Of a stretch of DNA of 64,000 nucleotides, positions 1 to 64,000 are shown in pieces. Position 1 is the first letter of the stretch. Each line of letters begins with the position of its first letter. A program made the position numbers and the translations under genes. The DNA comes from a virus. The stretch lies in IMG/VR virus record IMGVR_UViG_3300033571_025639, positions 1-64,000 of that record; one strand, given 5' to 3'. The notes beneath the pieces were generated by a model. The model did not search any database and was not told where the DNA came from. It saw nothing but the letters and a program-made list of their open reading frames with translations.

Positions 1-1
1 C

Positions 2-127
2 ATGCTTTTGGTTAGTGCCACTATTGATGCTTTAGTTACCACTTTTAGAAATAGTGGAATTTTTGTTGATCCTAGTTACAAAGTTGATCCTACCCTAGAT
101 AATAATCCAAAAGTTTCAGACAAATAA
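2..127 (+). CDS. C-terminal end of an unidentified protein (probably partial)
   Basis: An open frame runs from the left edge to a TAA at 125-127. An ATG sits at 2-4, but the frame is open up to the edge, so the real start probably lies outside the window. The visible 41 residues contain a short hydrophobic stretch followed by a polar tail rich in Asp, Asn and Pro. No family is recognised. It is followed after 10 bases by the next membrane protein gene, which has an AAGGAAA ribosome binding site, so the two probably belong to one transcript. Confidence 0.5.
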   Translation: MLLVSATIDALVTTFRNSGIFVDPSYKVDPTLDNNPKVSDK

Positions 128-137
128 GGAAAATAAA

Positions 138-554
138 ATGAATTTTACAGAGAGCTTCCAAGAATTTAGCAGTCGTTTGAGCACAACGGATTTGGCTCTT
201 TATGCTGGTGCTGGTATCATACTATGGGTATTGTTTAAGGATAAACTTAGCCCTGTTCAGAGTTTATTGATGTCTCTTATGAATAAAGCGAAAGGTTTGA
301 CTAGAGAAAGCACTGGTACGCTTCCAATGGTTGATGTTCCAGCTGTTGTTCCAGCTGTTGATCTAGTTGTTTTACCAAAAGCTGTTAGCGTTAGCGATAA
401 AGATGATATATTCTTTAAGCTGGTTGTGTCGTGGAAACAAACTCGTGACCTAGCAGAAAAGAGCGGTTGTGTTGAAGCTATTAAGGTTGCTGATCAGATG
501 TTTCCATTTCTAAGTCCCAATGTATGTGCTAAAAAAGAGGATAAAGTGATATGA
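138..554 (+). CDS. Small membrane protein, N-terminal anchor
   Basis: A 138-residue protein with one clear hydrophobic segment at about residues 18-36 (LALYAGAGIILWVLF), then a basic stretch, a Val/Pro-rich linker (about 60-82) and a charged soluble C-terminal part with two Cys near the end. The ATG at 138 has AAGGAAA just upstream. Its end overlaps the next gene by 4 bases (ATGA), which suggests translational coupling. One anchor plus a soluble domain would fit an envelope-associated or lysis-related protein, but I do not recognise a holin, spanin or other family and assign no function. Confidence 0.65.
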   Translation: MNFTESFQEFSSRLSTTDLALYAGAGIILWVLFKDKLSPVQSLLMSLMNKAKGLTRESTGTLPMVDVPAVVPAVDLVVLPKAVSVSDKDDIFFKLVVSWKQTRDLAEKSGCVEAIKVADQMFPFLSPNVCAKKEDKVI

Positions 555-1042
555 AAAATAATATCTTATTAGTAGTAGCTGGATTATTAGTTTTGATTGG
601 ATTAATAGGATTTGATTTTGGTAAACTTAATGTTGTACCAAATAGACCTAACTCTATTGATGTATTAGAACTACCAGAACCAACAGACGAAGCTATTAAA
701 AAAGAAGCTGACGATGTTGTTGCAGTACTAAAAGAGTCTGAAGCAAAAAGTGACGCTAAGAGATTACGAGACCTGTATCTTGATTTAGCAAAACTAGTTG
801 AGCTTGATGGTGAAGATGAAGTAATTAAAAGTACAGAAGAAATTCGTCAAGCAAATAGTTTGGCCGGTGTTATGCTCAGACTAGATATTAAGGGTAAATA
901 TCCTAATTTAGCTAAAGAAGCTAAAGAAGTGGTAGTAGCTGCTATTGGAGACGATCAAATTCCTTTATCAAAAGAGCTAAGAACTAAGGCTGTAGAAGGT
1001 CTTAATGCTTTAGCCTGGGCTTTTAACATAGGATCAAAATAA
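551..1042 (+). CDS. Membrane-anchored alpha-helical protein
   Basis: A 163-residue protein. Residues 4-22 are strongly hydrophobic (ILLVVAGLLVLIGLIGF) and are followed by an acidic, helix-prone soluble part with many Lys, Glu and Ala, which may form a coiled coil around residues 45-95. This is the shape of an N-terminally anchored periplasmic protein such as an inner-membrane spanin, but no sequence signature proves it. The start overlaps the previous gene and the stop overlaps the next (TAATG), placing it directly before the cysteine peptidase in one operon. Confidence 0.65.
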   Translation: MKNNILLVVAGLLVLIGLIGFDFGKLNVVPNRPNSIDVLELPEPTDEAIKKEADDVVAVLKESEAKSDAKRLRDLYLDLAKLVELDGEDEVIKSTEEIRQANSLAGVMLRLDIKGKYPNLAKEAKEVVVAAIGDDQIPLSKELRTKAVEGLNALAWAFNIGSK

Positions 1043-1965
1043 TGAGTAGATTTTCTCCTAAAGAATTATACGATAATTATCGCAAAGGATTTAGTGGATG
1101 CATCTGGGAAGAGCATGTATTCAATCATCTGATGGAAACTTCTAAGTATCCACTATTTGGTGCTGCTAGTAAAAGAATTAGTGGCAGTGGTAAAGGAAAA
1201 CTGTCAACACCATATAAGAGTGTGTTAAAGTTTGATAAGCATCCTTATAATGAAAGACAAACTACCGGGGATTGTGTTAGTCATGGAACACGAAATGCTT
1301 GTGATGTAACCCGAGCCGTAGAAATAGATGTGCACAATGAGAGAGAAGATTGGATAGCAAAAGGTGCTACAGAAGCTATCTATGGATACAGAGGATTCAG
1401 CGGACAAGGTATGAGTTGTGCCAGAGCAGCTGAATTTGTTAGTAAGGTTGGCGGTCTTGTGGTTAGAAAGAATTATGGGTTTGTGGACTTTAGTAAATAC
1501 AATGGTAATCTAGGTGCTGGCTGGGGAGGTCGAGGACTTCCAGACAAAGTATTAGATCTAGCTAATGACCACCAAATTAAGACTGCTTCATTAATACGAA
1601 CAGTAGAAGAAGCTCGTGATGCTCTTGCTAATGGTTATGGATTAGCAGTATGTTCTAATTATGGATTTAGCAATACTAGAGATAAAAAGGGATTTGCTAG
1701 AACATCTGGTAATTGGGCTCATTGCATGGCTTGGATAGCTTGCGACGATACTGGTGGTGAGCCAGCATTCTTAGTACAAAATAGCTGGGGTAAATGGAAT
1801 GACGGAGGACATCCAGAATGGGGTCCAATCCCAGATGGTTCTTTTCTTATTCATGCTGATGTAGCTGCTGGAATGTTATCTGCTAATGGTTCGTATGCCT
1901 TTAGTGGCTTCGATGGCTTTCCATTACAAAAACTACCAAGCTATGGATTTGAAGACTATCTATAA
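1042..1965 (+). CDS. Papain-like (C1A-type) cysteine peptidase
   Basis: A 307-residue protein with the papain-fold active-site pattern: Gln73 for the oxyanion hole, Cys78 as nucleophile in the context GDCVSHG, His227 in NWAHCMAW, and Asn247 in QNSWGKWN. The NSWG motif and the GPIPDGSF stretch that follows are typical of C1 family peptidases. No signal peptide is visible, so it probably acts in the cytoplasm or is packaged in the virion. It could process virion proteins or act on the cell envelope; the sequence does not decide. A longer homologue lacking the Cys lies 1.3 kb downstream (3230-4777). It is coupled to the upstream membrane protein gene by a TAATG overlap. Confidence 0.85.
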   Translation: MSRFSPKELYDNYRKGFSGCIWEEHVFNHLMETSKYPLFGAASKRISGSGKGKLSTPYKSVLKFDKHPYNERQTTGDCVSHGTRNACDVTRAVEIDVHNEREDWIAKGATEAIYGYRGFSGQGMSCARAAEFVSKVGGLVVRKNYGFVDFSKYNGNLGAGWGGRGLPDKVLDLANDHQIKTASLIRTVEEARDALANGYGLAVCSNYGFSNTRDKKGFARTSGNWAHCMAWIACDDTGGEPAFLVQNSWGKWNDGGHPEWGPIPDGSFLIHADVAAGMLSANGSYAFSGFDGFPLQKLPSYGFEDYL

Positions 1966-2011
1966 GATAATTTAATCAAAGATAATCAGGCATGAGGAAT
2001 TGGTGTATTAA

Positions 2012-2017
2012 TATAAT
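2012..2017 (+). promoter_or_regulatory. Possible -10 box upstream of the small-protein cluster
   Basis: A perfect TATAAT lies in the 79-base gap between the peptidase gene and the next gene, the longest gap in the left block. No convincing -35 is found 16-18 bases upstream, so this is only a weak promoter candidate in an AT-rich gap. Confidence 0.25.
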
Positions 2018-2044
2018 ACCTATCCTTTTACAGAGATTATTTCT

Positions 2045-2242
2045 ATGAGATTAATAGATAGAATAGCTCTAAATAGAGCAATCCAAATGGCTTTAAATTT
2101 TATCTTAGCTATTGTTAAGATGTTCGATAAAAGCACTCCAGAAGATAAGCCAGATGGTCCCGTTAAACCAAAACCATCGCCTAAACGCAGACCTTTAAAA
2201 GATCTGATAGATAATGTTGTCCCATGGAGAGAACAAAAATGA
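2045..2242 (+). CDS. Small basic hypothetical protein
   Basis: A 65-residue protein: a partly hydrophobic helix (about residues 10-27), then a basic Pro/Lys-rich linker (PVKPKPSPKRRP) and a short C-terminal helix. No family recognised. It starts at ATG 2045 without a strong ribosome binding site, and its TGA overlaps the ATG of the next gene at 2239, so they are probably co-translated. The length is small but the tight packing supports a real gene. Confidence 0.5.
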   Translation: MRLIDRIALNRAIQMALNFILAIVKMFDKSTPEDKPDGPVKPKPSPKRRPLKDLIDNVVPWREQK

Positions 2243-2583
2243 ATAAATTATTTGTTGGTTTATTCTGTATGGGTTTGTTATTCACTCAGTCATCCTACTA
2301 TGGCTCTACAACAGCCCCTGTAACCCTTGCTGGAGGAATTATTAAAGCTAAACACACTCAGGAAGCTACACAAAAATATAAAAGAAAAGATTGCCCAGTT
2401 TGTAAAGGCAAAGGCTGGTATATGAGTGGTGATGGTATATTAAAAATTGATTGCACATACTGTGAACCAGATAAAAGCTCGATATCTGTTGGACCAATAA
2501 CTTCTATCAATCCAAAACCTACAACAGAAAGCCCAAACTGCACAAGCGGTCAATGTAAACCATCTATTATAATTAGGAGATAA
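2239..2583 (+). CDS. Exported protein with a DnaJ-like zinc-binding motif
   Basis: I chose the ATG at 2239 because GGAGAG lies at 2226-2231 and it overlaps the previous stop as ATGA; an in-frame ATG at 2224 lies before this binding site. The 114-residue product starts with a signal-peptide-like segment (MNKLFVGLFCMGLLF), possibly a lipoprotein or secreted form. It then has CPVCKGKG at residues 52-59 and CTYC at 72-75, which together form one zinc site of the type found in the DnaJ central domain. The C-terminal tail is polar. No J domain is present, so it is not a DnaJ chaperone. The same motif occurs in the 1819-aa virion-type protein at 52175-57634. Confidence 0.65.
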   Translation: MNKLFVGLFCMGLLFTQSSYYGSTTAPVTLAGGIIKAKHTQEATQKYKRKDCPVCKGKGWYMSGDGILKIDCTYCEPDKSSISVGPITSINPKPTTESPNCTSGQCKPSIIIRR

Positions 2584-2585
2584 TC

Positions 2586-2984
2586 ATGGCAGACAACGAA
2601 AAGTTAAAAGCTATTGCTATTAAAGTCCTAGAAAAATCTAATGTTCCCAAAGAAGATAATTATGGTTTTGCAATAGTGACTGTGTTGATGATTATTAGTA
2701 TAATATTAACTTGTATAAGAATATTGCAAGAATGTAATAAGAATAAATTATCGACTTCCTCAACAGAGTCTGATAAGTATAATCTATATGGAGAGCAATT
2801 AAAAACATTCAGCACAAAGCGTGGATGGTTTACCAAAATGAGAATTAAGAAAATCTTAAGAAGAGAGATGACCAGAGAAGACTACGAAAAATATTCTTTT
2901 GCTATATTATCAGCTTTGCTAGATACAGGAGAAGTTCTCACGGATGAGGAGGTTATTACTTTAGTGGAGGCAGCCAATGTTTAA
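2586..2984 (+). CDS. Single-pass membrane protein, unknown role
   Basis: A 132-residue protein with one transmembrane segment at about residues 26-47 (FAIVTVLMIISIILTCIRIL) and a charged cytoplasmic-type C-terminal domain rich in Lys, Arg and Glu. A Cys lies in the segment and another just after it. No family recognised. It begins 2 bases after the previous gene and its end overlaps the GlsB-like gene, which carries its own GGAGG at 2966-2970. Confidence 0.6.
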   Translation: MADNEKLKAIAIKVLEKSNVPKEDNYGFAIVTVLMIISIILTCIRILQECNKNKLSTSSTESDKYNLYGEQLKTFSTKRGWFTKMRIKKILRREMTREDYEKYSFAILSALLDTGEVLTDEEVITLVEAANV

Positions 2985-3228
2985 TATTTTAGTATGGTGT
3001 GTTTATGGCATATTTGTTGGCAGTATTGCTAAGAGTTTAGTTCCAGGCGAAGAAAATTTTGGATTCATCAAGACAGTTGCTTTAGGTGTAGCTGGTTCTT
3101 ATATGGGTGGAGCATTACTTTATATGATTGGTCAGTATAGCACAGTAAGTCCAGCTGGTATATTTTCTGGGGTTGTTGGAGCTGTTATATCCTTGGTGTT
3201 GTACAATAAACTAGCGACATCAAAATGA
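2977..3228 (+). CDS. GlsB/YeaQ/YmgE-like integral membrane protein
   Basis: An 83-residue, almost wholly hydrophobic protein with three predicted membrane segments and the Gly-rich pattern of the transglycosylase-associated protein family: G-x-x-x-G-x-x-A-K near the start, then VALGVAGSYMGGALLY and a final GVVGAVISLVLY. Family members are small bacterial inner-membrane proteins of poorly known function, often stress-related. The start ATG at 2977 has GGAGG seven bases upstream. In a phage it could be a membrane-modifying or holin-like protein, but that is only a guess from its neighbours (membrane proteins and a peptidase). Confidence 0.6.
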   Translation: MFNILVWCVYGIFVGSIAKSLVPGEENFGFIKTVALGVAGSYMGGALLYMIGQYSTVSPAGIFSGVVGAVISLVLYNKLATSK

Positions 3229-3229
3229 C

Positions 3230-4777
3230 ATGCTTACCCCAAGACAACTCTATTTATCCTATTCGTTAAATCCATGTATTTTAGGCTCCGAATCTGGAGG
3301 AGTTGGATTAGGAACTCCGTATAGTCTACCAAGATTAATCAAATTTTTAAAACATCTAAAATATCCATGTATAGAATCTACTCCAAATATTGAAAATATA
3401 AGAGATACTGGAAAACAAAGGATCGGCATACCATATAAATTTTTATGTCGTGTGGATGCTGAGGCTTTTTGTGAAATTCAGCCAACGATTAGTAGTGGTT
3501 CTTCTCATGCTGTTAGAAATTCTGTTGATATAACACGAGCATGTGATCTTGAAGTATCAAATAATTATTCTTTATGGCAAAGCAGAACAGCCACAGAATA
3601 TATCCAGCATTTTGGAGGCAACTCATTAGTTGACTGCTTGATGACTTTAGGACCGGATTTAGTTTCCGATGAAACTGCTCAATCCAGAGCTACTGGTTGC
3701 GGTATAATGACTTGCTTACCAAATACACAATATGGAGCTGCTGGGGCATTACATTCTTGTACTAAATTAATGGGTGAGTTAACTGCTAAGTGTCGTAGTT
3801 GTAAAACCTGTAATAGTGATCCACCAGATCCACTTGATCCATGTTGTAATCCTGGTAATTGCACAGAGTATACTAATAAGTGTTGTGGAGGAATAATAAC
3901 AGATAGAGATGATTTTTCATTCTGGGTACCATCTGACGATAATTATTTTAGTGGTAATCAATTAGATGGATTTGTTGGTAAAATTCTTAAACATATTGGT
4001 ATTCTAAAGAGAAAAAGCTATGGAGGATATGGTAATTTTATAGATAATAGTGGGCCTAATTTCTATGGATGTAGAGACGATGTTTTTTTAAAGTATTTTC
4101 AAAGCATTAATGGATATAATTATACTGATGATACTATCATACCGCAAACAACCCCTCCAGCCACTAGAATAGATAGATGCAGATCCATCTGCATGATTAA
4201 CTATACTGATATGAATAGAAATATTGGCATGATCAAAGATTTAATTTATAATGGTTATGGTATCGTATTAATGACTAATGTTGGTTTCCCAGATTTTCGT
4301 GATTCTACTGGATTAAGTTATCCAGATAAAATTTGGTATCACTCATATTCTATCATAGGATACGATGATACTAAACTACAATATCCTGAATGCGTTTATT
4401 TACTATCTAATAGTTGGGGTGAATGGAACAGCGGAGGAGAGCCATTCTGGGGACCAATACCCAAAGGAAGTTTTTTGGTTACTGAAAGCCATTTACGATC
4501 CATGATATCTTTTAATCAATCGCCCAGCTACAAAGGCTGCAAAGCAAGATATTGTCCTCCACCATGTACGAATCCCAGTGAATATGCTGCTTGTAGCGAA
4601 GACTCTAGCTGCGTACCATTTGAATGTACAGACAGACAAAGAGCATTCGGATTAGTTTTTGCATTATCTACTACAGAAGGTTTTACAAAGAGAACTCTTA
4701 ACTATAAACAATTTTTACCAATAAATAAACTAAGATCATTAAATCAACCATCAGAACTATTTTTTAAGAGCTATTAA
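3230..4777 (+). CDS. Papain-like peptidase homologue lacking the catalytic Cys
   Basis: A 515-residue paralogue of the peptidase at 1042-1965. The His (His371 in WYHSYSIIGYDD) and Asn (Asn394 in LSNSWGEWN) of the papain triad are kept, as are the RN-x3-ITRA segment and the GPIPKGSF stretch. The position of the nucleophile, however, reads ISSGSSH (residues 87-93): Gly90 aligns with the Cys when counted from the conserved His, with Ser next to it. Gln84 is kept. A Cys-rich insertion (about residues 188-220, with CRSCKTC and several CC pairs) and a second Cys-rich stretch near residues 442-465 are absent from the shorter protein. It is probably a non-proteolytic structural or binding protein. 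It is followed after 2 bases by the long repeat protein. Confidence 0.75.
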   Translation: MLTPRQLYLSYSLNPCILGSESGGVGLGTPYSLPRLIKFLKHLKYPCIESTPNIENIRDTGKQRIGIPYKFLCRVDAEAFCEIQPTISSGSSHAVRNSVDITRACDLEVSNNYSLWQSRTATEYIQHFGGNSLVDCLMTLGPDLVSDETAQSRATGCGIMTCLPNTQYGAAGALHSCTKLMGELTAKCRSCKTCNSDPPDPLDPCCNPGNCTEYTNKCCGGIITDRDDFSFWVPSDDNYFSGNQLDGFVGKILKHIGILKRKSYGGYGNFIDNSGPNFYGCRDDVFLKYFQSINGYNYTDDTIIPQTTPPATRIDRCRSICMINYTDMNRNIGMIKDLIYNGYGIVLMTNVGFPDFRDSTGLSYPDKIWYHSYSIIGYDDTKLQYPECVYLLSNSWGEWNSGGEPFWGPIPKGSFLVTESHLRSMISFNQSPSYKGCKARYCPPPCTNPSEYAACSEDSSCVPFECTDRQRAFGLVFALSTTEGFTKRTLNYKQFLPINKLRSLNQPSELFFKSY

Positions 4778-4779
4778 TT

Positions 4780-7692
4780 ATGGCTATATCTAAATGGTGT
4801 GACATAAATTCATGGTTTAAAAATGATAATTTTTCAATACCTGCAAATAAAATTCCTATCAATGAGATTGATGATATAATTATAGAAGACAATGATTATT
4901 TATTTAATGTTCTAGATAACTCATGTTATAGCCGTATTCCTTCTTTAGTTTGTAATAATTTATATGTCATCCCTGGTTTTCTTGATAATGTAGGAAATGA
5001 TATAGATGTTATATTTTCTTGTCAAAAACTAATAGCCTCAAATGTTGTAATAAATTCTGGTATTATTTGTATAGATTGGGATAACAATATTTGCGAGTGG
5101 ACTGTCAAATCATTCAGTGGATTCAATAAGTTTGTTAAATTATATTGTACATCAGAAGAAAACTTCTGGCTATCAAATAGTATATCTAGAGAAATATATC
5201 TAAATTGTCCTCAATACATTTCTTTAAATGAGTGTACCTTCAACAAAGGACGTATACAAACAGAAAATGGTAAAATAAGTGGTACATCATTAAATAATAT
5301 AAATTTAATAGGCATTTATGATATAGTAAGTAGCGAGCTGATTAGTTGTACTGGCAATGGAGAATTTAAATTTTTAAATAATTCTAAAAATTCATCAACT
5401 ATATACGGAGATACATTATTTTTAGAAAGTAAGAATGATTCTAAAAGTATCATATATGGACCTAGTATTTTTTCTGGAATAAATAGCAGTATAAATAGTG
5501 GTATTATTGTAGGTGATTGTACTTTTTTTAATTCACAAAATTTTGGTACAATATCGGGAAATGCAATTTTTACTAGTGGATCTATAAATAGCGGCGTTGT
5601 TACAAATGATGCTATTTTTTATTCTGGTACTATTAATTATGGAAATATTTTTGGAGATGCGATTTTTGAATATAGTAATAATTATGGTATGGTATCTGGA
5701 AACGCTGTTTTAAATACAGGAAATAATTATGGTAAACTACTAGGTGGTTCTACATATATGTCATCTGGCTTGAATACCAAAGATGGTTTTATTAGCGGAC
5801 TTCAAATTCAACTAATTAATTCTTCAAACGAAGGACAAATTAAATGTCCACTTGCTTCTACAGGAGCAGAGAGTTCTACTTGTTCTTTAATTGAATCAGA
5901 TAATCAAAATATTTTAGTTGCAAATACTATCAATACAAAGCGTATAATTACAACAGGCTACCCCAAACCATTCAATGGTCTATCGGGCACAATTACTTGT
6001 GAGTCTATATCCATTGGAAGCGGATATTTTAATGGAGGAGATATAAGTTCTTTAGACTATACTTTTATGTCAACTTCTTCCAATGACGGTACGATTGGTC
6101 CCGGAGTAGTTGTACCAATTTCAGAAACCACAAATAAACCAGATATTAGTAGGAGTTATCAGTCTGGAACTGTAGTATTTAATTCTGGTTGTCATAACAA
6201 TGGAATCATACTATCTCCATGTATATCAACTTTTAATAACGCTATTAATTTAGGAAATATTTCTGGCGGATGCATTTTTAATAAATTAAGCTATAATTTA
6301 TCAAGTATAAATGCTAATAATTATGATATTATTTATTTTAACGATATAAGCATTAATAAAGGTACTATATTATCTAGTTCTAGTCAAACAATTTTTAATG
6401 ATAATTCATTAAATGATGGAACTATATACTCTTTTGTCTATTTTAATAATAGATCAAAAAATTCAGAGACAGGAAATATAAGATATGCTTCTTTTAAAGA
6501 CTTATCACAAAACTCTGGCAGAATTGAAAATGGTTATTTTTTTAATGATGCAATTAATAATGGATTCATAACTAACAGTGGTGATTTCTTTGACTCATCA
6601 CAAAACCTATATCCAGCAAAGATTAGCGGTGTGGTTAATTTTTATAATGCTAGCATTAATTCTGGAGATATTAACTTAGCAAATGCTAAATTCTACGATA
6701 ACTCTAAAAACTATGACTATATATATGGTAACAGATCTAAATTATTTTTCGACAACTCACAGAATTTTGGATCTGTAAATAACGCTAAATTTTATGACAC
6801 GTCAGTAAATGTAAGGTTTCTGTTAGGAATTACTGAATTTTATAACAATAGTTCTAATAAGGGCTCATCTAGCTTTGATGATGATACATATTTCTATGAT
6901 GACAGCACTAATAATGGACTAATAGATAAAGCTTTTTTCTTTGACCGAAGTACTAATCAGCATAATATAATAACATATAGTGGTCTTGATGGATTAATTA
7001 TATTTAATAATAGTTCACAAAATTTACAACCAATACAAAATAGAACAATTATTTTTAATGATACCAGCTCGAATCAAAGTACACTAAAAATTATTCTAAC
7101 ACCTCAATATTCTCCTAGCGGTAATACTATTAACTTTAATACTCAGGCTGAGAATAGAAGCGAAATTATAGAATATAATTCAATTATTTTTTCTAGTGGA
7201 GCAGAGAATTACGGGGATATATCCGTTACTGGCACTGGCTGTATGCTAGTTTTTCAAGACGGTTCTATTAATTTAGGTTATATTAATATAAATAATGATG
7301 TTCAATTTCAAAATGCAATAAATTCTGGTAGCATAAGAAATCAAGCACATTTTGAAGATAGCACAAATTTTGGAAAAGTTCCATATGCTACATTTAATAA
7401 TAGTATTAATTCTGGTATAATTAACTATGGTATATTTATGCAAAATTCTACAAATTTAACTAATATAGCGAGTGGTGTATTTAATAATTCTAATAATTCT
7501 GGCTATATTTTTCAAAACGGTATATTTAGCACTTATTCATCTAATCGAGGAAATGTAGGAAATAATGCAGATTTTACAGATTATTCAGCAAATTATGGTA
7601 TTATAAATGGAAATGGATCTTTTTTCACTTACTCATGCAATTATGGAACAGTACTAGGAGAGCTTCTGACAGATTCGTCGTGTACAGGTTAA
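4780..7692 (+). CDS. Long Asn-rich repeat protein, probable beta-helix
   Basis: A 970-residue protein. The first 130 residues are non-repetitive. From there to the C-terminus the chain is built of irregular repeats of about 16-20 residues with the shape F-x-N/D-S-S/T-x-N-x-G-x-I-x-G/N, rich in Asn, Ser and Gly and with a regular aromatic residue before each turn. This pattern suggests a parallel beta-solenoid, as in many phage fibres and surface adhesins. No enzymatic domain, signal peptide or chaperone domain is visible. Position after the peptidase homologue and before the sugar island suggests a virion surface or adhesion role, which is inference. Confidence 0.6.
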   Translation: MAISKWCDINSWFKNDNFSIPANKIPINEIDDIIIEDNDYLFNVLDNSCYSRIPSLVCNNLYVIPGFLDNVGNDIDVIFSCQKLIASNVVINSGIICIDWDNNICEWTVKSFSGFNKFVKLYCTSEENFWLSNSISREIYLNCPQYISLNECTFNKGRIQTENGKISGTSLNNINLIGIYDIVSSELISCTGNGEFKFLNNSKNSSTIYGDTLFLESKNDSKSIIYGPSIFSGINSSINSGIIVGDCTFFNSQNFGTISGNAIFTSGSINSGVVTNDAIFYSGTINYGNIFGDAIFEYSNNYGMVSGNAVLNTGNNYGKLLGGSTYMSSGLNTKDGFISGLQIQLINSSNEGQIKCPLASTGAESSTCSLIESDNQNILVANTINTKRIITTGYPKPFNGLSGTITCESISIGSGYFNGGDISSLDYTFMSTSSNDGTIGPGVVVPISETTNKPDISRSYQSGTVVFNSGCHNNGIILSPCISTFNNAINLGNISGGCIFNKLSYNLSSINANNYDIIYFNDISINKGTILSSSSQTIFNDNSLNDGTIYSFVYFNNRSKNSETGNIRYASFKDLSQNSGRIENGYFFNDAINNGFITNSGDFFDSSQNLYPAKISGVVNFYNASINSGDINLANAKFYDNSKNYDYIYGNRSKLFFDNSQNFGSVNNAKFYDTSVNVRFLLGITEFYNNSSNKGSSSFDDDTYFYDDSTNNGLIDKAFFFDRSTNQHNIITYSGLDGLIIFNNSSQNLQPIQNRTIIFNDTSSNQSTLKIILTPQYSPSGNTINFNTQAENRSEIIEYNSIIFSSGAENYGDISVTGTGCMLVFQDGSINLGYININNDVQFQNAINSGSIRNQAHFEDSTNFGKVPYATFNNSINSGIINYGIFMQNSTNLTNIASGVFNNSNNSGYIFQNGIFSTYSSNRGNVGNNADFTDYSANYGIINGNGSFFTYSCNYGTVLGELLTDSSCTG
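5455..7665 (+). repeat. Degenerate coding repeats in the Asn-rich protein
   Basis: In-frame tandem repeats of about 48-60 bases encode units such as NSGIIVGDCTFFNSQNFGTI and ATFNNSINSGIINYGIFMQN. The units differ in sequence and length, so the repeat is old at DNA level although clear at protein level. The boundaries given are approximate. Confidence 0.55.
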
Positions 7693-7729
7693 CAGCTTGC
7701 TATGTTTCCCGTGATTGTTATTACATACC

Positions 7730-8191
7730 ATGAGACCAAATTGGCAGGAATACTTTACAGGATTAGCACACGCCATATCGGCGCGTAGCCACGATATACA
7801 AACGCAACACGGATGTGTTATTACTGATTCTACAAATAGAATTTTGGGGGTTGGATATAATGGATTTCCAAAAGGGCTAGATGATACTCGACTACCAAAC
7901 ACTAGACCAGATAAATATCCCTGGATGATTCATGCAGAACGTAATGCTCTCTCAAATTGCACAATAAGACCAGAGAATGGTATAGCATATGTTACTGGTC
8001 AATCCTGTAATGATTGTATAATGGCCTTATGGCAGGAAGGCATTACAAAAGTATTTATGAGAAAAAATCATGGCACACATCTATTTGATGAAGAGCAACA
8101 AAAAAGATTTAACTTGTTTATACAAATGAGTGGCATTAATATAGAATATATCGATCCCGACCTATCCTGGATTAGGAATATCAAGGTATGA
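7730..8191 (+). CDS. dCMP deaminase-type zinc deaminase
   Basis: A 153-residue cytidine/deoxycytidylate deaminase family protein. The zinc and catalytic motif HAERNAL and the second motif SCNDCIMALWQEGI are both present; the pair gives the His, Glu, Cys and Cys expected. Length fits phage dCMP deaminases, which make dUMP for dTTP synthesis. I chose ATG 7730 (MRPNWQEYF) because the upstream in-frame alternative at 7715 is TTG with no binding site. It stands apart from the other nucleotide genes at 16-19 kb and 28 kb and overlaps the following glycosyltransferase gene by 4 bases. Confidence 0.85.
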   Translation: MRPNWQEYFTGLAHAISARSHDIQTQHGCVITDSTNRILGVGYNGFPKGLDDTRLPNTRPDKYPWMIHAERNALSNCTIRPENGIAYVTGQSCNDCIMALWQEGITKVFMRKNHGTHLFDEEQQKRFNLFIQMSGINIEYIDPDLSWIRNIKV

Positions 8192-8823
8192 TTTCTTATT
8201 GTGTTACCGTATATAATGAAAGCCAAGAACTACCAAGACTAACAGACATCCTATCGACTGCTAAAAAAGAATCCGATGAGTTAGTTATAGTTCAGACATA
8301 CAGAGATGAATCTGAGAAAAATACAGACTGGTATAAACTTATTGAAAAAACTAGCCAATTGTATGCTGATAAATATAGTGTTTTTCATTTTCAAAACGAT
8401 TTTTCAACACTTAAAAACTATATGACTAATCAAGCATCTAATCCTTATATTTTTAATTTTGATGCTGACGAAGAAATGCAGATAAGTATTATTGAAGAAT
8501 TAAGAAAACATATCCTAGAAAATGATATAGACTTGTATTATTTACCAAGAATCAATATTGTCGATGGATTAACAGAAGAAGATATAAAAAACTGGTCTTG
8601 GAAAATAAATGAAAAAGGATGGATAAATTGGCCAGACTACCAGCCAAGGATTTACAAAAATAATAACTTAATACGCTGGATTGGATTGGTGCATGAGCAC
8701 CTAGAGGGATTTAAATCTAGTGCCGCTATTTCAGACGATGGTAGAGTAGCTATTTTGCATAGAAAACACATAAATAAACAAAGAAGTCAAAATTCATTCT
8801 ATAAAAATATGGATAAAAAATAA
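8188..8823 (+). CDS. Family 2-type glycosyltransferase
   Basis: A 211-residue GT-A-like protein. It starts with the typical strand and loop ISYCVTVYNESQELPRL, and a DADEEM sequence near residue 92 is the expected Asp-x-Asp metal and nucleotide-sugar site. The protein is short for GT2 but keeps the core with a late HEHL segment that may hold the catalytic or acceptor site. It would transfer a sugar from an NDP-sugar to a glycan or protein. Start and stop overlap the neighbouring genes, forming one unit with the next two genes. Confidence 0.7.
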   Translation: MISYCVTVYNESQELPRLTDILSTAKKESDELVIVQTYRDESEKNTDWYKLIEKTSQLYADKYSVFHFQNDFSTLKNYMTNQASNPYIFNFDADEEMQISIIEELRKHILENDIDLYYLPRINIVDGLTEEDIKNWSWKINEKGWINWPDYQPRIYKNNNLIRWIGLVHEHLEGFKSSAAISDDGRVAILHRKHINKQRSQNSFYKNMDKK

Positions 8824-9692
8824 TGTTCATGAATATTAAGGTTTACGGAGCTAAACAATATTGGTGTCAAGCCCCTCGTATAATGCAGGGGTTTGCTGGC
8901 TTAGGTCACAATGTCGGCCCCGCAGATAAGTATGATTTTGTATATGCTAATAACTTTCCTTATTCATCGAGAGATCCAGACTATCAAGACTGTGCATTAG
9001 ATAATGACGTATTCAAAATATTTAATGTGTTAGATATTCCTACGCACATTAGTAGTTTCCCAATAGATCAGCTCAAGGATGAGTTATCCCATGCGTCGAT
9101 AGTTACCTGCATTAGCGAGCCAGTCAAAAAACAACTACATGAAATTATAGGTATTGATGCCTATGTTATTGATAATCCAATTAAAGATATTTTTTATGAC
9201 TCCTCTATAACCAAAGATATCAATTGTTTGTATGTTGGAAGAGCCACAGACCCAGTTAAAAGAACACACTTACTTGAACCACTATTTGAAGAAATTATTT
9301 CTGTTGGCCCATTTGGTGGTATTGGTCATAATCTTGGAATGGTAAATGACGTTAACTTAAATCAACTCTATAATAGAGCTAAAATTGTACCATTACCTTC
9401 TAGTTTTGAAGGACTAGGATTAACAGCCCTAGAAGCAATGGTATGTGGAGCTGTGCCTATTGTTTGTTCAGACAATCCCAATTCCGAATTATGTCCAGAG
9501 TTTTGTATTTGTGATCCTACCAAAGAATCAATATCAAATAAATATCAAGAAATATTGAATAATTTTGAAGAATACAATAAATATATAATGCTTTATTGCA
9601 GTAATCAAATTCAACACAGATTTTCTAAGTTTCAAATTGCTAAAAATATTTTAAATCTACATAAGTTTTATACAGAAAAAACTAAATTATGA
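8823..9692 (+). CDS. Family 4-like glycosyltransferase (GT-B fold)
   Basis: A 289-residue protein with the C-terminal signature of GT1/GT4 enzymes: LPSSFEGLGLTALEAMVCGAVPIV, including the E-x7-E donor-binding motif near residues 195-205, and an NCLYVGRATDPVKRTHLL strand that opens the second Rossmann domain. The N-terminal domain is short. Start ATG 8823 overlaps the previous stop (TAATG); a second ATG follows at 8829. It likely acts in the same glycan pathway as its neighbours. Confidence 0.75.
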   Translation: MFMNIKVYGAKQYWCQAPRIMQGFAGLGHNVGPADKYDFVYANNFPYSSRDPDYQDCALDNDVFKIFNVLDIPTHISSFPIDQLKDELSHASIVTCISEPVKKQLHEIIGIDAYVIDNPIKDIFYDSSITKDINCLYVGRATDPVKRTHLLEPLFEEIISVGPFGGIGHNLGMVNDVNLNQLYNRAKIVPLPSSFEGLGLTALEAMVCGAVPIVCSDNPNSELCPEFCICDPTKESISNKYQEILNNFEEYNKYIMLYCSNQIQHRFSKFQIAKNILNLHKFYTEKTKL

Positions 9693-10282
9693 TAACTTAC
9701 TCAGATGCGTATCAAGATGTTTTTGTTTTAAAACTTTTCAATACTATTGGATACTATTTAGATATAGGATCCTCTGATGGTGTTACGAAGAATAATACAC
9801 TATTGCTAGAACAAAACGGGTGGTCGGGATTACTGTTTGATTATAATGAAAGCCACATACAGACAGCACAACAGACAAGAAATAGTAAAGCATTTCTGTG
9901 TGATTTATCTCAACCAGAAATTCTGTCCAATATTCTAGATAAAGAAAACTGTCCAGAAACTATCGATTATATATCATTAGATATTGACGATGCAAGCCTT
10001 ATCTCTCTCAAGCACTTTCCATTGCATAGATATAGGTTTAAATTTTTAACTTTTGAGCACGACATCTATGCTCAGAGACCAGAATGCATAGCTCGTAAAA
10101 ATATAACACCTGTTCTTCTTGATAAATTTGGATATGTTAAGATCGCAGATAATGTGACATGCAATGACCTACCCTACGAAGACTGGTATATAGATCCACA
10201 ATATTTTGATATCAACAGATTTACTGACATTATTAATCAAACTAACTTATCTTATCAAGAAATCTACAAGAGACTCAAATAA
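9689..10282 (+). CDS. FkbM-like SAM-dependent methyltransferase
   Basis: A 197-residue protein. YYLDIGSSDGVTKNNTLLLE is the SAM-binding glycine loop with the following helix, and YISLDIDDASLISL together with a later FEHD fit the FkbM family, whose members usually methylate sugar hydroxyls. The ATG overlaps the preceding glycosyltransferase stop by 4 bases, so sugar transfer and methylation are probably coupled in one pathway. Confidence 0.7.
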   Translation: MITYSDAYQDVFVLKLFNTIGYYLDIGSSDGVTKNNTLLLEQNGWSGLLFDYNESHIQTAQQTRNSKAFLCDLSQPEILSNILDKENCPETIDYISLDIDDASLISLKHFPLHRYRFKFLTFEHDIYAQRPECIARKNITPVLLDKFGYVKIADNVTCNDLPYEDWYIDPQYFDINRFTDIINQTNLSYQEIYKRLK

Positions 10283-10351
10283 TGAAGATAAAAACCTTAA
10301 CAACAATCAACACATATACAGTATTACTAAAAATATTCTAAACTTATACTC

Positions 10352-11002
10352 ATGAATAATAACTATTATAATTTTTTCGATAGACAACCAATAGAGATAT
10401 ATGAAAATAGTCATCAACTTAGGCTAGATTATTTTGTTGAGGATTTTAAATTAAAACAACTTAATAACTTAAGAATTGGTGATTTTGGATGTGGATATGG
10501 AATGTTGTACAATAGACTACCTAAGGATCAAAATAATACCTTCTATGGATGGGACGGATACGACAACAAAACAGCATCAGAAGTTTGCGAATATTTTGTT
10601 ACTAATCTTGATTCAAAATTTGCAGAAATATTTCTAGAAAAAAATGCACCAATTGATATTGCCTTTTGTCTAGAAACTATAGAACACGTAACTAACCCAT
10701 ACAATTTATTGTTTGAGATCAAACAAATCTTAAAGCCTGGAGGAATTTTATATGTTACTATACCACATAGTAGCATCACTCACAATACTATTTATCCAGG
10801 ATTAATTTATCCTCCAGAAAATTTTGATACCTTTTTACGACAAATGGCTTTTGAAATTATGGACAGAAGAATACACCAAGCAGCTTTCGTACAGGTAGTA
10901 TATACGTTGCGTAATTTAGGATGGGATTATTCAAAAATGTTATGGCCAAAACCAGAAGAAAAATTTAAAAATATTCCTCCTCATATATTTGTTAATATTT
11001 AG
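10352..11002 (+). CDS. Class I SAM-dependent methyltransferase
   Basis: A 216-residue protein with RIGDFGCGYGMLYNRL as SAM motif I, an IAFCLETIEHV acidic loop and KQILKPGGILYVTIPH, the standard post-motif of Methyltransf_11/12-type enzymes. The substrate is unknown; its neighbours suggest a sugar. A 69-base gap separates it from the previous gene, with no clear binding site before ATG 10352 and no clear promoter. Confidence 0.75.
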   Translation: MNNNYYNFFDRQPIEIYENSHQLRLDYFVEDFKLKQLNNLRIGDFGCGYGMLYNRLPKDQNNTFYGWDGYDNKTASEVCEYFVTNLDSKFAEIFLEKNAPIDIAFCLETIEHVTNPYNLLFEIKQILKPGGILYVTIPHSSITHNTIYPGLIYPPENFDTFLRQMAFEIMDRRIHQAAFVQVVYTLRNLGWDYSKMLWPKPEEKFKNIPPHIFVNI

Positions 11003-11055
11003 ACAAAGAATAATCAAATGTCGTTTACACACCAAAAGAAGGAGTTGTTCTATCT

Positions 11056-11592
11056 ATGACCACTATCAATAAATACGTAAGCCACCTGATAAAAACAGAA
11101 GCTGGCAGAGACCATATATTTAAACATTGTTTGGATATGTTTAATCATAATCCAGTTAATATCCTAGAGATAGGAGCAGCTAGAGACCTATCTGATCAAG
11201 CCAGATTTGGAGACGGATGGAGTAGTATTTTTTGGGCTAGATATATAGAACAATATGGAGGCAGACTTGATATAGTAGATATAGATAATCAAGCACTAGA
11301 AAATTGCAAAAAATTAGTTCATGGAATTAATGCGAAAATAAACTTTTTAAATGATGACGCATATAATCATATCTCTGATAGTACATATGATTTGATATAT
11401 TTAGATGGATCAGATGATCCACAAGAGATGCTTAGGCAATTTAATAAAATAGATAGAACACAAACAGTAATTTTATGTGATGATTTTAATAGTAAGGGCT
11501 CAGCATTAAGATTAGCATATCCTGTTTTTGATTTATTTTATCTTACCGGAAGTAGATTTGAGATGGCGGTATATAATAAAGTATCAAATTGA
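11056..11592 (+). CDS. Predicted SAM-dependent methyltransferase
   Basis: A 178-residue protein. VNILEIGAARDLSDQARFGDG resembles a divergent motif I, followed by RLDIVDIDNQALENCKKL (ribose-binding acidic loop) and YDLIYLDGSDDPQEML. The pattern fits class I methyltransferases of the type found in lipopolysaccharide and capsule clusters. The N-terminal GxG is altered (GAARD), so SAM binding is likely but not certain. An AAGAAGGAG sequence lies at 11035-11043, a little far from the ATG. Confidence 0.6.
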   Translation: MTTINKYVSHLIKTEAGRDHIFKHCLDMFNHNPVNILEIGAARDLSDQARFGDGWSSIFWARYIEQYGGRLDIVDIDNQALENCKKLVHGINAKINFLNDDAYNHISDSTYDLIYLDGSDDPQEMLRQFNKIDRTQTVILCDDFNSKGSALRLAYPVFDLFYLTGSRFEMAVYNKVSN

Positions 11593-11602
11593 AGAGCTTT
11601 TA

Positions 11603-12463
11603 ATGCAAAAAACTTTTGTAGGATTTAATCATGGGCAGTATGGTGATTTGTTCATAGGCTTAACAGCGGCCTCGGTCTTAAAACAAAAATATCCAGAGTC
11701 TAGACTCATATACTCAATTAATAAAAAGTTTTTAGATTGTAAAGAAGCATTTTTACATAGCGATAACATAGATGATATAATCATATGGAATAAATATGAC
11801 AATTGGCCAGGAGAGCAAGATGTATCAATGATACAAAATCTCATAGATATCTATGGGGAAAATTTACATGTATTTGATCCAAATGCTAAACATAAAGAAA
11901 TAAACTGGTATTTATATAGACACCAGACAACAGAAAATTGTTTAATGCACAATCTTCCAGAACCATCGGAAGAACAAATGGATTTCTCATTAAATACGCC
12001 TGGACAAATATGTAGACAAAATTATATAACAATAGCTCCTTTTACTAGTTTTGGAAGCCCGAAAAACTTAACGTATAAAATATTAGAAGAAGTTCAAAAA
12101 TTTGCTTTGCAATTCAATCTTCCTATTGTCCAGCTTGGTGGACCAAATGATTCTACAATAGAAGGAGCTACAAAATTTAATGGTACATATTTTGAATCAG
12201 TTAAAGTAATGTTATCTAGTAGATTTTTAATATCGGCTGATACTGGAATGATATGGGCTGCGTCAGCATATAACCATCCAGTTATTGGGTTTTATGGTTA
12301 TTCCTTCTATTCAGGTGCTACAACTGCTATTAATTGGCAACCTAAAAATCATAATCAGATATCTATAGAATCGTACACTATAAACGACATAGATTTATCA
12401 GACTTATATAATATTCTAGAATATGTCAATAAAACATCAATCAGAAGTAATATTATTGTTTAA
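11603..12463 (+). CDS. Heptosyltransferase-like (GT9) glycosyltransferase
   Basis: A 286-residue GT-B type protein. The N-terminal HGQYGDLFIGLTAASVLKQK matches the GDhx2hP-like start of GT9 enzymes (heptosyltransferases), and the C-terminal half has VQLGGPND and LISADTGMIWAASAYNHPVIGFYG, the typical donor-binding end (normally D-T/S-G-x-x-H-x-A-A). The His of that motif is replaced here (GMIWAA). I chose ATG 11603 because the frame upstream runs inside the methyltransferase gene. Its stop overlaps the oppositely oriented nucleotidyltransferase gene by 27 bases. Proximity to an HldE-like operon supports a heptose-type donor. Confidence 0.65.
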   Translation: MQKTFVGFNHGQYGDLFIGLTAASVLKQKYPESRLIYSINKKFLDCKEAFLHSDNIDDIIIWNKYDNWPGEQDVSMIQNLIDIYGENLHVFDPNAKHKEINWYLYRHQTTENCLMHNLPEPSEEQMDFSLNTPGQICRQNYITIAPFTSFGSPKNLTYKILEEVQKFALQFNLPIVQLGGPNDSTIEGATKFNGTYFESVKVMLSSRFLISADTGMIWAASAYNHPVIGFYGYSFYSGATTAINWQPKNHNQISIESYTINDIDLSDLYNILEYVNKTSIRSNIIV

Positions 12464-12838
12464 TAATATTGTTGTAGAAATATTAGGTATCCTTGAAAAA
12501 TAAATTAATGATTCTACATATTCTGACCCTATTACTTTTTTATTTGCATAGTCATCTCCAACTACCATAACTGATATGCTGTGATTTTTAATAGCTTTTA
12601 TCAGAGATATTTCAGAATCAAAAACCACAACATCATCTACCCACTTAATGCTCAAAAGCATTTCTTTTCTATATATATCAGAATTAATAGGTCTATTTAG
12701 ACCCTTCATTTCATTAACCCTAGTGTCGCTATCGATACCGACTATCAATCTATCTCCTAAAGATTTAGCATATTTTAAAAGTCTAATATGCCCTACATGT
12801 AAAATATCAAAACATCCATTGACCCATATATTTTTCAT
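12437..12838 (-). CDS. HldE C-terminal-like nucleotidyltransferase
   Basis: A 133-residue cytidylyltransferase-fold protein. WVNGCFDILHVGHIRLLKYA carries the HxGH nucleotide-binding motif; later come LIVGIDSD, the RPINS segment and VVGDDYANKKVIG, matching the adenylyltransferase half of HldE (RfaE domain II). It would join a nucleotide to a heptose-1-phosphate. I chose the ATG at 12838 since it gives the usual start just before the first strand and overlaps the kinase stop by 4 bases. In most bacteria this domain is fused to the kinase; here they are separate genes. Confidence 0.8.
   Translation of the reverse strand: MKNIWVNGCFDILHVGHIRLLKYAKSLGDRLIVGIDSDTRVNEMKGLNRPINSDIYRKEMLLSIKWVDDVVVFDSEISLIKAIKNHSISVMVVGDDYANKKVIGSEYVESLIYFSRIPNISTTILLNNNITSD
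12449..12470. repeat. AT-only inverted repeat across two convergent stops
   Basis: AATATTATT at 12449-12457 and AATAATATT at 12462-12470 form a 9-bp perfect stem with a GTTT loop. It covers the stop codon of the heptosyltransferase-like gene and the end of the opposing nucleotidyltransferase gene. It may slow transcription in both directions, but it has no GC and no T-run, so it is a weak terminator at best. Confidence 0.3.
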
Positions 12839-13593
12839 GGTGTGGTTACCCCAAATTTTTCTACCACCATAGAAGAACACAAATTAGCATAATTGATACT
12901 TTCATCAATATCTTTGTTTTCCAAGAACTTAACCACCAGACCAGCCATAAAAGTATCCCCTGCTCCACAAACATCTCTTACTTCTATTTTTTTTGTTGGA
13001 TAGTTTTTAACGACACTACCCTCATAGAGAGTAGCTCCATTCTCTCCTTTGGTTACAATTACCCGACAATATTTACTAATATCTTCGATGTCAACAATAT
13101 TCTGCTTTAATTCTGTGCTATTAATCTTCAAAAAACTTACATATCTAATAAAATCTTTAATCTTTTTTTTTGTATCTATAAACACATAGCAGGATTTTTT
13201 AATTTTTTTACATATGTCAATAATACTTGTTTCAGATAAAAATCCTTTACAATAGTCAGAGAATACTATAACATCATATGAGTCAAAATCATATTGTTTA
13301 ATATCGATAGGCTCACATGAATCATTGATATCTTCTCTAAATACTATAGTATTATATCTATAGTCTATAAATCTTCTTTTAATAATAGTAGTATTATTTG
13401 TTATTAGAGTAACATCCAAATCCGAATTCATTGCTAATATATTGTTATATACATTATGTGCCATACCCATATTAGATGTTTTTTCCTCGCTGGTTTTGAA
13501 ACACAGGGCGGCAGCTTCCGGGCAAACCCTGTCGCATACCCCATAAACATATTCATCTATACAAGACTCTCCTACTACAGCAATTTTATTCAT
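12835..13593 (-). CDS. HldE N-terminal-like PfkB family sugar kinase
   Basis: A 252-residue ribokinase-fold protein. The start IAVVGESCIDEYVYG, the CPEAAAL segment, NMGMAHNVYNN and especially EVRDVCGAGDTFMAGL (anion hole and catalytic Asp) match the kinase half of HldE, which phosphorylates heptose-7-phosphate at C1. It is shorter than the usual 310-330 residue domain, with loops trimmed in the first half. It sits between the HAD phosphatase gene (8-base overlap) and the nucleotidyltransferase gene (4-base overlap). A related PfkB sugar specificity cannot be excluded. Confidence 0.8.
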   Translation of the reverse strand: MNKIAVVGESCIDEYVYGVCDRVCPEAAALCFKTSEEKTSNMGMAHNVYNNILAMNSDLDVTLITNNTTIIKRRFIDYRYNTIVFREDINDSCEPIDIKQYDFDSYDVIVFSDYCKGFLSETSIIDICKKIKKSCYVFIDTKKKIKDFIRYVSFLKINSTELKQNIVDIEDISKYCRVIVTKGENGATLYEGSVVKNYPTKKIEVRDVCGAGDTFMAGLVVKFLENKDIDESINYANLCSSMVVEKFGVTTP

Positions 13594-13882
13594 TAAAAAA
13601 ACTTTCTGAATTTATTGATTTATCATCTATATACAGATCATAATGAGGTTTATTAAATAATATATTATGTCTTCTGCATCCCCAAAAGTCCAACTGATTT
13701 TTGGTTAATTCAGACCAATCTTTACCACTCTTAGAACCTCTTGCTGTCCAGTAAACTATTTTATGTCCTTGGTCATATAGGTTGTTTATTGCTCTGATTC
13801 TGTCATACAATGGACTACTATTGTCGTAATCGCTGTTTTCTGTCAAACAGATTGTATTATCAATATCTATATAGTATATCAT
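13586..13882 (-). CDS. Small HAD-superfamily hydrolase
   Basis: A 98-residue protein with the HAD nucleophile motif DIDNTIC (residues 5-11), a Thr-Ala-Arg motif (VYWTARGSKSG), a Lys in NKPHYDLYIDD and the acidic DD pair. It is a minimal HAD fold without a cap domain, like those in capsule and lipopolysaccharide operons. In the classic ADP-heptose pathway a HAD phosphatase (GmhB) removes the C7 phosphate between the kinase and the nucleotidyltransferase steps, so its place here fits that role; this is inference. Confidence 0.7.
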   Translation of the reverse strand: MIYYIDIDNTICLTENSDYDNSSPLYDRIRAINNLYDQGHKIVYWTARGSKSGKDWSELTKNQLDFWGCRRHNILFNKPHYDLYIDDKSINSESFFNE

Positions 13883-14253
13883 ATAGCTTCTATTATTCTA
13901 TAAGAATCAGAATCCTCATGAAATGTTGATATTTCTATAAAATCACAAGGATAATGTGATTGAGCAGTAAATCTGTGCGCTGTCATGGGATTAATAGTAA
14001 AGGATTGACCCTTTTCTAAAATGATGCTTTTTACTAAGTGTTCTTCGGGATTTGCTTTCCATTCTTCTTTATCTAGTGAAGTAGAGTATTGTAGCTTTAA
14101 TGTGCCACTAATAATATAAAAAGTTTCTTTTTTATTCTTGTGATAATGTACTGAACACCAGCGATTTGGAACCACATGCAAATGCTTTCCGCAATATAAA
14201 TTATTATTCTCTATCCAAATTTCATATCCCCATTTTTTTTGTACAAAATTCAT
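13879..14253 (-). CDS. Cupin-domain protein, probable sugar isomerase/epimerase-like
   Basis: A 124-residue single cupin. CSVHYHKNKKETFYIISG gives the H-x-H-x5-E metal motif and NPMTAHRF the late His. This resembles the cupin of mannose-6-phosphate isomerases and related sugar-binding cupins. I chose the ATG at 14253, preceded on the minus strand by AGGAATATTT. An in-frame start further upstream at 14307 has no binding site. It is the first gene of the four-gene minus-strand operon and could supply the phosphorylated sugar to the kinase. Confidence 0.65.
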   Translation of the reverse strand: MNFVQKKWGYEIWIENNNLYCGKHLHVVPNRWCSVHYHKNKKETFYIISGTLKLQYSTSLDKEEWKANPEEHLVKSIILEKGQSFTINPMTAHRFTAQSHYPCDFIEISTFHEDSDSYRIIEAI

Positions 14254-14267
14254 AAATATTCCTATTC

Positions 14268-14295
14268 TTGTTTTACTTGGCTGTTTCTCTATAAT
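14268..14295 (+). promoter_or_regulatory. Putative sigma70-type promoter in the divergent gap
   Basis: TTGTTT (14268-14273), a 16-base spacer and TATAAT (14290-14295) lie in the 85-base gap between the divergent cupin and glycosyltransferase genes, 44 bases before the plus-strand ATG. The minus-strand operon must also start here, but I see no equally good promoter for it. Confidence 0.45.
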
Positions 14296-14338
14296 AAAAA
14301 AAGTCAATGAACCATCTACTTAAAAATCTAATAATAAA

Positions 14339-15487
14339 ATGAATATTTCAACAATAGTGGGTCTTAAAAATAATCTAGAATACACTAAATATTTTTATAC
14401 TAAATTTCGTCAACACTATCCGTCAAATGAGCTATGTTTTGTTTCCTATGGTAGTAACGACGGAACAAATGAATGGCTTGAAGATATATCAAAAACAGAT
14501 CTATATGTAAAATCCTATAGCAGCAACACCTCCCTCAGTCTGTCTGCCACATACAATAAAGGCGTAACATTAGCCACCAAAAAATATATAGTATTTTGTC
14601 ATAATGATATTGTAATAGCTAAAAATTTTTTAGAAAACATATATAAACATTTAGATAAAAACGAGGTAATTTGCTACACAGTAGTCGAGCCTCCTGTTTT
14701 TGAAAACGAACACCCAGGAAAAATTGTTAAAGACTTTGGCACTAACATAGAAAATTTCCAAGAAAAATTATTCGAATTATTCTGCGATAACGAGCAACAA
14801 TTAAAAGCAAATGAAACAATCAATGGGTCTTCTTTTTTTATTGCTTTATGCAAAGACATGTTTCTAGGTATGGGGGGATTAGATACACTCTTCAATCCGA
14901 TGTTTTGCGAAGACGAGGATATGATACGAAGACTAGAGCTTATGGGAAAAACCATTAAGACATCTCTAGATGCTTTATGCTATCATTTTGTTAGCAAAAC
15001 ATCAAGATTCTCAACAGACTATGAAAATAATTCTAAAGAAATAGAATATCAGTCTAATAGAAACTTTATTAGAAAATGGGGATCAACAGTAAGATGTCCA
15101 TATTATACTAAATCTTTAGTAGTTAAAAATTGCGATCTTTCATTATTGGAACTTTTAGAACCATGGTGTAATAATATATATATAGAAAAAGATAAAATTA
15201 ATATCTATACAGAATATCTTTCTACGGAACAAGCGTATACAAAAATTGATCTTTCTAAAAAATTGCACACCTTTCAAAATAACAACCTATTATCCGAAGA
15301 CAGTATCATAATATCACTTGATGGATCAAAAATGAATGAACGATCTTTTTCAGCTATGCATCAAATACCTAATATTGTTAAAAACAATAATAAAACTGGT
15401 ATATTTAAATTAGATATCTATACTATCCAAGTTCAAAATTTACTAGAGCACCAAAATCATCTGATAAGCTGTAATAATGATATTTAA
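14339..15487 (+). CDS. Family 2-like glycosyltransferase
   Basis: A 382-residue protein. The first 230 residues are a GT-A domain: STIVGLKNNLEYTKYF, SYGSNDGTNEWL (nucleotide-binding Asp), YIVFCHNDIVIAKNFL with HND at the usual D-x-D place, then NGSSFFIALCKDMF and CEDEDMIRRLELMG, where the ED pair fits the catalytic base. The C-terminal 150 residues have no recognised domain. It starts the plus-strand part after the divergent gap and its end overlaps the next gene by 11 bases. Confidence 0.75.
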   Translation: MNISTIVGLKNNLEYTKYFYTKFRQHYPSNELCFVSYGSNDGTNEWLEDISKTDLYVKSYSSNTSLSLSATYNKGVTLATKKYIVFCHNDIVIAKNFLENIYKHLDKNEVICYTVVEPPVFENEHPGKIVKDFGTNIENFQEKLFELFCDNEQQLKANETINGSSFFIALCKDMFLGMGGLDTLFNPMFCEDEDMIRRLELMGKTIKTSLDALCYHFVSKTSRFSTDYENNSKEIEYQSNRNFIRKWGSTVRCPYYTKSLVVKNCDLSLLELLEPWCNNIYIEKDKINIYTEYLSTEQAYTKIDLSKKLHTFQNNNLLSEDSIIISLDGSKMNERSFSAMHQIPNIVKNNNKTGIFKLDIYTIQVQNLLEHQNHLISCNNDI

Positions 15488-16295
15488 ACATTTATGGAAA
15501 AAAGAAAAAATAATTCCAAACCAAAAAGATCTATTAGAAAAAATAGACCTAGAAAATAAAAACTTATTAAAATTAAATCTTATTTTTCATTTTTATTGCA
15601 TAGATCATGAAAAAGTTCATTATGCTATAGCAAAATTAAAAAATGTTTTACATATTTTTAACGGATACAAAATTATTACAGTATCCTCTCCAGATAATAA
15701 ATTTCACAATAATCATATTTTTCAAAAAATAGTTGATTCATTCAAATCTTCTGATATTTATATCATACCAGTACCAAACTCTAACATACTGAAAGAATCA
15801 GAACATTTTTTTTATAGATCAGGGCCACTAATGTCTAGTCTTTTAAAAAATGATCAACATAAAAATTTCATATTTTTTGGCCATACAAAGGGATGCAGTC
15901 ATTCAGAAAAAAATTATGCAATTACCTGTTGGGTTAATACCTTGTGGAAATACAATATAGATCTATTTTATAATTTAATTAAACCACAGATAGAATCTAA
16001 TAATTACCAGTTTATCGGATGCTTAAGGACTACTAAAGATTGTTATTTTGATAGTAAGTTTCATTATTCTGGTACTTTTTTTTGGTTTGATGCGGCTATT
16101 TTACAAAACGAAAATTGGCATCAGCCTCATGATCATTTACTAAGTCTAGAAATGTGGCCAGGATTAATTTCTGATATGTCTAAATCATTATGTCTTTTTG
16201 ATAGCGGAGATGGAAATAAGTATCAAAATGATCTATGGCAGAATCTGGCATTTCGCAGACAGATAGATGCTCCGCACACTGTGCCAAAACAATAA
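15477..16295 (+). CDS. Predicted glycosyltransferase-like protein
   Basis: A 272-residue protein. FFGHTKGCS near residue 140 and YSGTFFWFDAAIL near residue 200 resemble segments of uncharacterised proteins found in polysaccharide clusters, where a WHTKG-like loop and an acidic FWFDA segment are typical. No classic D-x-D is obvious. The first 20 residues are very basic. It ends the first sugar island and is followed by a promoter for the ribonucleotide reductase gene. Confidence 0.45.
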   Translation: MIFKHLWKKEKIIPNQKDLLEKIDLENKNLLKLNLIFHFYCIDHEKVHYAIAKLKNVLHIFNGYKIITVSSPDNKFHNNHIFQKIVDSFKSSDIYIIPVPNSNILKESEHFFYRSGPLMSSLLKNDQHKNFIFFGHTKGCSHSEKNYAITCWVNTLWKYNIDLFYNLIKPQIESNNYQFIGCLRTTKDCYFDSKFHYSGTFFWFDAAILQNENWHQPHDHLLSLEMWPGLISDMSKSLCLFDSGDGNKYQNDLWQNLAFRRQIDAPHTVPKQ

Positions 16296-16303
16296 GTTTT
16301 TCC

Positions 16304-16332
16304 TTTACAATACTCATCGACTATCTTAGAAT
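16304..16332 (+). promoter_or_regulatory. Putative sigma70-type promoter for the nucleotide/replication block
   Basis: TTTACA (16304-16309), a 17-base spacer and TAGAAT (16327-16332) lie in the 98-base gap after the sugar island. The reductase ATG at 16394 follows with AGGAG at 16384-16388. The gap is unusually long for this genome, which supports a transcription start here. Confidence 0.6.
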
Positions 16333-16393
16333 ACTACATGATCACACGGTGTATATCAGAACAACAGCTTATTCATAATCTCTAGGAGACAAA

Positions 16394-18586
16394 ATGTCAG
16401 CACTACAAGAGCTTCAAAATTACACTTTCGTCAGTAAATATGCTAGATGGTTAAGTGATCAAAATAGGCGAGAGACTTGGAAAGAAGCTGTTGATAGGGT
16501 CAGAGAAATGATGCACATCAGGTATGACTCTTTTGGAATTAGCGAAGAGATTGATTGGGCTTACGACATGATGTATAAGAAAAAGGTTCTTGGCAGTCAA
16601 AGAGCTTTGCAGTTCGGCGGAGATCCTATCCTAAAAAGACACGCTAAAATATATAACTGTACTAGTTCATATTGTGATAGGTTAAGATTTTTTCAAGAAT
16701 GTTTTTGGCTGTTGCTGTGCGGAAGCGGTACAGGATTCAGTGTTCAAAAGCATCATGTATCTAAGCTACCATCACTAGAGCATGAGGTGCAAGATGGACA
16801 AGCTACTAAGTATGTTATCGAAGATAGTATCGAAGGCTGGGCAAATGCTTTGGGCGTTCTGTTAAGCTCTTATTTTAGCAAACCAGTAGATGAATTTAAG
16901 CAGTATAAGAATAGTCATATAGTATTCGATTACTCAAGTATTAGACCAAAGGGAGCAGCACTAGCTTCTGGAGTAGGCAAAGCTCCGGGCTATGAACCTC
17001 TTGCAAATGGCTTAGAAAAAATTAGAACACTATTAGATAGATGTATTAAGGACGGCCAAAAGAAACTTAGGCCCATAGATGCATATGACATTGTGATGCA
17101 TAGTAGCGATGCTGTATTGTCTGGAGGTGTACGCCGAAGTGCTTCATTAGCTCTATTTAGTCATGATGATGAGGATATGGCTAAGGCTAAGACAGGAAAT
17201 TGGTACATAGATAATCCTCAAAGAGCAAGAAGTAATAATTCTGCCTTACTGCTAAAAGATTCAACATCTTTTGAAGAATTTTCCACACTGATGCAATCTG
17301 TCAAGGAGTTTGGCGAACCGGGATTTATCTGGAGTGAATCAACAGAGATGATTTTTAATCCATGCGTTGAAATTGGTATGTGGCCAATAGATGAACAAAC
17401 AAATAAATCAGGATGGCAGGGATGTAATCTATCTACAATCAATTGCTCATCAGTAGCCGACGAAGAAGATTTTTATGAATCATGTAAAGCTGCAGCTATT
17501 ATAGGAACACTCCAAGCTGGTTTTACCACGCTAGACTATTTAGGAGACATTAGTCAAAGAATCTTTGAAAGAGAAGCTCTTCTTGGAGTATCCTTAACAG
17601 GAACCATGGAAAAACATGAGTTAGTATTATCAGAAAAAGTCCTTACTAAAGGAGCAAAGATCGCTGTAGAAACAAACAAGAAGATAGCATCTAAGATCAA
17701 TATTAACCAAGCTGCAAGAGTAACTTGTTTAAAGCCAGAGGGGACTTCTTCTAGTATGCTAGGAACTAGTTCTGGAATCCATCCTCATCATGCAAAGAGA
17801 TACATTCGCCATGTACAAGCTAATGTTCTTGAAGCGCCCTATCTATACTTTAAGAAATTAAATCCTCAAGCTTGTGAAAAATCAGTTTGGTCAGCGAATA
17901 ATACTGACGAGGTAGTTAAATTTCCAATAGAGGTTCCAGATGGAGCCAAACTTAAGAATCAATTACCCGCTGTAGAGATGCTCAAGGTTGTAAAAGATAC
18001 ACAAAAGAACTGGGTGCAGTCTGGCAAGAATAGATCATTATGTACACAAGAATATTTAAGTCATAATGTTAGCAATACTGTCACAGTTAAACCAGAAGAG
18101 TGGGATTCTGTAACCAAGTATATTTATGATAATCGAAAATATTTTGCAGGGATATCTCTAATACCACAGAGTGGAGACAAAGATTATCCTCAGGCTCCGT
18201 TTACAACTGTTTATACTAGTAGAGAAATTGTTAAGGAATATGGAGATGCTGCACTATGGTGTTCTGGATTAATTGAACTAGGATTAAATGCATTTAATAA
18301 TAATCTATGGGCAGCTTGCGATTATGTTTCGATGAATCAAGCAAAAGAAGGCGACGACGAACATAAGTTAAAGTTCATGAACAAGATGAAAAATTTTGCT
18401 GTAAAATATTTTGAAGATGACATAAAGAGATTAACATATTGTATGAAAGATGTTTACAACTGGAAGATCTACTGCGATCTATTTGAGAGCTTTAAGAAGG
18501 TAGACTATACCCAGCTCTCCGAAACAGAAGACAACACTGCTGGTATTGAAGAGATTAGTTGTGCTGGTGGAGCATGTCTTCTATAA
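16394..18586 (+). CDS. Adenosylcobalamin-dependent ribonucleoside-triphosphate reductase (class II)
   Basis: A 730-residue monomeric RTPR-type enzyme that reduces NTPs to dNTPs. Visible features: LLCGSGTGFSVQ (first redox Cys, near residue 118), NPCVEI with the presumed thiyl-radical Cys324, GCNLSTIN with Cys344 as the second redox Cys, CLKPEGTSSSMLGTSSGIHP (phosphate-binding loop), and the C-terminal CAGGAC pair, Cys723 and Cys728, that re-reduces the active site. Length matches the Lactobacillus-type enzyme of about 739 residues. It needs vitamin B12 from the host, does not need oxygen or a second subunit, and heads the nucleotide block with dUTPase directly behind it. Confidence 0.93.
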   Translation: MSALQELQNYTFVSKYARWLSDQNRRETWKEAVDRVREMMHIRYDSFGISEEIDWAYDMMYKKKVLGSQRALQFGGDPILKRHAKIYNCTSSYCDRLRFFQECFWLLLCGSGTGFSVQKHHVSKLPSLEHEVQDGQATKYVIEDSIEGWANALGVLLSSYFSKPVDEFKQYKNSHIVFDYSSIRPKGAALASGVGKAPGYEPLANGLEKIRTLLDRCIKDGQKKLRPIDAYDIVMHSSDAVLSGGVRRSASLALFSHDDEDMAKAKTGNWYIDNPQRARSNNSALLLKDSTSFEEFSTLMQSVKEFGEPGFIWSESTEMIFNPCVEIGMWPIDEQTNKSGWQGCNLSTINCSSVADEEDFYESCKAAAIIGTLQAGFTTLDYLGDISQRIFEREALLGVSLTGTMEKHELVLSEKVLTKGAKIAVETNKKIASKININQAARVTCLKPEGTSSSMLGTSSGIHPHHAKRYIRHVQANVLEAPYLYFKKLNPQACEKSVWSANNTDEVVKFPIEVPDGAKLKNQLPAVEMLKVVKDTQKNWVQSGKNRSLCTQEYLSHNVSNTVTVKPEEWDSVTKYIYDNRKYFAGISLIPQSGDKDYPQAPFTTVYTSREIVKEYGDAALWCSGLIELGLNAFNNNLWAACDYVSMNQAKEGDDEHKLKFMNKMKNFAVKYFEDDIKRLTYCMKDVYNWKIYCDLFESFKKVDYTQLSETEDNTAGIEEISCAGGACLL

Positions 18587-19012
18587 ATGAATACCATCAA
18601 ATATAAAAAATTAGACCCAAAAGCTATTGTGCCATTAAGGGCTAATCCAACTGATGCTGGTGCAGACCTATTCTCTATAGAAGATATTGAATTATTACCA
18701 ATGTCCAGAGTTTTGATTAAAACTGGACTAAGTATAGAAATTCCAGAAGGATATTATGGGCGAATTGCTCCTAGGTCTGGCCTTGCGTTTAAAAATGGTA
18801 TAGATGTACTAGCTGGCGTTATAGATTCATCCTACAGAGGCGAGCTGTGTACCCTATTGTTGAATACCGGATCCAACTCATTCAGTATCAAAAGTGGAGA
18901 CAGAATAGCTCAATTAATAATAGAAGCTCACTACAATATGAATTTTGAAGAAACATATGAATTACAGCAATCTAACAGGGGAATAGGAGGATTTGGCTCA
19001 AGCGGTGTATAA
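18587..19012 (+). CDS. dut: dUTP diphosphatase (dUTPase)
   Basis: A 141-residue trimeric-type dUTPase that turns dUTP into dUMP and keeps uracil out of DNA. All five motifs are visible: DAGADLFS (I), PRSGLAFKNG (II), AGVIDSSYRGE with the catalytic Asp (III), GDRIAQLI (IV) and the C-terminal GIGGFGSSG (V) that closes over the substrate. The ATG follows the reductase stop directly. Confidence 0.95.
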   Translation: MNTIKYKKLDPKAIVPLRANPTDAGADLFSIEDIELLPMSRVLIKTGLSIEIPEGYYGRIAPRSGLAFKNGIDVLAGVIDSSYRGELCTLLLNTGSNSFSIKSGDRIAQLIIEAHYNMNFEETYELQQSNRGIGGFGSSGV

Positions 19013-19020
19013 TAATCGTA

Positions 19021-19794
19021 ATGGCGTTGACGTTCTTACTTATTAAGAAGGGCCAAACTTTGAGAAAAACTAATAAAAGGTCTAAAAAGACCAAAGTAGT
19101 CGATGCAACAAATAGTCTTCAGCCAGTTCCAGAAATCTATAGAAATAGATTGAAACCCAGAACAGATAATCAAAAAGAATATCTGAGAACTATACTAGAA
19201 AGCAATATAACCTTTTGCCAAGGTGTTGCTGGTAGTGGTAAGACACACTGTGCCGTAGGTTTGGCTATAGAACATTTACTTGATGAGAAAGTAAAAAAAA
19301 TTATTATTACAAGACCTGTGGTGGAAGCAGGTGAAAAAATAGGATTTTTACCAGGAGATGCTGACTCAAAATTACATCCTTACTTGTTACCCATACTTGA
19401 TGAAATAAATCATTTTATCTCACTGTCTCATTATAATTCGCTGAAACTAAATAATAAAATCGAAATTGTTCCACTAGGATTAATGAGAGGTAGAAATTTT
19501 AATAATTGTTTTATTATAGCAGATGAGTGCCAAAATGCTTCTTATGAGCAACTCAAAATGTTAATTACTAGACTTGGCAAGGATAGCAAGATGGTACTCA
19601 CTGGCGATATCAGTCAGTCAGATTTACAAAGACATTTACAGGGTGGTTTTTATGAGATGATAAAACAATTAGAGGGGATAGAAGGTATTGGGATTTCAAG
19701 ACTTCAATTTTCCGATATCGTTAGACACCCAATTATTGCTAAAATTCTTAGTAGGCTCGATACTTACGAAAATCAAAATGAGACCAGAAAATAG
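19021..19794 (+). CDS. phoH: PhoH-like P-loop ATPase
   Basis: A 257-residue protein. GVAGSGKT (residues 68-75) is the Walker A, CFIIADECQNA the Walker B, with TRPVVEAGEKIGFLPGD in between, the hallmark of the PhoH family. The core is followed by a VLTGDISQSDL sensor segment. PhoH is common in phages; its task is unsettled, with helicase or RNase-associated roles proposed. The N-terminal 45 residues are basic. Its 3' end overlaps the HNH gene by 17 bases. Confidence 0.9.
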   Translation: MALTFLLIKKGQTLRKTNKRSKKTKVVDATNSLQPVPEIYRNRLKPRTDNQKEYLRTILESNITFCQGVAGSGKTHCAVGLAIEHLLDEKVKKIIITRPVVEAGEKIGFLPGDADSKLHPYLLPILDEINHFISLSHYNSLKLNNKIEIVPLGLMRGRNFNNCFIIADECQNASYEQLKMLITRLGKDSKMVLTGDISQSDLQRHLQGGFYEMIKQLEGIEGIGISRLQFSDIVRHPIIAKILSRLDTYENQNETRK

Positions 19795-20359
19795 TAGATG
19801 CCTTGTTCTTAATGCTGACTGTACTCCATTAGGTATTATTGATTGGAAAAAGGCTCTTACTTGGTATATTAAATATGAGAATGACGATACCCAAGGAATA
19901 GAAATAATTGATTTCTATAAAGATGATTATATTTGTGGTGTCAATAATAAAAAATTCCCAATACCAGCAATAGTTAAAACAGCTAAGTATTTTAGAGTTA
20001 ATAATCAAAAAGTAAATTTCTCTAGAAAAAATCTATTCATACGAGATAATTATACTTGTCAATATTGTGGAGAAAAAAAAGATCTTAGCAAATTAACATA
20101 CGATCATGTTATTCCTAAGTCGAGCTTCCGTGGTCAATCGGAATCTCCAACTACATGGACTAATATTGTAACGGCCTGTGTTGAGTGTAATAGAAAAAAA
20201 AGAAATAGGACTCCCAAACAAGCCAACATGCCTCTGCAAAACTTGCCAATAGCACCGAATAAGAGTCCAAAGTACTTGCCTATCACCCACATGCTTCTTA
20301 GGATAAGGTCGGACATACCATCGGAGTGGTCGGTTTATTTGCCGGAATCATACTTATAA
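19778..20359 (+). CDS. HNH endonuclease
   Basis: A 193-residue protein. I chose ATG 19778, which gives the usual start RPENSRCLVLNADCTPLG; the frame is open further upstream only inside phoH. The HNH domain runs from about residue 85: YTCQYCG, LTYDHVIPKS (the catalytic His) and ACVECNRKKRNRTP, with the two CxxC pairs holding zinc. The N-terminal part matches phage and bacterial HNH proteins of this architecture. It may act in packaging, recombination or host DNA cleavage; it is not inserted into another gene, so it need not be a homing enzyme. Confidence 0.85.
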   Translation: MRPENSRCLVLNADCTPLGIIDWKKALTWYIKYENDDTQGIEIIDFYKDDYICGVNNKKFPIPAIVKTAKYFRVNNQKVNFSRKNLFIRDNYTCQYCGEKKDLSKLTYDHVIPKSSFRGQSESPTTWTNIVTACVECNRKKRNRTPKQANMPLQNLPIAPNKSPKYLPITHMLLRIRSDIPSEWSVYLPESYL

Positions 20360-20715
20360 TGCCATCATATTCATATTTTTGTGATAAGTGCAAAATTAAA
20401 TTTGAAATATTTTGTAGTATCAAAGACTATAAAGAGGATATAGAATGTTCCGACTGCCACAGCGCAAAACATACTCGTAGAGCATATATAGAAGATATAA
20501 GTTCTTTGTATACTTCTGTAAAGAAGAGTGATAACGAGCTTTCTACTATTGGTGATATTGCCAATAGAAACAGAGACAAAATGAGCAATGATCAAAGAAT
20601 TGAACTAAGCAATAAGCACAACGACTATAAAGAGATCCAATCGAACAAAGAACTCCCAACCGGGATGTCTAGGCTTAAAAAATCAAAAACTAAAATCAAA
20701 TGGACAAAACCATGA
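20359..20715 (+). CDS. FmdB-type zinc ribbon protein
   Basis: A 118-residue protein that starts MPSYSYFCDKCKIKFE and continues with ECSDCHSAKHTRRAYIED, the small CxxC...CxxC zinc ribbon of the FmdB regulatory family. The C-terminal 70 residues are highly charged and probably flexible. The ATG at 20359 overlaps the HNH stop (TAATG), and its end overlaps the next gene. Such ribbons bind DNA, RNA or proteins; the target is not known. Confidence 0.75.
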   Translation: MPSYSYFCDKCKIKFEIFCSIKDYKEDIECSDCHSAKHTRRAYIEDISSLYTSVKKSDNELSTIGDIANRNRDKMSNDQRIELSNKHNDYKEIQSNKELPTGMSRLKKSKTKIKWTKP

Positions 20716-21107
20716 GTGAATTCATATACAATCCTAAGAGTCTTTTTAAAAACGCTGAAAAAGATGAAACTGTGGATACTGAATTTTTTACTACTACTGA
20801 TAAGGCAGACTTTACTGATGAAAATGGGTTTTCTAGATCCAAGATCGATAGCGAATCAGTATTAGCAAAAAAGAACATTCGTAAGAATGGATCTATTAAA
20901 TATATTATAAGACTTGGTAACAATGGAAAATTTTTGAATCCTTTTTCCATATATGACAAAGAACATGATAATATATTCATAAACAAAGTTTGTAGATCCA
21001 ATAGTAAGTTCAAAGAAGTTAATGCGAAAGTATTTGGATTTTACATGGAATTTCTTAATACAAAAAATATAGCATGGCTAAACAACGCAGAAAGAGAGAA
21101 TGAATAA
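20700..21107 (+). CDS. Hypothetical protein in the replication block
   Basis: A 135-residue protein with mixed charge and no recognised motif. There is a patch of alternating strands in the middle (SIKYIIRLGNNGKFLNPFSI) and an aromatic-rich C-terminal helix. The start is uncertain between ATG 20700 and ATG 20712; the latter overlaps the previous stop as ATGA, the usual coupling in this genome. The stop overlaps the next ATG (TAATG). Confidence 0.6.
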   Translation: MDKTMSEFIYNPKSLFKNAEKDETVDTEFFTTTDKADFTDENGFSRSKIDSESVLAKKNIRKNGSIKYIIRLGNNGKFLNPFSIYDKEHDNIFINKVCRSNSKFKEVNAKVFGFYMEFLNTKNIAWLNNAERENE

Positions 21108-21451
21108 TGGCTAAAATGAATAAGACATTGACATACGCAGTCTTGTGGCTAAATAATCAAGGGCTAGATAATTCTAAAATAGCAGATGAATTATCTCTAA
21201 CAGAAAAACAAGTAAAAGCTGTCGTGGATAAGTCTCACATTGCTGAACCTCAATCTAATAGTATACCCACAACTTCATCACCAGTTGGGAAAATCAAACC
21301 AAAGGACTTAATGATCACAGAAAGTGCATCACGCACTAGAAGCGTATCTATTATGACACAACAAGCATCTGCCTTAAATGATGAACTTAAAAAGAGAGCT
21401 GTCCCAAAACCAGATAACCAAAATGGAATTTTTAGACCCTTTAAGAAATAA
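21107..21451 (+). CDS. Small protein with a predicted helix-turn-helix
   Basis: A 114-residue protein. Residues 8-45 (TYAVLWLNNQGLDNSKIADE and the following LSLTEKQVKAVVDK) read as a three-helix HTH of the sigma-factor-region-4 or transposase type. The rest is polar and low in hydrophobic residues, with a Pro-rich stretch and an FRPFKK end. It may be a small DNA-binding regulator or an adaptor of the replication machinery; no family named. Confidence 0.5.
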   Translation: MAKMNKTLTYAVLWLNNQGLDNSKIADELSLTEKQVKAVVDKSHIAEPQSNSIPTTSSPVGKIKPKDLMITESASRTRSVSIMTQQASALNDELKKRAVPKPDNQNGIFRPFKK

Positions 21452-21453
21452 TC

Positions 21454-21864
21454 ATGAACGAACCCAATATTGAAGCTATAATAAATAGCTTATCTGAAGA
21501 AGAACAAAAAATCCTTGAAAAGATACAAGATAAAATTACTGAGTCAATAAATACAATGAAAGACTCTAAGTTTGATAACTTAGACGATACAGATCTAGCC
21601 TCCTCATTTTCTGATAAAAATCCAGATCTAATTCATCCAAAGCATATAACAAATTCACCACACGAGATACTAATTACAGTTACAGCAGAAGTTTCAGAAA
21701 TCGATGATAAAGGATATCTTGGAGCAACAAAGGATCTCATGAATCAACACTATCATATCCCTGTAAAAACAGGCGAAGACTATTCTCTCTTTTTACAAAA
21801 ATTCTTGGAACAATTTCAACAAACATTAGAGTCTACGTGTAGAGATAGCGTTATTACTAAATAA
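21454..21864 (+). CDS. Acidic hypothetical protein
   Basis: A 136-residue, strongly acidic protein with helical segments (NIEAIINSLSEEEQKILEKI) followed by a beta-rich region (HEILITVTAEVSEID) and a C-terminal helix. No recognised domain. The ATG follows 2 bases behind the preceding stop, so it is in the same transcript as the RecA gene. Confidence 0.6.
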   Translation: MNEPNIEAIINSLSEEEQKILEKIQDKITESINTMKDSKFDNLDDTDLASSFSDKNPDLIHPKHITNSPHEILITVTAEVSEIDDKGYLGATKDLMNQHYHIPVKTGEDYSLFLQKFLEQFQQTLESTCRDSVITK

Positions 21865-21877
21865 CTATTGGATAAAA

Positions 21878-22294
21878 ATGTCTGATCAATATTTATCAAA
21901 TTATTCTAACGGTAAAACTGTATCCGCAGCACAATTTATAACAGAAATTATTTGCGAAAGGAAAGCCCAGTCTACCAAGCAAGATTTACATTATAGATTT
22001 TGGCTAGAAAAAAAATGGTCTGCTTTCTATAGGAACCAAATAGGATCAGCACATAAGTTGCTTAAAAAATACTCTTCTAAAGCTATCATAAGAGCATTGA
22101 ATACTGATCAAGGAAGAAAAATCTATTCTTTGCGAGCACCACATCTTCCAGCTATTATAGAGAGTCAAGAACAAATTATCCAACAAGAAAATACAGATCT
22201 TACTCTTCATATAGAGAGAAAAGAAAACATTTCTTTTGGTATTAAAAATCAATCAAAGAATATTATTTCTAAACTGAAGGACTTAGATCAATGA
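21878..22294 (+). CDS. Basic hypothetical protein next to recA
   Basis: A 138-residue basic protein. FRNQ, KLLKKY and the middle segment around YRFWLEKKWSAFYRNQ suggest a small alpha-helical nucleic-acid binder; it resembles no family I can name. Its TGA overlaps the recombinase ATG by 4 bases, which suggests a tie to recombination or replication. Confidence 0.6.
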   Translation: MSDQYLSNYSNGKTVSAAQFITEIICERKAQSTKQDLHYRFWLEKKWSAFYRNQIGSAHKLLKKYSSKAIIRALNTDQGRKIYSLRAPHLPAIIESQEQIIQQENTDLTLHIERKENISFGIKNQSKNIISKLKDLDQ

Positions 22295-24339
22295 GTTTAA
22301 AAGAAGATGTTATTAAGGATTTTGGTAATGAAATTATGCTAACAGCCAGCGCTGTTGTAGATAAAAAATTAATTACCATTCCAGTGAGTCCATCATTAGA
22401 CATTATATTGAATGGTGGTGTACCAGAAGGAAGCTTTATGATTTTAACTGGTCAACCAAAATGCGGCAAAGAGATGCCATTAAATAGCTTAATATATACT
22501 CCCGATGGACCAAGAACAATGGGAGAAATGAAGGTTGGAACAGTAGTCTGTACTCCGGATGGTAATACTGCAAAAGTTATTGGAGTATATCCACAGGGAA
22601 AGAAGGATATTTATAAGGTCACATTTAATGATGGTTCTTCAGCAGAGTGTGGATTAGAACACAACTGGACTGTTGCCAAAAATAATCGCAAAAGTGACTA
22701 TGTAACGATAACCCTAGAAGAGATTATGAGCGAGGGGCTGAGATATAATGATCGTTGGAAGTGGAAGATTCCGTTAACAAAACCAGTTTACTTTAAACAG
22801 CAGAAGAAACTTATTCTTGATCCATATATTTTGGGTTGCTTGATTGGTGATGGTGGACTAACACAAAAGACCCCTAGATTCACAACTTCTGATACCTTTA
22901 TAGCAAGCAAGTTTAGAACTTTCTGTAAAAAAAGAGGACTATCTTTTAGGCATATTGATAAGTACGATTATTCTATTAGTGGTAATGTAGAGTCAAGTGT
23001 TATGGTAAAGAATACTCTAACCAGAGATCTGAAGAAACTAGGATTAATGGGTTGCGGGTCTCATGCCAAATTTATACCAACCGCATATAAGTATGCTTCT
23101 GTGGCCAATAGACTATCTTTGGTTCGTGGACTAATGGATACCGATGGATATAATAGCAAAGGTAAAAGGGCAGAATATTCAACGGTATCACCAAGATTAG
23201 CTTCTGATGTTAGAGAACTTTTAGAGGGGTTGGGTTACTCTGTTGTGTCAACATTAAGAAATACTAACTGTAATAATAAGAGTTTTCTTTCATATAGACT
23301 CTGTATTCATGGTAATGACATTAATCAACTATTCAGTTTACCTAGGAAAAAGACCAAGCACAAAAGAATCAAACCTGACTTGTGTAGGACTATTATTGAT
23401 GTGCAAAAGGTTTCTCGCGAAGAAGCCCAGTGCATAGAGATAGACCATAAGGATGGACTTTATTTAACTGATCGTTTTATTGTTACTCATAATACCACAA
23501 CATCTCTAGATTTCGCAGCAACCGCACAAAGACCAGAATATGCTTATAAAGAACTCAAAGAAGGAAGAGAGGTCTATTATCTCAATATTGAGGGTAGACT
23601 TAAGAAACGAGACCTAGAAGGCATCCCAGGACTTAATCTAGATAGATTTCACATCATTGGCTCTCAACAAGGCAAGATATTACATGCGGAAGAATATCTC
23701 CAGATCGGAGAAAGAATCATAAATGAAATACCGGGATGCGTTCTAATTATAGACTCCTACTCTGCATTATGCACGGAAACAGAAATCACATCAGATATGA
23801 GTAAAATGCAAAGAGCAGACGGAGCTAAGTTATTAGCTAAATTTTGTAGGAAAGTGGCTAATGTTATTCCTGTAAATAGGAATATCGTGGTAGGCATTAC
23901 TCATCTTATGGGGAACCCTGGCACTGGTCATGTTGAATGGAAAGAAAAGAGTGGTCAAGCTATTGCTTATCAAACTGATATCAAGCTCAGAGCACAATTC
24001 CACAGAGCATGGAAAATTGGAACATCAGAAGATGGTCAGCAGATTGGCCAGGAAATACAGTGGCAAGTTATTTGCTCTGCGTTGGGCGCTCCCGGCGGCA
24101 CAATTACCAGCTACATTAGATATGGTCAGGGTATTGACAAGCAGATGGAACTATTAATGCTGGCAGCAGATATTGGATTGATACAAAAGGGTGGAGCTTG
24201 GTATACATTAACTTCAGTAGAAGATAAGCCTAAATTCCAAGGAACTGAAAAAGTCAGACAATATCTGGTTGACCATCCAGACGTTTATGAGAGCTTATTA
24301 GCACAAGTTAAAGAGACTATGGGCATTAAATGCAAATAA
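22291..24339 (+). CDS. RecA/UvsX-like recombinase precursor with intein
   Basis: A 682-residue precursor. Without the intein (residues 61-401) the two exteins give a 341-residue RecA-family ATPase, a normal length. The rejoined Walker A reads GQPKCGKTT; the Walker B is VLIIDSYSALC, and NIVVGITHLM and a YQTDIKLRA segment match the RecA core. It would form filaments on single-stranded DNA and drive strand exchange for recombination-dependent replication and repair. It needs splicing to be active because the intein splits the P-loop lysine from the threonine. Its ATG overlaps the previous gene and its stop overlaps the next by 10 bases. Confidence 0.9.
   Translation: MSLKEDVIKDFGNEIMLTASAVVDKKLITIPVSPSLDIILNGGVPEGSFMILTGQPKCGKEMPLNSLIYTPDGPRTMGEMKVGTVVCTPDGNTAKVIGVYPQGKKDIYKVTFNDGSSAECGLEHNWTVAKNNRKSDYVTITLEEIMSEGLRYNDRWKWKIPLTKPVYFKQQKKLILDPYILGCLIGDGGLTQKTPRFTTSDTFIASKFRTFCKKRGLSFRHIDKYDYSISGNVESSVMVKNTLTRDLKKLGLMGCGSHAKFIPTAYKYASVANRLSLVRGLMDTDGYNSKGKRAEYSTVSPRLASDVRELLEGLGYSVVSTLRNTNCNNKSFLSYRLCIHGNDINQLFSLPRKKTKHKRIKPDLCRTIIDVQKVSREEAQCIEIDHKDGLYLTDRFIVTHNTTTSLDFAATAQRPEYAYKELKEGREVYYLNIEGRLKKRDLEGIPGLNLDRFHIIGSQQGKILHAEEYLQIGERIINEIPGCVLIIDSYSALCTETEITSDMSKMQRADGAKLLAKFCRKVANVIPVNRNIVVGITHLMGNPGTGHVEWKEKSGQAIAYQTDIKLRAQFHRAWKIGTSEDGQQIGQEIQWQVICSALGAPGGTITSYIRYGQGIDKQMELLMLAADIGLIQKGGAWYTLTSVEDKPKFQGTEKVRQYLVDHPDVYESLLAQVKETMGIKCK
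22471..23493 (+). mobile_element. Class 3 intein with LAGLIDADG homing endonuclease
   Basis: A 341-residue in-frame insertion between Lys60 and Thr402 of the recombinase P-loop. It starts EMPLNSLIYTPDGPRTMGEM, with no Cys or Ser at position 1. It has the three class 3 residues: Trp126 after the block B His124 (EHNW), Cys381 at the start of block F (QCIEID) and Thr399 before the final His-Asn (IVTHN). The +1 residue is Thr402. Between the splicing blocks are two LAGLIDADG-type motifs, ILGCLIGDGGL and VRGLMDTDGY, with acidic residues in place, so the endonuclease may be active. Such endonucleases copy the intein into empty recombinase alleles. Confidence 0.9.
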
Positions 24340-24749
24340 AAGATCTTGACGGCAATCTTTGCAATTGGCAACTCATTGGAGGCATTGCTCATGGTGCCGC
24401 TAAAAATAAATCTTCTTTGCATTTGACTGCTAGAGAATTAATACATAAATGCTTCCCAACTATGCAGATACTTGAGGAAGTAGCGATTCCTTTGAGAAGA
24501 TCGGAAACTCTATATTTGGATTTTTATATACCTCTTTTAAAACGAACCGTCGAGGTGCATGGTGAACAACATTATAAGTTTACTCCATTTTATCATAGCA
24601 CATTATTAGGATTTGTAAAACACAAAAAAAGAGATCAGGAAAAACAAGAGTGGTGCGAAATAAATGGTATTTCATATATTGAATTACCTTTCAACGAAAA
24701 CGAAGAATCATGGTTAAATAGGATTAAAAATGAACAACAAAACAGCTAA
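24330..24749 (+). CDS. PD-(D/E)XK-type endonuclease, small
   Basis: A 139-residue protein. The segment YLDFYIPLLKRTVEVHGEQHY has the D...E-x-x core of Vsr/DUF559-like nucleases, followed by K-K-R-D-Q-E-K-Q-E-W-C and ISYIELPFNE, the final strand. It begins inside the end of the recombinase gene (10-base overlap) and overlaps the next gene by 20 bases. It might resolve recombination intermediates or cut host DNA. A divergent mobile endonuclease is also possible. Confidence 0.6.
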   Translation: MQIKDLDGNLCNWQLIGGIAHGAAKNKSSLHLTARELIHKCFPTMQILEEVAIPLRRSETLYLDFYIPLLKRTVEVHGEQHYKFTPFYHSTLLGFVKHKKRDQEKQEWCEINGISYIELPFNENEESWLNRIKNEQQNS

Positions 24750-25221
24750 AGAAGAACTACAAGATTGGGATGTTTTACTGGACGAATATGAATCTGGAAT
24801 TGGTCTACCAAAATATAGTAGTGGATTATTGCCAGAAACAGAATTAAATACTTATTTATCAATGAATAGAGACGAGCTAGAAAAGCTGACGCCAGAAGAT
24901 TGTGGACAAATTTCATATAGGTTAGGCCAATTTGCTTTTCATATACAGAGAACAATTAATAGAGAAATTGCCAGGAATAATTGGGCCGATGACACTATAA
25001 AGGTAGTTATCGCAGATGATATCAATAACTATAAGGGGTATGGCTATGTGGAAAAAGCTAATCAAGCTATCAAACATAACGACAAAGCCCAATCTCTCAA
25101 TAAAATTAGGATATACTCTAAGCAAAGAACCGATAGGTTGTCATACCTAGCAAACTCTGTTAAAAACTTGTCTGATATTCTTCTTTCTATTCAAAAAATA
25201 AAGATGGTGAAACATGGATAA
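24730..25221 (+). CDS. Hypothetical helical protein
   Basis: A 163-residue protein, mostly alpha-helical and charged, with an acidic N-terminus and a basic C-terminus (KIRIYSKQRTDRLSYLANSV). Phages often carry proteins of this size and charge before the helicase; I do not recognise a family. It overlaps both neighbours by 8-20 bases. Confidence 0.6.
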   Translation: MNNKTAKEELQDWDVLLDEYESGIGLPKYSSGLLPETELNTYLSMNRDELEKLTPEDCGQISYRLGQFAFHIQRTINREIARNNWADDTIKVVIADDINNYKGYGYVEKANQAIKHNDKAQSLNKIRIYSKQRTDRLSYLANSVKNLSDILLSIQKIKMVKHG

Positions 25222-25627
25222 TCCAAACCTAGATCCACAGCAGATACAGCAAATGATACAGTTACTACAAGCTATGTTGCCAACAGCTGGTCCATCCCCT
25301 ACTACAAATGAAGGAACCAGCGACTCTGCTTCTTCTCCAAAAAGAAAGCCAAGGAAAAAGACCGCAAATACTGCAACTCATAATATCAAAGCTAAGCCAG
25401 AACGAGAGAATAAGTTTGATCAAATGGCTGAGTTACATATGCATAGAGAAGATATTGCTGTCGATAAGAAATTGGCTATCCAACCACCAGTACCACGAGC
25501 AAGAAAATTCAGAATGCTTAAGGCAACTTGTAGGGTGTGCGGAAAAACAGAAGATATAAATCCTGTGTTAATAACAGACTCTCTAGATAGATATAAGTGC
25601 AACAAATGTTCAGCAGGAGCAGGTTGA
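25214..25627 (+). CDS. Zinc ribbon protein before the helicase
   Basis: A 137-residue protein. The N-terminal half is low in complexity: a Gln-rich stretch, then a Ser/Thr/Pro and Lys-rich linker (SPKRKPRKKTAN). The C-terminus has CRVCGKTEDI and CNKCSAG, a CxxC...CxxC zinc ribbon. It could be a helicase or primase partner, as it is followed at once by the DnaB-type gene. Confidence 0.6.
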   Translation: MDNPNLDPQQIQQMIQLLQAMLPTAGPSPTTNEGTSDSASSPKRKPRKKTANTATHNIKAKPERENKFDQMAELHMHREDIAVDKKLAIQPPVPRARKFRMLKATCRVCGKTEDINPVLITDSLDRYKCNKCSAGAG

Positions 25628-25628
25628 T

Positions 25629-27083
25629 ATGATTTTGTGTGATTCAGCAGCAGAAAGAGCTGTTCTTTCCGGTATATGTAATTATGGAGAGGATGCTTAC
25701 TTGGATGTGGCAGATATTGTACAGGATTCTTCTTTTACAATTGACAGCAATTCTATTATTTTTAAGTGCTTAAAAGTTGTCTGCGAAAGAGAACAAAAGC
25801 CCGATATTGACATAGCTACCATTTTTTCTGTAGCAGAAGAATTGGGATTTGGTCATATTTTAGCAAAAAAAGAAGAAGCCCAGCATTTAAGAGCAATTAT
25901 TGATTTTCCTGTTGCTGTAGATAATGTAAGAAAATTTGCAGCTAAAATTAGAAAGCTTGAAATAGCTAGACTATTACGCAAGCAGCTTGAGTTAGCACAA
26001 GAGAAGATATTAGACGTTAATGGAACAGAACCGATAGGTTCGATTCTAGGTATAGCCGAAGAGACCATATTCAATTTTACGTCTCTTCTTAACGACTCAG
26101 ACAACAACCCCGTACCAATTGGCAACGATCTAGATGCATATATACATAATCTAGAACATAATAGGGTTGATCAGGTTGGTATACCCACAGGTTTTCCTGC
26201 TTATGATCATGCAATAGGTGGCGGTCTAAGAAAAGGAACCGTGAATGTTATCGGGGCTAGACCTAAAACTGGCAAAACATTACTATCAGATAATATAGGC
26301 AATAATATAGCTAAACTAGGGATTCCAGTTCTTAATATGGATACTGAGATGAATAAAGAAGACCATATCAATAGAATATTAGCTATGATGACAGAAATTG
26401 AAATCAATGCTATAGAGACTGGTAAGTTCGCAGAATCTCCAGATAAAAAGAATAAGCTAATAGCAGCAGCTACAGAACTGAAAAAGACCAAACTATTTCA
26501 TAAAAGTATTGCTGGTCAACCGTTTGAAGATCAGCTTGCAATCATGAGAAGGTGGGTACTAAAAGAAGTTGGTCTTAATGACGATGGCACAGCTAAGGAA
26601 TGTGTTATTTTTTATGACTATCTTAAACTAATGGATAGTGCTGGCATGAGTCAGGATCTTAAAGAATATCAGGTATTAGGATTCATGATGACTTCTTTGC
26701 ATAATTTTGCTACCAGATATAAGGTGCCTATCGTTGCATTCATACAGTTGAACAGAGATGGCATCACAAAAGAAAGTACAGATTCTGCCAGCGGATCTGA
26801 CCGTATTATATGGCTATGTAGCAACTTTAGTATTTTCAAACGAAAAACTCCAGAAGAGATAGCAGAAGATGGACCAGATAATGGTAATCGTAAATTGGTC
26901 CCATTAATCAGTAGACACGGAGGAGGTTTGGATGACAATGATTATATTAATTGTCATATGAAGGGTTGGTGTGCGAAAATCACAGAAGGCAAGACCAGAC
27001 TTGAGGTACTTAACAATAAGGGTGGAACATCTGATGGCTTTATCGTCAACAATACAAATGAACAAGAAATCCCGTTCGAATAA
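25629..27083 (+). CDS. Replicative DnaB-type DNA helicase
   Basis: A 484-residue protein. Residues 1-110 match the DnaB N-terminal domain (AERAVLSGICNYGEDAYLDV). The RecA-like motor has GARPKTGKT as Walker A (209-217), PVLNMDTEM (Walker A-linked Glu), CVIFYDYLKLMD as Walker B and an FIQLNRD segment. The Arg finger lies in the C-terminal part, probably within LVPLISRHGG. It would form the hexamer that opens the replication fork. The primase gene starts within its last 26 bases, which couples the two partners. Confidence 0.9.
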   Translation: MILCDSAAERAVLSGICNYGEDAYLDVADIVQDSSFTIDSNSIIFKCLKVVCEREQKPDIDIATIFSVAEELGFGHILAKKEEAQHLRAIIDFPVAVDNVRKFAAKIRKLEIARLLRKQLELAQEKILDVNGTEPIGSILGIAEETIFNFTSLLNDSDNNPVPIGNDLDAYIHNLEHNRVDQVGIPTGFPAYDHAIGGGLRKGTVNVIGARPKTGKTLLSDNIGNNIAKLGIPVLNMDTEMNKEDHINRILAMMTEIEINAIETGKFAESPDKKNKLIAAATELKKTKLFHKSIAGQPFEDQLAIMRRWVLKEVGLNDDGTAKECVIFYDYLKLMDSAGMSQDLKEYQVLGFMMTSLHNFATRYKVPIVAFIQLNRDGITKESTDSASGSDRIIWLCSNFSIFKRKTPEEIAEDGPDNGNRKLVPLISRHGGGLDDNDYINCHMKGWCAKITEGKTRLEVLNNKGGTSDGFIVNNTNEQEIPFE

Positions 27084-28215
27084 TGATCAGACCAAACTTA
27101 AAATAGTTTGCGATGATATTTGTGACAACATATATCCTCTGCTTGATGCTTTTGGCTTGGAATATAGATCCAATAACAAAATGATTTCTATGTCTTGCCC
27201 AATTCATGGTGGAGACAATATGTCTGCCATTAATCTATATCCAGAAGGAGATAGATACAGAGGAAACTGGAAGTGCAGGACTCATGGGTGCGAACAGATA
27301 TTTAAGTCTTCTGTTATAGGGTTCGTTAGAGGAATACTCTCGCATCAAAAGCATGGATGGGAAGAAGATGGAGATAAAACATGTAGCTTCAATGATGCCT
27401 TGGAGTTTTGTCTCAAATTTATCAATAAAGACCTAAAGAATATTAAAGTCTCGAAAACGGAAAGAGATAAAAAATCTTTTACCAGTACTGTTAGCTACTT
27501 ATCCAGAGATGCTCAGGTATTGGATAAGACAGTTCAACTACCAACAAGAGACCAAGTAAGAAAAAATTTAAAAATGTCTCCAGACTATTATATTCAAAGG
27601 GGCTATTCTATAGAGATATTGGATAAGTACGATGTAGGCTTATGCGATAATGCCACTAAAGAAATGTATAATAGGATTGTGGTACCTATTTATAATAATG
27701 ATTATACTCATATGATTGCGTGTAGCGGAAGAAGCATATCTGATAAGTGTAGTCATTGTTCATCTTATCATAACGCAACTGAAAAATGCCCATCAGACGA
27801 AAAAAAGTGGCTTTATCCAAAATGGAAACACAGCGCTAATTTTAAAAGCCAAAATTCTTTGTACAATTTCTGGTTTGCGAAAGAGCACATTATGAAAAGC
27901 AATCAAGTAATTATTGTTGAGAGCCCCGGTAATGTTTGGAGACTAGAAGAAAACGGCATCCATAACAGTGTGGCTATATTCGGATCGTCTTTGAGCGATA
28001 GACAAAAAATTCTACTTGATTCGTCTGGAGCTATGACTATCGTAATCTTAACAGATAATGATGAAGCTGGCAGAAAAGCGGCTGAACAAATTAAGTCAAA
28101 GTGTCAAAATACCTATCGAGTTTTTATTCCATCAATCAGTAAGCCCGATGTGGGAGAGATGACATCAGAAGAAATTAATACTGAAATAAAACCATATCTA
28201 GAAAGTATAGTATGA
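27058..28215 (+). CDS. DnaG-like DNA primase (CHC2 zinc finger and TOPRIM)
   Basis: A 385-residue primase. I chose ATG 27058, because the frame is open further upstream only within the helicase gene and the zinc finger starts normally from here. The CHC2-type finger is Cys47, His50, Cys73 and Cys78 (CPIHGG...CRTHGC). The TOPRIM fold has VIIVESPGNVWRL with the catalytic Glu and VILTDNDEAGRKAA with the Asp-x-Asp. An extra CxxC...C site (CSHCSSYHNATEKC) lies in the middle. It is shorter than bacterial DnaG and lacks a visible helicase-binding domain. Confidence 0.85.
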   Translation: MNKKSRSNNDQTKLKIVCDDICDNIYPLLDAFGLEYRSNNKMISMSCPIHGGDNMSAINLYPEGDRYRGNWKCRTHGCEQIFKSSVIGFVRGILSHQKHGWEEDGDKTCSFNDALEFCLKFINKDLKNIKVSKTERDKKSFTSTVSYLSRDAQVLDKTVQLPTRDQVRKNLKMSPDYYIQRGYSIEILDKYDVGLCDNATKEMYNRIVVPIYNNDYTHMIACSGRSISDKCSHCSSYHNATEKCPSDEKKWLYPKWKHSANFKSQNSLYNFWFAKEHIMKSNQVIIVESPGNVWRLEENGIHNSVAIFGSSLSDRQKILLDSSGAMTIVILTDNDEAGRKAAEQIKSKCQNTYRVFIPSISKPDVGEMTSEEINTEIKPYLESIV

Positions 28216-28802
28216 GTACAATTATTGCATTTGCTGGAAGAAAGCAGTCTGGAAAAACTACTTGTTCTGAAAATATTTGTGATTACTATAATACTAAACA
28301 TTCTGGTTTATCTAAGGTATATAACTTTGCTGATCCTTTAAAACAGGATATATGCATGAATATACTTGGATTGACTCATGATCAATGCTATGGGTCAGAT
28401 ATTGATAAGAATACTACAACTCATATAGAGTGGGATGAACAGAAGCTTACTGCAAGAGAAGTTATGCAAATAGTTGGTACTGATATTTTTCGAAAAATGT
28501 ATAATGGTGTTTGGGTAAATGCCACAATCTCTAAAATTAATCGAGAACATATGGGTTTGGCTGTTATTGCTGACTGTAGATTTCCAAATGAAGTAGAAGC
28601 AGTTAAGAGTGCTGGAGGGATAGTTATTAAGTTAACTAGAAATCTATATAACTCAAATCATGCAAGCGAAATTGCTCTTGATCCAGAAAACTATAGTCCA
28701 GATAATTTTGATCTAGTTGTACACAATGAGAAGATTGGTATTCAAGAACAAAACGATCTAATTGTATCATTTTTACAAAAAAGAGGGGTGTTCTCATTAT
28801 AA
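28212..28802 (+). CDS. Deoxynucleoside monophosphate kinase-like P-loop protein
   Basis: A 196-residue P-loop kinase. AFAGRKQSGKTT is the Walker A; VYNFADPLKQDICM and AREVMQIVGTDIFRK fit the substrate-binding part of the phage dNMP kinase family (T4 gene 1 type), and VIADCRFPNEVEAV is the Walker B and following helix. It would phosphorylate dNMPs for dNTP supply. The ATG overlaps the primase stop; the 3' end overlaps the next gene. Confidence 0.8.
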   Translation: MSTIIAFAGRKQSGKTTCSENICDYYNTKHSGLSKVYNFADPLKQDICMNILGLTHDQCYGSDIDKNTTTHIEWDEQKLTAREVMQIVGTDIFRKMYNGVWVNATISKINREHMGLAVIADCRFPNEVEAVKSAGGIVIKLTRNLYNSNHASEIALDPENYSPDNFDLVVHNEKIGIQEQNDLIVSFLQKRGVFSL

Positions 28803-29839
28803 TAACATATCTAAGAAGTAGTTCTTATGGCACTCACTCAATGTGTCCACAGCAATATTTTTTTGAATATATTCTTGGCTTAAGATCTCCGTCTAATAAA
28901 AAAGCTGACAAGGGGACTGTGGTGCATAAAGTTCTAGAGATATTGGCATATGTCAAACTTAATCAACAAAATAAAATAAATATTTTTGAAGACGATGTTG
29001 TTGGTTCTGTGAATATTAATAATTACAGCTTAAATACGATCATAGAAAAAGTATATAAATACTATACCTCAAGATTCACCCACCACGAATGGGACATAAA
29101 GGATTATAAAGATTGTCACGGATGGGTTTACAAAGCCCTAGAATACAATGGTGGCATGTTTGACCCTAGGAATAGGGACATAGTGCAGCCAGAGCAGCAT
29201 TTTGACATAGAGATTAAAAAACCATGGTCTTCTTATAAATACGATACTAAAGATGGATTACTAGAAGGTAATTTAGCTATCAAGGGCACAATAGATCTTA
29301 TCACCAGGATTAATGATAAAACCTTAGAAGTAATAGACTGGAAGACTGGAAGAAGACTAGATTGGGCGACAGGAGAAGAAAAAACCCAAGAAAAGCTACA
29401 AAATGATCCTCAACTAAGAATATATCATTATGCTATACAACATTTATATCCAGAAATTGAGCATGTTATGATCTCTATTGATTTTATTAATGACGGTGGG
29501 GCATTTACTATTTGTTTTGACAAAAGCGATCTTTTCAAAACAGAAATCATGCTTAAGAATAAATTTGAAACTATTAAGAATACACAAAAACCTCAACTTA
29601 ATAAAACCTGGAAATGTACTAAGCTATGTCATTTTGGGAAAACAACATTTGAGAATACTTCCATAGCTCCAATAATAGAATACAGAGATAATCAGATAAC
29701 ACCAAAAGATAAGTGTATGACTAAGTGCGAGCAAGTAAAGCATGATATAGACACCAAAGGCACAGAAGTCGTGATTGACGAATATCAAACTCCGGGTTAT
29801 AGTATTGGACACTACAAGGCACCCGGAAGCACCGCATGA
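28796..29839 (+). CDS. RecB/Cas4-like PD-(D/E)XK nuclease, apparent AUU start
   Basis: The conserved N-terminal motif TYLRSSSYGTHSMCPQQYF begins upstream of the first ATG (28841). Reading upstream, the frame is open and I find ATT at 28796 and ATA at 28799 and 28802, with AGAGGGG at 28782-28788, about 8 bases before the ATT. No ATG, GTG or TTG occurs at the right place, so an AUU start is proposed. The roughly 347-residue protein has GTIDLI and VIDWKTGR (the catalytic Asp and the DxK) then QLRIYHYAI, the RecB nuclease core. Cys residues (MCPQQ, CTKLC, CMTKC) may bind an iron-sulphur cluster as in Cas4 and AddB. A PHP-polymerase gene overlaps its end. Confidence 0.75.
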   Translation: MIITYLRSSSYGTHSMCPQQYFFEYILGLRSPSNKKADKGTVVHKVLEILAYVKLNQQNKINIFEDDVVGSVNINNYSLNTIIEKVYKYYTSRFTHHEWDIKDYKDCHGWVYKALEYNGGMFDPRNRDIVQPEQHFDIEIKKPWSSYKYDTKDGLLEGNLAIKGTIDLITRINDKTLEVIDWKTGRRLDWATGEEKTQEKLQNDPQLRIYHYAIQHLYPEIEHVMISIDFINDGGAFTICFDKSDLFKTEIMLKNKFETIKNTQKPQLNKTWKCTKLCHFGKTTFENTSIAPIIEYRDNQITPKDKCMTKCEQVKHDIDTKGTEVVIDEYQTPGYSIGHYKAPGSTA

Positions 29840-31710
29840 AAAATTATACTCCGCTCCATTGTCATTCGATGTATAGCTTATTGGATGGATTGTCTCAGCC
29901 AAAAACAATGGCCGAAAGATGTCAAGAAATTGGAGCATCTTCTTGCGCTCTAACAGATCATGGTAACATAGCCGGAACTGTTAAGTTTTATACTGAAATG
30001 AAAAAGCATGGTATCAAACCCATATTGGGTTGCGAGCTATATATTTGCAACGATAATCCATCAATACAAAGCAAAGAGAATAAAGATCTTAGTCATTTTG
30101 TAATATTGGCAAAAAACTTTGAAGGATGGAAAAGCTTAATCAGAATAACTTCAGAGTCTAATAGGCCAGACTTCTATTATCACAAGCCGAGACTCAGCCT
30201 ATCAACCCTAGCGCAGTTCTGCAACAACAATATTATTGGTTTTTGCGGACATGCTGGTTCAACTATAGCTGACAAGATTATGCTAGGAGAAAGTCTAAAT
30301 CCAGATTGGAAAGAAATTGGCATTCAACAAATCGGCCTATATAGAGAGATATTTGGTAGAGACAATTTTTTTCTTGAAGCCCAATTAATGGATTCAGAAA
30401 ACTCACCAATTCAGAAGATATTGACCGATGCGATGAGAGAGCTTGCAAAGCATACCTCTACCAAGATTATAGCCACACCAGACGCTCATTATTGCCGCAA
30501 GGAGGACGCAATTGATCAAAGAGTACTGCTGTGCAATAATTTAAAAACAACCTTCCCAGAGATCAGCAGGAAGATCACGAATGATGAGGAAGTTCCTCTT
30601 GGCTGCTTTTTTACATCTGACAACTTTCACATATTATCTCAGGAAGAAATACGATTATTTCACACAGAGGAAGAAATCGAGAACACCAATTTTGTGGCTA
30701 ATTTATGTGAAGAATATAATATTTTGGATAAGCCACAATTACCACCATTTCCATGTCCAAACAATCTGGACGATGCTGAGTATCTGAGAGAATTATGTAG
30801 AAACGGATGGAGAGAGAAAATTGCCAATGATATCCCAAAAGAAGACCATGGTAAGTATGTTGATAGGATTAAATATGAGCTTGATGTTTTACAGGGAGCT
30901 GGGCTATCAAGCTACTTTTTGATTGTGCAAGATATTGTGAATTATGTTAGGTCTAATAATTGGCTCCCAGGACCAGGAAGAGGAAGTGCTGCTGGTTGCT
31001 TAGTCTCTTATTTAATCGGTATTACTAGTATAGACCCGATTAAGTATAATCTTCTTTTCGATAGATTTTACAATGCTGGTCGTAATAGTAAAGACCATAT
31101 CTCAATGCCAGACATTGATGTGGACGTACCAATTAATAAAAGAGAAAATGTTATCGAATATATTAAACAGTGCTACGGAAAAGACAAGGTGTCTCAAATG
31201 ATAACATTCAATACGATTAAAGGTAGAGGAGCTATCAAGGATGTCTTAAGAGTATATGGTAATATATCTTTTGATGAGATGAATAAAATTACTAAAAGTA
31301 TTCCAGATGAGTCCAAAATTGCCGACGATCTTCAAGAAATGAAAGAAGAAACCGGAGAAGCATCAATTATTAGATGGGCTTTAGAAAATCAGCCAGATAA
31401 GCTTAGGGAGTGGTGTTTTATCGATGAAAAGAACGAATTACAAGGACCACTTGCAAAAAGATTTGAGCAGGCTATAAGATTGGAAGGCACCAAGTCTAAT
31501 CAGTCCAAACATGCCGCTGGTATAGCCATTAGTGCCAATCCATTAAATATATCATGCCCAATGGTTTATGATTCAAAAAACGAACAGATGATAGCTGGCA
31601 TGGAAATGCAAGATTTAGAATCGTTAGGTATAATTAAGTTTGATATTTTAGGTGTAGCGATGTTAGATAAAATTATGACTATTCGAGACATTTTAAGAAC
31701 AGGAGAATAA
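29836..31710 (+). CDS. DNA polymerase III alpha (DnaE), N-terminal half
   Basis: A 624-residue protein that holds the PHP domain (CHSMYSLLDG, TDHGNIAG, and DAHYCRKEDA) and the first part of the C-family polymerase core. GRGSAAGCLVSYL begins the palm, PDIDVD gives catalytic Asp426 and Asp428, and IIKFDILGV gives Asp603, the third catalytic Asp. The chain then ends after IRDILRTGE. In bacterial DnaE the next part of the palm, the fingers and the OB domain would follow; here they are in a separate gene at 32606-34234. The ATG overlaps the nuclease stop by 4 bases. Confidence 0.92.
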   Translation: MKNYTPLHCHSMYSLLDGLSQPKTMAERCQEIGASSCALTDHGNIAGTVKFYTEMKKHGIKPILGCELYICNDNPSIQSKENKDLSHFVILAKNFEGWKSLIRITSESNRPDFYYHKPRLSLSTLAQFCNNNIIGFCGHAGSTIADKIMLGESLNPDWKEIGIQQIGLYREIFGRDNFFLEAQLMDSENSPIQKILTDAMRELAKHTSTKIIATPDAHYCRKEDAIDQRVLLCNNLKTTFPEISRKITNDEEVPLGCFFTSDNFHILSQEEIRLFHTEEEIENTNFVANLCEEYNILDKPQLPPFPCPNNLDDAEYLRELCRNGWREKIANDIPKEDHGKYVDRIKYELDVLQGAGLSSYFLIVQDIVNYVRSNNWLPGPGRGSAAGCLVSYLIGITSIDPIKYNLLFDRFYNAGRNSKDHISMPDIDVDVPINKRENVIEYIKQCYGKDKVSQMITFNTIKGRGAIKDVLRVYGNISFDEMNKITKSIPDESKIADDLQEMKEETGEASIIRWALENQPDKLREWCFIDEKNELQGPLAKRFEQAIRLEGTKSNQSKHAAGIAISANPLNISCPMVYDSKNEQMIAGMEMQDLESLGIIKFDILGVAMLDKIMTIRDILRTGE

Positions 31711-31712
31711 AT

Positions 31713-31910
31713 ATGGCAATTAAAAAATTTATGGAAGTTACTGTTGGTCAGACATTTAAGCTAAAAAACGAACAGGGTGCTGTAAATGATTATGTAAAAC
31801 TTACAGAAGAAAGAATAAGTTGTTGTAAGGTTATAAATGCAGCATTACTAGCAGATCAAAATCAGCGGATTCAAGTTTTACCCTTAATAGAAGTAGAAGT
31901 AAACGACTAA
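31713..31910 (+). CDS. Small hypothetical protein between polymerase halves
   Basis: A 65-residue protein with alternating hydrophobic and charged residues, likely a small beta fold (FMEVTVGQTFKLKN, then a strand ending in LPLIEVEVND). No recognised family. It begins 2 bases after the N-terminal polymerase half and ends 4 bases before the exonuclease gene, with AGGAG before its ATG. Its conserved place within a split polymerase suggests a link to the replisome, which is inference. Confidence 0.55.
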   Translation: MAIKKFMEVTVGQTFKLKNEQGAVNDYVKLTEERISCCKVINAALLADQNQRIQVLPLIEVEVND

Positions 31911-31914
31911 ACTA

Positions 31915-32613
31915 ATGATTAACTATAATAAAATTTGCGTTTTCGATTTTGAGACAGATGGTTCTGATCCTCGTGTTTGTAGTCCAGTGCAAATAGCATC
32001 TGTCATTATTGATCCAATTAAGCTTGAATTAGTTCCAAATTCTGAATTTAATATTTTCTTTAAACCAGATGTATTAGCTAAAGATGAAAATTATGAATAT
32101 ACAACAGATATTCTGGACTTTCATGCCAAAGTCAAGGGATGTTCCAAGGACGATATTCTAAAAGAATGGAAAGCTTATCCTTCACAAGAACAATCTTGGA
32201 AAATGTTTACAAATTATTTAGAAATGTATCATAGTAGGTCTTCTAAAAAGAGTCAATTTAGTGCTCCTATAGCTGCCGGTTATAATATTAATCGCTTTGA
32301 CCTACCGATAGTAGATAGACTCAGTAATAAATATGGCAACGTCAACAAGGAATCAAAGAGTGATATCTTTTATCCTAGGGATGTGGTCGATATCATGAAT
32401 CTGATTTTCTATTGGTTTGAAAATAATGGTGACTTAAAAAGTTATAGTCTAGATTCATTAAGAGACTACTTTGGAATCTCTAAAGCAGGAGCACACGACG
32501 CATTGAAGGATGTGAAGGACTGTGCCGATATTTTAATTAGATTTCTTAGATTACATCGTAATTTAAGCAATAAGATCAAATTCAAGGACTCTTTCTCTAC
32601 TAGCAATGTCTAA
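31915..32613 (+). CDS. DnaQ-like DEDDh 3'-5' exonuclease
   Basis: A 232-residue protein. Exo I is VFDFETDGSDP (Asp and Glu), Exo II is AGYNINRFDLPIVD (Asp), and Exo III is GAHDALKDVKDCA (His and Asp); the set is DEDDh. It is the likely proofreading subunit, since C-family polymerases of the DnaE type use a separate exonuclease. The gene lies between the two polymerase halves and overlaps the start of the second by 8 bases. Confidence 0.9.
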   Translation: MINYNKICVFDFETDGSDPRVCSPVQIASVIIDPIKLELVPNSEFNIFFKPDVLAKDENYEYTTDILDFHAKVKGCSKDDILKEWKAYPSQEQSWKMFTNYLEMYHSRSSKKSQFSAPIAAGYNINRFDLPIVDRLSNKYGNVNKESKSDIFYPRDVVDIMNLIFYWFENNGDLKSYSLDSLRDYFGISKAGAHDALKDVKDCADILIRFLRLHRNLSNKIKFKDSFSTSNV

Positions 32614-34234
32614 AAAATTTCAATATTCTTGCGGTTGTTCTTTTGATGTTCTTCCAGACTCTACGGATGAGCATATACATATCAACTTTGATCCAACGAT
32701 AGAGCACATTCATTTGGATTGTTCTAAAACTTGGCAGTTGATTTCCGATGGAAATACCAAAGGGTGTTTTCAGCTGGAGTCTAGGTTAGGTAAATCAATG
32801 GCTAAAAAGTTAAAGCCAGAAAATATAGAGCAGTTATCTGCGTTAATAGCCATTTTGAGGCCTGGGTGCTTGGAGGCAATGAGAGAAGGGAAAAGCGTTA
32901 GCAATCATTATATTGATAAAAAAAATGGTAAGGAGTCTGTAGACTACTATCATCCTGTACTAGAGGAGTCCTTAAAGAATACTTATGGAGAGATGATTTA
33001 TCAAGAGCAAGCTATGGAAATAGCTAGAACTGTTGCCGGTTTCGATCTTCAAGAAGCGGACATGTTAAGAAAAGCTATCGGCAAGAAGAAGCCTGAAGAA
33101 ATGGCAAAAATTAAAGTTAAATTCATTAAAGGATGCGAAAAGGTAGGCACGGTATCAGTTGATCAGGCAGAAGAAATATTCGGATGGATCGAAAAATCTC
33201 AAAGATACTCATTCAATAAGTCCCACTCTGTATCATATGCAATAAATGCATACTTATCGGCATTTGCAAAAGCACATTTTCCCAAGATATTTTTCGCCTC
33301 ATACCTAAGATTTGCGAAAGATAAGATTGATCCAAAAGCAGAGATTAAAGAGTTAGTACAAAACGCTAGCGAAATGGATGTTTCAGTATCAATACCAGAT
33401 ATCAGAAATCTTAATAAACTATTTGTACTAAAGAATGAAAAAATCTATTTTGGTTTAACTGATATTAAAGGCTTTGGACAATCAGTATTTGATAAACTAA
33501 TCAATATCAAAAATACTAAGCACTTGGATTTCGAAACGATGAATTGGATAGAAATGTTATTGCAAGTATTAATGAACATAAACTCCATATCTGCAAAAGC
33601 ATTGATACAGAGTGGGTCTTTGTCTTATTTAAATAAAAGTAGGGCATGTATGTTATTTGAATTTAATCTAGCTTCTGAACTAACTAAGAAAGAGGCTGAA
33701 TTCATACTCATTAATATACAGAAATATAAGTCTTTAGGTGATGGCTTATATGATCTATACCATAATGGTAAATCAAACAAGAATAGAAAATCAATAATAT
33801 TAGGATTAATCAATAACTATAATAAGCCACCCCACTCTTTGGAAGATAATCCAGAATGGATTTCCGACACAGAGGATGAGATACTGGGATGCAGCATCAC
33901 CTGTTCTAAAGTAGATATGTATGATATTACTATGACGAACACAACATGTAAAGATTTCAAAACATCATTAATGAGCGATAACCTTATCTTGTGCGGTGAG
34001 ATCGATAATCTTAGTGTTACTAAGACTAAGACAGGCAAAAATCCTGGACTAGAAATGTCTTTTGTTACATTGAGCGATGGGACTGGAGTTCTGGACTCTG
34101 TTATTTTCTTTCCAGAAGCATACAAGGCTTATAGAAATATTTTATTCCAAGGCAATGTTATCATAGTTAAGGGTAGCAGATCAAAGAACGGCGATTCGTT
34201 TATCGTAGAAAAAACTTATATTCCAAAGACTTGA
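32606..34234 (+). CDS. DNA polymerase III alpha (DnaE), C-terminal half
   Basis: A 542-residue protein. After about 40 residues with CGCSFDV and a HIHINFDP segment, it enters DnaE at TWQLISDGNTKGCFQLESRLG, then ALIAILRPGCLEAMR, GEMIYQEQAMEIA and RYSFNKSHSVSYA (fingers). A helix-hairpin-helix-like part follows (YFGLTDIKGFG), then an OB-fold near the end (LILCGEIDNLSVTKTKTG, FVTLSDGTGVLDSVIF). With the N-terminal half it gives 1166 residues, close to a full DnaE. Its TGA lies inside the ssb promoter palindrome. Confidence 0.9.
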   Translation: MSKKFQYSCGCSFDVLPDSTDEHIHINFDPTIEHIHLDCSKTWQLISDGNTKGCFQLESRLGKSMAKKLKPENIEQLSALIAILRPGCLEAMREGKSVSNHYIDKKNGKESVDYYHPVLEESLKNTYGEMIYQEQAMEIARTVAGFDLQEADMLRKAIGKKKPEEMAKIKVKFIKGCEKVGTVSVDQAEEIFGWIEKSQRYSFNKSHSVSYAINAYLSAFAKAHFPKIFFASYLRFAKDKIDPKAEIKELVQNASEMDVSVSIPDIRNLNKLFVLKNEKIYFGLTDIKGFGQSVFDKLINIKNTKHLDFETMNWIEMLLQVLMNINSISAKALIQSGSLSYLNKSRACMLFEFNLASELTKKEAEFILINIQKYKSLGDGLYDLYHNGKSNKNRKSIILGLINNYNKPPHSLEDNPEWISDTEDEILGCSITCSKVDMYDITMTNTTCKDFKTSLMSDNLILCGEIDNLSVTKTKTGKNPGLEMSFVTLSDGTGVLDSVIFFPEAYKAYRNILFQGNVIIVKGSRSKNGDSFIVEKTYIPKT

Positions 34235-34258
34235 CGCTCGTCGCGTCATTGCTATAAT
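34231..34258 (+). promoter_or_regulatory. Strong sigma70 promoter for ssb with palindromic operator-like site
   Basis: TTGACG (34231-34236), a 16-base spacer and a perfect TATAAT (34253-34258) precede the ssb ATG by 37 bases; AAGGAGA lies at 34284-34290. Within it, TGACGC (34232-34237) and GCGTCA (34243-34248) form a perfect 6-base inverted repeat around TCGTC, overlapping the -35 box. This GC-rich palindrome stands out in an AT-rich genome and may bind a repressor or activator. Confidence 0.7.
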
Positions 34259-34295
34259 AGTTCAGTACATTGGTCTTTTTTTCAAGGAGAAGTTA

Positions 34296-34667
34296 ATGAA
34301 TATTAACATTTTACGCGGTAATTTAGCTAGGGATCCGGAAGTTCGTGTTGTCAATACAGCAGGTAAGCAAACATCAGTAGTTAATTTTACTGTTGCTGTA
34401 TCTCGTGAATATACCAAGGCCAACGGAGAAAAGGATAAGGTAACAACCTTTGTTCCTTGTGAGGCTTGGGATAGTGGAGCTGAAATTATTGGTCAGTCTT
34501 TTAAAAAGGGTGATCTAGTTTTGGTAGAGGGTTCGCTAAGGAATGATTCTTGGGAGAAGGATGGAGTAAAACATAACTCTCTAAAGGTTCGTGTGAATAA
34601 TTTTTCTAAGATTACTAAGCTTTCAAAAAAGAGCAAGGAATCAACTGAGGAAGTCGTTAGCTTTTAA
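34296..34667 (+). CDS. ssb: Single-stranded DNA-binding protein
   Basis: A 123-residue OB-fold SSB. The start MNINILRGNLARDPEVRVVN, FTVAVSREY, CEAWDSGAEIIGQSFKKGDLVLVEGSLRN match bacterial SSB closely. The linker is short and the C-terminus ends EEVVSF, acidic but without the classic DDDIPF tip used to recruit partners. It covers single-stranded DNA at the fork. It has its own promoter, fitting a protein needed in large amounts. Confidence 0.93.
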   Translation: MNINILRGNLARDPEVRVVNTAGKQTSVVNFTVAVSREYTKANGEKDKVTTFVPCEAWDSGAEIIGQSFKKGDLVLVEGSLRNDSWEKDGVKHNSLKVRVNNFSKITKLSKKSKESTEEVVSF

Positions 34668-34701
34668 TCTTATTATCAACCACTAGTCATTTCCGGGAGA
34701 T

Positions 34702-34724
34702 GGGGGTGAAATATCCCCCGTTTT
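34702..34724 (+). terminator. Hairpin after ssb, possible terminator or RNA control element
   Basis: GGGGG (34702-34706) and CCCCC (34715-34719) form a 5-bp stem with an 8-base loop, followed by GTTTT. It lies 35 bases behind the ssb stop and just 5 bases before the next ATG. As a terminator it is short; as it also buries the purine-rich stretch that might bind the ribosome for the glycosyltransferase gene, it may regulate translation instead. Confidence 0.45.
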
Positions 34725-34728
34725 CATT

Positions 34729-36396
34729 ATGTCATCAAAAAAATTAAAAATTCTCATGTGTTCTGAAGCTAGTTTTTTAAGCTCGGGCTTTGGCACCTAT
34801 GCTAAAGAAATACTTAAAAGACTTCACGCTACTGGAAAATATGAAATAGCTGAATTTGCTTCTTATGGAAAAGTCAACGATCCAAAAGACGTTGGTATAA
34901 CATGGAAATATTATGCTAATGCTGTGGACGATAAAGATCCTAGACATAGAGAATATAATAGTTCAGCAGAGAATCAATTTGGTAGATGGAGATTTGAGCG
35001 GGTTCTTTTAGATTTTCAGCCAGACATAGTGTTTGACGTTAGAGACTATTGGATGAATTCTTATCAACAATTTTCTCCATTAAGGCCTTTCTATCATTGG
35101 ATCTTGATGCCGACAGTAGATTCCGCACCACAACAAGAGGAATGGATTGATACGTTTCTTCATGCTGATGCTATATTTACATATTCTGATTTTGGTAGAG
35201 ATACAGTATTACAACAAAGTAATAATAAGATCAAATATATAAATACTACTTCTCCAGGTGTAGATTTACAAACATTTAATTTGATTGGAGATAAAAAATC
35301 AATTAAACAAGCTTTTGGACTAAAAGATGATTCATTTATTATTGGATCTATCATGAGAAATCAAAAACGTAAGCTTATGCCTGAGTTGTTTGTTTCTCTA
35401 AAAAAGCTTTTAGAAAAGTTTGAGCAAGAGGATGATCCAAGAGGGAAGAATACCTACTTGTATCTTCACACGAGTTATCCCGATGCCGGTTGGGATATGC
35501 CGCAATTACTCAAAGAATATAAAGTTGGTAACAGGGTTCTGTTTACCTACAGCTGCAAGAATTGTTCGTACTTTGCTCCATGCCTATACCAGCATCCTGT
35601 TAGTTTTTGCCCAAGATGTGGCCAAAAAGCTTTCTCTATGCCGAACGTTAGCTCTGGTGTAACTTCGCAAGTTTTATCGACTATTATTAATTCTTTTGAT
35701 ATATATGTTCAGTATGCTATTTGTGAAGGTTTTGGTATGCCTCAAGTAGAAGCCGGAGCATGTGGTGTCCCTGTTGCATCAGTTGATTATAGTGCAATGA
35801 ACGATGTGGTCAGAAAGTTAAATGGCTATCCAATTAAGATTGGTCAATATTTTAAAGAACTAGAGACCAAGGCTATTAGGGTATATCCCGATAACGAACA
35901 TTTAGTTCAAATATTATATGATTTTAGCAAATTGCCAGAGTTTTTATTGGAACAAAAACGATTTGAGACAAGAAAACTAACTGAACAATATTATAACTGG
36001 GATCATATAGCTAATAAATGGGAAGAGTATTTTGATTCTGTAAAGTTAACAGGTCTGCAAGGCAAATGGCAAGAAAATCTATTAACACTAAATACCATAA
36101 AAGAATTACCACAAGGTAATAGTCCATATGATATTTTAACAAATGTAGTGTCTAAGCATTTACCAAATCATCAAATAGCTTCGTCTATAATTCTATTGAA
36201 TATGATTAAAGATTTGGATTATGGTTTTACTATTAATGGGATGCATACAGAACCATATAATATATCTAAAGCTATTGATGTTCTTAATAATATCATATCT
36301 AATAATAATCTAGCCCAAAATGCAAAGAATGATTTCAAACAACTAAGAAATGAAGATTTCATAGAATATGCTAATATGAAAGAAAAACTACAATGA
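34729..36396 (+). CDS. Family 4-like glycosyltransferase with zinc ribbon insert
   Basis: A 555-residue GT-B protein. The start ILMCSEASFLSSGFGTYAKEILKRL is the N-terminal donor/acceptor domain and FDIYVQYAICEGFGMPQVEAGACGVPVASVD is the donor site with its E-x7-E. Between them an insertion carries CKNC (276-279) and CPRC (294-297), a zinc ribbon not normal for this family. About 150 residues of helical extension follow the GT core. The gene opens the second sugar island and overlaps the next by 4 bases. Confidence 0.75.
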   Translation: MSSKKLKILMCSEASFLSSGFGTYAKEILKRLHATGKYEIAEFASYGKVNDPKDVGITWKYYANAVDDKDPRHREYNSSAENQFGRWRFERVLLDFQPDIVFDVRDYWMNSYQQFSPLRPFYHWILMPTVDSAPQQEEWIDTFLHADAIFTYSDFGRDTVLQQSNNKIKYINTTSPGVDLQTFNLIGDKKSIKQAFGLKDDSFIIGSIMRNQKRKLMPELFVSLKKLLEKFEQEDDPRGKNTYLYLHTSYPDAGWDMPQLLKEYKVGNRVLFTYSCKNCSYFAPCLYQHPVSFCPRCGQKAFSMPNVSSGVTSQVLSTIINSFDIYVQYAICEGFGMPQVEAGACGVPVASVDYSAMNDVVRKLNGYPIKIGQYFKELETKAIRVYPDNEHLVQILYDFSKLPEFLLEQKRFETRKLTEQYYNWDHIANKWEEYFDSVKLTGLQGKWQENLLTLNTIKELPQGNSPYDILTNVVSKHLPNHQIASSIILLNMIKDLDYGFTINGMHTEPYNISKAIDVLNNIISNNNLAQNAKNDFKQLRNEDFIEYANMKEKLQ

Positions 36397-37517
36397 GCGT
36401 ACTTTTTATAGGACCATATAGACAGCAAGATGGATGGGGAATGGCGGCGCAGAGCTATATCAAGGCTGTTGCCACACAAGTAAGAGAATTAACAAGTAGA
36501 CCAATCTTTTTGGCTGGCAATGGATCAAATCAATTAGATAATGATATTCTTGGATATGAAAATTCATTTTATCATAACTATGATATTGTGATACAAAAAA
36601 CTCTTCCGCACTGCTTGTTTTATGACGGTAGATTTAAGAAAAATATTGGATTATTCATGCTAGAGACCAATAATATTTCAAATTCAATATGTGTTCAAAC
36701 CGTCAATCAAATGGATGAGGTATGGGTTCCAAGTGAGCAAGAAAAAAAATGTTTGATAAAGTCTGGAATAACAAAGCCAATAAAGGCAATTTCGCAACCA
36801 CTAGATATTGAAACCTTAAATAAAAATTTAAGCTATAAAATCGACTTTAATCCCGTAGTGAATAGAACCTTCAAGTTCTATTTTATCGGAGAGTATGTAG
36901 AACGTAAAAATATTAAAGATTTAATTACCGCATTTCATTTGGCCTTCGATATCAATCAGCCAGTATCACTAATCCTAAAAACTAGTATCCCAGGAATGTC
37001 GTCAGGCGAATCGTTAAAAATTATTGAAAAAGATCTGAATGAAGTTAAACAAAAATTAAACATCTCTCAACGATATAAAAAAGAAATTATCATCACAGAA
37101 AAACTACCATATACAGATATTATTGGACTACACAATGCTTGTGATTGTTTAATATCTCCGTCTTATGGTGAGTCTTTTTGTAGACCAGTAGCTGAGGCCT
37201 TATGCTTAGGTAAAACTCCTATTGTCACAGATAATACGGGTATGATAGATTACATTAATAATAATAATGGTTTTATTGTTAATAGTCATAAAACACCAGT
37301 AGTTATAGACCAAAGAACACTATCTAAAGATTTTGATATCTATAATGCTAATGAATTCTGGTATAAAATTAATCTTTACGACTTAATAGAGAAAATGAAA
37401 ACGGTTTATCAGATGCATAAAGAAAACAGAAAAAAATTAGAAGAAAAAAGAGCTATTGGTCTCTCAAGTACAGAGCAATTTAGTTATACTACAATAGGAA
37501 AGAAATTATGTATTTAA
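36393..37517 (+). CDS. Family 4-like glycosyltransferase
   Basis: A 374-residue GT-B enzyme. It opens with VLFIGPYRQQDGWGMAAQSYI and its C-terminal half has FYFIGEYVERKNIKDLITAF, CDCLISPSYGESFCRPVAEA (donor motif with E-x7-E) and TPIVTDNTGMIDYI. Length and domains are normal. It overlaps both neighbouring genes by 4-10 bases, so the island is read as one operon. Confidence 0.82.
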   Translation: MSVLFIGPYRQQDGWGMAAQSYIKAVATQVRELTSRPIFLAGNGSNQLDNDILGYENSFYHNYDIVIQKTLPHCLFYDGRFKKNIGLFMLETNNISNSICVQTVNQMDEVWVPSEQEKKCLIKSGITKPIKAISQPLDIETLNKNLSYKIDFNPVVNRTFKFYFIGEYVERKNIKDLITAFHLAFDINQPVSLILKTSIPGMSSGESLKIIEKDLNEVKQKLNISQRYKKEIIITEKLPYTDIIGLHNACDCLISPSYGESFCRPVAEALCLGKTPIVTDNTGMIDYINNNNGFIVNSHKTPVVIDQRTLSKDFDIYNANEFWYKINLYDLIEKMKTVYQMHKENRKKLEEKRAIGLSSTEQFSYTTIGKKLCI

Positions 37518-38428
37518 GTTTTATAACTGGAAATATATTACAAAAATTCTGTAAAGATCATTACAATGTAGTTTATTATCCTCAGAATAATTTATTTGAT
37601 ATTATGCTTATGAGCATACAACAGCACAACTATTACATTTTTGGTGAAAATAACAAAGATTATAATATGCCCAATGTAATAGACTTACCTCCCAGCTATA
37701 TTAGATTATATAACTACAATCTTTGCTGCACCAACAATATTATTGGATTCACCTCAAACAATCTTAAGCAATTTCATCTCAATACATTAATTTTTACTCA
37801 TTCATATAAGCCACCTTACATTAAAAAAGAAGACGCTTTATTAATGAGCCAAAGACTTGAAAGAGAAACCAAAATATTCTTTACCGAAAATGCAAAACAG
37901 TCATGGAATCTACAGGGTGGTTCGATAGTGATGAAATACGGAATCCCCGCTGATTTTAAGATTATCAAATCTCCATCTGATAGAAAAGATATCCTCATAC
38001 TTAATACGGAAAACCTCCCCTATAATCAACAACTATATCAAGCAATTACATCAAAAGGATACTCTTGTGATATCGTTAATTCTATAACAAATAACTCAAA
38101 AACTATTAATGATCAATTTAATGAATACAAAATATGTATTGATTTAGCCGAACATAACGTAGCAAATTTATTATGTGCGATATCTTCAGGATGTGTTGGA
38201 GTATCTATAAAAACGCCTATGTTGATGAATGAATACAATATTCCAGGACTAATTTTAGTAGATTCTATCAATGGTCTTTTAGAAAGTATTAATGATCTAC
38301 TAACAATTCCCGATACTGAAAAAGAAGGTTTTTCTGCTGAAGCTAATAGTGTTTTTAATTTCAACACATTTTCAAAAAATATAGATGGTTTAATGCTCAA
38401 AGCTAATATGGAGGCTTTTATACTATGA
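37508..38428 (+). CDS. Predicted GT-B-like protein, divergent
   Basis: A 306-residue protein with alternating strand and helix segments. The C-terminal half (DILILNTENLPYNQQLYQAI and NVANLLCAISSGCVGVSIKTP) resembles the second Rossmann domain of family 4 glycosyltransferases, but the donor-binding Glu pair is not clear (the E-x7-E place reads LAEHNVANLL). It may be a weak or inactive glycosyltransferase. The surrounding genes support a sugar-related role. Confidence 0.45.
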   Translation: MYLSFITGNILQKFCKDHYNVVYYPQNNLFDIMLMSIQQHNYYIFGENNKDYNMPNVIDLPPSYIRLYNYNLCCTNNIIGFTSNNLKQFHLNTLIFTHSYKPPYIKKEDALLMSQRLERETKIFFTENAKQSWNLQGGSIVMKYGIPADFKIIKSPSDRKDILILNTENLPYNQQLYQAITSKGYSCDIVNSITNNSKTINDQFNEYKICIDLAEHNVANLLCAISSGCVGVSIKTPMLMNEYNIPGLILVDSINGLLESINDLLTIPDTEKEGFSAEANSVFNFNTFSKNIDGLMLKANMEAFIL

Positions 38429-38838
38429 TACAGCAAGTTAATATGGTTATAGATAAAGAAGATTTCGTAGTCGGATATAATAATATTGGTGTCGATAAAC
38501 TTACACAATTAACAAATGGTTATGTTAACTCAATAGTATGTAATTGTGTTGATAAGATTTCTGAAGATACCAGAAATAGTCTATTTATGGAAATGCTAAA
38601 AAAACTTAATCATGGTGGTCAATTAACAGTCAGATTTTTAAATCCTATACTGGTGTGCAACAAGGTCAAAAATGGTTTTGTGGATGGTATGGGTTTTTCA
38701 AAAATGGTCGATGGACTACGCTCCTCATGGACTGAGCCAGATTTTCTAGCTTTAATTTCTCAACTTAACGGATATAGTCTTATCAAGATGTATAGTGAAA
38801 ATATCCATACTATTGCAGTGATTGAAAAGAATAAATGA
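38425..38838 (+). CDS. Truncated methyltransferase-like protein
   Basis: A 137-residue protein that resembles the C-terminal half of a class I methyltransferase: VNSIVCNCVDKISED, then LKKLNHGGQLTVRFLNP in place of the LkPGG post-motif. The glycine loop that binds SAM is absent, so it is unlikely to be active by itself. It overlaps both neighbouring genes by 4 bases. Confidence 0.4.
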   Translation: MIQQVNMVIDKEDFVVGYNNIGVDKLTQLTNGYVNSIVCNCVDKISEDTRNSLFMEMLKKLNHGGQLTVRFLNPILVCNKVKNGFVDGMGFSKMVDGLRSSWTEPDFLALISQLNGYSLIKMYSENIHTIAVIEKNK

Positions 38839-39533
38839 GTAAGGTAGCTTGTTTTATTCTATCCTATGAAATTACTAAAGGCATGAAGTCATTTGGCCCA
38901 ATAGGACTGTTAAAGGCGAATGCTTCTGCTAGGGAACTAATTTTATGTCAAATTGATAGCTTATACAAAATATTTGATAATCCAGATATATTTATTGTTT
39001 CCGGTTTTGGATCAGAAAAACTAGATAAAAAACTACCAGAAAAAATTAGTACAATAGTGAATTCTGAATACGAAAATAAAAATCATGGATATGCATTAAA
39101 ACTCATATTGTCAAAAATAGATATAGGAAAATATTCTGGTTGTTTTATTGTGAATGGCGGTACTCTAATAAAAAATAGTGGATCAAAAAATACCAAACTA
39201 CCATTTAACAATTCATGGATATTATCACAAAAAAATAAAAAACACCCATCAAGAACAAAATACATGGGCGCTGTTACAAATGAACGAGGCAATCTAGACT
39301 ATATCTTCTATGATATAGGAGATCATGTCTGGTGTGGCTCGTTTTATTTATGTAAACAAGATATTACTAAATTAAAGTTATCAATTAATTCATTTTACGA
39401 TAATATGTTTTTATTTGAGATAATTAATAGGTCTATTTCAAGCCATCAAATACAATTTAGTCAAGTTGTATTTCCGCCAGAATCCATTAGTATTATTACA
39501 GGAATGAAAGATAAATACAAGATAAAAGAATAA
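38835..39533 (+). CDS. Nucleotidyltransferase-like protein (NDP-sugar type)
   Basis: A 232-residue protein with a Rossmann-like start (ACFILSYEITKGMKSFGPIGLLK), DIFIVSGFGSEKL and a later SGCFIVNGGTLIKN, the order found in sugar nucleotidyltransferases and the choline-phosphate cytidylyltransferases of the LicC type. The usual GxGTRL loop is poorly kept and the D-x-D reads NGG, so activity is doubtful. A role in the sugar island is likely. Confidence 0.45.
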   Translation: MSKVACFILSYEITKGMKSFGPIGLLKANASARELILCQIDSLYKIFDNPDIFIVSGFGSEKLDKKLPEKISTIVNSEYENKNHGYALKLILSKIDIGKYSGCFIVNGGTLIKNSGSKNTKLPFNNSWILSQKNKKHPSRTKYMGAVTNERGNLDYIFYDIGDHVWCGSFYLCKQDITKLKLSINSFYDNMFLFEIINRSISSHQIQFSQVVFPPESISIITGMKDKYKIKE

Positions 39534-39536
39534 ATT

Positions 39537-40319
39537 ATGCAAAAAATATTAATACACATTTGCGGCCACTCAGAGTATCAGTCTTTTGTTAAAACTTTCT
39601 ACGACAATGAAAGTGACGATATTCAATTAATGAGTACTAATGTCCATGGTAATCTATTGGAAATATATTATCAAACTAAGCCAGAGTTTGTAATACTTCC
39701 AGTGAATGAGTATACTCAAGAATTTCATGATTTCATAGTTGAGTATCATAAAAACACCAAAATAGTATTATATCTCAATAGTAACACTGATAACAATGGT
39801 ATTTTTAAATTTTGGAATGATCACAACGTAACACTAATAGGAAGATCTTCCTACTTCACAGAAGATAATGATGTTGGACTATGGATCAAATATGATGCTC
39901 TCTATGATGATACCATATATAATAGGACAGATAGTAGTAGAAATGATAAAATTGCTGTAATTTTATCCTCTAACGATACCAAGAGCGCTCTACTCCTCGG
40001 CTCTCTATTGTATCCAATGTCTTTAGAAAAACTAGTATTGTTTAATTCAGCAACATATAAACATGCACAAAATGTTGGAGTATTGAATCCAGCTGATACT
40101 TGTGTTATATTTAATACATATAAAGCCTTAATAGATATTGATGATAATTTTAAACTAGAAGCACAAATATGTGGTATTGATAACCTATCAACAGAAGGCG
40201 ATCTACTCGCTAACATAAAAGAAAATAATAGAAAAGATACTATAGAGAATGCGAATAAGCTTTCTTACACTAATTTTTTCAAAGAAATATTCTCACCAAA
40301 AATCTTAAGGAAAATATAA
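39537..40319 (+). CDS. Hypothetical protein of the sugar island
   Basis: A 260-residue alpha/beta protein. The N-terminal half has strand-helix alternation (ILIHICGHSEYQSFVKTFYD, then FVILPVNEYTQEFHDF and TKIVLYLNS), similar in layout to a GT-B N-terminal domain. No donor-binding motif is visible in the C-terminal half. I do not recognise the family. It starts 3 bases after the previous gene and overlaps the next by one base. Confidence 0.45.
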   Translation: MQKILIHICGHSEYQSFVKTFYDNESDDIQLMSTNVHGNLLEIYYQTKPEFVILPVNEYTQEFHDFIVEYHKNTKIVLYLNSNTDNNGIFKFWNDHNVTLIGRSSYFTEDNDVGLWIKYDALYDDTIYNRTDSSRNDKIAVILSSNDTKSALLLGSLLYPMSLEKLVLFNSATYKHAQNVGVLNPADTCVIFNTYKALIDIDDNFKLEAQICGIDNLSTEGDLLANIKENNRKDTIENANKLSYTNFFKEIFSPKILRKI

Positions 40320-40786
40320 TGGATATAGGTTTTTATTTACTAGATGTAGATGCAAAAAATTCTTTACAGACTAAAATTTTAACCGCAGTTAATCAGCTGT
40401 GTGAAGACCGTCCCTATGACAACATAATAGTATTTAATAATCAATTTAATAGGTTAGATCATAGACACAAATATTATATGCTTCATATACAACAAGCTAA
40501 ATATTTCGATGGTATCCTATTTGTTTTTGATACTAAAAGTGCTATGCTTACACAAACATTTCCTTCTCCTAAAAAACAGATTATGTTCATGTCAGAACCA
40601 GAATGGGCAATCAACCCTGCTTTACCATACGGATTTTGGTATAATATCTATATGAAGCCGCAAATTGAACTACTTACGGATAAAAAAGAAACCCACGATA
40701 TAATTGATATTTGTTGGAAAAAACCAATAGGGCTAATACCAGAAATTAATAGCAAGGAATTACAGAATGTCATCTCTAAACTATAA
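40319..40786 (+). CDS. Hypothetical protein at the end of the sugar island
   Basis: A 155-residue alpha/beta protein. The N-terminal segment GFYLLDVDAKNSLQTKILTA and the central DGILFVFDTKSAMLTQTFPS suggest a Rossmann-like half domain; a Trp-rich C-terminal part (EPEWAINPALPYGFWYNIYM) follows. It may pair with the preceding gene product as the two halves of one GT-B-like protein, but that is conjecture. It overlaps the endonuclease gene by 20 bases. Confidence 0.45.
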   Translation: MDIGFYLLDVDAKNSLQTKILTAVNQLCEDRPYDNIIVFNNQFNRLDHRHKYYMLHIQQAKYFDGILFVFDTKSAMLTQTFPSPKKQIMFMSEPEWAINPALPYGFWYNIYMKPQIELLTDKKETHDIIDICWKKPIGLIPEINSKELQNVISKL

Positions 40787-41555
40787 ATCTCTTAATGACA
40801 ATCAAAAACTAGATATTTTGAAGAAACTATATGTACAAGAAAAACTTAGTTTTCAAGATATCGCGTCCAAGTTTGATACTTATGCCAATCAAATTCGCAG
40901 AGATGCCAAAAGACTGAACATTAAAATCAGAAATAAGAGTGATGCTCAAAAAAATGCTCTTAAAACTGGTAAGCATAAGCATCCAACAAAAGGATCTCAA
41001 AGATCTACAGAAACTAAAGAAAAAATTGGTAAAGCAGTAATGACCTCTTGGGATGGATTAACCGAAAAAGAGCTTAAGCAGAGACAAGACAAGAGTAGAG
41101 CTTTATGGGAGAGCATGGATAATGATGTTAAGGAGAATATTCTAAAATCCGCTAATGCTGCTGCTAGATTAAGCAGTAAAACCGGATCAAAGTTGGAAAA
41201 ATTTTTATTGAATAGACTGCTCAAAGATGGCTATTCTGTTGATTTTCATAAGGAGCAAGTCTTATCAAATACAAAGTTGCAGATTGATCTTTTTCTTCCT
41301 AGTATGAATGTGGCTATCGAAGTTGACGGACCATCTCACTTCTCTCCAATTTGGGGAGATGATGCTCTGGCAAAAAATAAAAAATATGACGAGAAAAAGA
41401 ATGGCTTGCTTATTGGTAAAGGTGTTGCACTCATACGGATCAAGCAAAAAAAGGATTTTTCAAACGCTAGAGGCAATTTAATATATGATCAATTATTGGA
41501 TCTATTAAAAACACAAAGTTATAAAACAAATAGTATCATAGAAATAGAGGACTAA
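40767..41555 (+). CDS. Vsr/DUF559-like endonuclease with N-terminal HTH
   Basis: A 262-residue protein. An HTH near residues 18-45 (LSFQDIASKFDTYANQIRRD) is followed by a KHPTKGSQRSTETKEKIGKA stretch like the NUMOD DNA-binding repeats of homing endonucleases. The nuclease core is at the C-terminus: TKLQIDLFLPSMNVAIEVDGPSH, with the catalytic Asp and the E-V-D, then ALIRIKQKK. The build fits a mobile endonuclease. It lies between genes, not within one, as a free-standing homing endonuclease would. Confidence 0.65.
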   Translation: MSSLNYKSLNDNQKLDILKKLYVQEKLSFQDIASKFDTYANQIRRDAKRLNIKIRNKSDAQKNALKTGKHKHPTKGSQRSTETKEKIGKAVMTSWDGLTEKELKQRQDKSRALWESMDNDVKENILKSANAAARLSSKTGSKLEKFLLNRLLKDGYSVDFHKEQVLSNTKLQIDLFLPSMNVAIEVDGPSHFSPIWGDDALAKNKKYDEKKNGLLIGKGVALIRIKQKKDFSNARGNLIYDQLLDLLKTQSYKTNSIIEIED

Positions 41556-42278
41556 ATGATGGTTAAGGAAAAAAAGACATCTGTTGAATCAAAAGAGGAA
41601 GTGGTTGAGGTTACCAAATTAAATCCTAATGATATTGGATGGACCGACCATGTTTTAAGTTTATTGTCTGATGATGAAAAAATAGCCGGTAATCCTACCA
41701 CAGATGGCTTGAGACGCATTTTTGAAATTGCTCTAAATTGTGATCTAATTGAATCAACTAGCGACGTTACCCAAGTTCCTACTCCGGAGAACGAAAAGAG
41801 GGCTACAGTTGTCCATAGGCTGTCTTATTTTTTAAAGGATGAGACACTACAGCAAGAATCTAAATTCAGGACTGTCAGCGGCTCTGCGGACGTTTATTGG
41901 GGTAATTGCGACAAGACATATCGTAACCATCCTACCGCTGTTGCAGAAACACGAGCAGAGGGTAGGGCTTTAAGGCGAGCACTCAAGCTTAGAAAAGTTG
42001 TTGCCGCTGAAGAAATTGCTAAAGATATCGAGGATCATCCCGACGAAAACTCAGTATCTAAAATTAGTGTTAATCAAATAAACTTTATAGATGTAATTGC
42101 CCAAAGGCTGAATATTAATGTGATTCTATTAATAAGTCAGCTTGCAATAACTGAAAGTAACATATATAATATATCTCATGAGAACGCAGTGAGTATAATA
42201 AAGCAACTCACCGCATATCAGCAAGATATGAATAAAATTCCTTCAGATTTATTAGGCTATCAAGCAAACTGGAAATAA
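41556..42278 (+). CDS. Putative DNA annealing/recombination protein
   Basis: A 240-residue protein. The central segment TAVAETRAEGRALRRALKLR resembles the conserved A-E-T-R-A-x-G-R-A-L segment of single-strand annealing proteins of the Erf/RecT/Rad52-like groups, and the C-terminal 60 residues (QINFIDVIAQRLNINVILLI onwards) look like the small helical domain common at the end of these proteins. This is a family-level guess by eye. The next gene encodes a zinc ribbon, a frequent neighbour. Two in-frame ATGs, 41556 and 41559, are possible starts. Confidence 0.45.
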   Translation: MMVKEKKTSVESKEEVVEVTKLNPNDIGWTDHVLSLLSDDEKIAGNPTTDGLRRIFEIALNCDLIESTSDVTQVPTPENEKRATVVHRLSYFLKDETLQQESKFRTVSGSADVYWGNCDKTYRNHPTAVAETRAEGRALRRALKLRKVVAAEEIAKDIEDHPDENSVSKISVNQINFIDVIAQRLNINVILLISQLAITESNIYNISHENAVSIIKQLTAYQQDMNKIPSDLLGYQANWK

Positions 42279-42280
42279 CT

Positions 42281-42613
42281 ATGAAAGCAACATACAAGGC
42301 TAATGAAAGATTGTCATTTGAACTAGAGGGTGCTGGACAAAAGGAAATCTTTAAAGAGTTAGCTTTGATTCAGGAAATCTTTTCTGAAGAAAAATGTGGC
42401 TTATGCGGCAAGTCTAATTTAAAATTTATAGTAAGAAATGTTGACGGCAATGACTATTATGAATTAAGATGTAATGATTGCGGTGCGGTGTTGGCTTTTG
42501 GCCAGCATAAAAAGGGCGGTACGCTCTTCCCACGACGTAAGGATGAAGAAAACAATTGGTTACCGAATAATGGTTGGCACAAATGGCAGAAAAATCAGGC
42601 AGACAAAACCTAG
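42281..42613 (+). CDS. Zinc ribbon protein
   Basis: A 110-residue protein. The N-terminal 35 residues may form a helix and strand pair; the zinc ribbon is CGLCGKSNLKF and CNDCGAVLAFGQ, followed by the GGTLFPRRKD loop and a Trp-rich end. Members of this group accompany single-strand annealing proteins in phages, so it may be an accessory of the upstream gene product. Its end overlaps the next gene by 31 bases. Confidence 0.65.
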   Translation: MKATYKANERLSFELEGAGQKEIFKELALIQEIFSEEKCGLCGKSNLKFIVRNVDGNDYYELRCNDCGAVLAFGQHKKGGTLFPRRKDEENNWLPNNGWHKWQKNQADKT

Positions 42614-43563
42614 TAACACAAGAGAAACTAGATAGTATAGTAAATACACTATATGAGTCTGGAGTACCACACAGTACGATATTTCATACTGTTGTATTAT
42701 TGGTATTAGCATTAACTTATTCTGAAGACCTAACACACAAGCCGATTCAAATAAGTTTCTCCTTCAGTTCCATTTCGGCTGCTCCGGACATGGAGACAGA
42801 TAGCATAAAGCTATTAGACGAACAACCAGGAAAAGAAGAAGTTAGTGATCTCAAAAATAAAGAGTCCGAAATTTTATCAGAAATTATTGAAAAGGAGATA
42901 ACGGAAGAAAGCGTTGTTTCTATTGATGAATATGTTGATGTTATTAACCAGCCCAATAATACTGATAAATTATTACCAACAGATTTAGATCTTAATCAAA
43001 TCATTCCCGTAAAACATACAGAAAAGCATACAAATAGACAGAATGCTGACAGATCTCCCAGCGATATTATCGGAGAAATAGCAAGATCCTTGCCAAAACC
43101 AGGTCAATTCGCTCAATCAGACGGAAGTGTTGGCCTGTCAACACAAAGAGAAATAGGAAGAAGACTATCTAAGGCTGGAGCTAAGTCCGGAGACGTTCAG
43201 ATATCAATAGCCTGGAATACTAGAGACGACATAGATCTTCATGTTTATACAAGACTTAGTAATGGTGAAGTTTCTACAATTTCATGGTCCAATAGAGTTG
43301 GGGCCAACGGAGGAATGTTGGATGTTGACATGAATGCCAATTTTGCAAATCTTGTAGATGATCCTGTAGAAAATATTTTTTGGGCCAAAGGATTTGCTCC
43401 GAATGCAGAATATTATGTCGGAGTTCATCATTTCAGAAGTTGGTCAAGAAATGCTTCTGTTCCGGTGTCAGTGATTGTTAAGGTTGATCAAAATACTCAA
43501 ACATTTAATGTTAATGTATCTAATGGGCAACCATTATTAGAAGTTACTAGATTTAGACGATAG
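42583..43563 (+). CDS. YfaP-like (DUF2135-type) beta-sandwich protein
   Basis: A 326-residue protein. I chose ATG 42583 (MAEKSGRQN); an upstream in-frame start at 42574 is TTG. A short hydrophobic segment (FHTVVLLVLALTY, about residues 36-48) may anchor it. An acidic linker follows to about residue 170. Then comes DVQISIAWNTRDDIDLHVYT, GGMLDVDMNAN and EYYVGVHHFRSW, the pattern of the YfaP/DUF2135 domain, which often binds metal through the D-x-D-x-H motif. The function is unknown. Its stop overlaps the opposing gene by 11 bases. Confidence 0.6.
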   Translation: MAEKSGRQNLVTQEKLDSIVNTLYESGVPHSTIFHTVVLLVLALTYSEDLTHKPIQISFSFSSISAAPDMETDSIKLLDEQPGKEEVSDLKNKESEILSEIIEKEITEESVVSIDEYVDVINQPNNTDKLLPTDLDLNQIIPVKHTEKHTNRQNADRSPSDIIGEIARSLPKPGQFAQSDGSVGLSTQREIGRRLSKAGAKSGDVQISIAWNTRDDIDLHVYTRLSNGEVSTISWSNRVGANGGMLDVDMNANFANLVDDPVENIFWAKGFAPNAEYYVGVHHFRSWSRNASVPVSVIVKVDQNTQTFNVNVSNGQPLLEVTRFRR

Positions 43564-44029
43564 GTCCCCACTTATCAGCCGGACACTTTTGATCTTTGTG
43601 CGCCAATTTATTTTGATGATTTGCTTCTCTAATAACAGTACATCCGCACAATAAACAAGAACTATTTTGAAAATATTCACAAGAATTACATACGCTTAGT
43701 CTTTGTTCTATTTGTTCAGCAGAGCAGAGGTTATCTGGATTGTCATTATTTTGAGCTTTTAAGTATTGCTGTTTTGTATTGTCTGCAATTTTATTTAGGA
43801 TAACATCAGACATATTCTGATTCTCTGAAAGATGTTCTACTGAAGATTCTTGTCCTCTATGAACCTGTTGAATCTTATTAGTAATATCTTCCATTTTTTT
43901 AAAGCATAAAATTTTGGTATCCGGTATTTCAAGACCAACGGTTAAGCCACAATAATTACATTTATACAGTGGCTTATCGTTAAAGAATGTATTTAATGGC
44001 TGAAGATCACAGTAGCTGGAGTTATGCAT
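43553..44029 (-). CDS. Zinc ribbon protein at the end of the virion operon
   Basis: A 158-residue protein. I chose the ATG at 44029 because it overlaps the stop of the giant gene by 8 bases and gives a normal soluble protein; a longer frame upstream lies within the giant gene. It has YKCNYCGLTVGLE near the start and CNSCEYFQNSSCLLCGCTV near the C-terminus, then KCPADKWG. This last pattern (CxxC...CxxCGC...KCP-x-x-KW) is common in small phage proteins coded beside tail genes. The middle part is helical. Exact role unknown. Confidence 0.7.
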   Translation of the reverse strand: MHNSSYCDLQPLNTFFNDKPLYKCNYCGLTVGLEIPDTKILCFKKMEDITNKIQQVHRGQESSVEHLSENQNMSDVILNKIADNTKQQYLKAQNNDNPDNLCSAEQIEQRLSVCNSCEYFQNSSCLLCGCTVIREANHQNKLAHKDQKCPADKWGPIV

Positions 44030-47000
44030 ATTCCACCTTATTAGCTTGGCAACATCCTTTATCATCATTACATTTTGACGCTCCGGTATTATAGCATGAT
44101 GGAGCAATATCGCAATCAGTAGTTTTATAAGTAGAAGATAGTCTAATATTAGAATTAATACATGATGTCGCTCTTTCATTACATTTGATAGAAGTATCTA
44201 CGCCTTTTAAAATATCTTGAATAGTTTTAGGTCTTCTATATTTATATGTATAATACGCTACTCTAACAGGTAATTCAACGCTGACTAATGCTGGATCACC
44301 TAAAGTAGCCCTATAGTTAATTGCTGGGTATGTTATAATACCAAAACTTAGTTTACTACAAGTGCCTGGAACCACACCTTCAACTATATCATTTATTTCA
44401 TACTTATCTTTATTATTCTTACAAACAGCTATATTATTATAAGCTTGTTCCATGTTGGCTTCCCATTCTTTATTTAACTCGCCATTAGCTCCGGCTGAAC
44501 CTTGCTCAAACTGTACTTCAGTTTCACACCCGGCAATAGCATGTTCTATATTTCCTCCTACAACAATTGCTGAAGCTTTGGAAATACAAGTATGCCATGG
44601 AAAAGAATCCGGTGCTGATTTTCCACATTGTCCTATTCCACATGTTGTTACAGTAAAACCATTACAGGCATTAGGATCTGGCAGCGTTCCACAAAATTGT
44701 TTAGCTACTGTTTGACATCCTCCGATTGGTGTCGGCCCATCTTGATTCGGATTTCCTTGTACTAAATACCCTAACACACATGTTCTAGTTTCTGTTATGA
44801 TATCCCATGACGGATGCTGATTTATCATAGCTGCTTGATTAGGCTCAACCCCGCAGTCAGAACACTCGCTATTAATAGAATCAACTACACTAAAGCTATC
44901 ATCTGGAACTGTTATCGTTATAGAAGGACAATCAGATCTTATTGAATTAGGAATACATTTTGATACTCCACCAGCTAAAGAAATTGTAAGATTATTATTA
45001 TCATAAGATATATTGCATAGTTGTGTAGAACATGAGGGTGAATATCTATTATATTGAATAGTTGTATTTTTATTATAAATATAGTAAGTTTCTGGATTAG
45101 AAATCTGACAAGACATCCAACCACACTGTTCTGTTATAGTTAGTTTATTTGAGGTTGTGGGACTCGCTCTCAAAGCAATATCGGATCGTGGAGGTATCGG
45201 ATCTGTAATTATATTTGGATTAGACAAATAACCTACAAGTTTTCTCTTGTAGCCTTTTAATGTAATAGAATGTCTACAATATTCAAAGGTATAATCAAAA
45301 TCGGTATATTCATAATTTAATGATTTACAAGCACAGTCATTAATTTTGTCAGAACTTCTACAATACCCATATTCATAATTAGAACATTCACATGCGTCCG
45401 AAGTGCTGGTTGGAGATGGTGGCCAATCTCTATTTGCTAGATTATTAAATCGTTTTTTGTCTTCATCATCTAATAAAGTAAAACATGTCCCGCAAGTAGA
45501 AGATTCGTATCTGGGATTTAGTGGGAAAGTACCCACATCGGGTATTGTAGTAGATCTAATCATACTTTCTATGGGTCCACCATTTCTGAATGTTAAGTCA
45601 TTATTGGGATTTGTAGACCCACCACGATTAACGCATCCCCTAAAGACTCCTCTAGCATAACCAGGAGAACTAACATCTATAGTAACTATTTTAGACGATA
45701 ATACTGTGCAGTTAGAAGCAATCGGATCAATTGGACCAACACCTCTGTTAGTACATTCTAGATAAGGGAAACTATTGGTATTAGCACAAGCATCATGGTC
45801 CACAAAATAAATACTGGGTATATTTTGATCTCCTGGTGGAACGTTTGGATCAGTTGAACATATCGGTTTATAATATGGTGCTCCAAAGTTACATTTTTTA
45901 CCTTTAGGGTTATTTGAATCTGCCCAAAAAGGAAAACTAAAAGTTTCTATTTCGTTGGAACATCCAATAGTTTCGATCTCTGCTCTTATAATTTTATTAA
46001 TTAAATTGAATGCTTTTTGTGGTCGCTCTTTGCATCTTCCTATTTCATTATATGTTTCCAGATTATTAGCTGGAGATAGTGGTTGTGTAGATACTACTAA
46101 ACTAGTATTTGTAATAGATTCTGAGTATATTATTGACTCTAAATCACTATGATTAGATATTGTCGCTATTGCCTTGATTTTGCCATCAGTCCTTACGATT
46201 TTAATAGTAATTGATAAATTATTAATAGATATATCGACAACTTTACCTACTGCTAAAATACCATTAATGTTTATTGAGCCATTAATTTTTCTATTTGAGG
46301 TATCAGCACTTATATCTAAGTCATATGGAATATTTTTGTATACATCTTTAGCTTCAATTTTAGGATAGGAATATCTTAAAAAATCTATAAGAGTTAATGG
46401 TTTTTCTGAATTATCAATTCTTTGTAGATTAATTTTCTGTTGTTCACCATATAAAAGCCTAAATAACATTTCATTAGCTAAAATATCAGTATTATTGACA
46501 ATACTAGTATGATCAGAAACTATGCTATTCGATAATAAAGATTGATATTCAGGATTTAATATGGAATATTTTTCTGTTGCTGGCCTTGGCCCAACAGATG
46601 GATCACAATTTGACTCTGGATACAAAATATTGTTCGGCTGTAATTCAAATCTTTGAATATATTTAATGCCAGTATTACCAATAATATTATATAGTCCAGC
46701 ATCATAAGATAACATGAAAGGAATATTATCCGGAATATTTTCGATATTTTTTTCTTTTTCTTTATTGATAGCATATTCTGCTTTTAATGTTGTCCAACCA
46801 ACAGTATTAATGCCACACCTAAAACTACCACATCCGCTAACAGCATCTGTATCACAATATACTGGATATCTAGCAAAAATATCTCCAGTGAATGATATAG
46901 TATTGAAGGAGTTAAAATCAAAAACATCTGTAAATGTAGTATTATTATAAGTTGGTACAGAAGCCCTAAATGTATTCCTGCACATTGATGTGTCTGGAGA

Positions 47001-50000
47001 AAGATTTCCTGATGAATTTAATGCTGATAATCTAAAAGGAGGATCATCTATTCTCAGAGTATTAGAATAAAAAGAACTATTGTTATTAATAGATATTGCT
47101 GATTTTAATTTATTATTTGTATTAAGATTAATCCAAAAATATCTAGTACTGTTTGTTGGTTTAAAAGACCCCCACGTATGATCTGATGCAAGATTTTTAT
47201 AAAGTCCACTAACTATTACTTTGCCTTGTAATAATTTATCTTGAGAAAATTTTTGCTGAATAATATCAGTTAATCTTGGTCTGAAGTCCTGAGTCTGCAT
47301 TCCTGGGGCTGGAATAAAATTTAAATCTATCAAAGGTAAATAATTGTCCTGAGAGTGAAAATCTTTTTTAGTTAAATAGTTATCACTTCCAAGGTTATAT
47401 TTTTGATGAATAGTATAATATACTAGACCAGTATAAGATACTGGAATGTTACTAGCGCTTTCTGGCTTAATAATATAGTTAAAAATGTTATAGTTATTAT
47501 TATTAATAATTATCTTATTAAATAAATTATTATATTGCGATAATGGGTAATTATTATGAATAACGCTAGATGAATATATATAGTTACTTAATTCGCTATT
47601 AAGCTTATTATCAAAATCAATTAAATCTGCCCATTTAGTAGAAAAAAGAGGATTATGTAAAAAAGTATCTAGCTCTTTTTTAACTAGTGGATTAAAATTT
47701 CTATAAAGAATAAGAGAGTCCACTCCATTAGGGTTTGTATAGTCTTTATGTAATCTAGAAAAATCTAAATCAACATTATCATATTTTAATTTTCTATCTA
47801 ATTTAAATCGAGTATATATTTTAATATATTGATCTGGATTGATAGAATTAAAAGATAGCATACGACCATACTTATCAGTATTATAGCAATAGATAGACTT
47901 CTCTATAATTTTGGCAGTATGTTTTTGTTTATTGTTGTCTTTATTAATAACTGTTATTTCTTGATCACAAAAGAGTCTGGTTCCATAAATATAATTAATT
48001 TTGTTTTTAAGAATATAATTAATATTCAGATCGCTAAAGTTTTGATATAGGTAATTATAATCTGTTAATTGATAAGAAGATAGAGAGATTTTGTTTCCTC
48101 CAAGATATCTCCATCTATCTCCATTACTTAATAAAACCACTGGTCTACTATCCACATCAATTAAAGCTTGTTCATCTTCGCTAAGAGATTCAATAGAGTC
48201 GTGTATGGAAACAACAGGATTATCTTTTTCTGAAACATAAAAATATGATCTAGGACCTTCAACGTTTACAATATCCGGTTTGTTTGGGTCTATGTGAGCT
48301 GACACAAGACATAACGGATATGTGTCGATGTTGTAGTCTAGAACACTCATTCCTGTGGGCTTATGGTTATACAGGAAATCGAATTCTATGGGTTCTTTAG
48401 GAGCAGATGGTAACCACGGGCCTTGTAAATAGCTTTTTTCTTCTGAAGATAAATATTCAAACATAAAAGGCTCGCCAATATATCGATTTTCTTTATTAAA
48501 AAACCCAAAAGTATTGGGGTTATCATACAAATACCATCCATCTTGTAATTGTAGATATAGTCTTAATTTTCTATGGTCCGATGAACCACCAACTTGAGTA
48601 AGTATTCTTTCAATATCGCTATTTAATTCTCCAATTAAAACTAATCCACTTGGATATAGTGCTTCTGGTCTGAATTTATCTTTTTCATAGTCTATATAAT
48701 AAGAGTGCGACTGCGAATCCTTATATATTGGAGTCAAATTATGGTATTTGTTTTCGAAAGAAAGTCCACTATTAGGATGAAAAAATCCTTTCCTTAAATT
48801 CCCTAATTGAGTATATGAAGGGATAGAAAAGTTTAGAATTTGTTTTCTCGGCACTCGGCTAAATTTAATAGGTACTGAACTAATCTCATCGCCCCGTGTG
48901 CTAAAAATATTGTTAGTTTCACAGATAGTCCCTGTTGGCGGATATAGATAAAATTCATCTCCCAATAATCCTTCTAGATAAGGATTGTTCAGGCCTATAC
49001 TAACGCTAGAAGACGAACCCCCTCCTTTACCAATAAATACTTTTTTCTGTTGATCGTACATGGTAATATTATCATTTAAATTTACTTTAGTAGCAAATCT
49101 TTGAAACCCTAAATTAGGAGTAGCTATTAATTCTCCAGTCTCAGAATCTGTACTAAAATTATTAGTTTTAAATAAATTTACACCCTCAAGCACTTCAGCC
49201 CAAACATCTGCATGGGTAGTATTGTAAGAAGGCAAAGTTACTGTCCAATTAGTAGAAGCATAATTATTTAATGTAATAGTAACAGATTTCTCGCATCCAT
49301 AGGGATTCAATGGATCAATTTTAGCATTCACAGATGACAATAGAGAGTTAGCTGTTGGATGGTTTGGTATTATATTAGATGTAATAGACGACAATCTATT
49401 TCTAAGAGTTTCTAATTCCTCAGAAAGGCCTCTTAATCGACTTTGTAATAATTCTAAATCATCTAAGTTAGTGATAGAAATAATTTGCTCATTAATTACT
49501 AAAATTTCTGATTCTTTTCTAGATATATCTTCTAAAATTTTAGAACCACCAAATAGTTCTGCTAATTTATTTAAAGAATAGCCTCCATATGCTTTTAATC
49601 TTGGGCTATTTTGTGTAGAAAGTGCTGGAGTATATAATACTTTATCCTGATTAGTATATGTAATAGAGGTTGATGAGCTACATCGATATGGATAATCAGT
49701 TACATTGCTTAAGTTAAAACATTTGCAACTATCTTTAATTGGAAAAGCTTTGCAGGAATAACTATCCTCCGCTGGGCCTCTAATCTTTTCAATAGAAATA
49801 TTATATATTTTTATTCCAACGTCCCTAGTATTAAAGGTAAGAGACAATTGACCTCCATTAATACCACTAAATAAAGACGTAGTATTATTTACAAATACTG
49901 TACTACCGCTAATTGCTCCAAGAGGACTACAAGTATAATAAATTCCACCCTGACTATGAAATGCTAATCTATCAATATGGGGATTGAAAGCAGCTGCTGG

Positions 50001-52172
50001 ATAAGATCTTTTAAAGTATAGTGTTCCATCTACTATGCTTCTAGCCGGTCTATCTCCAGTAATATTGCCACCCTCGCTATTATTATAGAATCTCGCTAAT
50101 TGCTCATCACACCAACTAAGATTTCCATTATAGTTTTTACAGATATTATCACTATCGACAATGGATAACTTATAAGTACTATCGCTACCACAAACAGTGC
50201 AGCTTCCTGTGTTACTGGCAGAGCTAATTCTAGGATAGTTATCTTGATAAACAGAACATCCGCTATTATAAATTATTTCTTTAATTAAACTATTATTTAG
50301 ATAGGCCGACGCTGTTTTTGCCGACTTTGTTTTAGTCATAGTATTACCAGAACAACTTGCGTTATATCTAGTGTATGTATCAGTTACAGTACTAAAATTA
50401 ATATTACCTAATGAAAATGCTTGATTATATACAAAAGATTTACGACTAATATTATCTAGACACTCTGTAGTTGGTAAGCAAGAAGAGTTGTCACGAAATA
50501 TTGTTTCGTCTTTATTTAAGACCACGTCGAATTCTAAATCAACCAAACACTGATTTTTAATATTATTTTTGAGCCTTATATTAGTAGTCTGATTTGGAGA
50601 ACACCATAAATAAGCTCCATACTTATCTGCTAAAGTATTTACTAGATCTTCTTTGTTGCTAATAAAATTAAGTTTAGATACTGATCCTATTGGACTCGTA
50701 GTCATATCTTTATTAAAACCAGAAATTTGAAGATATGAATTAATAGTATATTTATATGAACTATTTCTTTTATGTAAATCTAATGTTATATTATCATATT
50801 GTGGAGCAGTACTTAATAAGGCGGCTAAATCAAATCTTTGCTTTATTGTCATATTTCCACTATCCATGACGTTAGCTTTTTCTATTTTATCATATAGCTC
50901 TATAAATCTATCATAAATATTGCTGGAAATATAAGTAAAATGAGAACCACTTGGAATTACTCCGGTCACAGAATTATTCTTTAATACCTTGAGCCCTGAT
51001 GGACATGGCTTTATACTCATACTACTATCATAAGCCACAGTTAAAGGTTCTGGACCATCATTAGTGGCAAAAAAAACATCTCCAGGAGATATATATAAAT
51101 CAACATTTTTAATCGGCCTAGCATCTCCTGATGCTTGTATTACATTTCCCGATCCTGATAAGGCCACATTAAAATATCTATACCAGCACAATACTCCAGA
51201 ACTATAATTCCATTTCCAATGAGATCCTATCCTATCATTATGTATAAAGATATTATCATACGTATTTTTAGAAAACCCATAAGGAGGAGTAAAATCAGAT
51301 ACTGATGGCAATAATTTATCTTTAGTTAATGTTACTCTAGTTTGATCAATATCTCCTATTAATCCTGAGAATATTGGATAGTATGGATGTATGCCAGTCG
51401 TTGTTGGGTTGATTTGGGTTAGAATAAAGTTTCCACAAGTTCTACTAGTATTAAGAGATTTATTATAAGATTTATTATGTTGATCTATATTAATATGCTG
51501 AGAAGTCATCTCGTCATATGGTATTTCTGATATTGTTTCTTTTAATACCCAATCAATGAATAGTGGTGGACAAGTTTCAAAACTCTGTAATCTATCAGCA
51601 GGTAGTGTCACAAAACTTTCAAATCCTAGTCCTGGATTATTTGTGGCAGGAAATTGTTTTGTATATTTATGATCGTGGAAGGATGTTAAATAATTTTGAT
51701 TAATAACTGGTATTTTTGGTAAGTAATCATCTATTTTCATCCTGGTGTCGCAAGCTCCATTACAACAATCAGCAATAATATTAGCGGGCACTAAACCATT
51801 ATCTGACTGCAATTGCCTAGTATTCCCATCGCTGTCTCTTAGTTGCCATGATGTGGTGTATCCCGACGGAGACAACATTGAACAATATTCACAATTAACT
51901 GTTGGATCTGATTCTATTTCAGAATAATCTTTGGTGGTATCTGGAACACAGTTAAGTGGATCAAAAGATTTTTGAACTTGACTATTCGCCCTTATTAAAG
52001 GATCAACATAAACAGTATTTGATAAATTAGATCCAATAATAATTGGCATCCATTGACCACTAATAGCAGGATCAAAAGCTGGTATTAATCCACTTAATCT
52101 AGATAAATTAATATTTACTTGATTATAGTCTATATCAAATAAAAATGGTTTTTTATATATGCTACATCCCAT
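44022..52172 (-). CDS. Giant Cys-rich virion-type protein (2716 aa)
   Basis: The largest gene in the window. The product has no signal peptide or membrane segment. It is rich in Asn, Ser, Tyr and Cys, with many CxxC or CC sites, e.g. CEYCSML and CCNGACD near the N-terminus and many in the last 700 residues. A coiled coil with heptads lies at about residues 874-934 (ILEDISRKESEILVINEQ onwards). Most of the rest looks like beta-rich, extended structure. The family is not recognised. The tail-module position and co-directional neighbours suggest a baseplate, tail or fibre component; other uses of a huge Cys-rich protein, such as a surface coat, remain possible. Confidence 0.55.
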   Translation of the reverse strand: MGCSIYKKPFLFDIDYNQVNINLSRLSGLIPAFDPAISGQWMPIIIGSNLSNTVYVDPLIRANSQVQKSFDPLNCVPDTTKDYSEIESDPTVNCEYCSMLSPSGYTTSWQLRDSDGNTRQLQSDNGLVPANIIADCCNGACDTRMKIDDYLPKIPVINQNYLTSFHDHKYTKQFPATNNPGLGFESFVTLPADRLQSFETCPPLFIDWVLKETISEIPYDEMTSQHINIDQHNKSYNKSLNTSRTCGNFILTQINPTTTGIHPYYPIFSGLIGDIDQTRVTLTKDKLLPSVSDFTPPYGFSKNTYDNIFIHNDRIGSHWKWNYSSGVLCWYRYFNVALSGSGNVIQASGDARPIKNVDLYISPGDVFFATNDGPEPLTVAYDSSMSIKPCPSGLKVLKNNSVTGVIPSGSHFTYISSNIYDRFIELYDKIEKANVMDSGNMTIKQRFDLAALLSTAPQYDNITLDLHKRNSSYKYTINSYLQISGFNKDMTTSPIGSVSKLNFISNKEDLVNTLADKYGAYLWCSPNQTTNIRLKNNIKNQCLVDLEFDVVLNKDETIFRDNSSCLPTTECLDNISRKSFVYNQAFSLGNINFSTVTDTYTRYNASCSGNTMTKTKSAKTASAYLNNSLIKEIIYNSGCSVYQDNYPRISSASNTGSCTVCGSDSTYKLSIVDSDNICKNYNGNLSWCDEQLARFYNNSEGGNITGDRPARSIVDGTLYFKRSYPAAAFNPHIDRLAFHSQGGIYYTCSPLGAISGSTVFVNNTTSLFSGINGGQLSLTFNTRDVGIKIYNISIEKIRGPAEDSYSCKAFPIKDSCKCFNLSNVTDYPYRCSSSTSITYTNQDKVLYTPALSTQNSPRLKAYGGYSLNKLAELFGGSKILEDISRKESEILVINEQIISITNLDDLELLQSRLRGLSEELETLRNRLSSITSNIIPNHPTANSLLSSVNAKIDPLNPYGCEKSVTITLNNYASTNWTVTLPSYNTTHADVWAEVLEGVNLFKTNNFSTDSETGELIATPNLGFQRFATKVNLNDNITMYDQQKKVFIGKGGGSSSSVSIGLNNPYLEGLLGDEFYLYPPTGTICETNNIFSTRGDEISSVPIKFSRVPRKQILNFSIPSYTQLGNLRKGFFHPNSGLSFENKYHNLTPIYKDSQSHSYYIDYEKDKFRPEALYPSGLVLIGELNSDIERILTQVGGSSDHRKLRLYLQLQDGWYLYDNPNTFGFFNKENRYIGEPFMFEYLSSEEKSYLQGPWLPSAPKEPIEFDFLYNHKPTGMSVLDYNIDTYPLCLVSAHIDPNKPDIVNVEGPRSYFYVSEKDNPVVSIHDSIESLSEDEQALIDVDSRPVVLLSNGDRWRYLGGNKISLSSYQLTDYNYLYQNFSDLNINYILKNKINYIYGTRLFCDQEITVINKDNNKQKHTAKIIEKSIYCYNTDKYGRMLSFNSINPDQYIKIYTRFKLDRKLKYDNVDLDFSRLHKDYTNPNGVDSLILYRNFNPLVKKELDTFLHNPLFSTKWADLIDFDNKLNSELSNYIYSSSVIHNNYPLSQYNNLFNKIIINNNNYNIFNYIIKPESASNIPVSYTGLVYYTIHQKYNLGSDNYLTKKDFHSQDNYLPLIDLNFIPAPGMQTQDFRPRLTDIIQQKFSQDKLLQGKVIVSGLYKNLASDHTWGSFKPTNSTRYFWINLNTNNKLKSAISINNNSSFYSNTLRIDDPPFRLSALNSSGNLSPDTSMCRNTFRASVPTYNNTTFTDVFDFNSFNTISFTGDIFARYPVYCDTDAVSGCGSFRCGINTVGWTTLKAEYAINKEKEKNIENIPDNIPFMLSYDAGLYNIIGNTGIKYIQRFELQPNNILYPESNCDPSVGPRPATEKYSILNPEYQSLLSNSIVSDHTSIVNNTDILANEMLFRLLYGEQQKINLQRIDNSEKPLTLIDFLRYSYPKIEAKDVYKNIPYDLDISADTSNRKINGSININGILAVGKVVDISINNLSITIKIVRTDGKIKAIATISNHSDLESIIYSESITNTSLVVSTQPLSPANNLETYNEIGRCKERPQKAFNLINKIIRAEIETIGCSNEIETFSFPFWADSNNPKGKKCNFGAPYYKPICSTDPNVPPGDQNIPSIYFVDHDACANTNSFPYLECTNRGVGPIDPIASNCTVLSSKIVTIDVSSPGYARGVFRGCVNRGGSTNPNNDLTFRNGGPIESMIRSTTIPDVGTFPLNPRYESSTCGTCFTLLDDEDKKRFNNLANRDWPPSPTSTSDACECSNYEYGYCRSSDKINDCACKSLNYEYTDFDYTFEYCRHSITLKGYKRKLVGYLSNPNIITDPIPPRSDIALRASPTTSNKLTITEQCGWMSCQISNPETYYIYNKNTTIQYNRYSPSCSTQLCNISYDNNNLTISLAGGVSKCIPNSIRSDCPSITITVPDDSFSVVDSINSECSDCGVEPNQAAMINQHPSWDIITETRTCVLGYLVQGNPNQDGPTPIGGCQTVAKQFCGTLPDPNACNGFTVTTCGIGQCGKSAPDSFPWHTCISKASAIVVGGNIEHAIAGCETEVQFEQGSAGANGELNKEWEANMEQAYNNIAVCKNNKDKYEINDIVEGVVPGTCSKLSFGIITYPAINYRATLGDPALVSVELPVRVAYYTYKYRRPKTIQDILKGVDTSIKCNERATSCINSNIRLSSTYKTTDCDIAPSCYNTGASKCNDDKGCCQANKVEYA

Positions 52173-52174
52173 AA

Positions 52175-55100
52175 TTAAGACCTAACTGATTGTAATATCC
52201 AATCTGTGCCCATAAAAATGAATAATCCAATGTCTCCATTTGCTACATTAAAACTTAACGGATTTTTATATGCGCTACTATATTTAGTATTTTTAGAATC
52301 ATTAAGCTTATATATCTCTGCTGCTGTTGCATTTTGTATAATACCGGAAGTAACATATGGTCGATTATAAATTGGTTCATAAAATCCATTATCACTATCG
52401 TATTTACAATATATTTGAGCTCCTCTTGGGGCTGGACTAATTCCTAATGAATCTTTAACATAAACTAATTTCCTTAATCCACTTGGTAATACATCGTTTG
52501 AGGAGTCTTCAACCATTACTCCTCTGATGGGCGTGTCGGCTATTAAATCAGTTTCTATTTTAATCCAAACTGGTTTATAATTAGCTCCAACGGTCCATAA
52601 TCTTGCTTTTTCGTCCCATCGCAAATCAATTGGTCCTACTGGCCATGTTCCTGGTAGTTGACCCCAACCCTTATAGAAAGTATTCTCTTTGTAGGGTTTT
52701 GTCCATGTTCCATCTACTTTTTGAGTTTGATTTCTATATATTAGTCCTGTGGTAGCAGATCCTTCTGTAACCCCCAATACAGTGTTTCCATTTTGTATTA
52801 GTGGTTCACCAGAAGCGTTTGGTACAGGATAGCCTTCTAGGTCATAACCCCAAGCATGAACCATAAGAGGACCACGCAAACCAAAAAATCTTACATTATT
52901 ATCCGGAATAACTCCAGGATCTAAATTATTTGTGGAGCAATACTCTGAATAGTTTAAGTCATAGTCTAGAAAATTTTTATTAGGATTAGCTGAATACGCT
53001 GGTTTTAAAGAATTGCCTTCTTGTGGTATAATTTTTCCGTATCCAACCACATCAATAGAATGAGCTGTAAAGTCTCTGGTTTGTCTATTTTGAAAACAGC
53101 TAAATTCACCAGTACTCATTAATATGGGATTTAATGTTGTTCCATTAATTACTGGATTTCCACTCAGTCCACTCTGTCTTAAGCTATTTACTAATTGTAA
53201 ATCATCTCCACTAGCTATCACATAAGGAGGGGTTGTCTCTTTAGGTGATGCACTTATAAAAGCTCTTTTCTTTTTATCTTCTAATAGTTCACAAAAAGTA
53301 CAGTCTTTAGTAACTGAAGTTACAGAATTTTTCATAGCCGATAGCGAACTAGGTAAATTAGTTGGCGTTATATTTAAATAAGTATAAGTAAAAGTGCCTC
53401 TTCCTTGGCAAACTGGACATCGTTCTCTGGTATATTTACTAATATTATATGTAGTACCATATAATGTTGGAAAAAATGATATTGGAGATAATAGTCCATC
53501 CAAACTCATAATAGATTTACGATCATAATCTCCATCAAGCTCTCTGGGTAATTCTTGAATATCCTGTACTCCAACATTAGCAAGATATTTTATCATATTT
53601 AGAGGATCATATGTGACTGATCCTCCTATCGGTAATTGAAACCAATCTGGCCCAAACTTTAAATCATTAAAACTATTTAATATAGAACTATTAGGATTAA
53701 TTTGACTATATGCAGCCCCAGCTAATACTTCCAAAGGACTCCATCTTAACGGCTTAGGAGTATCTCCATTACTGCCATTACTAGAAAACATATTTTCTTT
53801 AATAGAAGATTGTGAGGCATTCATTGCTGTGGTGAATTGTTTTTTGCGTTTGAACGATTCTTGACCAAGAGCCTTAATTCGTTCGGAATTTTCTTTATTA
53901 AAAAATCCAAGTTTACGAGTATAGGTTCTCATGGTATAATTAGTCGTTATACCATTTTCTCCTATGTTTACATTGAGACTAGTTATAACAGGACCACTCA
54001 AACTTCCTGCGGACAATGAGAGTATGTCTCCTAGTCCATACTCTGTTCCATCATTTGCCGTTAACACAAATCCCGCAACTGATATGCTTCCTTCTTCAGC
54101 TATTTGTTGATAAGTAACATCATCTTTAATTTTACTCATAATAGACGCATCTAGATTATCTATTCCTCCATAAGTCCATGGTACATAATCTGGGAGTTCG
54201 TCTATTTTACATCCACCAACAAGATTATTAACAAGATTGGTACTATTAGCAACGTCACTCCCATTAAAAATTATGTTATCAATTAATCCAGGATGATTGA
54301 TCCATGGTCCGTATGTAGACCTATTATAGGTTATTGGAATAGCAGCAAAAAATGGGCACGTTGCTTTTTTATTAATAGGAGCATTTTGTGCTGAAGTATT
54401 AATAGATATGCCTCCCCCATCTTCAATAACACCTGCATTCAACATCCAATTAAAAATATAAGCTGATGCGTCATTCGCGCTTGTAGGTCCTCTTCTTATT
54501 TCAGAACCATTGCCATATCCTTGAGGTCTACTCATTCCTCTTTTTATAACACATATAGCATCGTGTAGTTGAGTAAATAATAAAGATTCATCAGTATCAT
54601 TTTTACCACCACCTAATAAAATTGGTTCATCTAAAGATATAATAGCGCGAGGATCGTATCTATCGCCTCCTATGTTTATAAATACAACTTGTTTATTTAC
54701 TGAGGCTTTAACATACATTTTATATACCCAATCGTTCGGTATGCCAATACCGTGAGAAGTTTTAAGACTTCCATAATTAGTACTCCCCACTACATTAGTT
54801 ATTTGCCTAGGGCTGGTATATGGAATATATACATAGTCTGATGGTTTAAGACTATGTTGTAATGGAAAATAAAAACCATTACTATCTGGAATTCCCCATC
54901 TAGCTTTTGTAAATGCGTGTCCGTTTGCGTCTAACCAATCAACAGGATTAATGTTCGATTGCATCCATAGATCCTTGGTAGCTAATTCTCCACAAGCATT
55001 AAAACCAAGAATTGGTTGAATTAATCCGTCATCATTTGTGAATAAGTCGCATATTGTGGATCCAACAGATATTGTATCATCAATTACATTTCCTTCTTCT

Positions 55101-57634
55101 TCCCATGCTCCTTCGGTAGATATTTCCCAATCTGAAAATATTCTTCCGCCACCAGCATAAGCATAATTACCATTTTTTAATTTTAGATCTCCTTCTCTAT
55201 AATATCTCATTCTTGGGACACGAACCATGAATGTTTTGCCATAGTGTTCGCTAGCAACCTTATTAAAAAAGTCATAAACATTTTGTAAATCAGCATATAA
55301 ATTTTTGGTATATGTGCTGGAGTGTTCTAATTTGATAGCATATGGCCTTGGATCAACAGTTTGTGTTTTAGGCGCTGATTTTGCTGCTATATTCCAATTA
55401 ATAATACTTAAACCAGCTAAGAAATTATCTTTAGAAGCATAGTAGGGATATTTACTTTTAAATACAGTATACATTAGATCAGCAATATCTGTGTTAAATA
55501 AGCTATCAAAACAATAGGAAAACCATACTTCAAAACCACCTAAAGCAGCTCGTAGTTCGTTCTCTAATACAACAAAATCACCAGTAGATTCATATGCGGA
55601 AGTTAATATTGTCGTAATATCATTATTTCTAAAAATTACTTGTAATTGTCCAAGATTTTGATCCCAAAATACTTTTCTTGGTTCTTTTGAGCTTACAGTA
55701 TCTTGTTCTTCTTCATAAGGCTTTCCGTGTGTGCCAAAATATGGACATATAACATCTTTATATAGTGCATAACTAATTCTAGTAGCACTAGGTGTATTTA
55801 TGGCATTAGGACCAGGACCTAGATTATCTACAGGAAAATAATTTCCTCTTAAAAAAGATAATGAATCACTACCCATTGTTTCTCTACTATTAAAAATAGT
55901 TAAGTCATTTACCTGGCCAACACTAGCTCCCGCAGTGTCTATTGTAACTTGATTCTTTCTGGTACTACCAGCATCTGGCACTCTAGAATAATTACCATAT
56001 CTAGTAGATACTGGCATAAAAGATCCAGCTCCGTTGTTAGCATACGGATCATAGACTGCGGTATTTTGTCTTAGTGATAAATGCATAGAAGCAGCTTGAT
56101 ATAGTCTTTTTTGTTTACCTCCTATGTACATTGTTCTAGTATCTTTGTCTGTAAAACTTTGTCCATATGAATAATTAGTAATTTTTAATGGAGGATTAGC
56201 ATTTAATAAACTATTAATTAGATTTTTAATAATGTCCTTGCTTGGTTGAATCCTTTTACTAACAACTTTAAGTTTAATAATTCCAGAATAGTTTGAACTA
56301 TTGGATTTTTCAAAATCAACAAAATAATCAAAACCAGCACCATCACATATTCTTTGAATAAAATCTCCAAGAGATATATTGGTTTCTGGTATGTATAAGT
56401 CATTTGGTGGTATTGGTAGTTCGCTTATGTCTAACTTAAATAAACTACGATAAATTCCATCATTTGCAAGAATATTTGGACAAAGTCCACAATCTGCTAG
56501 TGTAACTCTTGGTGCAAGTGGGCTATCTCCGCCACCAACTACCGTGGATGAAACATTAACAAAAGAACCGTCGTTAGCAACAACGTGTTTACCAACAATG
56601 CATCCATATGGAGAATATCTATTTTTGTTTGGACTATTTGCGCATAATAGTTGTTGAATAGCGTAATAAATTTGTAGTGCAGATACGCCTTCGCTAGTTT
56701 TGGCAGCATTTCCAAAACTTCCTCCTAAAGACTCATCTTCTAAATATCCAAAAACATTAATAACATTTGGTAAATTTCCTCTTTTAATACTACCATTAAA
56801 ACCTCCAACACTACTTAAGCTTGGTACGGCCACAGTATCAGTGATTATTGTAGAAATAGATCCTGTATAATTATTAATAATTAATTGAACACCATTTAAT
56901 AAACTAGCATAACTACGAATCTCCACCTCATAAAGAGGAGTACCGCCCTGTCCACCAGTAGTTTTCCAGCTATGCACATAACCACCATACTCAACACCAT
57001 CAGAAAACTTAAAATAAACCGGGGTACCAATTATATCATAGCCTGTACGGACCTCGACTTCCTTACCGTCTTCTATCCTAGTTTTTTTTAATGCAAGAAA
57101 ACCAGGATCAGGATCCGTCCACTGTATTGGCCGAGTTGTACCGGGCTTGGTTGACCATATGAGTTTACCAATATCTCTATCGGTTGGTAATCCTTCTTGT
57201 TCAGAAAACTGAGTTTCTAATTGTTGACTAATGTCCTTATGTAAATTTCCATATCTGTCTCTTGATGGAGAACTTTCATTTAAATTTTTACTATATGACG
57301 TTTTAATATTGCCAGTATCAGTTGTTATAGTAAAAGTATTATCATTATTATAACTATTAGGCATTTCTAGTGCGCTAGAGCGAATATTATCAATATTATT
57401 GATACCCACATCAGCCGCATTGAATGTTCTAACTTGCTGTTTTAATGGGGCATAAATAGCATTTAGTGGATGATAAGCGTTGTCTTCTACTAAACTTACT
57501 GTCACGCTACTTTGGTCTGAGCCCCATCCCAGATTCATAGTAAAATTAGTTATACTACATCCAAGAAAAAGAGTTTGTTTATATGGACCAACTTCCCTAT
57601 AAGATCCACCACATGTTTTTGTTGTTGCGGGCAT
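52175..57634 (-). CDS. Large tail/baseplate hub-like protein (1819 aa)
   Basis: A 1819-residue protein. The stretch GTPVYFKFSDGVEYGGYVHS, then LYEVEIRSYASLLNGVQLII and later ISLGDFIQRICDGAGFDYFV look like the barrel and linker parts of tail hub proteins (late control D/gp27-like), so a baseplate hub role is the best guess. Near residues 1403-1445 it has CPVCQGRG and CTFC, a DnaJ-like zinc site also found in the exported protein at 2239-2583. The rest is beta-rich and not recognised. AGGAAA lies before the ATG; the giant gene starts 2 bases after its stop. Confidence 0.5.
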   Translation of the reverse strand: MPATTKTCGGSYREVGPYKQTLFLGCSITNFTMNLGWGSDQSSVTVSLVEDNAYHPLNAIYAPLKQQVRTFNAADVGINNIDNIRSSALEMPNSYNNDNTFTITTDTGNIKTSYSKNLNESSPSRDRYGNLHKDISQQLETQFSEQEGLPTDRDIGKLIWSTKPGTTRPIQWTDPDPGFLALKKTRIEDGKEVEVRTGYDIIGTPVYFKFSDGVEYGGYVHSWKTTGGQGGTPLYEVEIRSYASLLNGVQLIINNYTGSISTIITDTVAVPSLSSVGGFNGSIKRGNLPNVINVFGYLEDESLGGSFGNAAKTSEGVSALQIYYAIQQLLCANSPNKNRYSPYGCIVGKHVVANDGSFVNVSSTVVGGGDSPLAPRVTLADCGLCPNILANDGIYRSLFKLDISELPIPPNDLYIPETNISLGDFIQRICDGAGFDYFVDFEKSNSSNYSGIIKLKVVSKRIQPSKDIIKNLINSLLNANPPLKITNYSYGQSFTDKDTRTMYIGGKQKRLYQAASMHLSLRQNTAVYDPYANNGAGSFMPVSTRYGNYSRVPDAGSTRKNQVTIDTAGASVGQVNDLTIFNSRETMGSDSLSFLRGNYFPVDNLGPGPNAINTPSATRISYALYKDVICPYFGTHGKPYEEEQDTVSSKEPRKVFWDQNLGQLQVIFRNNDITTILTSAYESTGDFVVLENELRAALGGFEVWFSYCFDSLFNTDIADLMYTVFKSKYPYYASKDNFLAGLSIINWNIAAKSAPKTQTVDPRPYAIKLEHSSTYTKNLYADLQNVYDFFNKVASEHYGKTFMVRVPRMRYYREGDLKLKNGNYAYAGGGRIFSDWEISTEGAWEEEGNVIDDTISVGSTICDLFTNDDGLIQPILGFNACGELATKDLWMQSNINPVDWLDANGHAFTKARWGIPDSNGFYFPLQHSLKPSDYVYIPYTSPRQITNVVGSTNYGSLKTSHGIGIPNDWVYKMYVKASVNKQVVFINIGGDRYDPRAIISLDEPILLGGGKNDTDESLLFTQLHDAICVIKRGMSRPQGYGNGSEIRRGPTSANDASAYIFNWMLNAGVIEDGGGISINTSAQNAPINKKATCPFFAAIPITYNRSTYGPWINHPGLIDNIIFNGSDVANSTNLVNNLVGGCKIDELPDYVPWTYGGIDNLDASIMSKIKDDVTYQQIAEEGSISVAGFVLTANDGTEYGLGDILSLSAGSLSGPVITSLNVNIGENGITTNYTMRTYTRKLGFFNKENSERIKALGQESFKRKKQFTTAMNASQSSIKENMFSSNGSNGDTPKPLRWSPLEVLAGAAYSQINPNSSILNSFNDLKFGPDWFQLPIGGSVTYDPLNMIKYLANVGVQDIQELPRELDGDYDRKSIMSLDGLLSPISFFPTLYGTTYNISKYTRERCPVCQGRGTFTYTYLNITPTNLPSSLSAMKNSVTSVTKDCTFCELLEDKKKRAFISASPKETTPPYVIASGDDLQLVNSLRQSGLSGNPVINGTTLNPILMSTGEFSCFQNRQTRDFTAHSIDVVGYGKIIPQEGNSLKPAYSANPNKNFLDYDLNYSEYCSTNNLDPGVIPDNNVRFFGLRGPLMVHAWGYDLEGYPVPNASGEPLIQNGNTVLGVTEGSATTGLIYRNQTQKVDGTWTKPYKENTFYKGWGQLPGTWPVGPIDLRWDEKARLWTVGANYKPVWIKIETDLIADTPIRGVMVEDSSNDVLPSGLRKLVYVKDSLGISPAPRGAQIYCKYDSDNGFYEPIYNRPYVTSGIIQNATAAEIYKLNDSKNTKYSSAYKNPLSFNVANGDIGLFIFMGTDWILQSVRS

Positions 57635-57643
57635 ATTTTTTTC

Positions 57644-59308
57644 CTATGTAATGCATTGGGTCCATTCCCAAGTTTTTTCTTTAGTTAATCTTCCTTCTGT
57701 AATATTCCATGCTGCGGTATCACTTTTCACATATGATTTAATACCACCTTGATTAGTAGCATTATTTGGCATTAAATTTTCTGGGTTAAATGATTCAATT
57801 AGTCCTGTAATTTGTGAATATTGTTCATTTTTAAATTTTAAATCCCTAAGAGCTGAAGGTCTAGGAAAAACCACTTCAAAAGAAACTCGTCTTTGTGATG
57901 ATGTAACAGTTCCGAGATCTTGTAAAATAGGACCAAGTTTTCTGCCAAGAACAAAAATTGAAGCTACTAATGGTGTGGCAAAAGTATCATCTACTGTTAG
58001 ATTCTCACTAATTGAGCCAGCAATATAGTTCAATGGTCTATTATTATAAGACCATGAATAAGTAATGCTACCTTCTGCAGGATTAAATCCTTCAGTAACA
58101 GACACTGGAATAGGATTTAGAGCATTCTCAGACCTATTAAAAGTAGCATTAAAAGCAAATGGAGCATTTGACCCGGCCCCGTATGATGCATAATTTCCAG
58201 TAACGGCCAAAGCTTGAACTCTTTGGTATAGAACATTTTTAATTCCACTATATCCGCTAATAGCATTATAAAATTTAGTACCACCAGAAATTTGAGCAAC
58301 CTGGGCGTGATTTGTTAGTGATCCACTCAAGCTTCCACTTATGAATGGGGATCCAGTGTTAGAGTATGGCACTCCACTATTAAATAGTTCCAATCCCTTA
58401 ATTGTTCCATTAATTTGCACAGTACGCAACATGCTATTGTCTAATGAACTTTCAATAGTAAAGCTTTCAGTAAATGGTTTAAATACTCCACCTGTTCCTG
58501 ATGGTATACCTAACCAATTATCTGTAATCCTATAACTTCCTTCTGTGTCGCTAACATTAATACTTCTTACAAAATTAAACAATAATAATCCAGTAATAAT
58601 TCCACTATAGGTTGGACTCAATGGTAAGTGATAGTTTACCCAGTCTTTAGCGTTTGAAACAGCCGTCTTGAAGCCTGTGGTAGCTACATTTCCACCACTA
58701 CCGCTAACAGGAATAAATTTACCAACAGCACCAATAGTTCTACTGATTCTATAAAATGGATAATTATCTCCTTGCTCAAAACTTAATGTGTTTCCAAAAC
58801 CCAATAATTTCATATTTGTTCGTAGATTATTATTATTAACATAAGAAAATTCATCAAGAGTTTCTATGTTCCAGTCGTCTTGAGCGCTACTAACATAAAA
58901 AATACCGCTTCCTGTATGAGCTACTTCGGATTGTAAGTCAATATTATAATCAATAGTGGTTGTCCAGTTATCTTCGGTTCTACTAGCATTATATCTAGTA
59001 ACTTTTATGCCACTGAATACAGTTTTAGTACCAATAGGATTATCACCACTTCCACACCCAACAGTAAAGTCATTTCCATCGAAACTAAAAGCTTTTCTAA
59101 GACCACTCTCAAGAGTTAATAAATGATCAAATCCTTTATTACCACTACCAGTATAAATTTTACCTTCTAAAGATATAGTAGCAGTAGATCCTATCTGCCT
59201 ACCTCCTCCGTCTCTTTGATAATCTTGGGAAATGCTAATAAATGGTATAGGATAGCCACTGTTTGCCTCAAACTTAAATGGTCCATATCTCATGTACGAA
59301 GCGGACAT
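57644..59308 (-). CDS. Virion-type protein, probable tail component (554 aa)
   Basis: A 554-residue beta-rich protein. The N-terminus has RYGPFKFEANSGYPIPFISI, then a GSTATISLEGKIYTGSG segment and many Gly, Ser, Thr and Asn residues, with few Cys. The middle has Leu/Ile strands separated by Gly-rich turns (ISGSLSGSLTNH). No enzyme motif. It lies 10 bases before the hub-like gene in reading order and shares its start signal type (AGGAATTATATT before the ATG). The position between a fibre-like gene and a hub-like gene suggests a tail or baseplate part. Confidence 0.5.
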   Translation of the reverse strand: MSASYMRYGPFKFEANSGYPIPFISISQDYQRDGGGRQIGSTATISLEGKIYTGSGNKGFDHLLTLESGLRKAFSFDGNDFTVGCGSGDNPIGTKTVFSGIKVTRYNASRTEDNWTTTIDYNIDLQSEVAHTGSGIFYVSSAQDDWNIETLDEFSYVNNNNLRTNMKLLGFGNTLSFEQGDNYPFYRISRTIGAVGKFIPVSGSGGNVATTGFKTAVSNAKDWVNYHLPLSPTYSGIITGLLLFNFVRSINVSDTEGSYRITDNWLGIPSGTGGVFKPFTESFTIESSLDNSMLRTVQINGTIKGLELFNSGVPYSNTGSPFISGSLSGSLTNHAQVAQISGGTKFYNAISGYSGIKNVLYQRVQALAVTGNYASYGAGSNAPFAFNATFNRSENALNPIPVSVTEGFNPAEGSITYSWSYNNRPLNYIAGSISENLTVDDTFATPLVASIFVLGRKLGPILQDLGTVTSSQRRVSFEVVFPRPSALRDLKFKNEQYSQITGLIESFNPENLMPNNATNQGGIKSYVKSDTAAWNITEGRLTKEKTWEWTQCIT

Positions 59309-59336
59309 AATATAATTCCTAAATTATTTTAAAGTC

Positions 59337-62300
59337 TTAAGTATTTCCGAATAGATTGTATGATGCCGGATAATTTAACTGATTAATTTGAGCGGTGGCG
59401 CTCCATAATGTTGTTTGTCCAGCAACTCCTGTAGCTACGATACTAAGTCTTGGGATTGTTGTCTGATCGGCAGTATCAAGTCTTGTAGCTATACCCATAC
59501 CAGCCGGAAGACCAGCACTATATGTAGTTATAGTTTCATTTCCTAGTTTAGTAAATATGCTACCATCTGAGGATCTTAAAATAGCTCCCTCAATAGTGAT
59601 GCCAGCTCCTGATCTAGGCCCAACTCCGCTGACTGATGTGCCACTTTGCCATATTGCTGATACAAGTATTTTATAGTTCCATACATTATCATATAAATCA
59701 CTATTACCAGTATTTAATAATAAACTAATCGTGTTATCTCTGCCATGTGTTGTAGCGTTATTTTTTGCCCAGTCTGTAGTTAATTCCACAATAGTGCTAC
59801 CCAATGTTCTACATCTTAAATAATACTGTGCAAATTGAGACGATCCATCGTATACGGTATTTGTATCTAGAAAAGAACTTGATGCAAAAGCATGTGTGTG
59901 GTATGTGTATCCCATTTTGGCTTTATGACCAAACTCAATACCATTTAGTGTTTTTAACTGATTAGTAACACTTGGAGATTGATCGATCTTAATACCACTT
60001 GCTAGGTTCCAACTGTTTCCATTAAATATTAAAAACCCACCATTCTCTATAGCATTATTTGATCTGTCTTTATCTGAAAATTTAATATCCACTCTGAAAG
60101 CATTGTCTTGTCCAAGAGATGTTGTTTCGGTTGCTAGTGGATAGAAACCAGAGAATTGTGTATTTAAATCCAATAGACTTGAGAATACATTGCCTCCACC
60201 ATCAACTCTTAAATATAGTCCGGATACAGTACTGCCCTCACCCAGCCTTAATGAATTAGTCCATGTTTTACCTCTAACATATAATGAATTACCAGATGCA
60301 TTAGTATCTGTACTCGAAGAGTTGATAATAACAACACCAGTACTAGCAACATGAAAACCCCTTCTTTGGCTTCCTGGGGTTTGTCCTGATACTAATACAG
60401 AAAAATTATTACCTAATCCAAGATTATTAAATACTGTATCAATATTTCTATTAGAACTCAATAAAATATTGTATCTTGTATCAAAATTACCACCAGACGC
60501 TGTTATTTCATCATATGTTACTACTCCGGTAGAGCCCATAGCTAATATAGACTGATTATTAAACCATCTGTAGCTAGTATCTCCAGTAGCCCATGAATTA
60601 CCATTAGAAAATAATACGCTATAAGCTCTAGAGTTATAAGCATTTAATTTACCAGAATTATCAACATATAAGAATGTTCCAGTTAAACTTACTGGCAGAA
60701 TCATTCCTCCGCTTACTGAGAAATTACCAAAATTACCAGAATTACCACTAACATTATAAAAGTCAATTCTATTTTTGCTAAAGTTTGTTTCTAGTAAAGT
60801 CTTGGCAAAGTCTGTTCCTCCACTTCCTCTGACTCTCATGCCATAAATATTGCCTTCGTCATTAACTAATAATCCTGAAGAAGTAATATAAAAACCATTG
60901 TTGCCATCAAGATTAAAACCCATTGTTGACGTGGTTGGATTATATTGTATTTGATTAATTCCGCTAGCAACTTTATTATTTACCCTATACATTAATCCAT
61001 TATCAGTTCCTGATATTCTAACAGGGAGCTGCCATGTTCCGTAACCATTAGTATTAGTAGTTAATACATATTGATCTGGTGCAGAAAAACCTACTCTTAT
61101 AGTGTCCGTGCTGGTTAAGCCACTAACAGAAAGATCGGCTGTTGGACTGTTTGTATTTATTCCGAAGTAATTGTTATTTAAATCAACATTAACAATTGAA
61201 GTATTATCGTTACTAGATTTAATAATGAAATTATCTTGGAAAGCCCCAGAATTGAACACCATTTTTTCATTATCTAGAATAATTTTATTTCTATTATTAG
61301 TACCTAGATATAATGTATTATTAGCAACTCCACTAATACCGTATCCTATAACTATGTTTTTTACGCCAGACACAGTATTATTATTGCCAACTACAATACC
61401 ACTACTAAATATATAGTTATTATTAGATCCAACTATAATATTATCAGAACCATAGGTAGGATTGGTTTCTGGTCCACCAATTCCACCACCCTGCTGATAT
61501 GGCATGATTAAGCCACTAATAGCACTGGCTGGAGGATTGTTGTCGTCAAAAGCATTATTGATAGAATAATAACCGTTGCTATTATCTATACTAATAGAAT
61601 TAGTAAATGTGATAGTTGTTAAGGTATTCAAACTATCTTCAACTATATCTAATATTTCTCGAATAAAAGTATTTGTGGCTGACGGAGGATTTTGAATGTA
61701 AATTAATACAGTATCTCCTATATTATATTTATTAGACACATTGAGAGATGGCACAGTAACCGTGAAGGTTGTTTGGCTATCTGTTGTAAATTGATGTCTA
61801 ATTGATCCAACTGTGTTATTTTTACCGTAAATTATATTATTGATTCCGTGAGTTTTATTCGCTGTTCCAACTATTATACCACTAGATACAGCAGCATTAT
61901 AACCGATCACAATATTCCCACTACCAAAAACATCCATCTTGCTATTGGCCGTGTTCAACACCACAGATTCTTGTCCAATAACAGAAATTTTACTTCCTAG
62001 AGTTCCTATTTTATCTCCCACAATAAAATTAGAATTACCAATATTATATGTGTTAGACGAATTTTTAAGATTATTATATGATCCTAATATATTAGCATTT
62101 GATCCTGATATTGAATTTTTATTTCCAAGTAAAATATCGCTATTTCCATTGGTAATAATATTATTTATGCCAGCTAATATAGAATTATTAACTGATCCGG
62201 ATGTTCTTCTCGGTGTTCCAGAAACTGAACCAGCAGAGTCTATGTAGACCCCTGTTTGGTTATTCAATACTCCCAGTACTAAATTATTATTACTAATAGC

Positions 62301-63662
62301 TGGTACAGCGTTGGTGCTTCCTAGAACTAGGTTATTTGCCACTGTGCCACTAAGATTATTAGTATTACCAATAATCAATGATCCTGTAATATCTTTAGTA
62401 GTATTAGCTTGTCCTACCAAAAGTAGACTGCTTGGATTGCCACTAGATAGATTATTATTAATACCAACCAAAATACTATCTTGTAAACCACTTTGAATAC
62501 TGTTGCCTAATCCAACGATAACGCTTCTATAGGAATCTTGACTTGTAATATTATTTCCAATAAAAATACCACTATTAACATTAATGACTGATTGATTAGA
62601 ACCAATAAGTATTAAGCTATTACCAGAAACATTATCTGAACTTCCATATACAACAGTATTAGTTCCAGTAAGATTAACGTAAGATCCAACAATACTATTA
62701 TTATTACCAGATAAATTATTTACATTACCAATATAAATATTATAGTTGCCAGTATTATTAATATATGAGCCTAAAACTATTCCTGATATCCCGGAGGACA
62801 TGGCATTTTGAGTTAATCCAACAGTATAGCTTGTAAGTAGTTCGTTATTTCCTCCTATCAATACGTTGTATGATCCAGATAGCTGGTTACTATTTCCAAT
62901 GAGTATGTTGGATGTTCCAGATAAAGAGAGTCTATCTCCTAGCACCACATTATTATTGCCTAGTATATCTGCATTATTTACAAGGGCTAAAATTTTAAGA
63001 CCATTAACATCATTTAAATTACCTATTAAAATACCACTAGTAGATAATCCACTATTATAGGATCCGATATTAGTAAATCCAACACCAGTTATGGCATTCC
63101 TACTACCAATAACTTCATAATTGTATCCGGAAATTTGATTTCTTCCACCAAGAATAACGTTTTGTAAATTAGCTGTAAAAACTGGCTTATTAATTCCTGT
63201 TTCATCAACTGTGAAAATAAGCTCGCCACTAGTAAATCCAGTAACTGGATCTAATATTCGTGACATTATTTGAGCATATGCTATTTCTCCATAGTTCGTA
63301 TCTCGTCCAGCAAGATTAATTATGGCAGGATAGCTTCCACTTTGAGGGGCTGTTTGAGGATTGTGTACTAATAAAAGAGTAACACCCGTGGGACAATTAG
63401 TTATACTCTCAATAATCAGACCATCTTTAGAACACGGGGCCACAACATGGAGCACAGCATCAGGAAGTCCCGTACCAATTCCTAAACGCCCAGCCGAAGC
63501 ATCAAAATAAACTAAGCTGTTGTTGCCAGTACCAAGAATACTAAAATCAATGTTTTGCTTATTAGCATTAAAAGAAGTATTTATTCCTACAGTATTAGAT
63601 AAAGTAATATCTGGAGTGAGGCCAGAACCAATATATAATATTCCAGAAATTGTTTCATTCAT
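59337..63662 (-). CDS. Fibre-like protein with YadA-head-type repeats (1441 aa)
   Basis: A 1441-residue protein. After a short N-terminus it has RLGIGTGLPDAVLHVVAP, a motif shared by many fibres (GIGTxxPxxxLhV), also seen as YFGINTNSPTADLSVSGL. Residues of about 165-795 are dozens of 14- to 17-residue repeats of the shape LIGNSNQLSGSYNVLIGGNN, very like the left-handed beta-roll repeats of YadA-type trimeric adhesin heads. The C-terminal 600 residues are less repetitive and may be the receptor-binding tip. No S74 peptidase His/Ser pattern is obvious. Role: probably a trimeric tail or side fibre. Confidence 0.65.
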   Translation of the reverse strand: MNETISGILYIGSGLTPDITLSNTVGINTSFNANKQNIDFSILGTGNNSLVYFDASAGRLGIGTGLPDAVLHVVAPCSKDGLIIESITNCPTGVTLLLVHNPQTAPQSGSYPAIINLAGRDTNYGEIAYAQIMSRILDPVTGFTSGELIFTVDETGINKPVFTANLQNVILGGRNQISGYNYEVIGSRNAITGVGFTNIGSYNSGLSTSGILIGNLNDVNGLKILALVNNADILGNNNVVLGDRLSLSGTSNILIGNSNQLSGSYNVLIGGNNELLTSYTVGLTQNAMSSGISGIVLGSYINNTGNYNIYIGNVNNLSGNNNSIVGSYVNLTGTNTVVYGSSDNVSGNSLILIGSNQSVINVNSGIFIGNNITSQDSYRSVIVGLGNSIQSGLQDSILVGINNNLSSGNPSSLLLVGQANTTKDITGSLIIGNTNNLSGTVANNLVLGSTNAVPAISNNNLVLGVLNNQTGVYIDSAGSVSGTPRRTSGSVNNSILAGINNIITNGNSDILLGNKNSISGSNANILGSYNNLKNSSNTYNIGNSNFIVGDKIGTLGSKISVIGQESVVLNTANSKMDVFGSGNIVIGYNAAVSSGIIVGTANKTHGINNIIYGKNNTVGSIRHQFTTDSQTTFTVTVPSLNVSNKYNIGDTVLIYIQNPPSATNTFIREILDIVEDSLNTLTTITFTNSISIDNSNGYYSINNAFDDNNPPASAISGLIMPYQQGGGIGGPETNPTYGSDNIIVGSNNNYIFSSGIVVGNNNTVSGVKNIVIGYGISGVANNTLYLGTNNRNKIILDNEKMVFNSGAFQDNFIIKSSNDNTSIVNVDLNNNYFGINTNSPTADLSVSGLTSTDTIRVGFSAPDQYVLTTNTNGYGTWQLPVRISGTDNGLMYRVNNKVASGINQIQYNPTTSTMGFNLDGNNGFYITSSGLLVNDEGNIYGMRVRGSGGTDFAKTLLETNFSKNRIDFYNVSGNSGNFGNFSVSGGMILPVSLTGTFLYVDNSGKLNAYNSRAYSVLFSNGNSWATGDTSYRWFNNQSILAMGSTGVVTYDEITASGGNFDTRYNILLSSNRNIDTVFNNLGLGNNFSVLVSGQTPGSQRRGFHVASTGVVIINSSSTDTNASGNSLYVRGKTWTNSLRLGEGSTVSGLYLRVDGGGNVFSSLLDLNTQFSGFYPLATETTSLGQDNAFRVDIKFSDKDRSNNAIENGGFLIFNGNSWNLASGIKIDQSPSVTNQLKTLNGIEFGHKAKMGYTYHTHAFASSSFLDTNTVYDGSSQFAQYYLRCRTLGSTIVELTTDWAKNNATTHGRDNTISLLLNTGNSDLYDNVWNYKILVSAIWQSGTSVSGVGPRSGAGITIEGAILRSSDGSIFTKLGNETITTYSAGLPAGMGIATRLDTADQTTIPRLSIVATGVAGQTTLWSATAQINQLNYPASYNLFGNT
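61275..63165 (-). repeat. Tandem YadA-head-like coding repeats
   Basis: In-frame degenerate repeats of about 42-51 bases in the fibre-like gene encode units with G-x-x-N-x-x-S/T-G-x-x-x-x-x-x-G. They differ in sequence, so the DNA is not an exact repeat. A non-repeat insert of about 70 residues (near 61500-61800) interrupts the series. Limits are approximate. Confidence 0.6.
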
Positions 63663-63680
63663 TATATTATACCTTTAATA

Positions 63681-64000
63681 TTAAGCTATATATTGAACAC
63701 GATCAATAGAACCTTCTATACTATTGTTTAATGTATTATTAACATTATTTAGTGCAGCATTTACCTGACTAACAACATATCTCTGTAAGCCTTCCTCCAT
63801 ACCCTTAAATACGCTAGCTGAAGCTCCAAATTCTACTACCACAGTATGAGTTCCTTGCATATTAATAATTGGATTAATTGATTGTAATTGACCGATAAAT
63901 GCTTCAAATTTTGTGGTAAACTTGCTTAATCCATCAAAATTCAAACTGGTACTTTCACTTCTATTATTGTTAGATACACCACCACCGCCACCGGCTTCTG
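63681..64000 (-). CDS. C-terminal part of a probable tape-measure or tail protein (partial)
   Basis: The frame is open to the right edge, so the gene starts outside the window. The visible 105 residues begin with a Gly run (EAGGGGGVSNNN) followed by FTTKFEAFIGQLQSINPI, a HTVVVEFGASASVF strand pair and helices rich in Asn and Val with regular spacing (NAALNNVNNTLNNSIEGSID). This end type, with a Gly-rich linker before a small helical C-terminus, is common in tape-measure proteins. A TTG at 63944 could mimic a start but has no binding site and lies within the open frame. Confidence 0.5.
   Translation of the reverse strand, partial: EAGGGGGVSNNNRSESTSLNFDGLSKFTTKFEAFIGQLQSINPIINMQGTHTVVVEFGASASVFKGMEEGLQRYVVSQVNAALNNVNNTLNNSIEGSIDRVQYIA

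Follow-up and report, generated by a model that had tools for sequence, protein, structure and literature searches.

The window, by which is meant the whole stretch of 64,000 nucleotides that was analysed, is part of a 113,887-base virus record, a metagenome-derived contig. It carries a gene for a RecA/UvsX-like recombinase in which the two halves of the Walker A motif are separated by a long insert in the same reading frame. The features of the locus are the following.

22291..24339, plus strand: precursor of a RecA/UvsX-like recombinase, 682 aa, a single open frame free of stops
22291..22470, plus strand: N-extein, 60 aa, ending in the Walker A residues GQPKCGK (Lys60)
22462..22464, plus strand: P-loop residue Cys58, at extein position -3; speculatively, a possible redox partner
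22471..23493, plus strand: class 3 intein with LAGLIDADG endonuclease domain, 341 aa, precursor residues 61-401
22471..22785, plus strand: Hint splicing domain, N-terminal part, intein residues 1-105; boundary approximate
22666..22668, plus strand: Trp126 (intein W66), block B:12
22786..23382, plus strand: LAGLIDADG endonuclease domain, intein residues 106-304; boundary approximate
22822..22854, plus strand: LAGLIDADG motif 1, PYILGCLIGDG, with acid intein D127 (precursor D187)
23119..23151, plus strand: LAGLIDADG motif 2, LVRGLMDTDGY, with acid intein D225 (precursor D285)
23383..23493, plus strand: splicing domain, C-terminal part (blocks F and G); boundary approximate, from the solved-intein alignment, the model and the fold match
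23431..23433, plus strand: Cys381 (intein C321), block F:4, predicted to act as the initiating nucleophile
23485..23493, plus strand: Thr399-His400-Asn401, the THN of block G
23494..24339, plus strand: C-extein, 281 aa, starting at Thr402 (+1 residue, second half of Walker A)

A preliminary description of this DNA had placed an intein at 22471-23493 and had singled out Trp126, Cys381, Thr399, His400 and Asn401; its coordinates and residues were exact. The junctions fall precisely between Lys60 and Glu61 and between Asn401 and Thr402, and the C-extein begins TTTSLDF. The limit of the N-terminal part of the Hint domain is the author's reading of the match to solved inteins (residues 3-77), the model and the fold match. 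Removal of the insert leaves a recombinase of 682 - 341 = 341 residues (60 + 281); that insert and ligated protein are of equal length is a coincidence.

In Pfam, the precursor scores above the gathering cut-off with both RecA (E 1.7e-10) and RecA_C (E 1.4e-9). In L003, a relative without the insert, residues 7-275 match Pfam RecA (E 1.3e-16), and the protein also matches the PHROG UvsX-like recombinase (E 2.6e-36). With TIGR02012, the equivalog model for bacterial RecA, L003 scores 97.6 bits and the precursor 75.6 bits, below the cut-off of 325.3. Since the Pfam and PHROG families match but the TIGR02012 score falls short, the host is named here a RecA/UvsX-like phage recombinase rather than a bacterial RecA proper. 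Relatives of L003 in named phages are distant, with identity below 60% in all 233 records and about 30% in the best of the matches listed.

A search with the C-extein gave 504 relatives, and the best 80 of them served as recA loci. In 73 of these the site is empty, the two flanks meeting with 0 bases between them; it is occupied in six and partial in one; in L067 an intein end is visible where the locus is cut by the end of the contig. The closest empty allele among the 80, L003, has an N-extein identical to that of the window over 60 residues and a C-extein 97% identical, and 22 of 24 bases around the site are common to both. Because 73 of the best 80 recA loci are uninterrupted at this exact codon boundary, the insertion is not a chance feature of the reading frame, and the P-loop site that the preliminary description had put between Lys60 and Thr402 stands. 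The junction could in principle have been made by faulty assembly or by a chimera, the record being a metagenome-derived virus contig, but this is vanishingly improbable: the junction recurs in independently assembled contigs, with an identical insert in L002 and at least 30 distinct inserts in RecA-type hosts, and this recurrence rules an artefact out.

Class 3 inteins are characterized, in the cited passages of one paper (PMC5222942), by a Trp at B:12, a Cys at F:4, a Thr at G:5 and a Ser or Thr at +1, with no requirement for a first nucleophile. According to passages of a second paper (PMC6195587), the WCT triplet of DnaBi1 consists of Trp67, Cys118 and Thr137. Alignment of the window intein by phmmer with the solved structure of DnaBi1 (6bs8) puts W66 on Trp67, C321 on Cys118 and T339-H340-N341 on T137-H138-N139. 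Position 1 is Glu61, which is not nucleophilic, and the C-terminal Asn401 is followed by Thr402, in agreement with the class 3 pattern of Asn and a +1 Ser or Thr. The intein also scores 37.4 bits against gp41-1 engineered to contain the WCT triplet (6riz), compared with 29.7 bits against native gp41-1 (6qaz). In the parts of the literature cited, an engineered gp41-1 intein with the triplet alone failed to splice.

Conservation was assessed in a set of related inserts. Loci matching the intein numbered 109; five were dropped (L067, L074, L086 and L165 as partial, L096 for masked letters), and the remaining 104 yielded 72 distinct inserts, which take in the window, three loci from named phages (L098-L100) and some near-identical pairs. 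As they were gathered by similarity to the window intein, the figures that follow describe its kin and not inteins at large. The Cys at F:4 (C321), the block B His (H64), H340 and N341 are present in all 72 inserts, W66 and T339 in 71 each, and insertion follows Gly-Lys in 70. The class 3 assignment made earlier is thus upheld, each residue of the triplet pairing with its counterpart in a class 3 intein of known structure and being invariant or nearly so among relatives. Eight of the 72 (L131, L144, L146, L152, L153, L155, L163 and L167) have a Cys or Ser at position 1 in addition to the class 3 Trp and Cys; absence of a first nucleophile is therefore not universal in this lineage. These eight could use either splicing route, or could be intermediates. 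In L131 an Ala replaces the Thr of the triplet.

The endonuclease domain is recognized by Pfam LAGLIDADG_3 above its cut-off (E 1.5e-8, precursor residues 275-344), and phmmer matches intein residues 118-302 to PI-SceI (E 2e-5). Both LAGLIDADG motifs, described earlier as intact, have their acid, which is an Asp in 71 of the 72 distinct relatives, window counted, with Glu in the one exception at motif 1 and Asn in the one at motif 2. A search of the record itself with PF14528 matched a single place, the intein; one with PF05203 gave zero matches, controls included, and is uninformative.

An AlphaFold2 model of the intein, built on 41 aligned inteins, has a mean pLDDT of 94.7 and a pTM of 0.92, and shows the Hint fold together with a PI-SceI-like endonuclease architecture. 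Its top fold matches are full-length endonuclease inteins. PI-SceI, the yeast VMA1 intein, uses class 1 chemistry. It is likewise full-length with a LAGLIDADG domain, and superposes with Z 27.9 and rmsd 3.2 over 326 residues (1ef0_A), but it resides in a V-ATPase and is 20% identical to the window intein. For the splicing domain, the match to class 3 DnaBi1 (6bs8_C) has Z 19.9 and rmsd 1.6 A over 123 of its 125 residues; class 1 Hint domains score alike (Prp8, Z 19.3; gp41-1, Z 19.1). Since these lie within 1 Z of DnaBi1, the fold supports an endonuclease intein without favoring any one class. The RecA intein of Mycobacterium tuberculosis occupies a different RecA site. It shares the RecA host and the Hint fold (2in9, Z 16.2), but in the sources cited has Cys1 and an Asp at F:4, which is the class 1 pattern.

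Several lines of comparison bear on the history of the intein. Between the window and L041 the inteins are 84.8% identical and the RecAs 80.6%, with 64 of 104 fourfold sites identical in the intein and 31 of 79 in the C-extein; between the window and L084 the corresponding identities are 84.5% and 77.5%. More extreme pairs run in both directions, L120 and L126 having inteins 85% alike in RecAs 41% alike, and L066 and L073 having RecAs 95% alike with inteins 68.5% alike. Over 29 RecA-type loci (all but L156), 259 of the 406 pairs are more alike in the intein than in RecA. In the intein tree the window, L041, L084 and L085 form one clade (support 100/99), whereas in the RecA tree the window is sister to the empty L003 (97/96). 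Forcing the RecAs of the four intein-clade members together costs 287 log units (p-AU 1.8e-58), in an AU test whose group was picked from the intein tree and which was run once the RecA tree had been seen. Occupancy changes at least six times on the RecA tree, which is enriched in occupied loci and has several meeting long branches, none of them among the window, L041, L084 and L085. The dS between the inteins of the window and L041 (0.98) is lower than that between the C-exteins of the window and L003 (1.48), which fits arrival of the intein after the window and L003 had separated, dS values near 1 being rough. Judged from these sequence comparisons, the intein moves between RecA lineages, and its closest kin are found on other RecA branches.

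Values of dN/dS, calculated by NG86 with the author's own script, were 0.067 for the splicing part and 0.090 for the endonuclease part against L041, and 0.071 and 0.066, respectively, against L084. By this measure both domains are under purifying selection and neither looks decayed. The suggestion that the element may still move is probably correct, in view of an intact, selected endonuclease domain and of past movement apparent in the trees.

From the aligned residues, splicing is predicted to begin with attack of Cys381 on the Lys60-Glu61 peptide bond, giving a branched thioester. The N-extein would then be transferred to Thr402 and Asn401 would cyclize, after which an acyl shift would yield the 341-residue recombinase with GQPKCGKTT restored, and a free intein of 341 residues. 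The endonuclease would cut intein-free recA at the P-loop codons, and repair from an occupied copy would insert the intein. Being conserved, and probably indispensable to the host protein, the P-loop offers a target that is good and hard to lose. With such a target and a predicted mechanism for homing, the element is best seen as a selfish one, without an established regulatory role. The reading preferred here, at a probability of about 0.92, is that of a class 3 intein with a PI-SceI-like LAGLIDADG endonuclease, lodged as a selfish homing element in the Walker A motif of a RecA/UvsX-like recombinase.

Two other accounts concern the chemistry and the fate of the insert. Thr402 might attack the N-terminal junction directly, as in class 2, making Cys381 dispensable; position 1 has no nucleophile, and passages of one paper allow either route in principle for inteins with the signature. 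Such a route is most improbable given the invariance of the Cys at F:4 and the near-invariance of the Trp at B:12 among the 72 relatives, and given that the Cys at F:4 was absolutely required in the three class 3 inteins dealt with in the cited part of PMC5222942. It is also very improbable that the insert is a degenerate intein unable to splice, leaving recA null and recombination to the host or to another protein. Splicing of the window intein is a prediction, and a class 3 intein in a pseudogene is reported in the cited portion of PMC3196547; the frame here, however, is open without a stop, all the tabulated splicing residues are in place, and dN/dS is 0.066-0.090 in both parts against L041 and L084.

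A third account takes splicing to be a switch. The precursor is presumably unable to use ATP, because Walker A is split and by analogy with RadA, the P-loop intein of Pyrococcus horikoshii RadA disrupting ATPase function in the passages cited. Splicing might be held back until a signal, either ssDNA or redox state, is received, and would so regulate phage recombination. The analogies come from the P. horikoshii RadA intein, also in the P-loop of a RecA-family protein, whose splicing is accelerated nearly 50-fold by ssDNA according to the excerpts cited, and from class 3 DnaBi1, which is blocked by a Cys48-Cys118 disulphide (PMC6195587, passages cited). In the window protein, Cys58 lies at position -3 of the junction, and the intein has a Cys at residue 27 that is kept in 25 of 30 RecA-type relatives, compared with 7 of 42 others. 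But only 13 of the 30 RecA-type hosts have the Cys at -3, which is absent from the other hosts listed, and the RadA inteins have no endonuclease and are not called class 3 in the passages cited. The intein is absent from 73 of the 80 related RecAs (best 80 of 504), and a regulatory need is hence not evident. A conditional switch is rather unlikely on this balance. The specific redox trap of DnaBi1 was rejected, as it is not conserved: Cys48 aligns with Ile47. A more elaborate proposal is that splicing would at once release the cutter and activate the recombinase that repairs the cutter's break, with ssDNA or oxidation of Cys58 and Cys381 as a timer; this coupling, rather than chance alone, would explain the many independent acquisitions in phage RecA P-loops. 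Such a homing machine is distinctly unlikely.

Among known systems, DnaBi1 of Mycobacterium smegmatis is alike in its WCT triplet, THN end, Hint fold and site in the P-loop of DnaB. It differs in being a mini-intein in a helicase with a +1 Ser and the redox Cys48, whereas the window intein has an endonuclease, a RecA-type host and Ile47. The mycobacteriophage TerL1-a intein likewise separates the two invariant Walker A residues, Lys and Thr, but its host is a terminase; the passages cited name TerL, DnaB and RecB, not RecA, as class 3 hosts, and describe mycobacteriophage inteins of classes 1 and 3 for which horizontal transfer was proposed (PMC5050341). The RadA inteins of P. horikoshii and Thermococcus sibericus occupy the P-loop of a RecA-family recombinase, but the sources cited describe them as archaeal mini-inteins without endonuclease, with conditional splicing shown by experiment; the window intein is known from sequence. 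Phage P-loop class 3 inteins and archaeal RadA P-loop inteins were thus already on record (PMC5050341 and PMC6195587, in the passages cited). A literature search, in which subscription papers were mostly out of reach, found no description of a class 3 intein in a RecA P-loop, and RecA is apparently a newly described host family for class 3 inteins.

A class 3 intein at this site had been thought uncommon, which does not hold: in viral contigs such inteins were found in at least 30 distinct hosts that are RecA or RecA-like, window counted. One of the searches behind this figure kept 80 of 559 matches, and the figure is not an estimate of abundance; rarity among viral RecAs is rejected. Among the matching named phage records, none covered 80% of the precursor of the window (0 of 864), L120 (0 of 876), L137 (0 of 666) or L156 (0 of 1805). 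In L156, at 2363-4324, a class 3-type intein lies in the P-loop, and the match of the exteins to annotated phage RecA is at about 56% and falls into two pieces. A scan of genome contigs for cellular hosts gave four loci, none looking like RecA by its flanks. In L074 the end of another intein (IVTHN followed by T) lies in a PhoH gene at 22-123, and recA is empty. L180 has a related intein in a PhoH-like protein (2495-3544), after Gly-Arg instead of Gly-Lys, and the lineage thus also uses sites other than the P-loop.

At this locus the P-loop of a RecA-type protein holds a natural class 3 intein whose endonuclease domain is intact, and empty alleles 97-100% identical per extein are at hand for comparison. 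With alleles so nearly identical, a single pair of proteins would allow three questions to be tested: the chemistry of class 3 splicing in its native host, homing among phages, and whether inteins of the RecA family react to ssDNA as that of archaeal RadA does. The 72 related P-loop-type inteins, eight of them with a position-1 Cys or Ser as well as the triplet, bear on the origin of class 3.

Some further features of the window may be mentioned. DNA polymerase III alpha is divided between two ORFs within 29836-34234, and nuclease ORFs occur at several places.

19688-20359: HNH endonuclease ORF (Pfam HNH, E 6.5e-13)
29836-31710: DNA polymerase III alpha ORF, PHP and NTPase domains
31915-32613: exonuclease ORF (RNase_T), between the two polymerase ORFs
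32606-34234: DNA polymerase III alpha ORF, finger, HHH and OB parts
40767-41555: nuclease-like ORF (PHROG HNH endonuclease, E 3e-14)

The 3′ end of recA is overlapped by a nuclease-like ORF of 139 aa at 24330-24749, which matches a PHROG homing endonuclease (E 1.2e-15) and has no Pfam match. It was considered as a part of the intein element and rejected, since it is found at all 80 related recA loci, occupied or empty; it looks like a core recombination gene that lies outside the intein.
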